This document shows positions 1 through 64,000 of a DNA stretch of 64,000 nucleotides, piece by piece. Position 1 is the stretch's first letter, and each line of letters opens with the position of its first letter. Source of the stretch: Henckelia pumila. Lineage: Eukaryota; Streptophyta; Magnoliopsida; Lamiales; Gesneriaceae. Where the stretch lies: positions 1,178,001-1,242,000 of the forward strand of contig NC_133121.1 in assembly GCF_033568475.1 (NCBI RefSeq). Direction: 5' to 3'. The position numbers and the translations under genes were made by a program. The notes under the pieces are model-generated. The model saw nothing but the letters and a program-made list of their open reading frames with translations. It had not been told where the DNA came from and ran no database searches.

Positions 1-2105
1 TCTCAACTGATCGACGTTCGGTACCCACATCCTACCACGGTACTGAACAATGCCATCCATAACTGTATAAAGACGACCACCCTTGGCCTCATCTCTCTGC
101 CTCCAACGCTGTAACTCCTCATCAGTAGTCTGTCCAACTCTGATCCGATCTCGTAGAATCGGTTGCACCGTCAACACTGACAAGCTCGGTGCATGACCAC
201 TCGAGTAAAACTCCAAATCAAACCTCTGAATCTCGCTCTGCAGTGGTAACTGTACTGTCAAACACGATACCATTGACGACTTCCGACTCAAAGCATCGGC
301 CACTACATTAGCTTTACCTGGATGGTAGCTAATGTCACAGTCGTAATCCTTCACCAACTCCAACCATCTCCGTTGCCTCATGTTCAACTCGTTCTGAGTG
401 AAGAATTACTTGAGGCTCTTGTGATCAGTGAAAATCTTGCACTTCTCACCATACAGATAGTGCCTCCAGATTTTCAAAGCGAAGACCACTGCTGCTAACT
501 CCAAATCATGTGTCGGGTAGTTCTGCTCATGAATCTTCAACTGCCTTGATGCATAAGCAATAACCTTACCACACTGCATAAGTACTGCGCCTAACCCTAG
601 CTTAGACGCGTCGGTGTACACCACTAACTCCTCGTGTGGTACTGTCATCGCTAAAACCGGTGCGGTAGAGAGTGCTTCCTTCAGCTGATCGAAGCTCCTC
701 TGACAGTCTGGACTCCAAATAAACTTCGCATTCTTCTTGGTTAAGGAAGTCAAGGGTACTGCAATAGAGTAAAAACCCTTGATGAACTTCCTATAGTATC
801 CTGCCAAACCCAAAAAACTGCGGATCTCTGAAGCATTCTTTGGAATCCCCTAATTCTGAACCGCCTCAACCTTCGACTGATCCACTGCAATCCCATCTCT
901 CGAAATAATGTGGCCAAGAAATGCCACCTGCTCAAGCCAAAACTCGCACTTGCTGAACTTGGCATACAAACGATGCTCCCTCAAAGTCTGCAAGGCTGTC
1001 TGTAGATGCTGTCTATGCTCCTCAATGCTCCTAGAGTAGATCAAGATATCATCAATGAAGACTATGATGAACTGATCAAGATACGGCTGAAATACCCGGT
1101 TCATGAGATTCATGAAAACCGCTGGAGCATTGGTCATCCCAAATGGCATCACTAAGAACTCGTAATGCCCATAACGTGTCCGGAAAGCAGTCTTGGACAC
1201 ATCTGCATCTCTAACTCGCAGCTGATGATAACCAGATCGCAGGTCGATCTTGGAGAACACCGAAGCTCCCTGCAACTGATCAAATAAGTCCTCTATCCTC
1301 GGCAGTGGGTACTTATTCTTCACTGTGACCCTATTGAGCTCTCGATAATCGATGCACAGCCTCATACTGTCATCCTTATTCTTCACAAATAACACTGGAG
1401 CTCCCCATGGAGAAAAGCTAGGACGAACTAAGCCTTTCTCTAATAACTCCTATATCTGCTCCTTCAACTCTTTCATCTCGGTAGGAGCAAGTCTGTATGG
1501 TGCCTTAGAGATAGGCACGGTGTCTGGCACTAAGTCGATGCTGAACTCTACATCTCTCACTGGTGGAATTCCTGCAACATCCTCCGGAAAGACGTCCGGA
1601 AAGTCACGAACCACCTCTATCTCTGATAATGATCTGCTAGATGGTCCTGAGGCCGTGACAATACTTGCTATAAAACCTTGGCAACCCCGTCTCAACAACT
1701 TTCTCGCCTGAATAAGAGATATCACCTGAAGAATATCACTGCTCTGAGATGCATGGAAGGTAAACGGGTCACCTTCTGATGGTTTTACTGACACTGTCCT
1801 CCGACGAAAATCAATCGAAGCTCCATTGACTGTCAACCAGTCCATACCCAATATCAAATCAAACCCGCTCAACGGCAAAACCACTACATCTGCGCGAATG
1901 GAGTGCCCCTGTAGCTCTAACTCCAGCTCTCGGATGACGCTAGAGGTAGTAATAATCTGCCCTGACGGCATAGTGACATCATAACCACTGTCGGCAATCT
2001 CAGGTGTGATGCCTATCCGTCTGATAAACTCTAGGGAGATAAACGAATGCATAGCCCCTGAATCTAGCAACGCAAACGTGGAGTTGCCTCCAACTAGAAT
2101 TCTCC
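1..2105 (-). pseudogene. gypsy pol remnant: protease, reverse transcriptase, RNase H, integrase start
   Basis: Open blocks at 1450-2105 (aspartic protease, core ALLDSGAMHSFIS), 850-1395 (reverse transcriptase, [15 protein letters not shown] and FIDDILIYS with the catalytic DD pair) and 406-813 (RNase [15 protein letters not shown]) lie in one frame, separated by single stop codons. Below 405 the frame continues as the RNase H tail ([16 protein letters not shown]) and the start of the integrase zinc-binding region. Product role: polyprotein maturation, reverse transcription and integration of the element. With at least three stops in the open region it cannot make a full Pol. The first protease codon joins in frame to gag if 2106-2315 is spliced out. 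Confidence 0.9.
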
Positions 2106-2315
2106 CTGCACGCAAAAGAATCCCAACAATTTCATATTATTACTAAACTTTTCCCCCAAAGATGAGTCACTAATAACCCTTAATTCTAATCACAAGTAAA
2201 ACATGCTTCCTATTCTAACATGCAGATAGGAAATCCCAAATAACAAATATTCCAAAGAAAAATCGAAATTCTTAACCAAATGAAGAAATCATAAAATACT
2301 AAGGGTAAGATATAC
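2106..2315 (-). other. intron-like segment between gypsy gag and protease
   Basis: On the minus strand a GTATAT donor at 2315 and a TGCAG acceptor ending at 2106 bound 210 bp of AT-rich, stop-filled DNA. Removing it joins ...LITG to RILVGG in frame, which is how this protease start usually reads in related gypsy polyproteins (from memory). Unspliced RNA would end Gag at the TAG at 2299-2301, a few codons into the segment. The segment has no terminal inverted repeat and no flanking duplication that I can see. Splicing is inferred from sequence only. Confidence 0.6.
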
Positions 2316-3353
2316 CGGTGATCAAGGAGGTGTCTGGGTCTGCCTCCTCTGCCTGCATAACGAACACTCTACCAGTGGTGTTTTTCTTCCTCGGGCAGTT
2401 AGCTATCTGGTGCTCTGGCTCTCTACAGTGGAAACAAACTCCTGCTCCCAGAAGACAAGGTCCCGAATGCATCTTCTGACACTTCGGGCAAGTAGGAAAA
2501 CCTCCAGTATTAGGGACCCCGCCCCTCGGCTGTTGTGGCCTCTGCTGCTGGTTTGGGCCCTTAGACGGCCCAGTATACTGCTTATTCGCAGGAGGCTGCG
2601 AAGATGGTCGCTGAAATCCAGACTGAATTTGTCTCTTCCCCTGCTGCTCTCGCTGTATCTCTCTCCTACCCTCCTCTGACCTCAGTGCTCTACTAACTGC
2701 CGCCTCATATGTAGCGACGTCCATCATACGTACGTCATGCTTGATATCCGCCTTCAGTCCCTCCTCAAACTGCCTCATCTTCTCCGGTGGACTGTCTGAA
2801 ATCAGAGGCACAAAATGACAGCCTCTCTCGAACTGTCTCACATACTCAACCACTGACCTGTCCCCCTGTCGGAGACTCATAAACTCCCGGATCATTCAAC
2901 TGCGCACATCCTCCGTGAAATACTTGGCGTAGAAGATACGCCTAAACTCCGCCCAAGTCAATGTAGTAAGATGTACACCCCTGGCAGCACCCTCCCACCA
3001 AAGAGTTTCATCGCCCTTCATCATATAAGTCGCACAGTTCACCCTGTCGGCGTCAGTAATCCCCATGTATGCAAAGATGGACTCCAAAGAGCGAATCTAC
3101 CCCTCAGCCACCAATGGATCGATGGTACCAGTGAACTCCTTCGGCCCCTTCTTCTCGAACCGCTCAGCAACGTCCTCCTCGTGGGACAGTCTAGGACGTG
3201 CAGCCTGCTGCTCCAACAGAGCAGTAATCCCAGTCATCATGTTTGCATTGGCCTGCTTCAATGCTGCAATAGGGTTCTGCGGAGGTGGAGGTGGAGGTGG
3301 AGGTGGAGGTGGAGGTGGAGGTCCCCGCGTCTATTCATCGGTCTCGGAGGCAT
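2299..3353 (-). pseudogene. gypsy gag remnant with zinc knuckle
   Basis: The capsid/nucleocapsid protein of the element. Visible parts in order are a proline-rich N-terminus encoded by a GGTGGA microsatellite (about 3283-3322), a retrotransposon gag domain (IFAYMGITDADRVNCATYMM; LWWEGAARG; FVPLISDSPPEKMRQFEEGL), a glutamine/proline-rich linker, and a zinc knuckle in which all four CCHC ligands are present, although the glycine before the histidine is glutamate (CFHCREPEHQIANC). In-frame stops occur at 3097-3099 (probably from TGG) and 2896-2898 (probably from CGA). The ATG at 3351-3353 is out of frame with the proline-rich part. Non-functional. Confidence 0.88.
3283..3322. repeat. GGTGGA hexanucleotide microsatellite
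   Basis: About seven tandem GGTGGA units lie inside the gypsy gag start and encode polyproline in the gag frame on the minus strand. Confidence 0.9.
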
Positions 3354-3542
3354 TCTGCACCACCACATTTTTTTTTACGTAAATCAACATGCATAACTAA
3401 GTACTTAAAAATTTTCTGCTAACATAAATGCTTAAGTCTTAAACATGATACGACTAAATCAGACTAAAAGCAATTAAAACTTACAGACCGGTAGCGTGGA
3501 TTTCTGAGCTCGCATAGCAGTAATGACCCCTCTAAGGACCGT

Positions 3543-3554
3543 GCTTTGATACCA
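3543..3554 (-). other. primer-binding site of the gypsy element
   Basis: The minus strand reads TGGTATCAAAGC two bases inside the LTR end. This is one base off the TGGTATCAGAGC complement of initiator tRNA-Met used by many plant LTR elements. It fixes the orientation and the LTR boundary. Confidence 0.88.
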
Positions 3555-3556
3555 AC

Positions 3557-5901
3557 TGAAACGACCCTAACTCTCTAAATATAAATAAATATGCGAAATT
3601 TTTTTTATACACTTACTAAGTAAAAATATATACATACATGCCCATACATATATGCACAGAATAAATAGATTTAAAAATAAATAACTTAAATAAAAATGCA
3701 ACCTTTAATAAATTAAATATCCGAGTCTAACATTTAATAAAATACTGACATAAGCAAAATAAATAAAATTTGCATGCACTGAAAATATTTAAATAAAAAC
3801 ATACAATAGTGTCAATTACTGAAAATAAATAAAAATATATAACATGATAAAATATTCGAAACATGCATATAGACTCAGACAACGGTCACGGAGTCACTGC
3901 ATGTCCGCTCATAAGTCCTCGTCGCCGGTGGGTACTACATCCTCCTCTACGTACTCACCTGCACCATATCAGTATAGTGAGCCTAGAGGCCCAACATGCT
4001 AACATAACAAGGGTTTAAAATAATTTAAATCACTTTAATACTAATACATAACATATACATGAATGAGCATGCTTAAAAATATCATGAACATAACATAAAC
4101 TTAAATTAAACTTGAATATCATAATAATACATAAACATTGTTGAGCAAAGTATTTTCTAACATCGAAAGGTCGTATCCATAGTGTAACCATACATACATT
4201 AAATACTGATCAGCGTGGTAAACCAACGTACGTGGCGGTGACGAATCACCTCTTAAATTAGCAGTAAACTGCCCTTCAATAATTCACATATGGGGACGAA
4301 TCCCCCTCAAATTGTCACACTACTTCAACTTCCAACATAAAATTATTTTATTTTGCTCAACCTTAAACATTAAATCATGCATAAAAATTATTTCATGAAT
4401 GCATGCACTTAAATAAAATGTGTGTCCTTCATATATATTTAATTTAATTTCATACTAACATATAAATATTAAAAATAACTTCCATGCATAAAAATAATTA
4501 AATATATAACCAGGACACATGCAATTTCTCATGGGTTGTACTGAACTGCTGGCCCTAACACTCAAGATCATTTTCTTAAATTCTGGCCCATTAACATACT
4601 TAAGCCCGTTAACACATTTCTAAGCCCAATAATTTAATTAAAGCTCATTAGCACATACTTGGCCCAATAACAACTTAATCTGGCCCAATGGGCCCAAAAG
4701 CCCAAAGACTGGCCCAATAACTTCCATGGGCCCCCAAGCTCATAAAATTATTGGGCTAACTTACTTAAATTTATTTAAGCCCAAAAATAATTAAATTTAA
4801 TCCAAAATAATTAAGTGGAGCCCAATTAAATTTTTGGGATTTAATTAGGCCCATTTAACATTTAATTAAACTTAAAACTTAAAAATAAAAATACCCGAGC
4901 CCGACTAACTTGACCCGAACCCAACTAACATAACCCCGAACCCATTGACTTGACCCGGACCACCAACCCAACCCGGACCACCAAACCCTAACACGAACCC
5001 TACACCCTATCCCGCTGCTGCTGCGGCCGCGAGCAGCAGCCCTTCTAGGGCTGCTGCCGCCCTGCTCCGGCCGCCCCTAGCCGGAGCGCCGCCGCCCAGA
5101 CGTGGCCCACCTCTGGACGGTCCTAACCTGCACCAGCCCCCAGCCCCATGCAGCCTGCACCACCATAACCGAAGCCCCTTCCACTAGCCCTAAACCTGCG
5201 CCGATCTGCACCAAAGTTGGTGCAGTCAAGTCCAGCCCTTTCCTAGCCCTCTCCAGCCTTAACCATCGAGCCATGCCTAGCCTAGGGACCCTAAAGAACC
5301 CTGACCAGCAGTCATACGAGCCATGGCTAGGAGAAAACGTGAATATGATCAACAAAATACAAGAACCATGCGCATACATCCAAAAACCGATTTGATCTTC
5401 TGAAATTTTCAATGAAAAGTCTGATGCCTACACACACACGCATATACTATAAAATAATAATTAAAATATTACTAATAATAAAAATCTGATGTAAAAGCAT
5501 AAATCCCAAAATTATAATTTAAGGAATTTTTAAAATTTAATAAAAGTCATTAAAATGACTTATTTTGGCTAAAAATAAATCCTTAAATAAATATATAAAT
5601 AAATACTAAAATTTTCTTGACAAAATACCTTAAAATATTATTTTTAGGCTCATAAAACTCATAAAATATTTTTGGCTAAATATTTTGGTATCTCGTCCGT
5701 CCACGGTCTCGTCTACGCAATCAAAACAATTAACTTCCATAAATCATGAAAATCACTAATTATGGGTTAAATGCTTAAAAATAACTTAAAACATGCACAA
5801 ATAATTTCACATAATTATTTAACCCATAATCTAAAATTCTAAATAAATAAAATCCCTAATTATGCATGCGAATTTACGTACTAAAAATATTGGGTGTTAG
5901 A
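3557..5901 (-). repeat. 5' LTR of the gypsy element (2.3 kb)
   Basis: The LTR ends on the minus strand in ...CGTTTCA, two bases before the primer-binding site. Its start is placed at TCTAACACCC (5892-5901), which looks like the common TGTAACACCC terminus with the G changed. The LTR is AT-rich except for a GC-rich stretch at about 5010-5110. A 111-codon minus ORF inside it (5077-5412) has no recognisable domain and is treated as chance. The outer boundary is less certain than the inner one. Confidence 0.75.
5010..5110. repeat. GC-rich hairpin cluster in the gypsy LTR
   Basis: In an otherwise AT-rich LTR this roughly 100-bp block is built of GCTGCT/GCAGCA units. 5033-5043 (GCAGCAGCCCT) pairs perfectly with 5047-5057 across a TCT loop, and a CTCCGGC/GCCGGAG pair follows. 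Its function is unknown. Confidence 0.75.
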
Positions 5902-6383
5902 TAATGTGGACTTGAGTACTGCAAGTGCTGCTGAAGAGTGAGCAAACCCTGTCACTTTTGTGTGCTAAATTACCCCCAAGCAAAAATCTGTGATGGAACT
6001 CAGCTTTAAATGTCATTTGACTTGATTGTTTTTGTTAGAGAAGGGGAGGTTGTAGCAGATTACTCAGATCCAACCATGGGCCAAAACAACATGCCCATAT
6101 ATAAAGTTTACACCAGGAGGCACAAGGCCCAGGAAGGCAGGAAGTGACAGTTGTATGTCACGCGGGAAGGTGGAGTTAGGGGAATAAATAAATGGGGAGT
6201 GGGAAAGGGGAGTTAGTTAGCGAATATTTTGTAGTGGATTCTCGTTTGAGAATTGGGGTAAAAGAGATTGAGTGTTTTTTTCTTTTATCTGTGAGAATTT
6301 TATTTTCTTTCGGCGATTGCTATTTCAGTTCATATAAAAATAATTTTTTAATCTTCATTTCAATCTTCACGTGATCGTATCAA
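5902..6383 (+). repeat. probable 5' LTR/leader remnant of the older gypsy element
   Basis: This stretch precedes a gypsy gag on the plus strand. It has LTR-like features: a TATA-type run (atatataaa, about 6098-6106), purine-rich stretches, a T-rich segment and a sequence ending near 6370 just before gag. No matching 3' LTR is present after 14712, so the borders cannot be fixed. No gene is visible. Confidence 0.45.
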
Positions 6384-7198
6384 GTGGTCCGACCTGCTGA
6401 ATATCGATCGGAGAGACAAATGGCGATCACACGTGCTGATGAAGCATTAGAAAAGTTTTTCGGAGGATCGGAGGAGCGGGGCAAAATGATGGAGCTGCGG
6501 ATGCAAGGTTTGGAGGCAAAAATGGAGGAGCTAGGGGAAATTCGAGTTATAGTACAACAAATTTTGAAAGGAATGAGAAACAAAGTGACAGAGAATGAGA
6601 GGGAGGAAAGTAACTGGCAAGCCAAAGACAAAGGAACGAAGGAGACAATTAACCGAGAAGAATTTGGGGGCGAACAGAATACTGGTAACTTATTTGGGAG
6701 AAATTTTGGATTCGACGAGATGAAGCATGCTATGAAGAGGATTGATCTACCTTCGTTTGACGGGGACGATCCACTTGGGTGGATTGCCAAAGCTGAACAC
6801 TATTTTGAAATCAACTCCACTCCTCGACAACATTGGGTTCTGATTGCTTGTAATTTCATGGAGGGTCCAACGTTGCATTGGTATCGTTGGATTAAAAAGA
6901 AAATTCAAGAATTAACATGGGAGCGATTAACTAAAGAGCTGTTGAATTGATTTGGGGACTGCCAGGAGATGTATCCGTATGAACAGCTGATGTTTTTACG
7001 CCAAAATTCCTTGAAGATGGATGAATATATACAGAAATTCTAGTTGTTAGTGGCACAGGTACCAGAGCTACCTGAACACAATACCTCGGTATTTTTTGGG
7101 TGGGCTGAATGAGGAGATCCGGGTGAGGGTGAAAAACCATGGACCGACTACAATGATGAAGGCGATGGCGCCTACATGCAATATCGCAGTTCCGATTT
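6384..7198 (+). pseudogene. gypsy gag, N-terminal part, cut by the MULE
   Basis: An open stretch at 6384-6950 carries a charged coiled-coil-like N-terminus (EERGKMMELRMQGLEAKMEE) followed by a retrotransposon gag domain (LPSFDGDDPLGWIAKAEHYF; MEGPTLHWYRW). A TGA ends it at 6950. The same frame continues (YEQLMFLRQNSLKMDEYIQKF) past a TAG to the MULE junction at 7198. The reading resumes after 12200 in a glycine/proline-rich linker. Non-functional. Confidence 0.87.
7190..7198. repeat. left target-site duplication of the MULE
   Basis: TTCCGATTT directly before the terminal repeat matches TTCAGATTT at 12201-12209 at 8 of 9 positions. Nine bases is the usual duplication length for Mutator-like elements. 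Confidence 0.85.
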
Positions 7199-7353
7199 GG
7201 GCCAGGATCCTCTACTGTTTTGGGATAACAGCATTCGGTGCTGTTATCCCAAAACGGCACCGTCTCCCTATTTTTTTTTCATTTTATTATTATTATTTTT
7301 TTCATGGGCATTGTTGGGATTTTTTTTTTGGGCTTTTCACAAGACATTGACTT
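7199..7353 (+). repeat. left terminal inverted repeat of the MULE
   Basis: It pairs with 12037-12200. The outer 68 bases or so differ by one base; the inner part has T-run length changes. It contains a perfect 17-bp palindrome: 7217-7233 (GTTTTGGGATAACAGCA), loop TTCGG, then 7239-7255. Confidence 0.95.
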
Positions 7354-8393
7354 AACGTTTCTTTTTCTTTGACTCCATACTAATGTTTTTTTTCATTTGT
7401 TTTGTCATTTCTTTGTCTTCAACGTATTAGGGATTCTTCTTCCTCCAAATTTTTTTCCCTTCGTTACCAAGATTTTTATTCTCTGTTCCATTTTTAAAAA
7501 CAAAATTTCAAGGAATCTTCAACAACAATGCAAGGTAAACAATATGTATATTATTAAGTCTGTGGTATAATTAATTCTTAGTATAATTAGTTCTCTGTTT
7601 TTTTTTTCTTTTTTTAAAATTGTTGGCGTTGTTGCAAGAGAAGTGATGAAGAATTTATGGACTGTGTTCCCTTCTTCTTGCAAATATCACGTGTTAATTC
7701 TTTGTTTCGATGTCATGCTCATGATCATGCTCATGATCGATAGTTTATACACTGTAGTTTCATGAAATCATTGAAATTCATGGAGAATCTATGGATTGTG
7801 TTCCCTTCTTCTTGCATATATCATGTATTAATTATTTGCTTCAATTTTTGCTCTTGATCAATATCTTATGCATTGTAGATCATTGAAATTCTCAAATGTT
7901 AGTGCTTTCGCGTGCCAAATTTCGAGGTTGTAGATAGTATCGGTAGTTTTTAATTGTTTTCTTGGATTGGTCTAACTATCTTTTGGTATCTGAGTTTTGG
8001 AAGAAAAGTTGATAAAAACTCAAGAGATTGCACCTTTTTATTCGTGGATAACATTATTGCTTCATGAATTAATTTGGTTGTTAACTAGATTGATAGTTAG
8101 TTTGCAAGGAACACTGTTTCGACCAGCCTCCTTGAGGCTTCTATCACTTCTGGCATTCCTCTTCTCTGGTATTAGTTGTGGGTTTTTCCTTTTTCTAGCT
8201 ATTTTTCGGAAAGAGATGACAGTTCAGAAATTTTCGGATGTTGTTTGCTTCATAGTTTTTTATGATTAAATGCTTACTTTCCTATGCATTTCTGGCTCAC
8301 TTTAAACTGATTATCCTATGTGTGACTGAATGCAGATTTCATATATCAATACTGAGACAATCCAAAAATCTAATTGATCAGCCGACATTCTTG
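7354..8393 (+). other. 5' untranslated region of the MULE
   Basis: AT-rich DNA without a recognisable gene. A possible donor after 7532 (GCAAG|GTAAAC) and an acceptor ending at 8335 (AATGCAG) suggest a leader intron before the transposase start. TGCTCATGATCA-type direct repeats lie near 7710-7740. Confidence 0.5.
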
Positions 8394-10830
8394 ATGGATT
8401 TCAGTTCAGATTTTGAATTCAAGCCTGAGATTGGTATGATATTTAATAGCCTAGATGAGGCTTGGAAGTTATGGATTAACTATGGTGGAAAAACTGGATT
8501 TGGAGTTCGAAAGCATTTTTTTAACAAGAACAAGAATGGCATAATAACTTCATACAAATATGTTTGTTGCAAGGAAGGTGTTTGCAAGGAAGACAAAAGA
8601 GATTCTTTGACAATTAATCCTCGGCTTCAGACTCGAACAAATTGTAAAGTAAGAATGGGAGTCAAACACGTGGACAATAAGTATAAGGTTTATGAGTTTA
8701 TCGAAGAGCATAATCATCCTCTCCATCTTCTAGAGGCAACTCACATGTTAGCTTCCCAACGTAAAGTTACAGAAGTCCAGGCCTATGAGATTGATTTGGC
8801 AAAGGATGTTGGGCTTAAACAAAAATCAACTTTTCAGTTGTCAAGTATACATGCAGGAGGAAGAGATGGTCTAGGTTATACCATTTTGGATGCTAAAAAC
8901 TATATTCGATCCAAAAGACAGAGAAGTATGGTATATGGGGAAATTGGTTGTCTGATGCGTTATTTTCAACAACAATTATCCAAAAATCCATCATTTTACC
9001 ATGCTAATCAGATGGATTTGGAAGAGAAGATAACTAATGTTTTTTGGGCCGATGCAAGAATGTTAATTGACTATGAATACTTTGGAGATGTTGTGTCATT
9101 GGATACCAAATATTGTACAAATCGTGCACACCGTCCACTTGCTATATTTTCAGGTTTCAATCATCATAGTGGAACAGTGATTTTTGGTGCAGCACTTTTG
9201 TATGATGAAACTGCAGCATCGTTTATTTGGTTGTTTGAAACTTTTTTTAGAGGCACACAAGCAAAAAAAGCCTCTAACTATCTTTACCGATCAGGATCAA
9301 GCCATGGCAAAGGCCTTGCATGAAGTGATGCCTGAGATATTTCATGGATTGTGCACATGGCACTTAATGCAAAATGGCATCAAGCATTTGGGAAATTTGA
9401 TGAAGGATGGTTCTCATTTTTTAACTGATTTTAAGAGGTGCATGTATGGTATTGATGATGAGACTGAATTTGAAGAGTCGTGGAGGTTTTTACTTGAAAA
9501 ATATAATGTTCATGAAAACACATGGCTGCAATCTACTTACAATATAAAGCAGAAATGGGCAACTTGTTATATGAAGAATGCTTTTACTCTTGGTATGAGG
9601 AGCACACAACTAAGTGAGAGTGTCAATTCTGATATGAAGAGTTGTATGACGCCAGAGTTAGACATAATGCAATTTTTCAAGCACTTTGAAAGGGTCCTGG
9701 AGGATAAGAGGTACAACGAGCTGAGGTGTGAATTTGAGGCACGACAAAAATTACCGAGATTAAAACTAGAGAGTTCTCCTATGTTGCGTCAACTTTCTGA
9801 AATTTATACCCCTACTGTGTTTCATTTATTTCAAATGGAGTTTGTTTTGTTCGCAGCTGCTTACATTAAATATAGAAATGAAACTCAACCATTATTTGAA
9901 TATGTTGTCGGGTTAATAGATAAGGACGGAGAATGGAAGGTGACATTTAATCCCAATACCAAGATGATTTTATGTAGTTGTAAAAAATTTGAGATGACTG
10001 GATTATTGTGTTGTCATGTTGTGAAAGTGTATGATGTGATGGACGTGAAAAAACTTCCAGAGCATTATATCTTGAATAGGTGGACAAGAAAAGCTCGAAG
10101 TGGAGTGGTGCATGATTATATGGGCAATGAAGTAGAAGAAGATCCTAAGCTACAAAGTACAGAATGGTATAGGAAACTTTGTATGATGCTCGTAAGACTA
10201 GCAACTGAAGCATCTGTCCATCCATTAACTTTCTCTTTGGTGCATAATTCGGTTTGTGATCTAACTAAGAAGGTCATGGAAATGCGTCTGACAGAAGTGA
10301 GCCAAGACAGCGAAGGGGCTAACACAATATCATTAGTACCTTCCATGACACAGGCAAAGGGGTTCAAGAAGAGAATTGGTGTGAAAAAATCAAGACGATT
10401 GAAAAGTTGGGTAGAACTTCAATCAAAACGAAGAAAAACAAATTTGAGAGTCAAGGTATATAAATTCATTAATGTCGATATTTTTGAGAAACAAATGATC
10501 TAGATCGTTTTTTTACGATTATTGTAGGACATTGAGACACATGGAGAACAATCAATATCTTGTTCAGCACCTCCGGTACCTCATGCGCATCTTCAAGCAA
10601 CTGGAGGTCAATTCAATTTCACTGAATTCATGATGGTAATTAATTTTAATGATATCTTGAAAAATATTTAAATTTTAATAAAGTTAGACAAATAAAAAAA
10701 TTATTTTATAAGGTGAAAAGTTTTGGTTTATAATGTGTATTATTATTTCACGTAGGCGCCACTTGACCATCCTGAGTATTCTCTTGAAGCCATGGATTTC
10801 AATGAAAATATATCCAATACATATTCTTGA
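8394..10830 (+). CDS. FAR1-like MULE transposase, one frameshift
   Basis: A transposase of the family from which the FHY3/FAR1 transcription factors derive. Start ATG 8394 (MDFSSDFEFKPEIG). Domains: FAR1/WRKY-GCM1 zinc domain (about residues 15-115, NYGGKTGFGVRKHFF to EEHNHPLH), MULE catalytic domain with probable acidic residues in VVSLDTKYC, IFTDQDQAMAKAL and LSESVNSD, and a SWIM zinc finger (LCSCKKFEMTGLLCCHVVKV). Exon 1 runs 8394-10455; in-frame exons follow at 10528-10635 and 10756-10830, ending in TGA, for about 747 residues. The frame shifts by one base in a run of seven A at 9263-9269. Either this copy is disabled or the run is a sequencing error. The two small 3' exons are inferred from splice sites and phase. 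Confidence 0.88.
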
Positions 10831-11998
10831 TCAGTTGACTTTTTTTTCGAAGGTAAGTGATTTTAATTGAAATGAACTCTTTAGTTTAACTTTTTGTCAT
10901 TTGCATGACTTATGTTAGCCTAAAGATTTGATGATTATTACTCTATCCTTTTGTGATGAATTCTGTTTTATCGTGTAAAAAAAATATTTTCTCTTTAATT
11001 GTCTATATATTATTTTTTACAGTTTAGAGAAAAAGTCATGATCGAAAAAAGTTTTTTAAGAATAGTTTAGGAAAAGCCATGATTGAAAAAATTTGCTCTT
11101 CTTTGTCTTTGAAACTATTGCGTGTTATAACTTTAAATTTCACGACTTTCACTTATTTATATTGTTTTTTAGAATTAGTTTAATGACAATGTATGTCATT
11201 GATGTGTCTTTACATAATTCCTTCAATATTTAATTTTACTTATATTAATGTTGGTTCTTGGTTGTGTGACGACGTTCATCATTATTCCATGGCTATATGC
11301 GGCTTACGATCGGATGATCAGTCAATTTTTCACAAGGAAGACCAAGAGAAGTTTGTGTTTGTAGAATCCACCAATTCTATAGAGACTCAATTCAATTATG
11401 TACTTTTGAGTGGATTCGGACAACAATTTTTGCTATATTTATGGTGTTTTGTGACTTTAATTTAAATACTTGAATATAAATGTTTGATTTTATTATCTTT
11501 AATTGATTACAATCAACACCAAATAGACATATAACTTAAAAAAGTTATTAAAAAAGCTTAATTGTGAAAAAACTAATTAAATAAATTATGATGTAATAAT
11601 ATAACAGAAGTATATACGTTCAAGAATTTTTGAATAATTAAAAATAGCTTTAAAAAATTATATTTGTTAACCTTGATTTTTGAAGCATTCTAGAGTAACT
11701 AAAATAAGGTTAAAAAAATATTTTTTTAAACCTTAATTTTTGAAGCATTTTAGAGTAACTAAAATACGTTTTTTAAAAAATATAGTTGTTAGCCTTGATT
11801 TTTTTTTCGGTAGTGTTAACCTCGAGTTTTGAAGTGCTCTACATGTTTAAATGTCCATGAAAAAAAAGGGAAAAAATTGTTCTAAAAAATTAAAATAAAC
11901 AGACTTAACAAAAGAAGAGGGAAAAAAGGAAAAAAAAGAAATTGAAGGAAGAATGAATCTGTAAGACTGTAACATTGAAAACAAAGAAAACGAAAAAG

Positions 11999-12036
<38 letters not shown>
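10831..12036. other. AT-rich right half of the MULE, no gene seen
   Basis: Non-coding, with no ORF of recognisable type. It holds imperfect tandem repeats of about 60 bp at 11640-11820 and an (AT)n run at 12003-12034 just inside the right terminal repeat. Confidence 0.7.
11640..11820. repeat. imperfect ~60-bp tandem repeat, three copies
   Basis: The motif CCTTGATTTTTGAAGCATT and its flanking GAGTAACTAAAATA recur at about 11671, 11730 and 11791. The third copy is degraded. Subterminal repeats are common in MULEs and can be transposase-binding sites, but that is not shown here. Confidence 0.75.
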
Positions 12037-12038
<2 letters not shown>

Positions 12039-12200
12039 GTCAATGTGTTGTGAAAAGCCCAAAAAAAAAAAAAAACCCAACAATGCCCATTAAAAAAAAA
12101 AAAGAAATAAAATGAAAAAAAATAATAATAAGGAGACGGTGCCGTTTTGGGATAACAACACCGAATGCTGTTATCCCAAAACAGTAGAGGATCCTGGCCC
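12037..12200 (-). repeat. right terminal inverted repeat of the MULE
   Basis: Inverted partner of 7199-7353. It has its own internal palindrome with one mismatch (12144-12160 against 12166-12182, loop CCGAA). The target duplication TTCAGATTT follows at 12201-12209. Confidence 0.95.
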
Positions 12201-12209
12201 TTCAGATTT

Positions 12210-13123
12210 ACGGGAATAAAGGATTCAAGGGTTCGGCAGGTGCGGGGAGTACTGGGTTTTCTAAATTCGGACCACTAAATAATGGCCCGGGGTTTAGACC
12301 AATGACGGAGGCCCCAAAAACAACATTTGGGCGAGCTGAGGCCCATTGGGATGGTGATGATAAACTGAAAAGCCCAAATTCCATCCCTAAATCACCGCCA
12401 ATTGGGCCCGAAAACAATCGCTCCATAACCCCAAATTTTCACATTTGACCGATGGGAGAGAATGCTAAGGAAAGGAGGCTGATCTCTCTCATCAAGAATA
12501 TTTAAGAAAAAAAGAAAAGGGGCTTTGATTTCGGTGCGGGTTACCCTTCAGCCCGTTACACCGATGTGGGAGCAAAACACTTCGCGTCACTCTGTTAGCC
12601 GAAGATGAATTTTGTGGGGGGGGGAGAAGAGGCCGATACACCGCAAGAGGCGGAGGAGGATTTGTCTTTCTTAAAAGAAGGCGAAGATGGAGTAATTAAT
12701 CAATTTGCTCTACCTTTATTTTCTGTAGGGGAAATTACCCCCACCTCGTACCATGAAATTAAGAAGGGTGGGGGGGGGGGGGGGGGGGGATAGTAGGGAA
12801 GGAGAATGATTATAATTGATAGCGGGGCGAGTCACAACTTTATTTCAGAATAACTGGTTAAAGAGTCGGGTTTGGAAGTAGATGCAACAGTCCGCTTTGG
12901 GGTTTTTCTAGGGGATGGGCATAAGACAGCAACACAAGGTATTTGCGGGGGGCTGCACACAGGGTATTTGCAGGGGGACAGCAGGTGAGCATGGGGGATT
13001 TAGTTGTGGAAGTGGGTGGATATTTGCTCGAATTGGGGGGAGTAGACCTTATTCTAGGCGTGGAGTGGTTACAAACATTAGGAGAGGTGAAGGTGAATTG
13101 TCTCAAAATGAGTATGAAAATTC
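12210..13123 (+). pseudogene. gypsy gag linker, zinc-knuckle region and protease remnant
   Basis: After the MULE the older gypsy frame resumes with a glycine/proline-rich linker (GNKGFKGSAGAGSTGFSKFG) and a degraded cysteine/histidine region near 12500-12560. The retropepsin core follows at about 12808-12838 (IIDSGASHNFIS), with a downstream hydrophobic stretch (VDLILGVEWLQTLG) near 13035-13085. Several stops and frame changes are present, including a TAA just after the catalytic motif. A 20-G homopolymer at 12770-12789 interrupts the acidic linker. The hAT MITE at 13124 ends this piece. Confidence 0.8.
12770..12789. repeat. G homopolymer of 20
   Basis: An uninterrupted run of 20 G on the plus strand, preceded by GAAGGGT. 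Its length may be unreliable in the assembly. Confidence 0.85.
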
Positions 13124-13602
13124 CAATGTTCTAAAAAGCTTTAGGCGGTAGGCGGGCGGCGACCTACCGCCTAGCCGTTTAGGCGGCCGCCTAGGCGGGT
13201 TTTTTTTTCAACCTAAAAAATTAAAATCTTGGAATATTTATGAGTTTTACTATGAAAAATAATATTTATGTCTTATGTTTTTCCAGTTTTTTGTGTAAAA
13301 TTCTTTCAAAATTTTAATAATATAGTAAAATATATATACTAATATATATCTTAATATTGGGTTTGTGGTTCTTTCTCTTCTTTTTAAGTTTTTTTTATTA
13401 TTTAAAAAAATTAAAAGTTTTTTTTAATTATTAATGGGTAAACCGCCTAGGCAGCAGGTGCCTAGGCGGTGCCCAGGTCGCCTAGGCGGCTGAGGCGCCG
13501 CCTAGGCATCCAGTTAATTGGGCGACGCCTCAGCCACTAATCGAGGCGGCGGGGTGCCGCCCATCGCCTAGGCGGGGCGAGGCGTGGATTTTTAGAACAC
13601 TG
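13124..13602. mobile_element. hAT-type MITE with CCGCCTAGGCG palindromes (479 bp)
   Basis: The ends read CAATGTTCTAAAAA and TTTTTAGAACACTG, an imperfect terminal inverted repeat of the CAGTGTTC hAT kind. Flanking 8-mers GAAAATTC (13116-13123) and AAAAATTC (13603-13610) match at 7 of 8 bases. Both arms are GC-rich and full of CCTAGGCGG/CCGCCTAGG palindromes around an AT-rich middle. It has no coding capacity and sits in the protease region of the older gypsy element. Confidence 0.88.
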
Positions 13603-13610
13603 AAAAATTC

Positions 13611-14710
13611 CAACATACGAAGGAGAAACTGTAGAGCAAGGCGACCCTTCATTAATCAGGTCACCTGCCACATTAAGATCTCTGGTTAAGACAACAGTCA
13701 CAGAGGTCGAATTCTGAGGATTATTGTTTGGGATTTGTGAAAGTACATAAGCTTGTAAAGTACCAGAGAAGCAAATGAGCTGCAAGAGATTAGAGGAACT
13801 GCTGAGAGCATTTGAAGGAGTTTTCCAGGAACCGAAGGGGCTGCCACCGGTTTGGAAAAAAGATCATATAATCAAAATCAAAGAGGGAGCAGGGCCAGTT
13901 AGTGTAAGACCATATCAATATGCACATAGCCAAAAAAATGAAATTGAGAGGTTGGTGAGTGAGATGCTGACATCAGGAATTATACAGTCCAGCATGAGCC
14001 CGTATTCAAACCCCGTGATTTTAGTAAAGAAAAAGGATGGTAGTTGGAGGTTCTGTGTGGACTACCGGGCCTTGAATGAGATCACTGTGCCAAACAAATA
14101 TCCTATACCTGTTATTGAAGAACTGTTGGATGAGTTACAGGGGGGCTATAGTTTTTTCGAAAATCTATTTGAAGGCAGGGTACCATCAGATAAGGGTAAT
14201 AGTGGAGGATGTTCCGAAAACAGCATTTCGCACTCATTCTGGGCATTACGAATTCCTCGTGATGCCTTTTGGATTGATGAATGCACCGGCAACCTTTCAA
14301 GCAACTATGAACGAGATATTTCGTCCATATTTGCGTAATTTTGTGCTTGTATTTTTCGATGATATATTGTGTCCATTGGCTTATTTTATCAAGGCACTAG
14401 CAGATCGTACATTATCCAAGTCCATATATGAGAAAGAACTTATGGAGTTGGTTTTGGCTATCCAACATTGGTGCCCTATCTCTTAGGGCGGCGATTTAAG
14501 GTGCTAACTGATCAAAAGTCACTGAGACACCTCTTCATCAACGAATAACCACCCCAGATCAACAGAATTGGTTGGCGAAACTGTTGGGTTATGACTTTGA
14601 GGTAATTTATAAGCCGGGGGTCAGTAATGCTGCTGCTGATGCATTATCCAGGGTGTTTGAAGAAGGGGAGTTGGCTACGATAAGCAAGGTTAGTTGGCTG
14701 GAAAGTGATA
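13611..14710 (+). pseudogene. gypsy reverse transcriptase and RNase H remnant
   Basis: The frame resumes after the MITE. 13775-14150 encodes the start of reverse transcriptase ([34 protein letters not shown]). A one-base shift near 14150 moves to the frame ending in [14 protein letters not shown] and FFDDIL. At about 14365 the sequence jumps to RNase H ([40 protein letters not shown]) with further frameshifts. The missing piece covers the end of reverse transcriptase and the start of RNase H. Integrase is absent. Confidence 0.87.
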
Positions 14711-14712
14711 AA

Positions 14713-15276
14713 CTACGGGCGGTGCCCAGCGCCTAGCCGCCTATGCGGGGCTGTTTTGAATTGATGTTGGTGTGATCGAGCCTTGCCGGCTCTGCATGCA
14801 TTTAGTCCTAGTCATTGTCAATTTATACTACAAAAATTAAATATAGAGTGTATTTAACAAGATTTAGAGTGTAAATATCACTCCCCATAACATAGACGTC
14901 CAAGATTGAAGTTTAAAACGTTAAAAAAAGACAAATAAAGTCGAAACATCCAATAAGTAAAATAAAGATACAAAAATGTAACAACCCGTAAAAGACAAAA
15001 ATTATTGGAATATGTATGTATTGACATAATTGGCTATATTTATCTTCATATATATGAATTTAATCAAAATCTTCAACATTTAAATTATCTTTAATTCAAT
15101 TAGATGTATAATTTATCACAAAAATTTATTCCAATGCGCTTCTTCTCAAGTGTGTTCCTTGTTAGTACACTTAAAAAACTCAAAATTGGCCAACTTTTAG
15201 CAGGACCTCGACGACAAATGGATACAACAAAACTTTAGTCTCCCCGTAGCGAAGCTGAGGAATCCATGGTAGAATT
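14713..15276. other. intergenic, MITE fragment and ISPD 3' region
   Basis: 14714-14752 resembles one arm of the CCGCCTAGGCG MITE (GGTGCCCAGCGCCTAGCC) and marks where the older gypsy ends. 14840-14890 contains a GTGTAAATATCACTCCC stretch similar to one end of the MITE at 62677. The remainder is AT-rich and includes the presumed ISPD 3' untranslated region. Confidence 0.5.
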
Positions 15277-18200
15277 TCAAGAATCAGGATTCAATATTCT
15301 CTCAGCAAGTAATAGATCATCCGGGGTTGTAACCTGCAATTCAAAATATTAACTGTAGTATTTTCTTTTCGAAATCAAGCTGAGTAGAAGATATTGTCAT
15401 CGTCGTCTCAGTCCACAAAAGGACACAAGCAACTTCAGAAGAAGCGTAAATTTATTTATTTACCTTGATGTTGGTGTAGCATCCTTCGGTAATGTAAACC
15501 GGATGCTTAAGATGCTCTACAATCGATACGTCATCAGTGACTTCAAGACCTTCCCTGTAGAAACATAAAAAGGCTTCAAATTTTACCGTGGACTTCGCAG
15601 TGCAGAGAGATAGGCTAACATTTTCTTTATTCTAGAGAGTTTCATCCATTATCCGTCCGCTATCATATTTAAGTATGCTACACGTTTAGGCTGAGTTAAA
15701 ATGAGCTGTAATGCTTTCATAATAGAAGCATTGTGATATTCTGATTGACGCCACGCCCAGCTACGTCTGGCTTTAACTTGCAAAACTCTACACAATGGGT
15801 TCTATTAGCAATTACTTTGCAGACCGATATGAGACGAGCATTTTACTCATCTGTCCTTCATTACTCGATGTCCTCGTTGTCGGATATCAATCCATCAGTA
15901 CCAAAAATCTATAAGAGACTCCTGATAGTCACCGACTCACCGTAAAATGTGGCACCTTATCCCGTGGGTTCAAGAGAAAATTTTCACACACAGCATTTTC
16001 TCGAGTAGAACTTAGTTTTTGGTGTTTTTTTTTTTTTTGGTGAGTGAATGTCTCAGAGACCATTATATCACACCTCAAACCGACAGGCAAAACTCTACAA
16101 AATGGGCAGTGCTAGCAGCTATTTTCATTCATACCCGATTAACAAAAATAATTGGTAAAAGTTACTCGAAATGTCTATTGTTCAAGATTATGAACACATT
16201 CACATCCAACCAATAAACTGATGTGCAAATTGCAATGAAAAATTAAGTAATTTATTAATTTTGGCAGTCAAGATTTTAAAATTACCTATTAACCAATTCA
16301 AAACCTTTCTTGAGCAATTCAGGTTTAACAACCTGCAGAACAGTTGATGACATCAATAGTCAGAAATTTGCGTCCCAAAAAATTCGATAAATAACATTTT
16401 GAACATGCACTAATGAAGTTTGATGCTAAAAACCTGGGGAGTTTGCATTTCCCAAAGCGTCTTTCTGTCCAAAGTTTTTACCACGAAACCGTCACTATTT
16501 GCCTGATGCATTGCAGTCACAATGACACATAAACATATTTTTTAACACGATTTTCTAGTTGCACAAGTCTTCAAACTAATGTTGGCCTTGAGATCGATAT
16601 TTAAGGACTGTGAATGTACAATGACTTTTATTCTAAGATCTGTTAGTGACAAAAATTCCAATCTTTCTGGACTCGGAATGGTAGAGATTAAGCAAAAATA
16701 CTTTTATCCAGTCTCAAACCCCATGTTTAATCTTTTCTCATCCAGCAGGAATCGAACACAACTCCAGAATCATTTTTTATTTCACCCACATGAACATGAT
16801 AACTTATCTGAAACCATCAATATATAAAAGTACTCTAGTTCTGCTAGGATAATAATCATTGTTACTTGATCAGCATTCTGGATGAACTTGTAAAGTATCA
16901 CTGATTTTTTATTTTAAAAAAAAAAAAAGGAAATATCAGCAAAACTCTTGGTCAAAAGCACACTAGAAGACAATTTTAATAAAAAATAATAAGTATATCA
17001 TCCAAGAGAGATCTCATTTTATGGAATGTAAAGCCTCTGGGCTCTGAGCCACACTGATAGTCATAAGAACATAATTAAATCCAAAAGTTATAATCAACTA
17101 GAAATCAATGGTCAAACCAATGCTTTCAGCCCTCACATGTAAAAGTAAAACTGATCTCTTTTCCAGAAAATTATTTCAAGTATGGGATCTTTATAAATGG
17201 AGATATGAAATAACCACCTCTTTAATTGTAGCTTTAGCAGGAACACCTAATACAGCTGCCCCAACAAGCCAACCATCCTTAAGAACCTATGACAAAACCA
17301 ATAGAGTAGGGGTTTAGGAGAATGGTTTCATAGAAAGTTGATTTTCTATGTAAAAAAAAAAAAACAATATCAGATAATTTCCAATTACAAACAAAATTAA
17401 TAGCTGGGACAAATTTCTAAAATTTTTAAGTTCATCTGTTATTCAAGATGCAGTTACATGCTTCTTGATTTCTTTGCCGATTGAACTTAAACAAGTCCAG
17501 ACTTAATTCCTTACAGGGTTAAATATTACTATGTGAGTGGTAACTTCAAAGAAATATGGACAACTAATAGAATTTTTTGAGAAAGAGAAAAACTGAAGCT
17601 GAAACAGTTGGAAGAAAGATGTAGACAAGAGAGAAACCGATTCAATCACGAAACCAACCTGGGTTATATCTTCAGTTAATACAAGAGGTCTAGCGGAATC
17701 ATGAATGCAGACAAGCTCAGAATTTGAATCAATTGCCTGAACATCAAGAAACCACATTCATCAGATACTACAATCAGGTATACATAATTCACAATTAAAA
17801 GCAATTGTCTTACACTGTAATCTACAAATGTTAGCCACCATAAGTTTTTCAAGAGCTGAATTTCAAGGTAAAAGCAATAATTATGATATTTATTTCTAAA
17901 GAAAACGTTCCAAGACTGTCCCTTAACACGTTTGATGAAACTGTCAAGAGTCTCCTAACTCCCAAAAATCCAACATCAAGAATTTAGTGGGACAAATTCT
18001 TTTAGAGTGCATTTGGTGAGAGTTTGAAAAATCACTCCATATCAAAGAACTCTTTACATAAGTCAAAATTAGTGAAGTCTATATATCATTTCAGTTATTA
18101 ATATTGGTAAGGGATAGTCATTAGTAATCCAACTAGAAGATGGTCGGGCTATTCTAGTTTTTCGTAAAATCTAGAACATTGTAGTCTGTATGCTTGATTA

Positions 18201-20067
18201 AAAGTTTTCTTAGGAAAAAGGATGCTGGAGGAAATAAAGAGTACATAACTAAAGGAAAGACCTCTTCACAATCCAAGCACAAAAATTAGAACAGGAAAGG
18301 TGTATGCACCTCTAATCCACTATATACAGAATCTTGTCTCTCCTTTCCGGGTAATGCAAATTTCAGGTCCACTTGGATGTTCTCCTTGGCATCTAAAAAC
18401 CAATAAGAAAACAAGTTTAATCAATCTGTGAGAAGTGTGTATTTTGCAGCAATGTTTCAATAAATATTTCTGAATTGGTATTACTTCAGCTAATACACAG
18501 AGAGTAACTTCAGACCTTCAAAAATATCTTGATAAGAAGGATCACATACGACAACAATTTCCTTCACTTCAAGCATCTTTGAGAAAGTATAAAAACTGCA
18601 AGAAAATGTCAAGTTTATAATTTCAACAAGTAAAAGGATTGTAAATGAAAAGACAAAAACTACAATCCCTTATTTGAAGTTCTCGTTTTTATTCTGCTTT
18701 AGCATTATAAGCCTAGACATAAGCATCTTTCTGCTGTATCAGTATCCAAGAGAGCCGGAGCAACGATTCAACATGGACAAATTTCACAATTCAACTACCA
18801 CCTAATTCACTTTATCAAAATACATAAAAATAATGAAACAAAAGAAAGATATATCAAAAGAAATATCATATATCTTGGTCACAACAGTCCTGAGTTTGAG
18901 AATACTGAATCACCGTGCTCACCTGTACAATGCAATTGGTTGGCCCAGAAGTGGAAGATACTGTTTTGGCATGCTTGCCTATATCAAAATATATTTATAT
19001 ATATTATCATGTACTTGAAATATAGTGGTGAATAACATAGTAAAGAATAAAAGGGCATGACAAACAGGAGTTACAAAAGCAAGACAAACTTTCATGACTC
19101 TCAAATTTCAGTTCATTTTAACTATTGCCAGTGCCACTTAAGAAACTTATCTATCTTTCCATCTTATTATCATAGTTTGTCTTCTCAAAATATCGGGGCA
19201 AGTCCAGTTTTCATACTTCGCTGTGCTGTAATGACAGGATTCATCTGCTTCTCACCTATTAAAAAGGGATTTGGATAGGTGTATCCATTCTATCATATTT
19301 GAACGCTTGTCTTATTCTAAATCACCAAGTAAAAAGACCAAAAGGCCTCCAGCTTCTACATTCAATTTATATTGGATCTCACTCTTTTTAGCAAGGATCG
19401 TAGGCAAAAACAAGAGAACTTAAAGTAGTTAGCATATTTCATAAGCTCACTATTTTGTAAAAGCATACAAAAATAAAATTCCAAAGCTATGCTAAGAAAT
19501 TTCGAATCTTGAAAAGATGATTCAAAAACTCCTATCTTGTTTCACTTGCCATCGTCTCAACCACGAAATAATGCCAATTCTTTATCACCAAAAAACGTGT
19601 ACAGACTACAGACAAGTGTATAAAAGGAGGAATTAATGGCTTACACCCATTCTTTTGCCCTTTCCTCCTGCGAGCAGGACGACAGATACACTTTTCTCTT
19701 TCAACACCACTTCAGAACCCTGCTATACCAGCCAATAAAACTTAAAAACTACAACTTTTCAAAGAACTTCAAGCCATTTAAAAACGCACCACACACAGTT
19801 CAACTATATTAGAATGCAACTTCTGTTTTTAACCTCTACCTTTGCAGCATCCGCAGAGCAAGTGATTCTTGAATGGAAAAATCTCTGTCCCTCCAAAGAA
19901 TTAACTTTGCTAGCATATCTGGAAGAAGAAACTGAGTAATTCTTGAAACGGGTCGGATTATTGGAGACAAATGGCAAAAATTTGATGGAAATTGGGGAAT
20001 CATTTCTCAAGAAAAGTGGAGAAATAGAAATAGCCAATTGATGTGTTGACATTGTTTTGTTTTTCAC
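15277..20067 (-). CDS. ISPD: 2-C-methyl-D-erythritol 4-phosphate cytidylyltransferase
   Basis: Plastid MEP-pathway enzyme joining CTP and methylerythritol phosphate to give CDP-methylerythritol. Eleven exons (minus): 20067-19840, 19719-19645, 18978-18923, 18595-18516, 18392-18310, 17736-17659, 17286-17218, 16502-16434, 16332-16286, 15554-15464, 15333-15277. They sum to 933 bp (310 residues) with all phases consistent. The Ser/Arg-rich N-terminus (about 75 residues) looks like a chloroplast transit peptide. Motifs: nucleotide-binding [11 protein letters not shown] (about 91-101), [52 protein letters not shown] and C-terminal [13 protein letters not shown]. Two in-phase donors six bases apart (after 19840 or 19834) could end exon 1. 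Introns 9 and 10 carry repeat fragments. A family-typical complete gene. Confidence 0.96.
15745..16145. repeat. pair of related repeat fragments in ISPD introns
   Basis: 15775-15830 and 16085-16140 share CAAAACTCTACAxAATGGG followed by similar CTAGCARCTATTT-type sequence in direct orientation. They look like two copies of a short dispersed repeat, either side of exon 9's downstream intron sequence. The family was not identified. Confidence 0.45.
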
Positions 20068-20751
20068 CGTATACTCGGAGCCACCAAACTACTCACACAG
20101 CAAACAGTCCGAGGAATATATAACATAATTATAATAAAATTATTATATATAAATATATAGCAGCCGAGCATGTCTCACTCTCAGGCCTGTTTGATTTCAA
20201 AAACCAGATCAAAAAAGCTTTTTTTTTTAAGTGCTTTTCAATTAAAAAAGTGTTTGGTCGATTAAAAAAGTGCTTAAATAAGCACTTTTTAAAGTCAAAA
20301 TTAGAGCTTTTTTAAAAGCCATAAATTGTAGCTTTTAAAAGCACTTATTTTAAAAAAAGTCTACAAAATCCAAACGCACTATCAGTCTCACCTGGTTGTT
20401 GTTCAATGTTTTCCTTTCTGTTTTAATTGTCTTTTAAATCTTGTTTGATGATATATATACATATATGGTCGTATTCATAATATATGTTCATTTCATTGCC
20501 ATCATAATTGTTTTCATGGTTAAGTAATTCTTGAGCATTTTTTCTTTGGTTTCCCAAAAAAAACACACACGTGATTGATTGGCGATGACCCTCTTAAACT
20601 ATTGTTGTTTGTTAAGCCCAATTACAGGACCAAATATCAAGTGGGCCGAGATCTATCAAAAGCCCAATTTTAGCCCATTATCAAGAGCCGTCCCGGCTCG
20701 CCCCAGCTTCATTTCTGATCATAGTTGAAACAAATCAAGAAGGCATTGTCG
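20068..20751. promoter_or_regulatory. shared ISPD/NDUFB3 upstream region
   Basis: 684 bp between two divergent start codons. It contains a 206-bp hAT-like MITE (20179-20384) and a motif cluster close to NDUFB3: AGCCCA at 20615-20620, 20661-20666 and 20672-20677 and TGGGCC at 20642-20647. Such site II motifs are frequent before plant nuclear genes for mitochondrial proteins. No clear TATA box was assigned. Confidence 0.6.
20179..20384. mobile_element. small hAT-like MITE
   Basis: The imperfect ends TCTCAGGCCTGTTTGATTT and AAATCCAAACGCACTATCA (inverted) are flanked by GTCTCAC at 20172-20178 and 20385-20391. The inside is AT-rich with AAGTGCTTTT/AAAAGCACTT inverted repeats. Non-coding. Confidence 0.7.
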
Positions 20752-20964
20752 ATGGCGAAGCCGCTGGGATCCACCGGAGAGTTCTTCAAGCGGCGCGACG
20801 AGTGGCGGAAGCACCCAATGTTGTCGAATCAGTGGCGTCACGCCACCCCCGGCCTTGGTATCGCGCTTGTTGCCTTCGGTATATACCTTGTCGGAGAAAC
20901 CGCGTATAACAAGATCTACGCTCCCAAATCTCATTCTCATACCACCTCTTCTTCTTCTCACTGA
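20752..20964 (+). CDS. NDUFB3: NADH dehydrogenase 1 beta subcomplex subunit 3 (B12)
   Basis: Accessory subunit of mitochondrial complex I in the inner membrane. A single exon of 70 residues, close to the length of plant homologues. The start is set at MAKPLGSTGEFFKRRDEWRK, the conserved N-terminus; an in-frame ATG at 20725 would add nine residues not found in the family. The body is HPMLSNQWRHATPGLG followed by one hydrophobic membrane span (about residues 36-54, IALVAFGIYLVGE), and it ends in a His/Ser-rich tail. It lies head-to-head with ISPD; the same two genes adjoin in Arabidopsis (At2g02510, from memory). Confidence 0.94.
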   Translation: MAKPLGSTGEFFKRRDEWRKHPMLSNQWRHATPGLGIALVAFGIYLVGETAYNKIYAPKSHSHTTSSSSH

Positions 20965-23900
20965 ATTCTATCGAATCGGCGGTGACTTGATTATATAAGG
21001 TCAGGCTCATAACTGAATGTTCTCAGTCTAGGATATCGTTGCTAAACAAAATCAGGTGTATCTAATAAATTGTTTTTAATCCCCGCTTGTCTTTTCCCCT
21101 CCTGAAATTTAGTTTTTTTGCTTCTTTTTTTTTTATGGCATGAGCTTGGAGTTACTCGGGCTCATTGTTTGTAGTCTGCAACCTAAATTCTTTGATAACA
21201 AGAACGTGAGTGTGACTTTTTGGGTGGGTAATGACTACGTCTCTACTTTGTGTAGTGTTGCAAAAACTAAAAGGCTAGAACTTCAGTGTTTCTGTGGAAT
21301 GATAATATCATTTATTGGCAATAAGATTTTGTGGAGAGAGAGATAGTGTCTAGATCATATCAAATATTTCATATGATGCTCGGCTTTCTATTGTTTTTCT
21401 TTACTCATGAGCAAACTGGTTTATCTATTTCTGGCATATGAGTTCATCTAATTGGTGTCTTTATTTAACATGATCATGATTGTCCAATTCACCCTAAGTT
21501 CAATCTTTCTCTTTGCTGGAAATATTTTTTTCAGTTGTTTGTTTGGCCAATTGTTTTAGTACCCGAATATTGAAGACGATGTATTGGGAATTTACAAAAT
21601 GCAATGATGGTTGCCTTGATCAATTTATGAGAGTTACTGTGAACAGAAACAAATGTTTTGATATTCTATTAGTTTCACCAAATTAATATCAATTAAATAA
21701 TTTTGTTTTCTTCTAGGCACACGGGTTGATATGCTTTGAAGTTTCTGTGGCATGTAAGTCTCATAGACATGCGTCACATGCCACAGAGACATAGTAATAT
21801 TTGGTATTTTTTTTTGGGTGCTTACATCAAAGAATATGATTTATGTTTGGTTTCATTTTCTGAATGTGACGATTTTACTGTCATGTAGAAACTTGTTAGA
21901 TTGATTTATTTATGTTAACGTTGTATGAGGCCCTTTATAATTTTAAATTTTGTGTATTGAGTTTAAATCTAATACAATAACATGGTAATTTGGGGAACAG
22001 TGAATAGTTGTATTAATATCAATAATATCATGAGATTTAAAATGAGATGAAAACATATTTTTGGGGCATTGCATTTGATTTGGGATGTCAGCTAGTTTTA
22101 TTGAAAAGTGAGCATTCAAAATATTGTCAATAACCCAGATAGTCACTTGGGAGAGATTGATTGGATCTGCACTGTGCACCTACTCAAGGTTTTTTCTTTA
22201 AGCAGGTTCATGATATTCCTATGTCGTAAATTGATCAGTGTGAATAATTTGTATTCTAATCGTGAAGTCAATGAGAATCATTGCAGTATTTATGGAGAGA
22301 GAACATTTTCTCACAAGTAGCAATTGAAGTTGTGCATCCAGACTTTTTAGATTATTCATTTAATTCATTACGCCTTGTAATCTCTTGACTTTCTGATTGA
22401 CAAGTAGCAATTGAAGTTGTGCATCCAGACTTTTTAGATTATTCATTTAATTCATTACGCCTTGTAATCTCTTGACTTTCTGATTGACAACTAGCAATTG
22501 AAGTTGTGCATCCAGACTTTTTAGATTATTCATTTAATTCATTACGCCTTGTAATCTCTTGACTTTCTAATTGAGAGATGCAGGGGCGCCCATGTGCTTC
22601 AGTGTTACTAGGAAATTGGTCCCTCGAAACCTGAGTCCAAATGGTGACTTGAAGGCCTTTTGCTATAAGAATGCTCTGCAGCATTTAGCTAAATAATGTG
22701 TTTTTTTCTTCCCAGATTTATGCTTTTAGTTTTATTTCTTAAAATTAACTCTTATGTTTGATTTTTTCCACTGAAATTGACTATTGTTACTTATTATTGA
22801 TCATCAGATGAACCTATATGTGGCGTCGAAAGAATGTTTCGGATGAGGGTCATCGTGCATGTTTGCCTGTTTCTAATTCCCGGGTGTTTAAATAAAGTAA
22901 TCCTCAGACATGCTTGTTGCTTTCAATTAGCTGAAGTTTCAATTCATAACCAAATTAAGAACAGTGTTGTATCCAGTTATATGTTCTTCTCCAAAAATGG
23001 ATTCGAACATTTGTTTGATATTTTTTATTTTCGGGATTTATTTCAAAATTTTGGAATATTTTAAACTAGAAGATTTAACTAACATTATATACCAAGAATA
23101 GTGGTAAGTATGGTTCAAAGTCATAAATTCTTAGAAATTATTCCGGATTCATCTAAGGTCTCGAGAGATCTCAGAGAAATTCAAGATACAATACATAATT
23201 ATGGCAACTAGTTACATTATGTACTACCATGTGATATCTTAAAAAACAAAGAAGAAATTATTGAAAATGTAATGTTGGAAACTCTAGTAATGTGTTTTTG
23301 GTTGAATAAAATTGTTGGAAACTTTGACGAAACTTGAATGTAATGTGTTTTGGTTGGATTAAATGTAATTTGTTTTGGTTTCTAGATTGCATTGAGCCTC
23401 ATTCTTTGATTTATATTGGTGACTTAGTGGGTGTATGTGTAGTGTTCTAGAAATTTTTTTAAAAATGTCAATAAAATCCATGAAAAACAAATGTACAAGA
23501 TTGTGTGAAAATCTTTGGAACTTAGATTCTAGAAAAGCATGTAGAAATCTATCAACTTCACGAAAATATCTCATTTAAACAGAGATCCTTGGAGTTAGTC
23601 AGGTGTTTGAAGTTAATTCGGTGGAGTTTGTCTGTTTCTGATTCCAAATTTCTGAATCAATTTGACCCACCTAAATCCGAACAGAGCAAAATCAAACATG
23701 TATCGTCGTCTCTTACCTGGTTTGGCCTGCTGGATGATGGTTCCGGCGTGGGGAGGGAAAACACGACGATTGCACCCTTATTTCAGATTTGTGTTATTTT
23801 TCCATAAAGGGATTGGGATCGAGCTTCGTAAAATTGAGATGGGCTGGATTGGGTGTTGTGGGCTACAAAACGTATCGACTTCATTTTTTATGGGTAATAA

Positions 23901-24493
23901 TAGTTCAAAATAATTAAGCTTAGCCTAATAAATCATCCATCAACTCTCACCTCCAACTAAATTTCTTGTGGTCAAGAGAGGGCGTGACAGAAACAAACAC
24001 ATTTTCTATGAGATTTGTTCTTTATCCAAGTAGAAAATTTTCTATCGTATGCCTTTAAGATTACCTACATTGCACATTACTAACAAAGAATCAATTTCTT
24101 TACGTTCAAGCTTATGCTATTGAGTCACTATATTTCGATTTTTTAAAAAGTACAGGAAAAACTGGAAAATGAATAAGAACTTTCATCAGTGATTATGAAA
24201 TGAAGCTCTATTAGCTAATAAAAATAACAGAAACACTAGTAATATTTGGTCCAAATTGCGTTCCATTTCCTGTTTTATACATAAATGACTGAGTAGTATG
24301 TGCCGTTAAACAAAATATACGAGAAAAGGAAATGAAACACGAACATATTCATTTAGTTTCGCTACAATAGTTTCCATTGAAAAAAACAAAACAAAAAATC
24401 GAATTCAACTCAACAGAACAACGGCTTCACTTCACAACACCTAAGTTGTGAAAAATAACAATCGTCGAAAGAGCAATAAAACAAAACGACGTT
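20965..24493. other. 3.5 kb intergenic between NDUFB3 and MMT
   Basis: AT-rich DNA with the 3' untranslated regions of both convergent genes at its ends and a three-copy 87-bp tandem repeat at 22313-22579. Short ORFs at 22834-23064 and 23589-23913 have no recognisable domain. No gene was found. Confidence 0.6.
22313..22579. repeat. 87-bp tandem repeat, three copies
   Basis: CAATTGAAGTTGTGCATCC recurs at 22321, 22408 and 22495, exactly 87 bases apart. The copies are nearly identical (GACAAGTAG against GACAACTAG, CTGATTGA against CTAATTGA). Confidence 0.97.
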
Positions 24494-27400
24494 TTAGTTA
24501 TCAACTAAGCTTTTGAACTTTGCAATGCAATCCAATGCACGCTTGAAATCACCATCTTCCAAACCGATAGTGAAGCGACAGTAACCAGGAATTCCTGTCC
24601 AATTAGCACTATTGATGCACAGACCGGTGGTCTTGATCATGGTCTCCCTGATATTTGAGTCGTCAAGCTTAAATTCCTGAATACCAGGTGAATCTTTGTG
24701 CATTTTGATGGTCTTCCCAAGATAAAAAGATGGCTTTGCTACAATTGAGACACCTGCTTGAGCTTCAACCACTTCCCAACCGCAACTTTCAAGAGTCTGT
24801 ACACAGTATATATAACATTTGCATGAAAGATTCACTTCGAAGTAGAGTAAATGGTCAACGATCTGACAAAAAATGTTCGGGAACCTGTGATCTTTAATCC
24901 AATGTAAAAAGGGCTTAGCAACAAAGTAGAATATAGGGACAGGATTGGGGTAGTTAATTGCAAATTATTCAACATAATAGGCAGGAGATACAGAGCTGGT
25001 TAATGATGTCTGCCACCTTCATAATAATTGAAACTTTTGGGACTAGTCGTATTTTAGTATGACATAAGAACAAGAACTCCTGAATTTGGCCCCATCAATT
25101 GGTTTCGAATATACATAACTAGACGTTTGTTTTCTGGTGACGTTTGAAGAGCTGTGCTAGTAATTTCTAAGCATCGCTTTCCTGCCTTGGATTATAGGTG
25201 AGAGAATGTTGTACAAAATCCACAGTTGCCTACTTCCCATCAACTTTAGAATCCACGGTTAGAGTAGTACACTATAGAGCAACATACCAATTGTAGTCAC
25301 TAGAACTAAGTGAAACCTAATAACACGATAATAGACATATTCATCTAGTTGTTGTTAGTGCACAATGAGTGTATAAAATAGTAAAAGATGGCGATAGCCA
25401 CAAATTCATATGTAAGATTGTTAAGGGATCCTTTATGGAACCAGATAATTTTCAACATGAACTAATTTAGTTCATAAATGGACAACATACCTGTTTCAAG
25501 TGTTTATATCGACTTGCCAAAAGTTGCTTCTGCTCTGCAATAGCGTTGAGCAGATCCACCGTCTTCTTTTCTGTCAGATCGAGTAATTTTTTGACAGTGT
25601 ATCTGATAGTGCCGTGAGGTTTACTTAATCCAGCAAAACCATAGAATGTATCCTTGAGGGATGTTTGGTTTATAAGAAGAAATCCAAATTCAAGTCCACT
25701 AGTAAGCATCTTATAAGATAATCCCCCAAGTAGTGACACACTGAATGTTGGATTAGTTGATAAAAGTATTTCCATGGTAGCTCCCAAATTCCAGGCATCA
25801 AAACCGTTACAATTGAATTCCACGCCCGAAAACGATGTATCTAGAATGACCCTTGCTCCAAAATTAGCGCAGATGGTTAATAGTTTTTGCATCTCAGCAT
25901 TACCATAAAGGACGCCAGTAGGGTTAACAGTTGGACCAGAAATATATATCCACGGTTTCTTTACAGTGTTAAGTGTGTCTGTGAGCGTTCTCTCTGTCAA
26001 TTTGAACCCGTACTTGGGATTTGTAGGAATTTTTACAATGTTTGCCTTCAAAAATTTGGCAGCAGAAACCAAATTCCCATTGGATCCAGTTGGAAAGCAC
26101 AATGTTCCACCTTCTTGAACACAACAGAGCGCCAACCTAACAAAAAGTGCCACCGGACTGTCCGCATAAATGAATTCTGTGTGGTTATCAGATGAAAATC
26201 CGTAACTGCTGCAAAGCAATTGTTTAATACCACATGTAACATCAGTTTCAGATTCTGTTATATTCTGTCTTGCAAAACTCTCAAAGATGGCAGCTTTAAC
26301 TGGCGTTGTCATGGGAAGAAATATTTTATCAACATCCATATGAACCAGGGAAGATTCATCAGATTCATTTATTGCCAACTCTGCATGATCAAGCACTGAA
26401 ATAGTGGAACTGGAAAAGCCATTGACCTTAGAAGCTTTTGACAAGTCGCCATTTCTCTGAGAATTGGAAAAAGAATTACGCATATTGGGAAATCATCCAA
26501 GTCTACAAAGCATCAGTGAAAATAGATCCATTCCAAGTGGAAAAAGCGCATTACTTTTCAGCTTTTACGGTATTTGGTCAACAGTAAAAAGAACTGTTGA
26601 TTAGCTTTATTTTTTAAAAAAAATTATCTTAGGGCCCATTAGTCTATGAGAAATTTGAGAGCAGTTTAATTTACATGTATCACAGGTTGCATACCTGCCA
26701 TGATTCAGGCGCATGGTATGATCAAATATCACCGTTATTCAGAACTCAGAAATCCACAGAGTCGAATCTCAAAATATGATTAACACTTAATTAATGGACC
26801 ATGACTCCAGAATCTTCAAAGATCTATTCTAAGATATAAGAATATTAAAAAGAGAGTTGATGGATATATTAGGAAAAATAGATATGAAATATTAAGTTAA
26901 ATCTTCCATTAGCGGTTGTATTTGTTTTACATTTTAAAACAAATAATGCCAGTTACTGAAGTGGTTGTAACTTTTAACTATTATTTTAAACGCAAGAACC
27001 AACATGTTTTAATTTTCTATTCCACTTGATCACCCATTGAAAAGTAGTGAGGGAAGACGAGCATAATTTACAGATAATATGATCAACTTCGACATAGACT
27101 AACCTGTGCAGGTGGGTGTCTATCAGTAAACTGAAAAGCTAGAAGCTCATGGAATAGACAACCATAGTAGTACTGACTAATTTTCTATTCCACTTGATCA
27201 CCCATTGAAAAGTAGGTGAGGGAAGACGAGCATAATTTACAGATAATATGACCAACTTCGACATAGACTAACCTGTGCAGGTGGGTGTCTATCAGCAAGC
27301 TGAAAAGCTAGAAGCTCATGGAATAGACAACCATAGTAGTACTGACTAATTATTGCAGTATTCCCCTGTAAAAGTTCCACGGTTTTGCATAGTGTTTTAA

Positions 27401-30400
27401 AAATTGTTTCCTCTTCCGATATGACAAATGCCACCTCGAGATCTGAATAAACCTAGACACAAAAAAGGGGAAAAAAGAAAGGCGAATAGAATGATTGCAA
27501 CTAGTGGGCAAAAGTAAAAAACTAGCAAGCTTTTTAAACAGATTATGCAAAAACCATTATTGAGAAACTTGTATGTACCTGATTTTTCAGCAAGCCACAA
27601 ATGATTGCCACGTGTGAAGGTAGTGGAGTTCCAGCAAGATATTTAAAGACTCCATTGGAACTCGGGAGGCTAGATAGCTCAAAGTGGTCAGATATATCTA
27701 AAAACAAACGACATCCAATTTCTCTCGTGGTATCTAAAAGATGTTCAAATGCAGAACTGGTAACAGACTCAAATTGAGCCATCCCTGTGACAACCACCTC
27801 AGGTTTCAGTTTTTTTATCAGCTCTACCATTAAATCTGACTGGCGTGGTGCTTCAATGACTGTGATTACTTCCTCTGCTTTTCTTCCAGATTCTGAATTC
27901 TACAGAGAAAACACAAAGTGGTGTGAGAAATCTTGCACTAGCAGTACCAAGAATAAATGGAAAAGTTGAAAATTTTACGAACGCCTTCGGAGCATGCTAA
28001 TGTCAAATATCAACAACAATGAAAACCAACAGCATTATGGGTAATCTCAGAGTTGCAATATAATTTGTCCTACAAGTTAAATTATTTAAAGGTTATGAGG
28101 TTCGATTAGGGACTCTGGTACATATGTATTCTAATGCAGCGACGCACGTACAGTCTTTTTTATAATTAATTTGATTTATATTCAAATAGGGGTGATATCA
28201 TGACTATAAAAAAATATGAAGGACCATGCTGCAATTTGAATTGATTCTATTTATATGGAGGTCATATCATAATTATAAAAATTAACGAGGGACTATACTA
28301 CATTTGAAATCATTAAATAAAAAAACAAAGAAAAAGTGAGAGAGACAAAATAACAGATCATGACACCATTTTTTACTCGACTTAATAAGTAATAGATGAA
28401 TTGATTATAGTCCAATCTCCATAACTTAAACAGAAATGGAAGGAATGTCTTCCAACTCCAGAAAATAATGATCCTTAGTTGGTTGTGACTGTGAGTTGTA
28501 ATTCATGACCACTGCTCACAGGAGATAGTGCTCATGCAATTTCTTAATTTTATAAATGATTGTTTATACTTTTCAGTCAGATTCTCTTAGTCGTAGATGT
28601 TAATTGTTACCCTAGCATATCTCAAAGCATGGCAAAACTTGTTCATATAGCCCTCAGTCTTGCAGCTCTATTAGATGTTATGCTTTTTAGCACTCTAAAA
28701 TCAGCAGCTATTACAACTAGTGTCATGCAAAAGCTAATATAAAAAATACACATTTTTTTTCTGGCATCACCTTACCTCAATATTCAAGGATGTTAGCCAT
28801 GGCCTGGGTAAATGTCGGGACAATTGTTCATCAACAATGGCGAGGTGGGGCGATAAGAATCGTAGAGCACTTTCAATGGCCACTGTCCTCGAAGGAAACA
28901 CGACGATGTTCTAGTTCATAATCATAACAAAAAATTAAAGAGTCACAAATTGGATACCACGTCTGCCCATTTTATATTTCTGAAGATAAGGTTAAGTAAA
29001 CATCAGCTTTATGAACAACATAACATCTTAAAAACAACTTAAGATCACTTTGTGAAAATCAATGAATAATGAACTTTAGCCGATATTACAGTGTATATTT
29101 CACAGCACAGTAAAGCTTAAACAAGTCGTCGTAGTGAAACACAGACAAGAACAAAATTATTATCTGATATGTGAAAAACCACAAAATTGCATCAGTCTAG
29201 AAAACAATACTCATCACTTCAATCCGCCCAACTGACCCCTGGTAACCAACCCAAACCTGCCAAGCCAATGTATGCAAAAGATATGTATTTTCTTTCCCAA
29301 CTGACTGTACTTTTTACAATGATTTTTTTTTGGGTGGTACGCATTCTTTATGCTTTCTTTCTGCTAAAAATTATATCCAGCATTTATAGTGGCAGGGTAT
29401 GAATTCTTTTGAACTGCATTACACTGCTTTGTGCACCAGGGATATGTTGGGGCTCGAAAAATGAAGGGTATTAACGACATCACTTTAACTTTGAAAATAC
29501 GTGGTGTTGTTTCATCCCTCAGTGGGTAGATTTCTAACTTTGGCTTTTATGTAGAACGACACTGAGCCAGGTGGATGCTTTGGACTTTGTCTCTTCTCTC
29601 GAGTAGGATCCCCTCCTGAAACTTGATTCATGGACATGGTTGGCCCCTCTTCTAGGATGCTAAAGTTTTAGTTTTGGTTTGTACTTTTGCCCTTCTATTT
29701 TAGCCTGCCCGTGGTTGGGGAAAGGGGTACAGTAAGCTAGAATTAGCATCATTTTTCCCAAGTCGAACAGCAGTACAACCATCCCCTCACCCAAATACAA
29801 AAACAAAAAACAAACAAACAAACAAACAAACAAAAAGGATCTAGAACAGGGGTGCACACTTGCAAGTACATGAGGAAAGATGACTACACCTAGAAACACA
29901 TGACACACATATAAAGCAAGCACCACAAATCCTTGCTCAGTTCAAGCAGATTCTATTTAAAGAGGAACAATGGTATCTAAAAAAGTTGAGAGTTGCAGTC
30001 TTCCTTACATCTGCAGTAAGGGGAATATGATGATATGTTCTCATAAAACCAGCGACAAGACTACGAAATCTTCTGCTTCCAGCTGGGGGTTCATAAGGGA
30101 AAAAAGAAACCTCTTTTAAGACACTCGCCAGATAAGACAGGAATGGAATCTTCTCATCTGCGACAGAATCATCTTCAAAGGACAAATCTAAAGAGCTGCT
30201 TATATCCTTGAAACCATTTCTGAGAAACTCAAATATTGTTTTAACCTGTCAGAGCAGTTTATAAGTATCTTTTACTTTTTTGTCACAAAAATAGCGATCA
30301 TTCAATGGCATTCTAGGTCTATCATTACACATAGACATGAAGTTAAATCCATACCTGAGTAGGCTGACGAAGTTGGCAGCTATATACCGATAAAGCATGA

Positions 30401-33092
30401 GAAATACGACCACCAGATTTTGCATATGCCCATGCTGATCTAGCGCAAATTGGCTGGTCTCCCACGAGCCCCATGAAAAACTCAAAACGATGTGGACTAC
30501 TCTTTTCAATTTCAACTAATGCTGAAATATCTGTGTCAGCGGCCTGCAACAACGTATTCAAATAAAATATACATTCCATGGATATAAATGATGGTTAGAT
30601 ATTTTAGCACACCTGAAGAACTTTAGTTTGCCAAAGCTTGTTAACACGTAGACCACGTCTCTCAAATAGGCGTTTACATACAGCTTGTCCTGGGCGGCCA
30701 CCCATATTAAAGATCATAATCCCATGAGGTTTTATGACAGAGATCCCTTCCTCAACTGCCCTAGCAATGAGCCCCAAACCAAATTGGTCCTCCACAAAGC
30801 CCTAAACAGAACAAACCATGACTCATCAAATGGGTGACAGCAATTCTTTTGCTCCACAGTTGAGCCAGTAAGCTTAAAACAATATTTTCAAGCAGCTCGC
30901 TAACAGGTTATCATATTAGAAAAAATTAAATCAAAAAATCAAACCATCCACAACATGTAATTAGTTTGCTCGGGACTAGACCCAAAAGGGAAAAATGGTT
31001 TAAGCTAATTGAGAGAAAACAAAAACCAGCAGCTTTAATTGAATATATATTGCAGATAAGGGTTCAAAAACAATGCATAGTCCAAGAAATTATCAGACTA
31101 CATTCACGATTCCCATTCATTTCCACAAATAATTATATCAGTGATCATAATGTAAGTAATTATATCAGTGATCAAAATGTAAGTTCGTATAATGACACGA
31201 AGCATTTAGATCCTGATAAGGAGTCTAAAAACCCACAAAGCTGGATAAGAAAAGTAAGTGGAAGCATAAGACAACCTGGAGGGCGCAATAGTTGCTAAGA
31301 GAATGCAAGAATTCTTCACTTGCATTCTCCGTGATCATTTTGGACATTGCATCCGGATTGGGGTTTAGAATCTGCATAAATTCCAAATGCTAAGAATTAG
31401 GGGCTGTGTGAAGATTCCGTCCATGGCAATTTTTATCGGTCTATGAACTTCGCCATGGATTCGAACAGTCCTGTATGACCTTCTCAAAAAAGGTTCAGCA
31501 GCAAAATATTATGGCAACGTTTCACTAAATCAAATACCTGTGGTATACATCCAACAATTCGATCAAGTTCTAAATCATTATCTCTACAATATGAGAGCAA
31601 ATCAGATTCATGAAACTCCACCCGATCAAGTAAAGTTTTTTTCTCCCCGTCATAAATAGGTTGGCCGTTCTCGTCCAGAGAATTCAAATATAGATTTATC
31701 CATGAGATCTTTACTGCTCTTGGATTTATATCAAGCCCATATACCTGCCATGTCATTGTAGCCAATTAAGGAACCTCGCTTGCCATACTTATAAAGTATC
31801 CAGCAAATATTAGATAAAAAAATCCATGGTACCATTATTAGATGAAAGATATATGAAAATATGGAGTATTCTAAAAATAGGTAGTGTATCAATAAAGAAT
31901 CATTACCTTCGAGGGTGACCATTTTTCGGCAATAGCAATGGATATCCATCCATTTCCACAACCAAGCTCGGTTACGGTTTTGTCCTTAAAAATAGAGTTC
32001 GGGTGCCTGTTAAGTCCTTCATAGAATGTAAAGGACCAATCCTCTGGGATAAAGATACTGGGTATCACCATCATGGTTAGTTTCTTCCTCTTCTGAAATT
32101 CTGTAACAGATGAAAGGAAATATCAATACAGCAACCAAGTCCAAAAGTTGGAGAAAAAAGATGTTTCAAATGACTATCATATCAAGTGAAATTGCATTGA
32201 TAAATTGTGGAAATAAAGAAGCACGGCCACAAAATGACGACCTAGGACGTCAAGGATATTTGCGGAGCAATCTAAAATTGGCAACCAAGGAAAGATAGAC
32301 ATATTTTATCTTGGAGACAGAGAGTTCCTAAAGTTGTTGAATTACTTTGCAGAGGTAATCAGAATGTACGGTTTGATTTCCTACCTCAGGAGAATTACAA
32401 ACATTGCTTTTGACTCGATCTTTAGCATCATTATAAAGAATAAATAAGTATAATTGCAGGACGTGATTGACGTCAATCTGCTAAGAGAATCCAGAAAGGC
32501 TGATGAACACCCAAAACAACTCGTTGAGTAGCATGAGTTTCAGCTCGCAATTCGCAAAACGAAAATCAAATTCAACTCTTGATGATTTGCATTTCCTTAT
32601 TCTGGCAACATCGCGCATTATAACACATAGGCTAGCCACTAGAGTACAACACTGGACATATTAAGCAAAGCATAACGGAACCAAATTCTACGGAACTAAA
32701 AATGCATCCACGATTCAACCCCATGGAGACCAATTGTACAGCAAACAACAAAGGTGTCCCAAACAAATTCCCCATCAAATAAAAAATAAAATAAAATAAA
32801 ATCATTCATTCACATCATATATATATATATATATACGTAAACAAAGACATGTAAGAATCAATACAGGGCGTGTACCTTCATATTGCTCGAGATAAATGTC
32901 CTGCAATTGGAAATGGTACGTCTGAAGGCAGCGGTCGGACTCCTCCTTAGAGGCAAACCGCTTCTGAAGATCCGAAAGGAAAATCCGAGCATCGATGCGA
33001 GTGATCGGATCCTCGAGCCGCTCCAGCAGCGATCGGAGGGCACCGTACGCAGCATCACCGGACTGTTCGCACTGCTTCAGAAATGCCTCCAT
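24494..33092 (-). CDS. MMT: methionine S-methyltransferase
   Basis: Cytosolic enzyme making S-methylmethionine from methionine and AdoMet. Twelve exons (minus): 33092-32876, 32100-31907, 31744-31538, 31371-31276, 30801-30613, 30543-30355, 30245-30009, 28910-28776, 27899-27579, 27452-27273, 26456-25491, 24796-24494. They sum to 3234 bp (1077 residues, like Arabidopsis MMT) with all phases consistent. The N-terminal class I methyltransferase domain has the AdoMet motif ELGCGNG (117-123) and YGLDINPRAV. The C-terminal half is aminotransferase-like with NPTG (833-836), LDTSFSG (860-866) and a lysine in GGLSYKM (K904) near where a PLP lysine would sit. Exon 10's end is tandemly duplicated in intron 10. 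The gene lies head-to-head with RPT5. Confidence 0.97.
27011..27349. repeat. 168-bp tandem duplication over the end of MMT exon 10
   Basis: 27011-27178 and 27179-27349 are near-identical direct repeats (one single-base length difference, few substitutions). The second copy contains the end of exon 10 and its donor. The first copy repeats this inside the intron, with donor at 27103 and possible acceptor TCAG ending at 27173. Confidence 0.95.
29801..29836. repeat. CAAA microsatellite in MMT intron
   Basis: About eight tandem AAAC units lie between exons 7 and 8 of MMT. No function is suggested. Confidence 0.9.
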
Positions 33093-33138
33093 TGGTGCAC
33101 AGAGTTGGCAGCACTGCAGCTTCAGCTACTGTAATTTA

Positions 33139-33169
<31 letters not shown>

Positions 33170-34585
33170 GTAGGAATGAATATAATAAATAATTCTTTCC
33201 AAAAAAAAACAATAATGAATAATTTTAAAAAAATCCTTTTTTGGGTATAAAACATTATAAAAAAAATAAAAATATAATATGTATACGTGCGGGAAAACCT
33301 TGCAAGTTTCTTGGAAAACCCAATCCATGGATAATGGATTTGACAATGACCAATAACGATATAGGAAATCTTCTGTGGAAGAGAATAGGATCCATGATAA
33401 AAATGACAACATTTTAGTATATCGAAATTAATATATTGAAGGGTTTGCTCATAGCGCAGGTAGCGGCTGTAGGTTTTTACGTCAAAAAAAAAATTTAATA
33501 TATTGAAAATATAGTTATTTTGTGTAGTGAAAATTTATCTACATAAATTTTTTTTTTATGATATCGATATAGAAATTTGGAGATTGTGATTATTTCGATA
33601 TATGTAGAAATTTGCAAACTATATTATAAATGAAAAAATATATGTATAATCCTTTGACGTAATGATATTATAAATAATAAATTTTCGGTATGTTTTAAAT
33701 AAAATTTTCGGTATGCAACGCTGAATCACACAAGACACAACAGTGTCCGATATATTTGTGCAAAATATTTGGGGTATTAGGCCTAGTGGGATCAGGGTCA
33801 CATTTATATATGACAAGTTCAGTGCTATAAATGAATCACATATTTAAATAAAGAGTAGTTATTTCGGGGGAAAAAAAAGTTATCTACACCAAAGTATAAA
33901 AATTTCAGACTGAATTGACATTTAAACATAAAAATCTATATCCCAAGTTCATAAAACAAATCAACATATATTTTTTGGAAATATTGTGTACAAATCTATG
34001 TGAATAACAATTCTAATGTTTTTTAAAAAATATATATCGTCACTTTGTTTGGTAGACTGAATTTGGAGTGGATTGAAATTGCAAATATTGTTTTAGTATT
34101 TGGCAAAATAAAATTTTAAAACGAGATTGATATTTAATGGGACTTCATGGGATTTCATTTAAATAAGTGAAATCCTTACAAAATTTGTCAGATTTCATGG
34201 GATTTGAGTTTATAAAAACAATAAAATTATTTTTAATGATAAATTTATAAACTTTAGTTATAAATTTAAGTTTTCATAACATTTTTTTTACGAAAATATC
34301 ATATTTTTATATTTTATGCTATTAAATTTCAATATGTATTTTTTGCCAAACACCAAAATGGAGTTTGAATTATACGAATTTCAATTTTAATTTCAAATTT
34401 TATTTTTCAGACGTTCAAACATACCGGACTTAAACCCAAATTTATACCGTAAAAAAAAATCAAGTTTTATTTGGAGAAAAACAGATTTTATATGGCGGAA
34501 AACCAGGTTGATGGAGAGTCCACAATCTAAATTATTGTCACTTTGGGTTTTAGAAATAGAGTTTAATCCCGGGCTTGTTCTTCCA

Positions 34586-34646
34586 AGCCCACGGTTAAAA
34601 TTGGACCATTAGCCCGTGACAGTATGTTGGCCCAATCATGGGCCCA
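34586..34646 (+). promoter_or_regulatory. site II-like motif cluster before RPT5
   Basis: AGCCCA (34586-34591), GGCCCA (34629-34634) and GGGCCCA (34640-34646) lie 100-160 bases before the RPT5 ATG. Such motifs are typical of plant housekeeping promoters. Inference from motif only. Confidence 0.5.
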
Positions 34647-34708
34647 TATTCTTAAACCCCTTTTTCACAAGGAAGTCTTCAGACTCTTCACTTCTACGCA
34701 TAGCATAC

Positions 34709-34733
34709 CTCTCTCTCTCTCTCTCTCTCTCTC
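34709..34733. repeat. CT-repeat in the RPT5 5' leader
   Basis: An uninterrupted TC dinucleotide run ends 13 bases before the RPT5 ATG. Pyrimidine patches are common at plant transcription starts. Confidence 0.9.
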
Positions 34734-34746
34734 CGAGTGTCGGAAA

Positions 34747-37700
34747 ATGGCGACGCCGATGGTAGAAGACAACTTCGAGGATGATCAGCTTTCTTCCATG
34801 ACTACAGAAGATATAATTCGCGCCTCTCGCCTTCTTGATAACGAAATTCGAATCCTCAAGGTCATTTTCCCGATCATTTTTACTACGCCTATTTGAATAT
34901 GGTGACGGATGATAAAATTTTGTGTTGATTATGATTTTACTTGATTTTTGAAATTCGGTGATACGTTTTGAGTCTTACTGCGCTGAATTCTTTCTCTTTT
35001 CTTTCACAGGAAGAATTGCAGAGAACGAATCTCGAGTTAGATTCATTCAGGGAGAAGACGAAGGAGAATCAAGAAAAAATTAAGTTGAATAAGCAGCTTC
35101 CTTATCTGGTCGGCAACATTGTAGAGGTATTTTTTATGTTCATCGCGGTAGTTAGTAGCTCTAAAAATTGGAATAATTGGTAGTAGATCTAAAAATTGGA
35201 ATAATTTTGCGCCATCAAGGTGTTGTTCGAAAGTTTTTTGTAATGGCCTTTGAGAGAGAAGGGAACAGGATGAAATGAAATTCAGTCAGGAGGTTAAAAG
35301 GAACTCTAGGTGCTCAACCACGTTGTAGAAGCAAAGTGTAGTCATAGTGTCCATATGGTGAATTGCGGATGGTGGAGATGGTGCTGACTGCTGAGAGCTG
35401 TTCTAAATCTGTCAACGGGTTGCACTAAATATTGTTTCTTTATCGTTCTTTTCCTTTTTTATTTTTTAGAGTTCCGGGTGTGTGACCTGGCAACTTACTG
35501 TCATGAATGATTCTTAGAGGCTCTCCCTTGAGGTCGATTTTGTATTTGTTAATTCTTCTCATTTGACCAGTAGTTTGAGAATGTTTAGGACCTTTAGGTA
35601 CTGTGATTTCCCGGTAGTTTTGAGTCATATTTTCCCATTCTATGCTTTTGTTAGATTTTGGAAATGAACCCAGAGGAAGAGGCTGAAGAAGATGGTGCAA
35701 ATATTGATCTTGATTCACAGAGAAAGGGTAAATGCGTTGTGCTAAAAACATCCACTCGCCAGGTTAGATAGCATGTCTACATGCATTTTTCCCCCTTTTT
35801 TCTCTATTACTCTTCCTTAGTGTGCTCTAATTTGTGTGAAAAGCTGGTCAAAAGATCGTAGATGTTTTGTACTTTATTTTTCTTTTTATGGTAATCTTGT
35901 TCCCATTATATTGGAAGTAAAAAAGAACATATATGATATATCTGATTTTCTCTCTGTAAACCATACAATCCTCAACATAGAAATTAGTTGTAAAATCTGA
36001 AACTGTACAAGTATTACAATGGTAGCGTATGTTTATCTCCTACGTATATAATTGAATTGTAGGTACTAGATATGAATAATCCGAAGATGAAAATGTTTGT
36101 GAATTTTTTTTGTATTGATTATACCTTGAGTTGTAAACCCTCCTTGATAGATAATATTTTTACTGTGTACTCTGTCAAATGCAGACAATTTTCCTGCCTG
36201 TAGTAGGTCTTGTTGATCCTGACAAATTGAAACCTGGTGATCTGGTTGGAGTAAACAAAGATAGCTACCTGATCTTGGATACTTTGCCATCTGAGTATGA
36301 TTCTCGTGTCAAAGCCATGGAGGTTGATGAGAAACCAACTGAAGACTACAATGATATTGGAGGCCTGGAGAAACAGGCAAGTTATTCCCTTCGAGACCAA
36401 TTGTTATGGGCAAATTGTCATAAATCTTTTCTAACACTTCTATTCCTTAATGGGAATTCTTTATGATCGCTGCAGATTCAAGAACTGGTTGAAGCAATTG
36501 TATTGCCTATGACGCACAAAGAGAGATTTGAGAAACTAGGAGTTCGTCCACCAAAAGGAGTCCTTTTATATGGGCCTCCTGGGACGGGAAAAACTCTGAT
36601 GGCCCGTGCATGTGCTGCCCAAACCAATGCTACTTTTCTGAAGCTAGCAGGCCCTCAGCTTGTACAGGTAAGTACGTTAAAGATTTTTTGTCATGTATTT
36701 ACCGTCTGATGGATTTGATTAATCATCATCTTGAATATGTGTATTAGGTCACTTGATGATATCTTTATTTTTTGGTTTGTTGTAAAGTTGCATATTCATT
36801 TAGTGTTGGTGTGGTTAATGAGTTATTCAGAATTTGAAATTGGAGTACTGGATTGTTGTGAGTGCTGTACTGGATTTGATAAAATGCTGGATGAACCTCT
36901 AATTTCAGAGGAAGATTTTAATTTTTGAGTTTTCAAACTTCATCCAACTTTAGTTGATTTGTGTTTAAACTTTCATAGTAAGGCCAGTGATTTTGTAAGT
37001 TAATGATTTAGTTTATTCATTGTTCCGCTTTTTTAGTCATCTACACAATTCTTAATGCCCTTTTGAATACTTCATATTACATGCGTTTTGGTGGTGTTTC
37101 ACATTTATATAATTTCATTATTTGGTTTGTTCGGCATCATCTGCTGACTGCTAAGAAATTTCTGTATAAGACACTGTCCTTGTGACATATGATTCTTGTT
37201 TAACCAGAGTAGCACTGCCCTACATTGAAACTCTAAAATACCCAACGAAGTCTCACATTTAAATAAGAGTATTTTCGTTTGATGACTTGAATCCAACATA
37301 ATCAATTTTACTGTGGATTTTAGATGTTCATTGGAGATGGAGCAAAACTTGTTCGTGATGCTTTTCAACTTGCCAAAGAGAAATCCCCCTGCATCATTTT
37401 TATTGATGAGATTGATGCTATTGGCACAAAGCGTTTTGATAGGTGGCATTTACTTTCTAATTGTTTGTCTGATTGTCATTTGTTCCACTACTTCATTTAT
37501 GTGATTCTCGAGGCTTAAATTGGGGAGCTGCTTCCTAGCCTGAGGACTGGTTGTTGAGGGCTTTTGTCTTTGTCTATACTGATAATTAATGATGCTTTCT
37601 GCTTATGCAGTGAAGTTAGCGGGGATCGAGAAGTGCAGAGAACTATGTTAGAGCTGCTCAATCAGCTTGACGGTTTTAGCAGCGATGATCGGATAAAGGT

Positions 37701-39300
37701 ATTTTTTCTACTTGTTTATTTGTTCCTTTTTGTTGCTGACTTAGTGATCTTTGCATCTTGGAAGTTTTATAATTTTCATCTGATCCTCTCACCTCTTTGA
37801 TTGGATGGAATTGCTTTGTGTTGTTCTTTTGGCCTTTGCTTTGTTTCATATACTTTATGTTGTTATTTCCATCTTTGATTGGTTGGATACATTTTATGCC
37901 GCCATTACAATATTTAAATCTGAACTCTGTAAAATGTGTTCCTTTTTGGTGCAGAAGCCCATGTATTGTTTCTAGTTTTTAATCTTATTATGCTTGTCTG
38001 TGGAACATTTTATTACCATGTTTAGGTCATAGCAGCCACAAATCGAGCTGATATCTTGGACCCTGCCTTGATGCGGTCTGGTCGACTGGATCGTAAAATT
38101 GAGTTTCCTCATCCTACAGAGGAAGCCAGAGCTCGGATTTTGCAGGTATACTGTATACCTTTTAGTCTAGATCAGAAACTATATATGATTATTTTCGTAA
38201 AGGATTTTTGGGTTCTGAAGTGAGTATGGTATCATGCCCAGGTTTTGTTATAAAGGAGTTCCTGTTGGAACATCTAAACTCTAAATCTCTTTGATCACAG
38301 ATCCACTCCAGGAAGATGAACGTTCATCCAGATGTGAACTTTGAGGAGCTTGCTCGGTCTACTGATGACTTCAATGGGGCACAACTTAAAGCTGTTTGTG
38401 TTGAAGCAGGCATGCTAGCCCTTCGCCGCGATGCCACTGAGGTCTCTCTCTCCCTCCCCGCGCCCCCCTCCTCCCCTCACACACACACACAAGAGCATAC
38501 TCGTGCATGTGCCCATTTATGTCTACTGAGACACTGGGGCATCTAAATGAGAGAGTGCTGTTTTATATGTAACACGCAAAATATATGTTCATCGTTTTTC
38601 GCGTGGCTAGCTAACACTTGGTAATCTAAGAATCTAATTGTCTCTTTGTATTGCACCTTAGTGGGTGCACATGAAATGTGCTAGGTTCATGGCTGGGGCA
38701 TGTCCACCCTAGGATAGACATCATGCTGTGTTAATTAAATTAAATTAACTAAACAAATAAAACAATGGTGATTCGTTAGTATGAGTGGAAATAATTTGGC
38801 ATTTGAAAAGGGATGGAAAGAATTTTGCATTTGAATTGAGTGAATCAACTTCAAATATCCCAGACAAGTGGTGTAGTATTCAAGCCCTGAACTTGATTCA
38901 GTATTGTCTTTGTTGGTTATGAGTATTGTAGTTCGGAAAAAGTGATATTGTTGAGGTTTATTGGAATTCAGTGTATATATGAACTTTGACAATCGAGCCT
39001 TGTCAAAAGTTTACACCATTTAACCTAAAACTTTTACCGTGGAAACTGAAGATTACGTTAAACTTTGAGCATGTAAGACTGTTGCCTTCACTTATCTCTG
39101 TCAACTTGTCTGGAGAATCAAAAATGTACGAGTTGCATCCTGATTTTCATGATTTCAAATCTCTCCTTTTTTCTGTCATTTAATGATATACATAAATATA
39201 TGTCTGATCTTGATGTAAACAGGTAAACCACGAAGATTTTAATGAAGGTATTATCCAAGTTCAAGCGAAGAAAAAAGCCAGCTTAAATTACTATGCCTAG
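34747..39300 (+). CDS. RPT5: 26S proteasome regulatory ATPase subunit 6A
   Basis: An AAA-ATPase of the six-membered ring that unfolds substrates into the 20S proteasome. Ten exons: 34747-34860, 35010-35126, 35655-35762, 36185-36376, 36476-36667, 37324-37442, 37611-37698, 38026-38145, 38301-38441, 39223-39300. They sum to 1269 bp (422 residues) with consistent phases and the family length. A coiled-coil N-terminus ([20 protein letters not shown]) is followed by the OB fold, Walker A GPPGTGKT (210-217), Walker B IIFIDEID (D269, E270) and an [11 protein letters not shown] arginine-finger region. The C-terminal YYA fits the HbYX motif that docks into the 20S ring. The intron after 36376 begins GCAAGT, a GC-AG intron. 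Confidence 0.97.
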
Positions 39301-40929
39301 GTATCAAATGCTCTGAACCCTGTGGGACTCTTGATCATAAAAACTCAGGGAATCATGAATAAAATTCCCCTCAGAGTTGAAGATTAAATTATGACGAGGC
39401 CTATTCGTGGAAATAATGTCTGAATTTAGTAGTATGTGTAAACAAGCATACAAGTATAGGAACTGGACTGTGAAAGGCAGACATTGTTTTGCTTATAAGC
39501 ATACTTTGTCCACCAAGTATTGTTTCATGATCTAGTTGTCTGATAAATTAAAGTCGCTTGTTTAGCCATTGAAATATGGTACCATATTGTTATTTTCTCT
39601 TGGCGTTTCTTGAAGAATGTAAGAATAAATGAACTGGTCAAGCCATCAAGACGATATGTTTTTTTTTTTTTTGTGACATGAGAACCCGCCCTTCTATGTG
39701 CCCTTCTGTGTGCACTAGATAAATCCCTGGACTAATCGACTAACACAATAGCCTGCAAATTATGTTAGTTAGGTAAACCCCTCCTCCGAATGAAATCCAA
39801 TGGGATTCAGGCTAGGCAAGCCTTGTGTGACAGGTTAATCCAAGAAGATGTTGGTAGGAGAAATCGAACTTTTAACCTTTGGTTAAAAGTTCACATACTC
39901 CATCAACTTGAACACCCCTATGGGCGACGATATGTTACTTTTATTATGCAGAATAGTGGTGCAACAAGGCTAGCCTACTTCATATTTAATAGAGACGGAT
40001 GAAATATGAATTTTAGCAGACACATCTTGCATAGGTTCATTTGGCAACAATAATAGATAGACGTTCTGGCACAGAACGATCGAATTAGTTATCATACGTC
40101 CATTGAACAATATAAGTTCATTATTATTTTAAATCACTTACAAATGAAGAAATATTGTTTTAGATATTTTGATAAATAAGTCCATCAAACATTTTCAAAG
40201 TAATACTGAAATAAGAAATATAATAAAATGTGTTTGGGAACAAAAATATAAATTTGTTACTGGAATGAAAAAGCTAAAAATGATTCAAAAAAAAAAAAGC
40301 TAAAACGGAGGTGGTGGATGATCTCCACACAAATCATATAGAAAAATTATAAACCACGCAGATGTGTAAACTGTAAAGGAAATAGAAGACGCAAGCAAGC
40401 AAATATTAAATATCTGCGCGAACAAAAGTATAGGAACGCGAAAAAGGGTTAAAATATTAAGGAAGATCACCACGGTTCACAGGATTGAATCTAATACATT
40501 GAAGCACACTTAAGAGGCATGCAGAGATTGTCCAACTAAATATACATAGATAAACTAAATATATCTAAAAAGCAGATGGAACAGGAAAGAATACAAAGTA
40601 TACAGTATATTATATGTAGAACAAGGCAACCGTAGAATCCGTTCACTAGATCAGAAACATAATAAAAATTTGGAATCGACAGCATAATCTGACCTCTCAA
40701 TCATCACATATGTGGTGGCCAGGTTCGAGTAGCAAGTCTTGGAAGCACATTTGATGCCAAAACTGATTTTGATGATCATGGTTCTCCCATGACTCTGATT
40801 ATCGAAATCTAGCTGATGTTGTAGCAGTTCTGGGCATGTTCAAGTATAATGAAGTATAACAGGCAAACTCCAGATTTTCAGAGCATCGATGTTTTGACAG
40901 GATATTTGGAACACTAAATTTGTCATATC
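39301..40929. other. intergenic between convergent RPT5 and RUS6
   Basis: 3' ends of both genes plus a complete-looking SINE (39661-39925). The remainder (about 39940-40930) is AT-rich with no ORF of note. Confidence 0.6.
39661..39925 (-). mobile_element. tRNA-derived SINE with target-site duplication
   Basis: GACGATATGTT is present at 39650-39660 and again at 39926-39936, an 11-bp perfect duplication. Between them, on the minus strand, are a box A-like stretch (GTTCAAGTTGATGGAGT), a box B-like AGTTCGATTTC, a 265-bp body and an A-run tail (T-run at 39661-39672 on the plus strand). This arrangement is that of a pol III retroposon. A related 3' fragment occurs near 49060-49165. Confidence 0.8.
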
Positions 40930-43900
40930 TTAACTGCCCAATTCACATAACCGTGCTCTGCCGGGATTAAGCAGTGATTCAGACATAACCCAACCCTTCA
41001 AAAAAACAAGGTGTCAGTTTATTGAGAGAATATTAAAAAACAATATTGCAAATGAAAGAAATTAGAAGCGAGAGGTGCTTCAGGTCAAGTTCTAACAATT
41101 TTTATATTGTTGGAACATATTTTTCCCATTCGGCGTTGTTGGAACATATTTATGTTTCAATAGATGGATTTAAAACGAACAATTCCAAATTTTCTACAAG
41201 TTCTTTTAAACCCAAGCACTATCTTAGTCCCGGGATGATGTTTAACAAACTCTCAAACAACAAAAAACACCTTTATCCTATTAAGTGGGGTCTACTAAAA
41301 ATTAGGTATCAACTGTCTATGGCTGTTATCAAACATGACCAATACAGAAAAATCAAGTATTTGAGATCACGAAGTTGAAGCATTAGAAGCACACAAACCT
41401 AACAAACAGTAGCGAAGCAGGAAACCATCTAGGCTTTATACTAGTCGCCTTAATGATTCAAAGCATGAAGCTAGGAGCTGTCGGTAGGGGTTATACCCAC
41501 CCTTCCCAAAAATAACTATCAAGGACTCGCCCATTACTGGCTTCGTGAAGCATAGGACAATGAGATTTACACAATTCAATGTCATGCACAATTTTACCAC
41601 AGGCTCCACAATTCAATGTCATGCACGATTATACCACAGGCTCCACGGATTCAATAATAAGAGAACTGTTTATAGTCGTGCAAAGTAGCTAAACTTCAGT
41701 GCTCCTCCATGCAAGTTTCAATATTAGAGAGGAAAATAAGTAGGTCTGCCCTCACCTGTTCCGTAGCTTTATTCTTGAACGGTCCGTATAAAGCTGACAC
41801 CATCTTATATGATTCGGCATTGTGAGATTGAAGATCAGACAATGTTGGTCGTACAACCGAAAAATCATGCTCTTGTTTCCCAGGGGAAGATAGGTTCTTA
41901 TTGGAGGTGCGAACAATGTGAAGAAGCACGTGAGCCTATGATTAAAATGAATTTAGCAAGACACACCAACAGCGATAGTGACCATAATATCAAAAGTCAT
42001 CCATCTTACATGAAAGGCAGCTTTCAATATATCGTCAGACTTTGCTTGATCCTTGAACAGAGCGTAGATTTTGCCCTTCAAAGGATTATAGGTAACTATA
42101 TATTGCTCTTTCTGTTGCCAAAAAAAATTCATTATGCCGCTGTAAGCCATTCAAAGTTGTAATGGACAACAATGTAAATGTACAGGTACAGCCCCAAAAA
42201 TAAAAATATCTTCTGCTCAGCATGTTAGCATACCTCAAAAATTGGCTCTACAGCAAGATACGAATTAGGATCTTGGAATGCATCTTTAAACCGCGGACCT
42301 GCAAAAGTAGCAGAAAATAGTATGATCAACATTCTCACAAAAAAGATGTTCTATAAAATAAGATGAAAAGCAACAAAAATATGCTAAGCACGAATGAGGG
42401 CGAGAAAAGGACATGGCTTTTCATGTACCAAGAATAATATCCCTGTGTTCCTTCCATGGGAGATTAAATATATTTTCCATTGAATTTCCCTCATGCAACG
42501 TTGGAACTTGCCCTGGAAAATAAAGACACATCAAAAGTTAGAGTGGTATCATAGGGTGTAAATACTTTTCTATTAGAAGCACAAAATCATGTCCTCGTTT
42601 GTTTCCAACTTTACTAAAGGGATACCACATCCCTCTTGCTTTGCTGAAGGTCTAGACAAACTAGAAATTTGAGCTCTCTTTTCTGCAAGTTAGTCATGCA
42701 AGCATGGGCCAGCACTCTCTAAAGCATCTCTCAAATCTCAATAGTCAACCACCATGTTCACATACTTACTGAAACTTATTTAAAAATATTCCCTTAACAT
42801 GCAGTTTTTAAGTGTAAGGTGTAAGGTTAAGGTGTAATGCTAGGTGTACACCTAGTATTTCTCTATAAATTATAACAATGAATCGAACGCTTTCCAAAGT
42901 CATTACTTTCTCCGAGGTTTGATCAATATCATGCATAATCAGTCTACCTCTGAGACAACGAGAAATAATACTTCATGGAGCGAAGTATACGACTCTACAG
43001 GCAGGAACAAGTAGTTTTCTCAGGGGGACCGGGAACCGACCAACTTCCCAGAAGACCTGATATTTTCCTTAACTGGGTTATTTGACAAAAATAAATTAAT
43101 AGAACTTAAAAACAGCTTTCTTCACCTGATAGGCAGAAAGGAACATGAAAAAAGACGGGCCCGTTTGAGAAGTTCTGACCATATGTTACTATTTTCGTTA
43201 CCAAAGATAAATAATTCATTCATCACATTCTCCGATCAATATGATATACAAACAAAACCAAAGCTAAAAGAGCAATGAACATGCGGCACAAGCACACACA
43301 GAGAAGATGAACTCATTCTGACCTGTCTTCAAGAATGATTCTACTGCCACAGTGAATCTTGCTCGATTCAGCGTATGCAATACCACAGATTTCACCTAGA
43401 AGAAAAATAGCGTATTCATCTCAAATCGGTGGTTATATTAGCTGGGAGAAAAGAAAGTAATAAACAAAAAGGGAAACAAAAGGTCTCATGTTTTCTCTCT
43501 ATCCAACCTCTTGGTAAGAGCTCATCAAATACCCACATGAGAGCAGAGTAAATGTGGTAACCAAGGATGGATTTTGCTTAGACAGCATAATGCTCAGTCC
43601 TGTTCCAAACTTCACAAGAAAGAAATTCAATAATCAGTTCCAACGCAGAGACAAAACTACTTCAGATTAAAAATGCAAGAACTAAGTTGCAAGTTCAGTC
43701 CAAAAAGTCAAGACACTTATGACAAGCCAGAAATGAAAAATTCTTCATAAGCATAATGGATTGATAGGATCAAATGCATTAAGTAGGCAGGTGACCAGGT
43801 TAGACCCCTTCCTTTTGTACCCCTTATCCAAGACCATAAAACTACTTGGTGGTTAGCTACCCACCCATAGCTACCTTCTAAATCCCGCTACCAGCCTACA

Positions 43901-46900
43901 ACACACCCGGTACCTCAACTTGCAAGGTATATTTCCTTCCATTCCACCAGTTTCACATTAGTGACTCTTCGTTTGATTTTCGAATAGATGAATTAAGGGT
44001 TCGAATTTATCACTGAGAGGATGTAATAGAAGAACTGGACTTCTAAATTCTAATAACCTCTCGGGAATCAGCAATAAACTGGATTAATGCATTCACTCAT
44101 GGGCCAGAAGTTTAGAATAAGTTTATTCAGCAATGGTGCTCCTTTTCCACAATTTACAATGTTGTAATTTTTCAATCAGACAAGCATACCAGATCAGCCA
44201 TATTCGCAACACATTCTCCTTTGGCAGTCACATCTCCAATATTTTCGCCCCTAGCAAAGGCTTTGTAGATTGGGGTTCGAGTTGAAGCTGATGTCACAGC
44301 AGCGACATTCTATAAGAAAAGCACAATGAACATCAACGTAATTAGCCAGGATTGCATGACGCAGACAAGTGAAAGAGACAATGGATGATACGACCTTGGA
44401 AACATTGGCTATACAGGCCAATGGAAGAAATAAATGGGGAACAGCCGCAGTTGCCAACTCTAAACCAGCTCCCAACTCCATCATGATATCGCCAGCAAAC
44501 CTAAGCTGTGTAAGAAAAATCATCAGACAAGTTGTTATTTCTATAAAATAATTTAGAAAAGGGACTCCTTTGACCTCCAAATTTTTACATACCTGCTTTA
44601 GATCATAATCAAATTTCTTTCCCTGCCGAGCAAATAGCATCTTCCCAACCCGTCCAGCACCATCCTACAGTTAAGTATATCAAGGAACATGATTTAGATC
44701 ACTTTATCACAAGACTTCATCTAGACCAATGTATGATTGCTATAACTGAAATTAGCAACTCAATCAAAATCTATAAATTGCTGTTGAGTATGTAAAGCAA
44801 CGTGACATCTACATCCTAGATGAAAACAAGTAGCTCAATTTTAATACATCAATTCGCTTTTTTAGTCTCATTTGCTTTTATCATATGTAAAGATAATTCA
44901 GAAATAAATAGCATCATGATATTTCATTCAATGAGGTTATATTATAGCTTCGATTTTGAAAGAAAAAAAATCACTTGAAACAAAACGGCATTAGCCTATA
45001 TGTGTTTGGGGTAGAAAAAAAGCGTGTAAAATTTTAAAACAGCTAATTTTTAATGGGTTTCCTAAACATTAATTTTTTTTAGACTCAGAGTTAGAGAAGC
45101 GGAAGCCCTTACAAAATTTCCTAAAAATAAAGCATATATTAAATCAATGCTAGTATGCTACACTTAAAAACAGTGGAAAGTGATGGATGTGAATCAAATG
45201 AAATTTAGATAAAAATTGGAAAGTTCGGTTTATAAGCTTCCTAGTCGAATATATATAACTCAAACATTGTTAACATGCACTTACTGGAAAGAAAAAAACG
45301 ATAAAACTTGAATTCTTACATCCAGATTGGTATATTAGCAGGACAAAGATGCGTACTATTTTTCACAGTTTTAAGGTATTTTATACATCTCCAAAACTTA
45401 ATATATTGCTGGGAGAACCATTGTATCCCACATAGGCTCCACAAGAAATCACGGAACACGATAAATTTGGGGGATTCTTCTATCCCAAAGTAGTCTTTTC
45501 GATGACGGCTCTTCTCTCGAGCTTATGGGCTAACATACGTGTTGTTGATATGAGCAAACGCAGTAGAACGAGCAACTTAGGAAAGGTGTCTATCATATCA
45601 GTGTCAAAGATATTGCCATGCGCATATTACAGGTTGGATTGCGATGTTTGGGCAGAATATTGATGGATGAGTGAAAGACATCCTGACATCCAAGACCATT
45701 TTCTCGAGGGGTGGACAATGTTAACCGTGGAATGGTTAATAAGTTTGCAGACTCACCAAGCTAGAGATCTAGTCCTCTAGCTTTGGTCTTTCCTCTCGAA
45801 CTTAATGGCTAGCAAAATCTATTACACGAAAAATATACAATACACTAAAATAATAAGTAATCTAAGTAGTCCTGGATTGTTTAAAAACATGTGCTGAACA
45901 TGACGAATGTAAAGATTGATGGAATAAGATGTCAAAGTATATAGCAAAAATAGAGGCAACCAAATATGACCTTTGAACCACTATTTGAAGCATATCTCTG
46001 TTACCACTTACCCCTGACCACACTGAAATTTATTTCACGCTTCAGGGTTTCAACACTTTTCTGTCAAGCATTTGAAACATGTCCTAACTATCTAGGATAC
46101 AGAAGCAAAATCCATGCACCTCTGAACTACAAGTTAACAATCATTTTAGTCTTCGTTTTTTTTCCGAAGGTCGAATAGCACTCGCACAAATACGGACTAA
46201 AACATGATTTTATACGTCCATTTCAAAATTAGATAGATTGCATCGGTTTTTGTTGATACCTTTATAATCCAGTTGATAGCCACAGCTCCTGGCACGGAAC
46301 TATTTCTTGATACTCCCACTGAATTTAGAAGAGTTTGAGTTGTGAAAACACCCATTGCCCCGCCAAAGAAATACTACAACAGAATGATCACAAGGGAGAA
46401 GCAACTAAACATGTCACCATACTGTAGTATATAGGAAGCAAATACATCATTTATGGTTTCAGTGTGTGCAGGATATATATCATTATGGGTGGAAATGGGA
46501 GGTAAACCTCTGATGCCCGTTAGTTACAGGTTAACCTTTTGATTAAAAAAATATAAAGAGTACCTTTAAAGCTCTCCACGTCATATAAGGAACATAAGAA
46601 GGTGAAACCGAATCAGGAAAACCTTCTGGAACTACATAAGACCTTATAAACGCCATCAACTCCTGGAACAGGCACAACCGAATTCAGGCAAGATTAAGAA
46701 AGGTGTTTCATAATTTTTCGTGCGCAATTGTACGATGCAAGGTATTTCATAATTTTCATGTGACAAAATGTCCATTATTACATCAAGGTCTTCAAAATGC
46801 AGGTATCAGGCCATCAATGCAAATAAAAAGTTCGATTGCTCGATTAAATTATTTCAACGACGCGGAAAGATGGGGGCAAAAAAAAAAAAAAGAGGAAGAA

Positions 46901-47257
46901 AATACCGACATCAACTGGAGCCTGGGGTGACTGCAAGCAGACAGCACGAATACAGTTCTTCTTCAATTGCTTCGATCCATGACTTCTAAAACCATCGTTC
47001 TCAGCTAAGTATTTCCATCTCCTGCCATCGATCTCCTCGCAACAGATCACCCTCAAGCTCGAGTCCACGAATGGATCATTGGAAAGTCCGCCGAGCCTCA
47101 AATCCTGCCTCTCCGGCGTCACCGCCGCTGCCGAGGGGTAAGACGGAGGCGCTGATGCTAGGTTCGCACTAATGCGAAGCGTCTCCCTCACCAGAAGCCT
47201 CGAATCCGTGGACGCAATAGTTTGGGAAGCCGAATTGGAAGGGTGCTTGAGCTTCAT
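40930..47257 (-). CDS. RUS6: root UVB sensitive 6-like protein (DUF647)
   Basis: A member of the plant RUS/DUF647 family of predicted membrane proteins; RUS6 loss is embryo-lethal in Arabidopsis (EMB1879, from memory). Biochemical role unknown. Thirteen exons (minus): 47257-46910, 46662-46564, 46373-46260, 44664-44593, 44505-44395, 44309-44190, 43609-43508, 43395-43323, 42512-42429, 42298-42234, 42111-42010, 41935-41756, 40995-40930. They sum to 1536 bp (511 residues) with all phases consistent. The N-terminal 110 residues are Ser-rich; the conserved core includes PVDELMAFIRSYVVPEGFPD, YFFGGAMGVFTTQTLLNSVG, MLFARQGKKFDYDLKQ, ELATAAVPHLFLPLAC and the C-terminal SLLNPGRARLC. The residue order matches RUS6 better than other RUS members. 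MMT and RUS6 are neighbours in Arabidopsis (At5g49810/At5g49820, from memory). Confidence 0.94.
41571..41644. repeat. 37-bp tandem repeat in last RUS6 intron
   Basis: ACAATTCAATGTCATGCAC is repeated 37 bases apart (41571 and 41608), each followed by TTTACCACAGGCTCCAC or a variant of it. Two copies. Confidence 0.93.
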
Positions 47258-48397
47258 CGCAAATTTTTCAGAATTCGATCACACACTTCTTCGATTGCAT
47301 ATACAAATAAATGCTTTGCACGTATATATATAGAGAGAAAGAGAGAATTCCTGGTTTTGGTTCGTTGTGTGCTTTTGCTCTCTCTCTCTCCTCCGCACCA
47401 TGTGATGTGCGGGGAGGGCATTTTGATGGAAAAGGCAATGCCAGGGGTTTGATTGGATGACATGTGGGTGTATCAAAGACAACTGAAACGGACACGTGCA
47501 AGTGATTGCAGCAAGGAAACGCACACCTACTGCTGTGACTGTTTTCCGTTTCGGTTTCTGCTTAATTACTATTATTATTATGGAAAATTATATGTTTCTT
47601 AATTTAGGAAATATATAATGGTGTGGTGTCATTAACTAAACTTTTTTAATTAATTATAACATTAATATACGTAGAACCCCGCCGCCCCATTCTCGGATAC
47701 GATACGCGTTGGTGCTTATTTTTTGTGTGCGTCGGCCAAACCAAATTACATTGAATCAATGATGTAGGACTAATTCTTTCGATAAAATATTGACATGAAA
47801 AATTGAATTAATATCTACTAGTTTATTGATCATCTGGTCCACGTCTGGACCTGACATGAGGCGAGTGAGTTTATTGTTTCAGGTCCAAGTTTAAAAGAGG
47901 GCCCAAAAAGGTTAATAAACTATTATTAGTGTATGTGTGCATAAATTTTTTTAAAATGTCATGATTTTGTAAAAAAAAATAGTATTATCGCATTTTTGTC
48001 CTCTTCATCAGTCATCTTTTTATCTGAATCTGAAGTTCTCATCACATCGCATGACAATTAATGGAGAACGACTATTAGGTTTCAAAACTTTCACCACTCT
48101 CTTTCATTATCGATTCTTGGATTTCATAGACTACATGTTATTTTTATTTTTTAATTTTTATGATTTTTTTTTGGAATGTTTGTGATTATTTTTTTATTCG
48201 TGACATGATTAAGTATAATATAAGAAATTTCTTCAACTGGTGCATTATTTTTTTTTATTTTCGTGTTTTGTCAAATAATTGATGTTTTTGCTAATAAAAT
48301 AGCTAAATATTATTTAATTGATTATTTATAATACTTTAGTTTATTATTTAATGGCATTATAAAGTTTTTTAACAGAATATGTTTTTTTATAACTAAG

Positions 48398-48917
48398 AGA
48401 GTGTTGACTGAGTTTATAAGCTCTGAAACAACTTATAAACTCTTCCAATTTGTTTGAAATTTTTTTTTTATTAAAAAACTTATAAGCTATCAAAATAAAT
48501 TGTTTGACCGCTTATAAGTTATTTTTAAAAGTGAGTCACCCCCATTTTTTTAGAAAAAATCTTATTTTGATATTTTACTTCTCCATATTATCCTTATATA
48601 TTTTATTAAGTTCTAACCACGCCTTCTGCTCATTTTTTTGTAGATAATTTATCAATTTCTTTCTCTAAATTAAAATAAAAAATAGTTTTATTTTGTTAAT
48701 ATATGTTTAACATTTATGATAAATTTAAAACTATTTTTGTATGTATATTACTATTTATATTACTTTCATATTATTATAATTTTTTTGGTAATTTCGACAA
48801 TAAAAAGATCTTATAATACCAAAGTCCAAACACATCAACATCTTTAAGTTTTTTAAAATAAGTAATCCAAACACTTTAATATAAGTTGTTTTTAATAAAA
48901 TTAGTCAAACACTCTTT
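48398..48917. mobile_element. MITE-like element with imperfect terminal inverted repeats
   Basis: The left end (AAGAGAGTGTTGACTGAGTT) and the inverted right end (AAGAGTGTTTGACTAATTTT) match imperfectly. Inside are repeated TTATAAG/CTTATAA words. No clear target duplication was seen, so the borders are approximate. Confidence 0.5.
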
Positions 48918-49059
48918 GCATATTTGGTTTCAAAAACTCTCTTAAATAATTTTAAAAAGTTGAAAAAATTATTTTAAAGTTCGACTCATACCCTAAAAAT
49001 CATAGGTACGACTCTGGTCCACCAGTTCGGACACCCAAAAAAGTGAGAATTGTTGAATT

Positions 49060-49165
49060 AACTTTTTTAATGACATGAAAATTCATAGATGTTATATTTT
49101 TTACACGCACTTAATTAATTCATAGACTAATGCAATATCCTGCAAACTATACTAGTCAGATCAAC
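49060..49165 (-). mobile_element. degenerate SINE 3' fragment
   Basis: TTTTTTAATGACATGAAAA and ACTAATGCAATATCCTGCAAA resemble the same positions of the SINE at 39661-39925 (TTTTTTGTGACATGAGAA and ACTAACACAATAGCCTGCAAA). Only the tail-side part is present. Confidence 0.55.
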
Positions 49166-49466
49166 CGTACAGAAATGATGATAATGACATGGTAATAAAA
49201 ATATACATATGTGATGATGAAAAATGAGATGCTAAATCGAAAGATGATGATAACATAATTATTTTTAAAATTTATTTATTGTAAAAATTGATATAAATGT
49301 GAGAACGATAAAGATATTGAATTCAATTTTTCGAACCAAAATACATGCAATGTAATACAGTGGGAAAATTCATAATAAAACTAGCACAAATCTGATTTAT
49401 AGTATGTAAATATTTGAAGTTCATTGTAGATGTACGTAAATGAGACATGAAAGGTTGGACATTCGC

Positions 49467-49789
49467 TAGAGGTGTCAAAATGAGTAACATTCCTCCGGGG
49501 TTGGCCTATCCCATCATATAAAATAAGTGGATTGGATAGACAATTTTTCAATCCATCAAATGACGGAACGGTCCGTCCCGGCCCCGATCCCGTTTAACAA
49601 TGGGTTGTTGCGGGTTGTGAGTCGGTTCGTCTCAATCCGTTAAATTACACGTAAATCCGTCAAGTTGACAGTATCGTCACCTAAAATATGTGAGTTGATT
49701 GGTGTTTTCCAACCCGCTCCGGCCCACATAATGGTAGGTTATAGTTATTGTGAGTCAACACGTCCCGCTAGTTTGTTTTGACACATCTA
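49467..49789. mobile_element. hAT-like MITE (323 bp)
   Basis: The ends TAGAGGTGTCAAAA and TTTTGACACATCTA form a terminal inverted repeat. The flanks ACATTCGC and ACATTCAG share 6 of 8 bases. The inside contains GGGTTG/CAACCCG-type inverted words. It is similar in style to the element at 62840. Confidence 0.7.
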
Positions 49790-52700
49790 ACATTCAGCTG
49801 AGAATGGACATTTAATTTAGTCCCTCTCTTCAATTAATGGCTCGAAGAATAAGATACCCAATATTTATAGTTATGTTTTTTAATTAATCTTTATTCATTT
49901 TTTATAGATATATTAATATTAATCAATCTGTAATAAATTATAACTATATATGCCTAGAGGCTAGAGCCCTAGACCGAGAGGTTATATCATGTTTGTATTT
50001 AATTATATTTTGAATAAATGAAACTTTGAAATTTACCCATGAATTTAATAAATCGAACATATTTTATTTTTATGTTATAGAAACCCAAACACATTTACCC
50101 CATTTAGTATGAAGTTTTGTGCCTAATATTTAAAAACACATAGTCTAGAATAATATTAATTTTACTAGATCATATATATATATATATATATATTTTACAC
50201 AAAGTGTGATAAAACACAAAAAAAATCAAGATTCTAGAATACTATTGATTTTAGATTAAATAATTTTGTTTTTGTTTTTGTTTTTTTTCGACGCAAAGAG
50301 TAATAATGCAATCGGTCCTACCGTCTCCTACGTTACTATGCCAAGCTTACCACGACATGTTCAAGGTTTTCCATTTTATATATATCAACGTGAATATAGT
50401 TATGAAGGAAAATCTTGCCGAGACATAAATGCCATTTATTGTGTAAAGAAATTTTTTTTAAAACGATGGAAAGCAACCGTCCACCATTTTTAAGAGGAAA
50501 CTATATTAGTTTTATTATTTATTGTAGAAAAAAACTATAGTCTGATCGATTAATTTTTTGATATAAATCTCATATTTTATTCGACTTATGGAAAAAAATA
50601 TTATTTTTCATTTTATATATCGATCAGATCAATTCATTTAAAAAAAACATATAATTGTTATTATTATTATTTTCAGAAGATTCTCCTTGAAATGATCCGA
50701 GTACTAAGCTAAGATATTAGACAACTTAGTTTTGAATTTGGACCCATTAGGCAGGTGGAGTTAGTTGACAGTTGAGAAACCAACAACAATTTGCACATTC
50801 TAGGCTGGAATTAATGTTTTGAGATTGGACTTTGGAGTCCAATAGGATGTATTAAATATAATTAATTATCATTATTACTTATTTTTTAATTACTTTTTTG
50901 TAGGGGTGGGTGGGGTAATTATTTGCGAGCCTTGGTCCAATTTTCCTTCTTTTTTCCAATGTCGATTTCGTATATATACACCAATGCCAAAAAAATCGTC
51001 ATTTGCCTAGTTTGCCTTGGTGGGTTTCAACGTAACTCTCCTATGCACGCAAACAAAGCAGTGAATTTAGCAAGAATATCGTGTAATTACGTAACACACG
51101 TTAGCAACTCATACTCTTTTTGTCAGCGAATTCAAGAACGTTACTCTTTCAAACCATGATATTAAAATCCAAAAAGTAATTCAATAAAACATTGTACTAA
51201 GTGATGTGATTAGGATTTAGGAATCTGGAGTTATATACCTGTGTACATGGACATGGAATATGTAATCAATGTTGTTTGTGATAACCAAAAAAAAATATCA
51301 TAATGATATGATAAATTTATAGGATTCATGATTCATGAATAGCATTTTAAAAGTGCTATGAATTTACTCATTCAAACATGTAACACAAAATACATTGAAG
51401 TGGTAATAGTTTACTGTGAGTTATGTATGAGTGTGAGCGATAACAATAACTTAAATTGTAGTCGATGAAACTATGTCGAAGCAAGATCATAATTAAGCAA
51501 TGTTGATCCATGATTAGAAATAAAGTTGATCCGTGATTATAAATAAACCATGCATACATAAACAAGGGATATAATCATGACAAAAGAGTTATACGTCACT
51601 GTGAATGATAGAAAAAAATATTATGTCTCAATTCGATAAATTAGTAGCTAAAAAAACCAAGAAGAAGAATTATAATAAATCATTATTTGCAAGCATCCTT
51701 AATGTTTTTCAATGTTTCGACATTAGCTATAAAATTCTCTGTATATTTTATGTTAACAAACATTGATATATTGTTTTATGGTGAGTATTTATCCAAAAAA
51801 ATAATTTAGGCGTATATGAAATATTCATCATGTATTAGACTATTTTTTAAGTGTATTGGGCTGAGGAGTTTACAGAAAATGAATTTCATGCATCACTTAT
51901 GAGCCAATGACCATGAGCTCTCAAGGGGATGGGATTTCGTGATTTTATCGCATTCAATCAAATTTTACGGCCAAAACAAGCTTAGAGGGTTCTTGTCCAT
52001 CCAGATTCCTTAGCGGCCAGGATCTATTAAGCAAAATATTTTCCATATTAATTGCAACTATCTGGAAGCCCAAAGTGGACATAAGTATAACCCATCCTAT
52101 GTATGACGTAATTTGTCACGATGTCGTGTTCTGTTGAAAAAAAAAAACTTTGTTTGAGAGTTTCTTCTGGTTCAAATATAATTATATTCAAATACTCTAA
52201 TTGGTTACTATGTCCAAAATTTTTCAAGCCCATCATGGTTCCTGATTCATCTCGAGCTCAACTCAAGCTGGTTAGTGATTTGTTGAAATAATATGGAAAC
52301 TGGAATTGGTCCATGGTGGAGATCACTACACTTTGGGAGGTGGATAGAGCATAAATTAAGTGGATTCCAGTGGGTCTTGACTCAGGAAATGATACATTAA
52401 TGGTTTGTCACTATATGGTCCGAAAGGTGAATATAATGTAAAATCTGGATATTTTTTGGCATGAGAAAGTGATGAATAAAATAGAAATGGAAATCAATGT
52501 GGCTTTAATCTTGTTCTTAGAAAACTACGTACGGAGTATGAAAACTCATAGTAAAATCAAAATCCATTGTTGGTGGACACTCTTGATCAATGCATTATCA
52601 GTACGGGTTAACTTAAATTAAAGCTCGTTGAATTAAATTTGATACTTCATGTTCGAGGTATAGTTAAAATCCAGATATATCTCATATGTATTTTTGTTAT

Positions 52701-53461
52701 TGGTAATCACGCTGTGGTTTTACGATTTTTCTAAACAAATTCAAACCGAATTATCATATGCGGTCCATTAGTACTTTAAAAATATATAATCGTGATTTTA
52801 CATAATTTACAGTTGGTTTGCATTTTTTTAAATGCAAAATATGATAAAATACATTCAAATTGCTTCACAAAATAACAATATATTGCATCTCAAATATAAA
52901 AACTAAATTTAAATAAAACAATAATCAAGATTCAAAACTAAGTTAATAATTGAATCGAGCACAACAAAATACTCAACAAAAATAACAATTACACTAGATT
53001 GTCATTTTTTAAACTTTCAAACTTCAAACAAAATATTTATAGTCTGATTATTAAAATAATTTGACATGATATGAAGTTATTATGGATAAATAATATTATA
53101 TTTAGTTTGATAAATTACATTTGAGACTAAAATTATAATTAAGAATAAATTACGATTTTACCATTTAACTATCATAATAATCTTATATTTAGTATAATAT
53201 AATAAAAAAAATAAGGGTACAATAAATTTTTTTTCCTTCTATCACAATTATAGATTTGTAACCCTTGTAAAATTTAAGAGTTAATACTGTTAATCATCTC
53301 TAAATCCTAATAATAACGGGCCTAAGGATTTATAATGATTTTCAAATTTAAACTAAATATAGGATTAGTCTTTATTAATTATATCATCCCTCCCTAAATT
53401 ATCAAGATAAGTAAACGTGAGCTAAACATGTGCTCCCATTTCCAACTCTATTCGAGGTATT

Positions 53462-55327
53462 TGTTGGAAAACTTGTGTTCACAGATCAATCACGATTGAT
53501 ACCCGGTGCAGCGGAAGTTAAAAATTTTTATCATGGAACAATTCCATGGTGTGGGTATCAACCATTCAACGATTAAATTATTGTGTGTGTAAAATTCAAA
53601 TAACAATTAATTAAATTTTACCTTCAATCTCGCAACGAGATTACTGGACACCAACAGATTTTATCTGCTCTTGTTGTCTCTCCCTGGAACCGATGAACTC
53701 CTTCAATCAGGTCCACGAACAGAGGTTTAATCCCTCTGATAGATTGCACTAGAAAATCTATCAGAAGTTTTTCTGCGAAGAGAATAAACGAATCTGATTC
53801 GTTATTCCTTACTGCGATTCAAAATCACAGACCGGAAAATCTCGGGCAGAGTATGGGGAGGGTTCGGCCGAAACAATCTTTGAGAGGAACTAGGGTTTTC
53901 GATTTTTGCTCTCAAAATTATGACCTATTGTGTGTAATTTCTGTACTGAAATAACTTATTTATAATGCAGGCCACTAACACCTTAGGGCCCATTAATCAT
54001 AAGCTGGGGCCTGACAAGCAAAGCCCGCTCGTTCAGAAATTAATATAAAATTCATCGTGACTCCGATTGATGAAACGATTTCACCAATGTGCACAGAAAC
54101 CATTTCTGCACGTTTTAAAGTCAAAATAAATTTTCCTGAATCCGAATTCAGTGGTTTCCAAAAATGTCCATCCCTATGTCATTTTAGGAAACCCTACTCC
54201 CTTACTCTTAATTAAGAAGTCCAACTCCTTAGTTCATTAAATTTAACTCTTTAAATTTAACTATCTCAACGGGGATTAAAACTTCATTACACTGTGTGAC
54301 CCTCAATGGTTCAGGGATACAGCTAGCCGTGGGCTCACAACTCCTTGTGACTCGGAACAACACTTTCCGACTTGCCCAACGAATCATGGTAAAGCGCCTA
54401 GCAACATCGCCCCATGATTCCCTAGGTATCACTGATAGTGCCTACAAGAACCAGTAGATTTTGGTTAGCGTACAGTACGGTCCCTTCATCCATATATCCC
54501 GATCGAATCAACAACCATTGGTATATCGAGAGTCGCTCAAGATTCGATAACTATGCAATGCATCTTGAAGATCAAATTAGTGACATCGCATGTGCTACTA
54601 AGAAACCATTTCTTAAATCACATCAAGTACTCTGGCCAGAGATTTGTCACACTAATATCTCCTCAGATCGCATAGGATATCCGCACTCGCAAGTATGTGG
54701 TGAATCCTTGACAACAATGCATTGACTCCTATATGTGTCGTAACTGTACCCAATCTCGACACCTGATGACCCCCATAGAGTCGGTAAACGAGTCAAAGCA
54801 CAGCACTAGCATATAGAGTCTCCATGATGTTTCAAGTCGTAAGGACTAATGGTGTACAACCAAAACCGCGGACTTTATCCACTCGATAAGTGATAACCAC
54901 TTGGAAAGTCCGGATAGGGTAGTTCGATTATTCATCCTATGAATATCCATTTGCATGCTTCGAACATCTCCATGTTCCCTACCAATGAAACGTGGTACTC
55001 CGCATCGCAAATGCTAGTCTCAAACTCGAGCGATCCTTATCCTTATTATCGGACGGCTCAATCGACTAGGAACGGTTTTTAGAATATACAGTGACTATAA
55101 GATGTATTTCATGATAGGCATCTCCATGTTCTACCACATCTTACATACACTATAGTATATTCAAGGTCTTTATCAAAACAACAATAGTATATCACAATAT
55201 AACAATATGAAGTAATATAAAGTCATTGCCATAAAAGTGTAAATAATATTAAACAAAAGATTGTTTATACAAAGAGTCATCAAAGCCCATAGCCACACAG
55301 TTGGCTCACTGGGCACCCACTCTTACA
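53462..55327 (-). repeat. 3' LTR of the copia element
   Basis: 1866 bp. On the plus strand it starts TGTTGGAAAAC and ends CTCTTACA. It is nearly identical to 60610-62475. Small ORFs inside (54229-54432, 54438-54725) recur in the other LTR and are not considered genes. Confidence 0.97.
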
Positions 55328-55338
55328 ATCTCCCACTT
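55328..55338 (-). other. polypurine tract of the copia element
   Basis: The minus strand reads AAGTGGGAGAT immediately before the 3' LTR, the expected plus-strand primer site. Confidence 0.8.
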
Positions 55339-55341
55339 GCC

Positions 55342-58158
55342 CTATAGCCAACTAGTCATACTACGTAGACCCATTGCTTCGCGATGTTTGTCAAACAATG
55401 GTCCTGGCAAGGGCTTAGTAAGCGGATCAGCGATATTGTCTGCAGAGGCCACTCGTTCGACAATGATGTCTCCTCTTTCCACAATCTCCCGGATTATGTG
55501 GTATTTCCTCAGTACGTGTTTGGATCTTTGATGAGACCTTGGTTCCTTTGCTTGAGCAACGGCACCCGTGTTGTCACAGTACACCGGGACTGGACCAACA
55601 AATTCAGGAATAACGCCCAACTCTTGGACGAACTTCCTCATCCAAACGGCCTCTTTAGCAGCAGCTGATGCTGCAATGTATTCAGCCTCAGTGGTGGAAT
55701 CCGCTGTGGTGTCCTGCTTGGAACTCTTCCAAGAGACAGCACCGCCATTGAGCATGAACACAAATCCAGAGGTTGACTTCGAGTCATCCACATCACTTTG
55801 GAAGCTAGAGTCGGTATAGCCTTCCAATTTGAGTTCTCGTCCTCCATAAACCATGAACATATTCTTAGTCCTTCGCAAGTACTTAAGAATGTCCTTCACG
55901 GCTTTCCAATGCATTTGACCAGGATTAGACTGATATCTGCTCGTGACACTCAGAGCAAATGCTACATCCGGTCTGGTAGATATCATCCCATACATGATAC
56001 TACCTATAGCTGACGCATATGGTACATGTGTCATATTCTCTATCTCTTCATCAGTCTTGGGACACATAGACTTGGATAGAGAAACTCCATGACACATGGG
56101 TAGATGTCCTCTTTTGGACCCATCCATTGAAAACCGTTTCAATATGGTATCGATGTAGGTTGATTGAGTGAGTCCTATCATTCTCTTAGACCTATCTCTA
56201 TAGATCTGTATCCCAAGAATGTAGGATGCCTCTCCCAAATCCTTCATCGAAAATCTACCTGATAACCATATCTTTGTTGACTGCAACATCCCTACATCAT
56301 TCCCAATGAGTAGGATGTCATCAACATAAAGTACTAAGAATGTCACCGCATCCTTAACTACTTTCTTGTACACGCAAGGTTCCTCCGGGTTCTTGATGAA
56401 ACCAAAATCTTTTATTGTTTCATCAAATTTCTGGTTCCAACTTCTTGATGCTTGTTTTAGACCATAAATTGATCTCTGAAGCTTGCATACCTTATGCTCG
56501 CTTCCCATGGATGTGTACCCCTCAGGCTGCTTCATATAGATTTCCTCCTTAATGTCTCCATTAAGAAAAGCAGTCTTCACATCCATTTGCCATATCTCAT
56601 AGTCATACCATGCAGCTATGGCAATTAGGATTCTTATGGACTTGAACATTGCAACTGGTGAAAAGGTTTCGTCATAGTCAACTCCTTGCCTTTGAGTATA
56701 ACCTTTAGCCACCAATCGCGCCTTGTAGGTCAATACCTTACCATCAGGCCCAAGCTTTCTTTTGTAGATCCATTTACACCCTATCGGAACAATTCCATCG
56801 GGAGGATCTACTAAAGACCAAACTTGGTTTGTATGCATCGAATCCAATTCTGACTGCATAGCTTCAAGCCATAAATTTGAATCCGCATCAGAAATTGCTT
56901 CCTTGAAGTTTCTTGGATCACATCCAATGTCGGGTTCATCTTGATCCCCTTCAAGAAGAAGACCATATCGAACTGGAGGTCTAGAAGTCCTTTCGGATCT
57001 TCTAGGTGCAGGCGTGTCCAGCAATGGTTCCTGAGGTGTAGGATCGTTATTTTGTATTTTGGGTTCTTCTCGAACTTCTTCGAGTTCCATCATCTCGCCT
57101 TTCTTATCCAATAAGAACTCCTTCTCCAAGAAGGTGGCATTCCTAGAAACAAACACCTTTGTTTCATCAGGATAATAGAAATAATATCCGATTGAATTCT
57201 TCGGATACCCTACAAAATAACATAAGCTGGATCGACTATCCAACTTATCTCCCACTGTCCGCTTCACGTAAGCAGGACATCCCCAAATCCTCAAGTACGA
57301 ATACTTAGGAGCTTTGCCATTCCATAACTCGTATGGTGTTTTGTCCACTGCTTTAGTGTGGACGTTGTTCAACAACAATACCGCCGTTTCAAGCGCATAG
57401 CCCCAAAACGAAGGTGGAAGCTCAGTGAAGCTCATCATAGATCGAACCATGTCCAACAAAGTTCGATTACGACGCTCCGATACACCATTAAGCTGTGGTG
57501 TCATAGGAGGAGTCCACTGAGAGAGAATCTCATTCTCTTTCAGATAGTCCAAAAACTCGGTACTCAAGTATTCTCCACCTCGATCCGATCGAAGTGCTTT
57601 AATACTTTTACCTAGCTTGTTTTCTACTTCAGCCCTGAATTCTTTGAACTTTTCAAATGCTTCAGACTTATATTTCATTAAATATAAATACCCATACCTT
57701 GAATAATCATCAGTAAAGGTAATGAAGTAGGTGTGGCCATGTTGAGTCCCTACTCTAAATGGACCACAAACATCTGTATGGATCAAATCCAACAGATTCT
57801 GACTACGCTCAGGTTTCCCCTTAAAAGGAGATTTAGTCATTTTTCCTTTTAGACAAGATTCACAAGTAGGTAGAGAGTTAATATCCGACATATCAAACAT
57901 GCCCTCTCCCACTAGCTTGTTCATCCTTCTTGAGAAAATATGACCTAGCCTAGCGTGCCATAGGTTTGCCGGGTTTTGACTATCGTTTTTCCTTTTGTTT
58001 GTTGTAGCCGGTTTATCAACATAATTCATTGGAACGTCTTTTAGTTTTAAGTTGTATAGATCGTTTTCAAATTGTCCATTTCCAATTAAACATTCATTCT
58101 TGTAAATATTGCAAATCTCATTCACAAAATTGCAAGAATAACCATCTCTATCTAGCAT
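55342..58158 (-). CDS. copia integrase-reverse transcriptase-RNase H polyprotein
   Basis: 938 codons open without a stop. Domains in order: gag-pre-integrase (LWHARLGH at 66-73, CESC at 99-102), integrase core with D129 (HTDVCGP), D192 (RSDRGGEY) and E228 (PQLNGVSERR) in the D-D-35-E spacing, reverse transcriptase (D526 in QMDVKTAF, YVDD at 611-614) and RNase H (YTDSSF near 787, TTEAEYIAAS). The frame opens in the middle of the normal polyprotein: two frame changes between about 58160 and 58250 separate it from the protease. The enzyme domains look intact, unlike the upstream parts. Confidence 0.93.
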   Translation of the reverse strand: MLDRDGYSCNFVNEICNIYKNECLIGNGQFENDLYNLKLKDVPMNYVDKPATTNKRKNDSQNPANLWHARLGHIFSRRMNKLVGEGMFDMSDINSLPTCESCLKGKMTKSPFKGKPERSQNLLDLIHTDVCGPFRVGTQHGHTYFITFTDDYSRYGYLYLMKYKSEAFEKFKEFRAEVENKLGKSIKALRSDRGGEYLSTEFLDYLKENEILSQWTPPMTPQLNGVSERRNRTLLDMVRSMMSFTELPPSFWGYALETAVLLLNNVHTKAVDKTPYELWNGKAPKYSYLRIWGCPAYVKRTVGDKLDSRSSLCYFVGYPKNSIGYYFYYPDETKVFVSRNATFLEKEFLLDKKGEMMELEEVREEPKIQNNDPTPQEPLLDTPAPRRSERTSRPPVRYGLLLEGDQDEPDIGCDPRNFKEAISDADSNLWLEAMQSELDSMHTNQVWSLVDPPDGIVPIGCKWIYKRKLGPDGKVLTYKARLVAKGYTQRQGVDYDETFSPVAMFKSIRILIAIAAWYDYEIWQMDVKTAFLNGDIKEEIYMKQPEGYTSMGSEHKVCKLQRSIYGLKQASRSWNQKFDETIKDFGFIKNPEEPCVYKKVVKDAVTFLVLYVDDILLIGNDVGMLQSTKIWLSGRFSMKDLGEASYILGIQIYRDRSKRMIGLTQSTYIDTILKRFSMDGSKRGHLPMCHGVSLSKSMCPKTDEEIENMTHVPYASAIGSIMYGMISTRPDVAFALSVTSRYQSNPGQMHWKAVKDILKYLRRTKNMFMVYGGRELKLEGYTDSSFQSDVDDSKSTSGFVFMLNGGAVSWKSSKQDTTADSTTEAEYIAASAAAKEAVWMRKFVQELGVIPEFVGPVPVYCDNTGAVAQAKEPRSHQRSKHVLRKYHIIREIVERGDIIVERVASADNIADPLTKPLPGPLFDKHREAMGLRSMTSWL

Positions 58159-58159
58159 A

Positions 58160-58640
58160 GAAACAGAAATAATGTTTTAATTAAATCTGGAACAAATAAA
58201 ACATCTATCAAAAGTAACTTAAAACCGTTCTGCAAAAATAAATATTTCCCATAGCTATGGATTTAACTCTGGAACCATTCCCGAGCCTTGACTGGGTCTC
58301 ACCCATCCTTATCCTATTACTTCTTGTTATCATTTGCAACTCATTGCAAATATGAGATCTACATCTGGTATCCAATACCCAAGAAGTAGTATTAAGAAAA
58401 ACATTTATTTCAATGTAAAACATACCCTTTGCAGTTCGCAACTGCTTGGGGTATTCCTTGCAGTTACGTTTCCAATTACCGGGTTTCTTGCAGTGATGGC
58501 AAACTTGTTTAGACTTGTCCAATTTTGCATGTAACATTTGGCCTTGAGATCATGGTCCAACCATTTCTCTAATTCGGCCAACCTTTCGGCAGTTACATCA
58601 GCCGGGGCTGTTTTCGGAGAAGCCTTTTCTAACACTTAAA
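58160..58640 (-). pseudogene. copia gag C-terminus and protease remnant
   Basis: The minus strand carries the last part of gag (TAERLAELEKWLDHDLKAKC), a zinc knuckle whose histidine is replaced by asparagine (CHHCKKPGNWKRNC), and the protease region where the usual DTG reads DTR (WVLDTRCRSHIC). A frame change lies just after the gag tail, and others near 58240 and 58170. Everything N-terminal to the gag tail is missing. Confidence 0.85.
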
Positions 58641-59879
58641 AAATCTTTTTCCGAACTTAGGACAATCTTAACTTATGGAATCATTCTGTATTGTTTGCGT
58701 CAATAAGTTTGTTTTGTTGGAGAACAGAAACATGTGGATTACTGAGATAAAACAGACAATTATCGATGATTGTTTAAATAATTTACTAAGACATAAAATT
58801 GGCGAATTTTATTTTATGAATCTCACTCCCACTATTTTAACGATTTCACCACCCTCTAGTGAAAACGGGAAACTTTTTCCTTAGTGAGAACATGGAGTCC
58901 AATTGACAAACTTATGGTCCCGAATAATATCAGCCAACCATAATTCTCAAAAGGTAGAGCCCAATTGCTTCCTAAGCAACCCCCATGTATTTACCTCATG
59001 TCCAATAAGGGCCCAATAATATGACGCCGTTTAAAGTGACATGTCAAGATGACCCATCAATATTAAGTTGTGATGGACGGTCGCCATGTGGATCCCCCAA
59101 TAATATGAGCCGATCCCATGGGAGTTCCACCCAACTTACAACATTTGTCGATCCAATGTACAGCTTTCCGATGGACGGGCCCCCCCAATAATATGAGCCG
59201 GACCGTATCCGCGGGTAGCATCACATACATTGACCGTTGATGGAAGGTGGGAACATTTAAACAAATTTAAATTTCCTTTATTTATCTTGATATAAATTTT
59301 AAATCATATTTAAAATGAGGGATTTTTAATTATAAAAATATTTGTCTATTTAATTTATTGCATGCTTGCCGGATTCACGCAATTATGTCTAAACATGCAT
59401 ACAATCATAATATCAAATATTATATAGGATGATCGATTCCATTTCTAATTGACCCGTGGTTGCCAATCACGGGTCTTAGTCCAATCCTAGGTGATATGCA
59501 GTATGCAATGCAATCCTATTACATGTGCTTCCAATTTACATTTCTCCAGTCTTTATTGTCTGCTGGGCCCACCGTCTTCAAATCTTGATCTCCCACTAAA
59601 TCTAATGTATTTACAATAAATAACAATGACAAGTAGGGGATACATTTTTAGGGGTGGGAACGGGCTATAAACCAAGCCCACTTTTATTACATATGACATT
59701 CATATCGGGCCATAAACCAGGCCCATTAATAAAACCAACAACAATAAAAACAAAATGTAAATTCCTAACATACACCTACAAAATTGGTCATGGCAATCGA
59801 TCATCCTTATCCAATAACATTTAATTCAAAATTAATTTATTGGATAACATGCAGTGGCAATTCAAATTTAAACAAGATA

Positions 59880-60000
59880 AAATCATATTTTATATATAAA
59901 ATCTCATTTCACATATAAAATCATATTTTATCTCTATATCAAATAAAATCATATTTTATCTATAAAATCCAATTTTACAAATAAAATCATATTTTACTCA
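59880..60000. repeat. short AT-rich direct repeats
   Basis: AAATCATATTTTA recurs four times in 120 bases with varied spacers (TATATA, TCTCTATA, TCTATAAAATCC). Confidence 0.8.
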
Positions 60001-60235
60001 ATATATCATAAGATCATATCTTATCATCAATTGTACCAAAATAATTGATTTCAAAATTCAATTTACGGATAAAACGTTAAAATTTTCCAAAAATTCAAAT
60101 TTATCCAAAATCAATTTTAAAATTTACGGACTCGAACAATTCGATCCGAAATCTCGTGAACCAATCAAAAATAATTTTTGACCGGACCAAAAATAAAATT
60201 TTAACATATTAAAATTAATTTTTAATAAAAATATA

Positions 60236-60490
60236 ATTTTTCCCGCGGGCCGCCCGGGACACTCCCGGGCCGGCCCGCACCCGGGGCGCGGGCCGGGGGC
60301 AGCCCGGCTGCCCCCTTAGGGCAGCAACAATTGCTGCCCTGGCGGCGCCGTGCGCCGCCTTGGGCGGCGACGGTCGCCGTCCTGGGCGGCGCCGTGCGCC
60401 CCCTTTGGGCGGCGCCGTGCGCCGCCCGGGGCAGCAACAATTGCTGCCCCACCGGGCAGCGATCCAATCGCTGCCCGGGTTTTGCCCCGG
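60236..60490. repeat. GC-rich hairpin array in the copia leader
   Basis: A roughly 250-bp very GC-rich island in AT-rich surroundings. Four perfect hairpins with three-base loops: 60295-60315 (9-bp arms, loop CCG), 60318-60340 (10-bp, loop CAA), 60428-60450 (10-bp, loop CAA) and 60452-60478 (12-bp, loop CCA), all with a GGCAGC/GCTGCC core. Between them GGCGGCGCCGTGCGCC repeats three times (60341, 60385, 60409). Confidence 0.92.
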
Positions 60491-60595
60491 AAAAAAAAAT
60501 TTTTTTTATTTAAAAATATTTATTTTGTTTTCCAAAAACCGAGATTCAAAAATTTTGTACAATCGATTAATTTAATCGTTTGATCTGAGCAACCT

Positions 60596-60608
60596 GGCTC
60601 TGATACCA
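60596..60608 (-). other. primer-binding site of the copia element
   Basis: The minus strand reads TGGTATCAGAGCC two bases from the 5' LTR end, complementary to initiator tRNA-Met. Confidence 0.93.
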
Positions 60609-60609
60609 C

Positions 60610-62475
60610 TTTTGGAAAACTTGTGTTCACAGATCAATCACGATTGATACCCGGTGCAGCGGAAGTTAAAATTTTTTATCATGGAACAATTTCATGGTGT
60701 GGGTATCAACCATTCAACGATTAAATTATTGTGTGTGTAAAATTCAAATAACAATTAATTAAATTTTACCTTCAATCTCGCAACGAGATTACTGGACACC
60801 AACAGATTTTATCTGCTCTTGTTGTCTCTCCCTGGAACCGATGAACTCCTTCAATCAGGTCCACGAACAGAGGTTTAATCCCTCTGATAGATTGCACTAG
60901 AAAATCTATCAGAAGTTTTTATGCGAAGAGAATAAACGAATCTGATTCGTTATTCCTTACTGCGATTCAAAATCACAGACCGGAAAATCTCGGGCAGAGT
61001 ATGGGGAGGGTTCGGCCGAAACAATCTTTGAGAGGAACTAGGGTTTTCGATTTTTGCTCTCAAAATTATGACCTATTGTGTGTAATTTCTGTACTGAAAT
61101 AACTTATTTATAATGCAGGCCACTAACACCTTAGGGCCCATTAATCATAAGCTGGGGCCTGACAAGCAAAGCCCGCTCGTTCAGAAATTAATATAAAATT
61201 CATCGTGACTCCGATTGATGAAACGATTTCACCAATGTGCACAGAAACCATTTCTGCACGTTTTAAAGTCAAAATAAATTTTCCTGAATCCGAATTCAGT
61301 GGTTTCCAAAAATGTCCATCCCTATGTCATTTTAGGAAACCCTACTCCCTTACTCTTAATTAAGAAGTCCAACTCCTTAGTTCATTAAATTTAACTCTTT
61401 AAATTTAACTATCTCAACGGGGATTAAAACTCCATTACACTGTGTGACCCTCAATGGTTCAGGGATACAGCTAGCCGTGGGCTCACAACTCCTTGTGACT
61501 CGGAACAACACTTTCCGACTTGCCCAACGAATCATGGTAAAGCGCCTAGCAACATCGCCCCATGATTCCCTAGGTATCACTGATAGTGCCTACAAGAACC
61601 AGTAGATTTTGGTTAGCGTACAGTACGGTCCCTTCATCCATATATCCCGATCGAATCAACAACCATTGGTATATCGAGAGTCGCTCAAGATTCGATAACT
61701 ATGCAATGCATCTTGAAGATCAAATTAGTGACATCGCATGTGCTACTAAGAAACCATTTCTTAAATCACATCAAGTACTCTGGCCAGAGATTTGTCACAC
61801 TAATATCTCCTCAGATCGCATAGGATATCCACACTCGCAAGTATGTGGTGAATCCTTGACAACAATGCATTGACTCCTATATGTGTCGTAACTGTACCCA
61901 ATCTCGACACCTGATGACCCCCATAGAGTCGGTAAACGAGTCAAAGCACAGCACTAGCATATAGAGTCTCCATGATGTTTCAAGTCGTAAGGACTAATGG
62001 TGTACAACCAAAACCGCGGACTTTATCCACTCGATAAGTGATAACCACTTGGAAAGTCCGGATAGGGTAGTTCGATTATTCATCCTATGAATATCCATTT
62101 GCATGCTTCGAACATCTCCATGTTCCCTACCAATGAAACGTGGTACTCCGCATCGCAAATGCTAGTCTCAAACTCGAGCGATCCTTATCCTTATTATCGG
62201 ACGGCTCAATCGACTAGGAACGGTTTTTAGAATATACAGTGACTATAAGATGTATTTCATGATAGGCATCTCCATGTTCTACCACATCTTACATACACTA
62301 TAGTATATTCAAGGTCTTTATCAAAACAACAATAGTATATCACAATATAACAATATGAAGTAATATAAAGTCATTGCCATAAAAGTGTAAATAATATTAA
62401 ACAAAAGATTGTTTATACAAAGAGTCATCAAAGCCCATAGCCACACAGTTGGCTCACTGGGCACCCACTCTTACA
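60610..62475 (-). repeat. 5' LTR of the copia element
   Basis: 1866 bp, a direct copy of 53462-55327. Its inner end reads TTTTGG instead of TGTTGG on the plus strand, so the conserved terminal CA of this copy is lost. Confidence 0.97.
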
Positions 62476-62676
62476 GTATTTGTTCAAACGCTCCAGGAGT
62501 TGTTCTTAAACATTGTCCGAAGATTGCAAATAGTGTGCCGCACAAACTAGCTCGCAGATGTTTTATCAAAGAAATTAGCTTTACTGATGCCATATGCCAT
62601 ATGTCATACCTTGGTTTCTAAAAGTGCAGTAACTAATGACTTGTTATTGTGATTAATGATATATGTTAACATTTAA

Positions 62677-62798
62677 GGCGTTGATATTTACACTTCATTT
62701 TGTATTATTCACACTCCATTTCGTGTGTAAAATATGTATTCAATTTACTCTCAAGTGGAGTGTTAATAACACAAAATGAAGTGTAAATATCAACTCCC
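62677..62798. mobile_element. Tourist-like palindromic MITE (122 bp)
   Basis: TAA duplications at 62674-62676 and 62799-62801 flank long inverted arms. GTTGATATTTACACTTCATT on the left pairs with AATGAAGTGTAAATATCAAC on the right, continuing for about 39 bases with two mismatches. The single strand could fold into one long hairpin. Confidence 0.85.
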
Positions 62799-62839
62799 TA
62801 AAATCTATTATCTATTACTACTATTATGTAAGAGATCAG

Positions 62840-63783
62840 TAGAGCCGTCAATTCCGGTTAAGCCCGCCACATAATTTAAGTGGGTTGACCCAACAAAATG
62901 TGGGCCTAGATGGGCCAACCCGCCTAGACCCGCGACCCACGTAGGTTGGCCCGCCGCGGGCCTGAAAAATTATTATTTTATTTTTATTTTTATTGTTATA
63001 TATGTATTTTTTAATAAAAGTTGTGATTTTTTATTAATTAATTTATATAAAATTTACACACATGAAATCAATAATTAAAATTTTTATTAAAATTTTTATA
63101 TTAATATTTATTTATGAAATGATGTTTATAATTAATTATAATATTTTTTATTTATTTTTATTTGTCGTGATCCAACCCACGGGCCGGCCCGCCTAACCTG
63201 TAACTAGGGGTGCAAATGAACCGAACATGTTCGTGAGCTTTACGAGTCCGCTCGATAAATATTTGATTCGTATTCGAGCTTATCGAACTCGAGCCAAATT
63301 CGAACATGTTCGAACTTTTTTTCGAGCCGAGCTCGAGGCGAAATACTTTGTTCGATAGTTCGCGAATAGTTCGCGAACCTTAATATTTAATTAATATAAT
63401 ATAATTATATAATAAATATATATACATTTTGAACTTTTTCGAACTTTTCGAGCTTTTCGAAACATAATATCCGAATAGTTCACGAATAGGTTCGAATATT
63501 TCGAACCGAACTCAAACTTCATTTCGAGCCGAGATCGAGCCAAAATATTTGAAATTATCGAACTTCGAATCGAGCTCGAACTCGAATATACTCTTATCGA
63601 GCCGAATTCGAGCCTTAAAATTTTATCATTATTCGGCTCAATTCGGTTCGTTTGCACCCCTACCTGCAACCCACCTTGAGTTGGGTTGGGTTGAGGATTT
63701 TCAGCCCGCCATCGACCCGCCAAAAGATGGGTTTTTGGTGGGCCGGCCCGCCCCGCCATGTGTTGCCCCGTGTGACAGCTCTA
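62840..63783. mobile_element. hAT-like MITE with perfect 8-bp target duplication (944 bp)
   Basis: GAGATCAG at 62832-62839 and 63784-63791 flanks ends TAGAGCCGTCAA and GTGACAGCTCTA (imperfect inverted repeat). Inside are GGGTTGACCC/GGGCCGGCCCG-type inverted GC-rich arms. A second MITE (63205-63662) sits within it. No coding capacity. Confidence 0.88.
63205..63662. mobile_element. nested hAT-like MITE (458 bp)
   Basis: The ends TAGGGGTGCAAATGAACCGAA and TTCGGTTCGTTTGCACCCCTA pair with one mismatch. The flanks CCTGTAAC and CCTGCAAC match at 7 of 8 bases. The inside is full of TTCGAA/GAGCTCGA palindromic words, so it can form much secondary structure. Confidence 0.9.
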
Positions 63784-63791
63784 GAGATCAG

Positions 63792-64000
63792 AGACCCTTT
63801 GTTGGGGTGCACAAAAATATAAATAAATATATATAAAAAAACACACACCATAACTACTTTCCTCTACTATCTCAATTTTTTTTTATTTTTTCATTTAACT
63901 ATTTCTCCAATTTTTCTCCCAATAATATGAATTCCTTTTTTAAAAAAAAATAAAAAATAAAAAATTAACCCCTAGAGACACTTCATTATTTTTTACATGC
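63792..64000. other. AT-rich end of window, nothing recognised
   Basis: A/T-runs only. No ORF or repeat border visible. Confidence 0.6.

What the first reader, a model, noticed from the sequence alone, without database searches (positions are those of the whole stretch)
2106..2315. Spliceable intron between gag and protease of a gypsy element
Seen: a 210-bp AT-rich segment with a GT donor and a TGCAG acceptor lies exactly where the gag end and the protease start would otherwise be continuous, and removal gives an in-frame join (LITG to RILVGG). Unspliced RNA ends Gag at a TAG 15 bases in. Inference: alternative splicing could set the Gag to Gag-Pol ratio, while full-length unspliced RNA is what gets copied, so the intron survives. 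Known: Ogre-type gypsy elements carry an intron elsewhere in pol (recalled); I do not know of one at this junction.
Basis: partly seen in the sequence, partly recalled or inferred. Interest (0 to 1): 0.8.

Follow-up and report, generated by a model that had tools for sequence, protein, structure and literature searches.

The report
Retrotransposon intron between gag and protease
A large family of plant jumping genes carries a removable RNA segment between its shell protein and its enzymes, and many copies have lost exactly that segment, which shows that the plant cell splices it out.

Summary
The 210-bp segment is real, ends exactly where stated, and is a family-wide intron of a Ty3/gypsy chromovirus (Tekay-like). 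An exact donor 22-mer occurs 612 times in the genome, the exact segment-free joint 84 times. In 30 of 30 fetched segment-free copies the join is base-exact at the GT/AG ends. On flank trees these copies do not form one group: at least seven changes of state are forced by well-supported branches, and one clade is rejected by an AU test. Several match segment-bearing relatives on both sides of the joint. Repeated exact loss on different backgrounds is the signature of spliced RNA that was reverse transcribed, so splicing is shown indirectly, without RNA reads. The intron closes every frame (28 of 28 copies), so unspliced RNA can give Gag only and spliced RNA the Gag-Pro-Pol fusion; that part is inferred. 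The principle is known from Ogre, whose intron lies after the protease in a different lineage. The position, the chromovirus host and the many intron-free daughters are what is new.

The parts
2106..2315 (-). Intron, phase 1, 210 nt, donor CCG|GTATAT (2315-2314 = GT), acceptor GTGCAG|GG (2107-2106 = AG)
   Evidence: segment-free copies join exactly here (30 of 30)
2299..2301 (-). TAG that ends Gag on unspliced RNA, five codons past the donor
   Evidence: in 27 of 28 segment-bearing copies at the same place, in the 28th (L086) the first stop is nine bases on
2302..2895 (-). C-terminal half of gag (open stretch), ends in the conserved end that RVP_2 positions 3-23 cover in segment-free L060
   Evidence: Retrotrans_gag E 5.9e-6; zf-CCHC seen in the homologous stretch of L060
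1453..2105 (-). Protease exon, start of pol
   Evidence: RVP_2 positions 24-134, E 3.3e-24
853..1449 (-). Reverse transcriptase
   Evidence: RVT_1 E 1e-38
409..849 (-). RNase H
   Evidence: RT_RNaseH_2 E 3e-32
3541..3556 (-). Primer binding site, complementary to the 3' end of initiator tRNA-Met (recalled match)
   Evidence: sequence; motif recalled
3560..5899 (-). 5' LTR; the inner end at about 3560 is an estimate from the primer site
   Evidence: matches the 3' LTR in L089 at 97.2% over 458 bases and 96.1% over 465
2165..2221 (-). Inner stretch of the intron that is the most constant among lineages; role unknown
   Evidence: 45 of its 57 columns invariant in 8 rows (counted from its list); 17 of 20 columns in its best part against 8 of 20 in the T-run part, 13 rows

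Best explanation
The segment is a spliceosomal GT-AG intron that interrupts the Gag-Pol frame of a chromovirus family, between the last conserved residues of Gag and the protease. Part of the transcripts stay unspliced: they end Gag at the TAG just past the donor and serve as the main genome copied into new insertions. Part are spliced: they read through into protease and the rest of pol and so make the Gag-Pol fusion. The choice between the two forms sets the ratio of Gag to Gag-Pol. Spliced RNA is sometimes copied too, which seeds intron-free daughter copies. Shown here: the anatomy, the closed frames, the exact recurrent absence, and its spread over several lineages. Inferred: partial splicing in any given tissue, the ratio, and the packaging preference.
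For: Exact joins at GT/AG in 30 of 30 fetched segment-free copies; 40 of 40 scored matches to a joint probe span the joint (scoring stops at 40). Segment-free copies are polyphyletic: 10 changes at least on the right-flank tree, 7 forced by starred branches, AU test of one clade p 2.3e-35; 7 changes, 4 forced, on the left-flank tree. Ten of 14 segment-free copies tested outside the core group (L039, L040, L041, L043, L044, L055, L062, L063, L064, L065) are nearer to a segment-bearing copy than to any core segment-free copy on both 150-base flanks, e.g. L064 1.3%/2.7% against 16.7%/8.0%. The other four pair with segment-bearing copies fetched later: L054 and L100 differ at 0 of 78 bases on the left and 21 of 700 on the right, L056 and L092 at 2 of 78 and 28 of 700. 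Gaps of 50 bases or more elsewhere are rare: 0 in 780 bases downstream, one shared by L048 and L049 in 900 upstream, 58 rows. Donor GT in 27 of 28 and acceptor AG in 27 of 28 copies picked by segment similarity; acceptor AG in 12 of 12 copies picked by the donor alone, 201-214 nt long and up to 17.6% diverged from the window's segment. All frames are closed and lengths are not tied to threes. T-rich as plant introns are. Segment and exon distances correlate, r 0.56, 0 of 2000 permutations as high, 40 copies, which speaks for vertical inheritance.
Against: No transcript was seen. Recombination seems to occur in this family: L006 groups with one set of copies by its left flank and another by its right flank, so some segment-free copies may have got the joint from another copy and not from their own spliced RNA. 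Few sites tell lineages apart close to the joint. The donor (CG|GTATAT) departs from the plant consensus (recalled). The window copy is broken, so it says nothing about current activity.
Confidence: 0.85

Rival explanations
1. One early loss, then spread of the segment-free joint among lineages by template switching during reverse transcription. Splicing would then be shown once only.
For: Flanks of some copies group differently (L006; L056, L047, L051 and L054 against the groups). Between the sites at -17 and about +73 few sites differ between lineages, so a short double switch would leave no trace.
Against: It needs a double switch within roughly 90-130 bases on several backgrounds. L055, L063 and L064 keep their lineage's sites to -56, a site at -17 that the core segment-free group lacks, and segment-bearing-type sites from about +73; they differ from the core segment-free group by 17% on the left 150 bases. 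The copies that looked mosaic have segment-bearing partners with the same combination.
Confidence: 0.1
2. A mobile or random DNA insertion into an intronless element; the segment-free copies are the original state.
For: Thirty of 30 more distant elements of the genome (30-45% amino-acid identity) read through the joint, so at some depth the segment was probably gained. These 30 were picked for a continuous match, so they cannot show how common the gap is.
Against: No target duplication of three bases or more. Divergent segment-bearing copies L101, L092 and L100 each sit beside different segment-free copies on the tree (100/97, 100/99 and 96/82 support), and the segment's own divergence follows the exons: within this family the segment is old and the absences are later. 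The tree is unrooted, so this rests on the number of changes and on the divergence of the segment.
Confidence: 0.04
3. It is not spliced for expression; Pol is made from unspliced RNA by stop readthrough, frameshift or re-initiation.
For: Readthrough and frameshift are common routes between gag and pol in other elements (recalled).
Against: In 28 of 28 copies the segment holds 4 to 10 stops in the Gag frame and at least one in each other frame. No predicted RNA fold in the window's segment: z +1.07, 172 of 200 shuffles fold at least as well. Re-initiation is not excluded by this.
Confidence: 0.03

Closest known systems
Ogre (Tat lineage, Ty3/gypsy) intron
   Same: An intron in the coding region of a plant gypsy element; only part of the transcripts are spliced, and splicing joins the polyprotein parts (PMC6317226, section 13 read).
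   Different: [quoted passage not shown] here it lies before protease. Ogre is a non-chromovirus; this element has a chromodomain-like C-terminus. Whether Ogre has intron-free genomic copies I could not check (paper not held).
BARE1 and EVADE short-GAG splicing (Ty1/copia)
   Same: Splicing near the gag/pol border yields two RNAs, one for Gag alone (PMC3735527 passages; PMC12786077 passages).
   Different: There the unspliced RNA has the open Gag-Pol frame and the spliced RNA makes Gag alone: the logic is reversed. [quoted passage not shown] here segment-free copies are many.
Bianca (Ty1/copia)
   Same: Two ORFs separated on average by 172 bp (PMC6317226).
   Different: Another superfamily; the passages read do not report splicing for it or say exactly where the gap lies.
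Tekay chromoviruses in general
   Same: Domain order Gag-Protease-RT-RNase H-Integrase-chromodomain and a tRNA-Met primer site (recalled match; the survey gives tRNA-Met for most chromoviruses).
   Different: The survey says that most groups of plant LTR elements encode the polyprotein in a single ORF and names Bianca and Ogre for separated ORFs; in the parts read it names no such gap for Tekay (its additional files were not seen).

Membership tests
Spliceosomal GT-AG intron | GT donor and AG acceptor kept among copies | tested here: met
   27 of 28 and 27 of 28; acceptor 12 of 12 in copies picked by donor
Spliceosomal GT-AG intron | Exact removal from RNA | tested here: met
   Indirect only: exact recurrent absence in genomic copies; no RNA read examined
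Spliceosomal GT-AG intron | T-rich against exons, as in plant introns | tested here: met
   44% T against 21% and 28-30%
[quoted passage not shown]
   Intron lies before the protease
Ogre-type intron-bearing gypsy element | Non-chromovirus of the Tat lineage with a second RNase H | tested here: inconclusive
   Chromodomain-like C-terminus found, which speaks against; a second RNase H was not looked for in the whole element
Chromovirus | Chromodomain after integrase | tested here: inconclusive
   Chromo E 3e-5, 24.3 bits, just under the curated cut-off of 25.1; integrase H2C2 and SH3_Tf2-1 found before it
Tekay clade of chromoviruses | Place in an RT/RH/INT tree with reference elements | not tested
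   No reference set at hand; the name rests on recall of the sequence type
BARE1/EVADE short-GAG splicing | Unspliced RNA has an open Gag-Pol frame, spliced RNA stops after Gag | tested here: not met
   Here the unspliced frame is closed in 28 of 28 copies

The most novel reading that the evidence does not exclude
The family lives as two interconvertible forms, intron-bearing and intron-free. Intron-bearing parents keep producing intron-free daughters through their own spliced RNA, yet the intron persists across diverged lineages and in the majority of copies because unspliced RNA is preferred for packaging or because Gag excess pays. The most constant stretch of the intron would be the element that holds back splicing or marks the unspliced RNA.
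Probability: 0.4. Interest if true: 0.78.

Novelty: new variant of a known kind. Interest (0 to 1): 0.64.

Why it matters
How single-RNA retroelements make much Gag and little Pol is a long-standing question; most plant groups hide the answer in one open frame (PMC6317226). Here the switch is visible in DNA. The genome holds hundreds of intron-bearing copies and dozens of exact intron-free ones, a natural version of the marked-intron assay that proved an RNA intermediate in yeast Ty elements (told in PMC12786077, passages). It lets one ask from sequence alone how often spliced RNA is packaged, whether intron-free lineages do as well, and why the intron is kept. [quoted passage not shown] here they are plain to see.

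Tried and rejected
A second intron was suspected in the leader, from GTAAGT at about 3484 to GTGCAG at about 3355 just before the gag ATG. The block from primer site to ATG is present in all 26 segment-free copies that gave a match there, of 30, so it is not lost with the main segment; I do not claim it.

A first comparison suggested that the segment evolves far more slowly than the exons (3.8% against 14-21% at third codon positions). Those copies had been picked by similarity of the segment, so the figure is biased. In 12 copies picked by the donor alone the segment differs by 9.6% (median pair) and the near exons by 6.7% over all positions and 11.5% at third positions. I dropped the claim of strong constraint on the whole segment.

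RNA structure in the segment: none supported (one of 41 predicted pairs has changes on both sides).

I first took L056, L047, L051 and L054 for mosaics of two groups.

The lengths printed are one base too long, because that script started the segment one base early; the corrected lengths (201-214) are.

Counting by first-look candidates (1547 and 1539) was rejected as a copy number; only exact pattern counts are used, and these miss every copy with a change in the 22 bases.

Search for the constant intron stretch and for a natural joint peptide through the whole genome did not complete, so I have no count of that stretch and no survey of other families for an intron here.

The rows L072, L055 and L044 were left out of the tree because of long branches or odd placing. 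The core segment-free group used was named after seeing the trees, and its make-up differs slightly between these calls.

Full report
What is there. The window's first 5.9 kb hold the 5' part of a Ty3/gypsy element on the minus strand: 5' LTR (to 5899), primer site, gag, protease, RT, RNase H. The rest (integrase H2C2 domain, SH3-like domain, a chromodomain match just under Pfam's cut-off) lies beyond base 1 in the same contig (L089). This is a chromovirus layout; the clade name Tekay is recalled and not tested by a tree. The two LTRs agree at 96-97% over 923 aligned bases. The copy is decayed: its frames hold stops in gag and in the RT region.

The segment. From 2315 to 2106 the minus strand reads GTATATCTTACCC...TTTTGCGTGCAG. 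It splits a glycine codon after its first base. The Pfam model RVP_2 starts in the window protease at profile position 24. In a natural copy without the segment (L060) the model runs from position 3 to 122 without a break, and position 24 is that glycine. So the missing first positions are the end of Gag, on the other side of the segment. The segment is 44% T against 21% before and 28-30% after. GT..AG pairs alone would not convince: 11 of 56 nearby pairs give an open join.

Copies with it. In the host genome (885 Mb, unnamed) the segment has 40 scored matches over its whole or nearly whole length: the window itself and 39 others at 93-96% (scoring stops at 40, so this is no copy number). The exact 22-base donor pattern occurs 612 times, its backward control 0 times. 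Of 28 copies fetched by segment similarity (the window's own included), 27 have GT and 27 have AG; lengths run from 210 to 215, and all three frames are closed in every one. Of 12 copies sampled by the donor pattern alone, all on contig C1, 12 have AG; lengths run from 201 to 214 and the segment is up to 17.6% from the window's.

Copies without it. A joint probe found 40 scored matches, all spanning the joint. The exact segment-free 22-mer occurs 84 times, control 0. In 30 of 30 fetched copies (of the 40) no base is missing or added at the joint. Gaps of 50 bases or more elsewhere are rare: none in 780 bases downstream, one shared by two copies in 900 bases upstream (58 rows).

Loss or gain? 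Trees of each flank, with the segment left out, scatter the segment-free copies: 7 changes of state at least on the left flank (4 forced by well-supported branches) and 10 on the right (3 forced). Adding three divergent segment-bearing copies (L101, L092, L100), and leaving out three rows, gives 10 changes with 7 forced. L101 falls among six rows that are otherwise segment-free (100/97), L100 among four (100/99; with L054 at 96/82), and L092 pairs with segment-free L056 (100/99). An AU test rejects one clade of segment-free copies (p 2.3e-35). Segment distances follow exon distances (r 0.56, 0 of 2000 permutations, 40 copies). So within the family the segment looks old and the absences repeated and later; the tree is unrooted. 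More distant elements of the genome read through the joint (30 of 30; picked for continuity), so at a deeper level the intron was probably gained; where it came from is unknown.

Own loss or borrowed joint? Recombination seems to occur (L006 groups differently by its two flanks). But ten of the 14 segment-free copies tested outside the core group are nearer to a segment-bearing copy than to the core group on both 150-base flanks. The other four have segment-bearing partners too: L054 and L100 differ at 0 of 78 bases left and 21 of 700 right, L047 and L100 at 1 and 15, L051 and L100 at 2 and 21, L056 and L092 at 2 and 28. L055, L063 and L064 keep their lineage's sites to -56, a site at -17 that the core group lacks, and segment-bearing-type sites from about +73. 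A borrowed joint would need two switches within about 90-130 bases on each background. Own spliced RNA is the simpler source for at least the group around L064/L063/L055, for L062, and for the group around L039-L043. Within the core group the joint may often be inherited: several of its copies are identical or nearly so near the joint.

How it works. Repeated exact removal at GT/AG in copies made through RNA means that the spliceosome removes this segment. Because the segment closes all frames, the unspliced RNA ends Gag five codons past the donor, and only spliced RNA can make protease and the rest of Pol as a fusion to Gag. That gives a Gag to Gag-Pol ratio set by the degree of splicing. The majority of intron-bearing copies (612 against 84 by exact 22-mers, which undercount both) fits unspliced RNA as the chief genome. 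These last steps are inference; no RNA was examined.

Known and new. [quoted passage not shown] A 2025 review says plant LTR elements generally lack introns, with Ogre and EVADE as exceptions (PMC12786077, passages). BARE1 and EVADE use the reverse logic, splicing to make Gag alone, and for BARE spliced copies could not be amplified from genomic DNA (PMC3735527, passages). Expressed sunflower elements show spliced isoforms (PMC7730604, passages). Searches for Tekay or chromovirus with intron, gag and spliced or splicing and for a gypsy intron between gag and pol (no paper) showed in their listings no report of an intron at this joint; nor did the listings. The library holds open-licence papers only, and beyond listings I saw passages of four papers and one whole section of one of them. 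I therefore rate it a new variant of a known kind.

Unsettled. The role of the most constant inner stretch of the intron (2165-2221) is unknown; no RNA fold is supported. The species, the age of the intron and its presence in sister plants are unknown.

Noticed in passing
window 3355-3484, minus strand: Leader block between primer site and gag ATG looks like an intron (GTAAGT ... GTGCAG just before ATG), but the leader is kept in all 26 segment-free copies that matched there, of 30.
   Followed up: partly
window 2165-2221, minus strand: Inner stretch of the intron that varies less among lineages than the T-run part beside it; possible splicing-control or packaging signal.
   Followed up: partly
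L006: Segment-bearing copy whose left flank and segment belong to one group of copies and whose right flank to another: recombination near the 3' end of the intron.
   Followed up: no
L089 (contig C2, 1175401-1178000): The 3' LTR is interrupted by about 280 bases and breaks off into the start of another LTR copy.
   Followed up: no
window 3281-3322: Short GGTGGA repeat near the start of gag, likely variable in length; its frame was not checked.
   Followed up: no
window 8256-10503, plus strand: Two overlapping long frames that look like a FAR1/FHY3-type or Mutator-derived gene with a frame break (recalled likeness).
   Followed up: no
window 55342-58176, minus strand: A 944-codon open Ty1/copia pol frame, apparently well preserved (recalled likeness).
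   Followed up: no
window 6375-6950, plus strand: Piece of a second gypsy-type gag close to the 5' LTR (recalled likeness).
   Followed up: no
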